DNA from: a bacterium | GTDB lineage: Bacteria > Thermosulfidibacterota > Thermosulfidibacteria > Thermosulfidibacterales > JALWSI01 | Assembly (NCBI GenBank): GCA_027080315.1 | Contig: JALWSI010000133.1 | Coordinates: forward strand, 1-5,676 | DNA: 5,676 bases | Reading direction: 5' to 3' | Part shown: positions 1 to 5,676 of the stretch, in pieces | Layout: each line of letters starts with the position of its first letter | How positions within the stretch are numbered: the first letter of the stretch is position 1 | Program-made: the position numbers and the translations under genes | Notes under the pieces: model-generated | The model's input: only the letters and a program-made list of their open reading frames with translations | Databases searched by the model: none | Told to the model about the DNA's origin: nothing

Positions 1-17
1 TCCTCCCCCCTCCACCA
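1..17 (+). tRNA. 3' end of a tRNA, probably tRNA-Tyr (partial)
   Basis: The first 17 bases read as the tail of a tRNA. Positions 2-6 fit the 3' strand of a T stem, 7-13 (CCCCTCC) the 3' strand of an acceptor stem, A14 the discriminator, and 15-17 an encoded CCA. The implied 5' acceptor strand, GGAGGGG, together with discriminator A, is typical of bacterial tRNA-Tyr. The position just before tRNA-Gly and tRNA-Thr matches the Tyr-Gly-Thr order of the E. coli tufB operon. The anticodon lies outside the window, so the identity is inferred. Only five bases (18-22) separate it from the next tRNA, so both must be cut from one precursor. Confidence 0.62.
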
Positions 18-22
18 TTTGG

Positions 23-98
23 GCGGGAATAGCTCAGGTGGTAGAGCATCAGCCTTCCAAGCTGAGGGTCGCGGGTTCGAGTCCCGTTTCCCGCTCCA
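23..98 (+). tRNA. tRNA-Gly(TCC)
   Basis: A complete cloverleaf can be folded by eye. The acceptor stem 23-29 pairs with 88-94, the D stem 32-35 with 44-47, the anticodon stem 49-53 with 61-65, and the T stem 71-75 with 83-87 (one G-T pair). The anticodon loop 54-60 carries TCC at 56-58, which reads GGA and GGG glycine codons, with wobble to the others. The discriminator is T95, as is usual for bacterial tRNA-Gly, and CCA is encoded at 96-98. It is the middle of three closely spaced tRNAs ahead of tuf, probably processed from a shared transcript. Confidence 0.97.
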
Positions 99-118
99 TA
101 ACTAAGAGGAAACTATGT

Positions 119-191
119 GCCCACGTAGCTCAGGCGGTAGAGCACACCCTTGGTAAGGGTGTGGTCGGCGGTTCAAATCCGCCCGTGGGCT
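119..191 (+). tRNA. tRNA-Thr(GGT), no encoded CCA
   Basis: A complete cloverleaf is visible. The acceptor stem 119-125 pairs with 184-190, the D stem 128-131 with 140-143, the anticodon stem 145-149 with 157-161, and the T stem 167-171 with 179-183, with T loop 172-178. The anticodon GGT at 152-154 decodes ACC and ACT threonine codons. The discriminator is T191 and is followed by TTT, so the CCA end is not encoded and must be added by tRNA nucleotidyltransferase, unlike in the two tRNAs before it. A tRNA-Thr directly ahead of tuf is the E. coli thrT-tufB arrangement. Confidence 0.97.
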
Positions 192-289
192 TTTCTATTT
201 AAGGGCTAAGGCTTACTCGGTGGTGTGGAGGGCCTTTGAGGATAAGAGGGAGAGAAGCTTGTTAAGCGTAGTAAGGGAGGAGAGTAGAG
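192..289 (+). other. Leader between tRNA-Thr and tuf, with a weak hairpin
   Basis: These 98 bases hold no gene. A short run of T follows the tRNA (TTTTCTATTT), but no GC-rich stem precedes it other than the tRNA itself, so a terminator is not supported. A weak hairpin is possible: AAGGC at 208-212 pairs with GCCTT at 232-236, extendable by two G-T pairs around a 15-base loop. A second small palindrome, GCTT-GTT-AAGC at 257-267, lies just ahead of the tuf ribosome binding site. I see no convincing -35/-10 pair, so read-through from the tRNA promoter is the simplest source of tuf mRNA. The region could serve as a processing site separating tRNAs from mRNA; that is inference. Confidence 0.4.
275..280 (+). 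promoter_or_regulatory. Ribosome binding site of tuf
   Basis: GGGAGG lies nine bases before the ATG at 290, complementary to the 3' end of 16S rRNA. It supports the tuf start, which also gives the normal EF-Tu N-terminus. Confidence 0.85.
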
Positions 290-1483
290 ATGGGAAAGGC
301 TAAGTACGAGCGGACGAAGCCGCATGTGAACATAGGAACCATAGGGCACGTGGATCATGGAAAGACCACCTTGACTGCAGCGATAACGAAGGTGTTATCG
401 GAGAAGGGGTGGGCGGATTTCACGCCTTTTGAAGAGATAGACAAGGCTCCTGAGGAGAGGGAGAGGGGAGTCACCATCAATGTTGCACACATAGAGTACG
501 AGACGGAGAAGAGGCACTATGCGCACATAGACTGTCCTGGGCACGCTGACTACATCAAGAACATGATCACTGGGGCTGCCCAGATGGACGGAGCCATTTT
601 GGTTGTGAGTGCGGCGGATGGGCCTATGCCCCAGACCAGGGAGCACGTGCTGTTGGCAAGACAGGTTAACGTGCCAGCCATAGTGGTTTACCTAAACAAG
701 GTGGACATGGTTGATGATCCTGAGCTGTTGGATCTGGTGGAGTTAGAGGTGAGGGAGTTGCTCTCCAAGTACGAGTTTCCAGGGGACGACATACCGGTGA
801 TTCGTGGGAGTGCGTTGAAGACCCTGGAAGGGGACACTGGGGAGTATGGGGCTGAGTCCATCTTAAAGCTGATGGAGGCAGTGGATAGCTACATACCTGA
901 GCCTGAGCGTCCTGTAGATCAGCCTTTCCTTATGCCCATAGAGGACATTTTCTCTATCTCTGGAAGAGGGACCGTTGTTACTGGCAGGGTAGAGAGGGGT
1001 CGCATAAGGCCAGGAGAAGAGGTGGAGATAGTAGGGTTAGGCGAGACCCGGAAGACGGTTGCCACCTCTGTAGAGATGTTCCGTAAGATTTTGGACGAAG
1101 GTTTAGCGGGAGACAACATAGGAGTACTGTTAAGGGGAATAGGCAAGGACGAGGTGAAGAGGGGCCAGGTGTTGGCTAAGCCAGGGAGCATCAAGCCGTA
1201 TAGGAAGTTCAAGGCGGAGGTGTACGTGTTGACCAAGGAGGAAGGTGGACGTCACACGCCGTTTTTCCCTGGGTATCGACCTCAGTTCTACTTCAGGACC
1301 ACTGATGTTACGGGTACGGTGATATTGCCTGCTGATCGAGAGATGGTGATGCCTGGAGACAATGTGAACATAGATGCTGAGTTGATCTATCCTGTAGCGT
1401 TGGAGCCTGGGTTAAGGTTTGCGATAAGGGAAGGTGGTCGCACGGTTGGAGCTGGAGTGGTCACCGACGTTATTGAGGATTGA
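290..1483 (+). CDS. tuf: Elongation factor Tu (EF-Tu)
   Basis: EF-Tu is the cytoplasmic GTPase that carries aminoacyl-tRNA to the ribosomal A site. At 397 residues it is full length. The G domain shows the P-loop GHVDHGKT at 19-26, the switch I threonine T62 in RGVTI, the DCPGH motif at 81-85 with catalytic His85, NKVD at 136-139, and SALK at 174-177. Domain II begins near 210 ([13 protein letters not shown] at 225-237), and domain III carries the conserved GGRHTPF and MVMPGD stretches and ends in [11 protein letters not shown]. Key residues are all present. tRNA genes precede it and rpsJ follows three bases after its stop, with tandem stops TGA-TAG. Its leucine codons are mostly TTG/TTA (19 of 28 by hand count), unlike the downstream ribosomal genes, which hints at a separate history. 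Whether this copy is tufA, tufB or the only tuf cannot be told from the window. Confidence 0.99.
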
Positions 1484-1486
1484 TAG

Positions 1487-1807
1487 ATGGCTACACAGTG
1501 GATGCGCATAAAGCTTAAGGCTTACGATCACAAGGTGCTGGATAAGTCTGCCGAAGAGATCGTTAAGGCGGCTGTTCGCACCGGGGCAAAGGTGGCAGGA
1601 CCCATACCTCTGCCCACAAAGATCAGCAGATACACGGTTCTTAGAGGGCCTCACATTGACAAGAAATCCCGGGAGCAGTTTGAGATCCGCATCCACAAGA
1701 GACTGCTTGAGCTTAGAGATAGCACCTCGGATACCATAGAGGCCTTGAGTGAACTTGATCTTCCTGCAGGTGTGGAGGTTGAGGTTAAGCTTATGGACAC
1801 CCCGTAA
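1487..1807 (+). CDS. rpsJ: Small-subunit ribosomal protein S10 (NusE)
   Basis: S10 sits in the 30S head and, in the family, also acts with NusB in transcription antitermination and links NusG to the ribosome. The 106-residue product matches family length. It begins [19 protein letters not shown], and the S10 core runs from about 37 to 72, including [25 protein letters not shown] and IRIHKR. The C-terminal strand [11 protein letters not shown] is typical. The ATG at 1487 follows the tuf stop after only one extra codon (TAG). Its Shine-Dalgarno site, TGAGGA at 1474-1479, lies within the last codons of tuf, so translation is probably coupled. Unlike the E. coli S10 operon, there is no room for a separate untranslated leader ahead of this gene. 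Leucine codons are almost all CTN (10 of 11), in contrast to tuf. Confidence 0.99.
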
Positions 1808-1829
1808 GGGGCCATAGAAGGTGGAGACC

Positions 1830-2465
1830 ATGGTAGAAGGCATACTTGGCAAGAAAGTAGGGATGACACAGGTGTTCACCGAAGACGGGATGGTGATCCC
1901 CGTCACGGTGATAGAAGCAGGTCCCTGTACAGTGGTGTGTAAACGCACAAAAGAGAAAGACGGCTACACTGCGGTGCAGTTAGGGTACATACCTGCTAAG
2001 AGGAAGCATCTTAACAAGCCCCTTTTAGGGCAGTTTGAGAAGAGAGGGGTTCCTCCTTTCAGGGTTTTAAGGGAGTTTCCGGTAGGCGAAGATGCCCTCT
2101 CTGAGCTGGAAGAGGGCAAAGAGATAAAGGTGGACATCTTTGAGAAGGGCGATAAGGTGTCTGTTACCGGTAAGAGCAAGGGTAAGGGCTTCCAGGGTGC
2201 CATGAAGCGTCACGGTTTCAGTGGTATGCGGGACAGCCACGGTTCCCGGTACCACAGAACGGTGGGAGCCATAGGACAGCACACCTTCCCCGCCAGGGTC
2301 TTCAAGGGCCTGAGAATGGCTGGCCAGATGGGGAATAAGAAGGTGACTGTCAGGGGATTGGAGGTGGTTGAGGTGATCCCCGAAAAGAACCTCTTGCTGG
2401 TTAAGGGCAGCGTTCCTGGAGCCCGTAATGGACTCCTTGTGATAAAGAGGATGAAGGGTAGATAG
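1830..2465 (+). CDS. rplC: Large-subunit ribosomal protein L3
   Basis: L3 is an early-assembly 23S rRNA-binding protein whose long loop reaches towards the peptidyl-transferase centre. From the ATG at 1830 the product has 211 residues, normal for the family, and begins [16 protein letters not shown], the standard L3 start. The conserved loop spans roughly 118-150 ([15 protein letters not shown], then SHGSRYHR and GAIGQ). Gln150 aligns with the glutamine that PrmB methylates in E. coli; modification here is inference. [18 protein letters not shown] at 163-180 is the other family block. An in-frame GTG at 1821 would add three residues (MET) and has its own possible Shine-Dalgarno site, AAGGGG at 1806-1811. 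I prefer the ATG because it gives the usual N-terminus and has AAGGTGGAG just upstream. The gap to rpsJ is 22 bases, the largest between coding genes here. Confidence 0.96.
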
Positions 2466-2467
2466 CC

Positions 2468-3094
2468 ATGGCTGTGGTAGAAGTGAAAAACGTTGCTGGT
2501 GAGAAGGCGGGGGAGCGTGAGCTTTCAGCTGCTGTCTTTGAGGCTCCTGTGAAGACCCATCTCCTCTACGAGGCTGTGAAGTGGCAGATGAACGCCAAAA
2601 GATCTGGCACCGCCTGCACCAAGACCAGAGGAGAGGTGGCTGGTGGAGGAAGGAAGCCCTGGAGGCAGAAGGGAACAGGCAGGGCCCGGCAGGGCTCCAT
2701 AAGGGCTCCCCACTGGGTAGGTGGAGGTACGGTCTTTGGACCTCGTCCCCGCTCTTACGCCACCAAGCTGCCCAAAAAGGCGAGAAAGGCCGCTTTGAGG
2801 GCTGCCCTGAGTGCCAGGTTGAAGGACGGCGATATGGTGGTGGTGGACGAGCTGAGGCTTGAGGATCACAAGACCAAGAGCGCCAAGGCCATGCTTCAGT
2901 CTCTTGGACTTTGGGAGAAGAAGCTGTTGATAGTGGTTCCTCAGATAGACTTCTTCTTAGACAGAAGCACCAGCAACCTTCCCTTTGTGAAGGTTATTCC
3001 CGTTGAGGGTCTGAACGTTTACGACCTTCTCAATGCCGAGGTGGTGCTCTGTACCCAGTCAGCCATTGATAGGATAGAGGAGAGACTCTCATGA
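2468..3094 (+). CDS. rplD: Large-subunit ribosomal protein L4
   Basis: L4 binds 23S rRNA domain I and lines the exit tunnel with an extended loop; in E. coli it also represses its own S10 operon. The 208-residue product is of family length. The tunnel-loop block runs from about 59 to 95: [18 protein letters not shown] at 59-76, then [18 protein letters not shown]. The globular C-terminal half shows [19 protein letters not shown] at 100-118 and the VVVDEL strand near 124-129. The ATG is two bases after the rplC stop, with GAAGGG at 2453-2458 as ribosome binding site inside the end of rplC. Its own stop overlaps the rplW start (ATGA). Whether L4 controls this operon as in E. coli is unclear, since no S10-type leader is seen before rpsJ. 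Confidence 0.98.
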
Positions 3095-3390
3095 AGATGC
3101 GCAAAGATCCGTATCAGATCATCATACGCCCCATCATCACTGAGAAGAGTATGCTGGCAAAAGAGACCGCCAACACCGTCACCTTTGAGGTGCACCCCAA
3201 GGCCAACAAGTCAGAGATAAAGAAGGCGGTAGAGCAGCTCTTTGGGGTAAAGGTCCTCTCTGTGAACACCCTTAACGTGAAGGGCAAGACAAAGAGGTTT
3301 CGTTTTGTGAGGGGCAAGAAGAAAGACTGGAAGAAGGCCATGGTTAAACTGAAACCCGGTGAGACCATTGACCTGTTTGAGGGGGTGTAA
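3091..3390 (+). CDS. rplW: Large-subunit ribosomal protein L23
   Basis: L23 sits at the exit of the polypeptide tunnel and is the docking site for trigger factor and signal recognition particle. The 99-residue product carries the family N-terminus ([14 protein letters not shown] at 10-23) and the core [20 protein letters not shown] at 32-51, followed by [17 protein letters not shown]. The basic loop [17 protein letters not shown] at 74-90 and the ending ETIDLFEGV are typical. The ATG at 3091 overlaps the rplD stop by four bases (ATGA), a classic coupling arrangement, with GGAG at 3079-3082 as its ribosome binding site. A second ATG two codons later is possible but unneeded. Confidence 0.98.
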
Positions 3391-3393
3391 GCC

Positions 3394-4218
3394 ATGGGCG
3401 TGAGAAGATGTAAGCCAACCTCCCCTGGTCGTAGATTTATGTCCTTCTCGGACTTTGCCGAGATAACCAAGACCGAGCCCGAAAAGTCTCTGCTTAGGCC
3501 CCTGAAGAAGACAGGGGGGAGGAACAACAAGGGAAGAATAACCGTCAGATTCAGAGGTGGCGGTCACAAGAGAAGGTACCGCTTAATTGACTTTCGTCGC
3601 GACAAAGACAGCGTGCCTGCAAAGGTTGCAGCCATAGAGTACGATCCCAACAGGTCGGCGAGAATAGCCCTGCTTCACTACTTGGACGGAGAAAAGAGGT
3701 ACATACTGGCCCCCGAGGGGCTCTCGGTGGGTGATACCGTTGTTTCAGGGCCCGAGGCTGAGGTTAAAGTGGGCAACGCCATGCCCCTTGATAAGATCCC
3801 TCTGGGTTCCTTCATCCACAACCTTGAGATAACCCCAGGTAAAGGCGGTCAGATGGTCCGCAGCGCAGGGACCTACGCCCAGCTCATGGCCAAAGAGGGT
3901 GGCATGGCCCACGTGAAGCTTCCCTCGGGAGAGATAAGGCTCTTTTCCGTTAAGTGTAAGGCCACCTTGGGTCAGGTGGGCAATGTGGATCACGAAAACA
4001 TCGTGCTGGGTAAGGCTGGACGTAACAGGTGGCTTGGTAGAAACCCCCATGTGCGTGGTACAGCAATGAACCCTGTTGATCACCCCCACGGCGGTGGCGA
4101 GGGGCGCACCAAGGGTCGCCATCCTGTTACTCCTTGGGGAGTGCCCACCAAGGGTCATAAGACCCGTAAGAAGGGCAAGTACTCTGACAAGTTCATAGTT
4201 AGACGGCGTAAGTCCTAA
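3394..4218 (+). CDS. rplB: Large-subunit ribosomal protein L2
   Basis: L2 is one of the most conserved ribosomal proteins. It is needed for subunit association and lies near the peptidyl-transferase centre. The 274-residue product is full length. It shows the basic N-terminal region with [20 protein letters not shown] at 41-60, the OB-fold and SH3-like core (about 75-200, including [22 protein letters not shown]), and the hallmark [12 protein letters not shown] at 226-237. His230 corresponds to E. coli His229, linked experimentally to peptidyl-transferase activity. The C-terminus, [20 protein letters not shown], is basic as usual. The ATG follows the rplW stop by three bases, with GAGGGGG at 3379-3385 as ribosome binding site. 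Leucine codons are mainly CTN (15 of 18 by hand count). Confidence 0.99.
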
Positions 4219-4220
4219 GC

Positions 4221-4230
4221 GAGGGGAGGA
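4221..4230 (+). promoter_or_regulatory. Ribosome binding site deciding the GTG start of rpsS
   Basis: A purine-rich GGGGAGGA with GGAGG at 4225-4229 lies six bases before GTG 4236. It supports that codon as the start, which also yields the conserved S19 beginning. No ATG is available nearby in frame. Confidence 0.85.
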
Positions 4231-4235
4231 AGACC

Positions 4236-4523
4236 GTGGCGAGATCCATAAAGAAAGGACCCTATGTTGATCCAAAACTTCGCAAGAAGGTTGAAGAGAT
4301 GGATAAGCGGGGAGAGAAGAAGGTTATCAAGACCTGGTCCCGCAGATCAACCATTATTCCAGAGTTTGAGGGTCATACATTTGCGGTTCATAATGGTAGA
4401 AAGTTTGTTCCCGTCTATGTGACGGAGCAGATGATAGGGCACAAGCTGGGGGAGTTTGCTCCTACCCGTACATACAGGGGGCATGGGGCAGACAAAAAGG
4501 GGAAAAAAGGAAAGGTGCGTTAA
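4236..4523 (+). CDS. rpsS: Small-subunit ribosomal protein S19 (GTG start)
   Basis: S19 lies in the 30S head, binds 16S rRNA with S13, and forms bridges to the 50S. The product is 95 residues, close to the family norm. Family marks are [18 protein letters not shown] at 2-19, [20 protein letters not shown] at 32-51 with Trp34, and the signature [19 protein letters not shown] at 62-80 followed by RGHG. The tail (KKGKKGKVR) is lysine-rich. Translation starts at GTG, read as Met, 17 bases after the rplB stop and behind a strong Shine-Dalgarno site. Its TAA stop forms part of the next gene's Shine-Dalgarno site. Confidence 0.98.
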
Positions 4524-4528
4524 GGAGG
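4521..4528 (+). promoter_or_regulatory. Ribosome binding site of rplV, overlapping the rpsS stop
   Basis: TAAGGAGG is an unbroken match to the core of the bacterial anti-Shine-Dalgarno sequence. Its first three bases are the rpsS stop codon. The spacer to ATG 4533 is only four bases, on the short side, but the pairing is very strong. Confidence 0.88.
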
Positions 4529-4532
4529 CAAA

Positions 4533-4904
4533 ATGGCTACCACAGGTAAGAGAAGCCCAGGGGTGAGAGCTGTGGGGAGGTATCTCAGGGTGTCGCCCCG
4601 TAAGGCAAGGGTGATTGCCGATATGATAAGGGGCAAGGACGTGGAGGAGGCCATGAACATCCTCAGCTTTGTCCCCCGAAGGGCGTGCAAGGTGATTGAG
4701 AAGGTGCTCACCTCTGCAGTTGCCAATGCAGAGGCCAGCCCTGACATAGAGGATCCTGATGCACTCTACATCAGGGAGATCATGGTGGATGGAGGTCCTG
4801 TTCTGAAGCGCTACAGGCCCAGGGCCATGGGTCGTGCCACCATGATCAGGAAGAGAACGAGTCATATCACAATTATTCTTGACGAACGGCGTAGCGGGAG
4901 GTGA
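4533..4904 (+). CDS. rplV: Large-subunit ribosomal protein L22
   Basis: L22 contacts all 23S rRNA domains, and its long beta-hairpin reaches into the nascent-peptide tunnel beside L4, where macrolide-resistance changes occur in the family. The product has 123 residues. It shows [20 protein letters not shown] at 12-31, the helix region [20 protein letters not shown] at 45-64 followed by NAEA, and the hairpin from about 85 to 116 with [20 protein letters not shown] at 93-112. The hairpin is intact and of ordinary length. The first ten or so residues (ATTGKRSPG) are a short extension seen in some lineages. Its TGA stop lies four bases before the rpsC TTG start, and its last codons supply the rpsC ribosome binding site. 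Confidence 0.98.
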
Positions 4905-4905
4905 T
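4896..4905 (+). promoter_or_regulatory. Extended ribosome binding site deciding the TTG start of rpsC
   Basis: GGGAGGTGAT is an extended match to the complement of the 16S rRNA 3' end (AAGGAGGTGAT). From the last G of GGAGG at 4901 to TTG 4909 there are seven bases, an ideal spacing. The site overlaps the end of rplV, including its TGA stop. Confidence 0.88.
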
Positions 4906-4908
4906 GGC

Positions 4909-5574
4909 TTGGGTCAGAAGGTTCATCCTATAGGGTTTCGCTTAGGCGTCATTAGAGATTGGGATTCTCGCTGGTTTGCCAGCAAGAGGGAGTATTCTAA
5001 GAACCTGCACGAGGATCTCAGGATAAGGAAGTATCTTAAAGAGCGTCTTTATCATGCTGGAATCTCAAGAATAGAGATAGAGCGTGCCACCAAAAAGATA
5101 AAGATAGACATCTACGCCGCTCGTCCAGGTATAGTTATTGGTAGAAAAGGGGCTGAGGTAGAGAAGATTAAGAAAGAGCTGGCATCTCTCACCGACAAGC
5201 AGGTGATTCTGAACATCATGGAGGTGTCCATCCCTGAGACCGATGCCCAGCTGGTGGCTGAGAACGTTGCCATGCAGCTTGAGAGGAGAGTAGCCTTTAG
5301 AAGGGCTATGAAGAGAGCGGTTAACACCGCTTTGAAGTTTGGGGCCCAGGGGGTGAAGATAAGCTGCGCCGGAAGGCTTGGCGGAGCAGAGATGGCAAGG
5401 CGTGAGTGGTATCGCCAGGGACGTGTTCCTCTTCACACCCTAAGGGCAGACATAGACTACGGTACCACAGAATCCCACACCAAGTACGGGGTAATTGGCG
5501 TCAAGGTGTGGATATTCAAAGGAGAGGTTGTCTCTTCTGACAGGGAGGAGAAGAAGACCGATGTTGGCTCCTAA
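4909..5574 (+). CDS. rpsC: Small-subunit ribosomal protein S3 (TTG start)
   Basis: S3 forms part of the mRNA entry channel in the 30S head. From TTG 4909 the product is 221 residues and begins [18 protein letters not shown], the near-universal S3 N-terminus. The KH domain carries [20 protein letters not shown] at 71-90 with the GRKG loop at 78-81. The basic stretch FRRAMKRAV at 130-138 corresponds to residues implicated in E. coli ribosomal helicase activity. [20 protein letters not shown] at 155-174 and [13 protein letters not shown] at 194-206 are C-terminal signatures. The frame stays open upstream to another TTG at 4879, but that would overlap rplV by 26 bases and add ten residues foreign to the family. 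The short tail, without a long basic extension, resembles S3 of Gram-positive-type length. Confidence 0.97.
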
Positions 5575-5676
5575 AAAGGTTAAGTTTCGTAAACAACAGC
5601 GGGGCAGAATGAAGGGCATCGCCCGGGGTTCAGACATCTCTTTTGGAGAGTTTGGACTTCAGGCCTTGGAGCCCAC
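5561..5676 (+). CDS. rplP: Large-subunit ribosomal protein L16 (5' part)
   Basis: L16 organises the A-site side of the 50S subunit and is a late-assembly protein. Only the first 38 codons are in the window; the gene runs off the right edge. They read [19 protein letters not shown] followed by [19 protein letters not shown], the standard L16 N-terminus (basic RNA-binding start, then [10 protein letters not shown]). The start at ATG 5561 lies inside rpsC, with a 14-base overlap in another frame. A purine-rich GGGAGGAGAAGAAGA at 5543-5557 provides the ribosome binding site. Nothing looks broken up to the edge. Confidence 0.96.

Follow-up and report, generated by a model that had tools for sequence, protein, structure and literature searches.

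Gene order around a single tuf gene

The tufB-secE-rpoBC-str-S10 cluster has an old and conserved order in bacteria (PMC8046335). On the contig analyzed here, a single tuf gene joins a tRNA cluster of the tufB type directly to the S10 operon that follows tufA, which raises the question of whether this order exists on any chromosome. The original prediction offered three options: a misjoin at duplicated tuf genes, a genome with one tuf gene, and a chromosomal rearrangement. The first is upheld by the evidence below and the other two are not. The order in the window very probably does not correspond to a real locus; an ordinary duplicated-tuf arrangement would lie underneath.

The window is the whole of contig G000:C133 (5676 bp), so sequence to the left of tRNA-Tyr does not lie on it. 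Its source is a metagenome-type draft genome that totals 1.84 Mb over 253 contigs, with 94% completeness and an estimated contamination of 2.8%. The following features were located:

1..17, + strand, 3′ end of tRNA-Tyr with acceptor strand and CCA, truncated where the contig begins; from the match to G001:C39
23..98, + strand, tRNA-Gly (TCC); ARAGORN, Rfam RF00005
119..191, + strand, tRNA-Thr (GGT); ARAGORN, Rfam RF00005
253..327, + strand, sequence also present, letter for letter, at the end of fusA contig C248; left boundary of the repeat common to the tuf copies; from contig comparison
290..1483, + strand, tuf (EF-Tu, 397 aa)
1487..1807, + strand, rpsJ (S10), starting 3 nt past the tuf stop; this right flank belongs to tufA
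1830..2465, + strand, rplC
2468..3094, + strand, rplD
3091..3390, + strand, rplW
3394..4218, + strand, rplB
4236..4523, + strand, rpsS
4533..4904, + strand, rplV
4909..5574, + strand, rpsC
5561..5676, + strand, beginning of rplP, truncated where the contig stops; named from its position in the S10 operon

ARAGORN, Rfam and the reading frames thus bear out the predicted order of a tRNA-Tyr end, tRNA-Gly, tRNA-Thr, tuf, rpsJ and the S10 operon. The left part was further identified from a relative of the same order, G001. Its contig C39 aligns with window 1-194 at 91% and carries at the match the full cluster tRNA-Thr(TGT)-Tyr(GTA)-Gly(TCC)-Thr(GGT); window 1-17 corresponds to the end of tRNA-Tyr(GTA), which lies directly before tRNA-Gly there. 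The tRNA-Thr gene at 119-191 has no encoded CCA, while the neighboring tRNA-Gly and tRNA-Tyr genes encode theirs.

The two sides of the window's tuf match different types of locus. On the left, the Tyr end, Gly and Thr tRNAs stand directly 5′ of tuf as they do before tufB; the rpmG, tRNA-Trp, secE and nusG genes of a tufB neighborhood do not come next in the window, where rpsJ follows, and tRNA-Trp-secE-nusG are found on contig C192. On the right, tuf is followed by rpsJ and the S10 operon as tufA is; the fusA gene that precedes tufA is not upstream in the window, and occurs instead with a tuf start on contig C248.

A second tuf start and the skipped genes

Only one full-length tuf is present in the draft genome. 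A DNA search of this genome with window 1-1700 revealed that the last 78 nt of C248 match window 253-330 at 77/78 positions. From position 253, 75 nt are identical, comprising a 37-nt leader and the start of tuf, followed by a mismatch at 328 (G in the window, A in C248). This difference, at 3 nt from where C248 ends, may be an error of the contig end. Before the match, C248 consists of the fusA end and a spacer that bear no resemblance to the window on its tRNA side. C248, which contains rpoC, rpsL, rpsG and fusA, therefore ends with the leader and opening 41 nt of a further tuf gene, with a different sequence upstream. A matching tuf start behind unrelated upstream sequence means that there are two tuf starts, in two contexts, in one genome.

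Contig C192 carries tRNA-Trp-secE-nusG-rplK-rplA-rplJ-rplL and then the start of rpoB. The contig breaks off with the first base of tRNA-Trp, short of any tuf 3′ end. Its content is that expected downstream of tufB, that is, genes expected between tufB and tufA. The segment skipped by the window, about 15 kb of essential genes, is thus present in the same genome as C192 and C248. The original prediction had named two linkages that would tell a chimera apart, and both point to one at the level of contigs, not of reads: fusA is followed by a tuf start on C248, and secE-nusG is flanked by tRNA-Trp before and rplKAJL-rpoB after on C192. The search with window 1-1700 found no further tuf 3′-end pieces in this genome, in which the rpmG side of tuf is not assembled.

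Two other pieces of the draft were considered as parts of the locus. A candidate for the first tRNA-Thr(TGT), absent from the window contig, sits at the end of C155. As the missing left neighbor this contig gained no support: the stretches on the tRNA-cluster contigs of G001 and G002 have no match among its reading frames, and linking it to the left side of the window would be a guess. A second NusG-family protein (C119; L130 212-751) was also set aside as the cluster nusG, being a different protein of 179 aa in another gene context.

Gene order in relatives of the same order

Eight genomes of the same order were compared. The most continuous layout is that of G007, in which one 40.7-kb contig runs from a tuf 3′ end (331 nt) through rpmG-tRNA-Trp-secE-nusG...rpoC-rpsL-rpsG-fusA to a full tuf and rpsJ. 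Its two directly repeated tuf pieces are 99.1% identical over 331 nt. The order fusA-tuf-rpsJ is likewise found in G005 and G008.

Other relatives have contigs that end inside tuf (G001, G002, G003 and G006). In G001, contig C39 leads from the tRNA-Thr-Tyr-Gly-Thr cluster into tuf and ends there, its last 131 nt (leader and tuf start) being identical to sequence on C16. Contig C16 in turn begins with a tuf 3′ end, continues through rpmG, tRNA-Trp and nusG to fusA, and closes with a full tuf, the end of which has exactly 151 nt in common with the rpmG-side start of C16 itself and also with contig C14 on the rpsJ side. The tRNA, fusA, rpmG and rpsJ sides of G001 all converge in identical tuf sequence. 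Similarly, a tuf end of exactly 141 nt is common to the rpmG contig and the rpsJ contig of G003. Shared ends of this kind mark a direct repeat that the assembly left unresolved.

G002, from another family of the order, displays the same apparent hybrid as the window, with a tRNA cluster, tuf and rpsJ on C62. Its secE...fusA contig, C21 (15,074 bp), begins in a tuf 3′ end and finishes in a tuf 5′ end. The two tuf ends of G002 are set apart by one base, so this genome also has two copies.

Probable collapse of the tuf repeat and alternative explanations

Taken at contig level, these comparisons make it highly likely that the window order arose when the assembler falsely joined two copies of tuf. 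The ordinary layout would be tRNA-Thr-Tyr-Gly-Thr, tufB, rpmG, tRNA-Trp, secE-nusG-rplKAJL-rpoBC, rpsL-rpsG-fusA, tufA, rpsJ and the S10 operon, in which gene conversion most likely maintains the near identity of the two directly repeated tuf genes. Such a 1.2-kb repeat exceeds the length of short reads, and a graph with tRNA and fusA as left edges and rpmG and rpsJ as right edges can then be traversed wrongly, from tRNA to rpsJ. The metagenome assembler would have merged both copies, entering from the tRNA side of tufB and leaving by the rpsJ side of tufA. The contig would then be right in its left and right parts and chimeric somewhere inside tuf, a gene that most likely combines the left edge of tufB with the right edge of tufA. 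The genome's own C248 and C192, together with the order in relatives, support the ordinary layout and a crossing by the assembler from tufB to tufA. As expected of a collapsed direct repeat, tuf occurs in two contexts and contigs end at its edges (C248; G001, G002, G003, G006). There is no break in G+C or third-position G+C at the join, G+C staying at 0.50-0.58 in 200-nt steps; such smoothness is what a misjoin within one genome predicts. Searching the literature for tuf copies collapsed during assembly returned nothing specific.

A genuine rearrangement, in which recombination between tuf genes placed the tRNA cluster before tuf-rpsJ and moved secE...fusA with its own tuf elsewhere, is very unlikely. 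The same apparent order in G002 speaks for it, and tuf-tuf recombination is documented in Salmonella by papers cited in PMC1780047. However, the intervening segment of G002 is flanked on both sides by tuf pieces, the contig ends of G001 and G003 converge in tuf as at an unresolved repeat, and the standard order persists in relatives, in G007 on a single contig. Moreover, the tuf copies are directly oriented, so that a crossover would excise the essential genes rpoBC, fusA, nusG and secE, and an additional reinsertion would be required. A variant with a real tRNA-tuf-rpsJ order on the chromosome and secE-rpoBC-fusA with its own tuf elsewhere, for example on a circle released by tuf-tuf recombination, is given even less credence, although an excised circle and a collapsed direct repeat yield an identical assembly graph. 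Were an excised circle or a rearrangement true, a block of essential genes would have been displaced from its place.

The remaining alternatives are scarcely credible. The tRNA and S10 sides could derive from different strains or species fused at the conserved tuf, as a metagenome-type draft with some estimated contamination might allow; yet neither the even G+C nor the leader that C248 also carries requires a second organism, and a repeat within one genome is simpler and already accounts for the join. Loss of one copy, leaving tRNA-tuf-rpsJ in a single-tuf genome, agrees with the lone full-length tuf of the draft but is contradicted by the second tuf start after fusA on C248.

Leader identity and known tuf systems

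The 37-nt leader 5′ of tuf (window 253-289; L088 9951-9987) is identical in both copies, and beyond it the sequences are wholly different. Such identity between divergent flanks suggests that gene conversion extends past the start codon, and fits homogenization that reaches beyond the tuf coding sequence into the leader. In bacteria with two tuf genes the copies stay near-identical, which is generally ascribed to gene conversion (PMC1780047, PMC6053082). Compared with this tufA/tufB pair under concerted evolution, the present genome likewise has two near-identical copies, here with identity into the leader and the second copy only partly assembled; no difference in kind was seen. Compared with the conserved cluster (PMC8046335), the same genes are found in the same inferred order, from the four tRNAs (Thr-Tyr-Gly-Thr) to S10. 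The window contig differs in being without the segment between the tuf genes, which is put down to assembly, not biology.

Hybrid orders among tuf loci

A survey covered 110 tuf copies, drawn from 80 loci of other genomes and from the relatives, with a small overlap between the two sets. The order fusA-tuf-rpsJ accounted for 46 of the 110 copies and tRNA-tuf-tRNA-Trp/nusG for 34. The hybrid tRNA-tuf-rpsJ was found three times and its reciprocal, fusA-tuf-tRNA-Trp/nusG, four times. Among the other-genome loci, hybrid orders occurred in 6/80, all on metagenome contigs and mostly on very short ones. The hybrid-bearing metagenome contigs had a median length of 5.5 kb, compared with 53.5 kb for the other metagenome loci (Mann-Whitney p ~6e-6). 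None was found in 25 isolate or single-cell records, a contrast that alone is not significant (Fisher p = 0.17). With hybrids in six of these loci and in one relative, automated synteny studies could score them as rearrangements; gene order in the tuf neighborhood of metagenome-assembled genomes should not be taken as evolution.

Two gammaproteobacterial loci from metagenome series 354-166, L009 and L069, have the order tRNA-Tyr-Gly-Thr-tuf-rpsJ, the latter on a contig of 22.7 kb, and are probably the same kind of misjoin. The reciprocal hybrid fusA-tuf-tRNA-Trp/nusG is carried by L010, L027, L031 and L042 on short metagenome contigs. These four could be misjoins as well, or the real order in some of their lineages.
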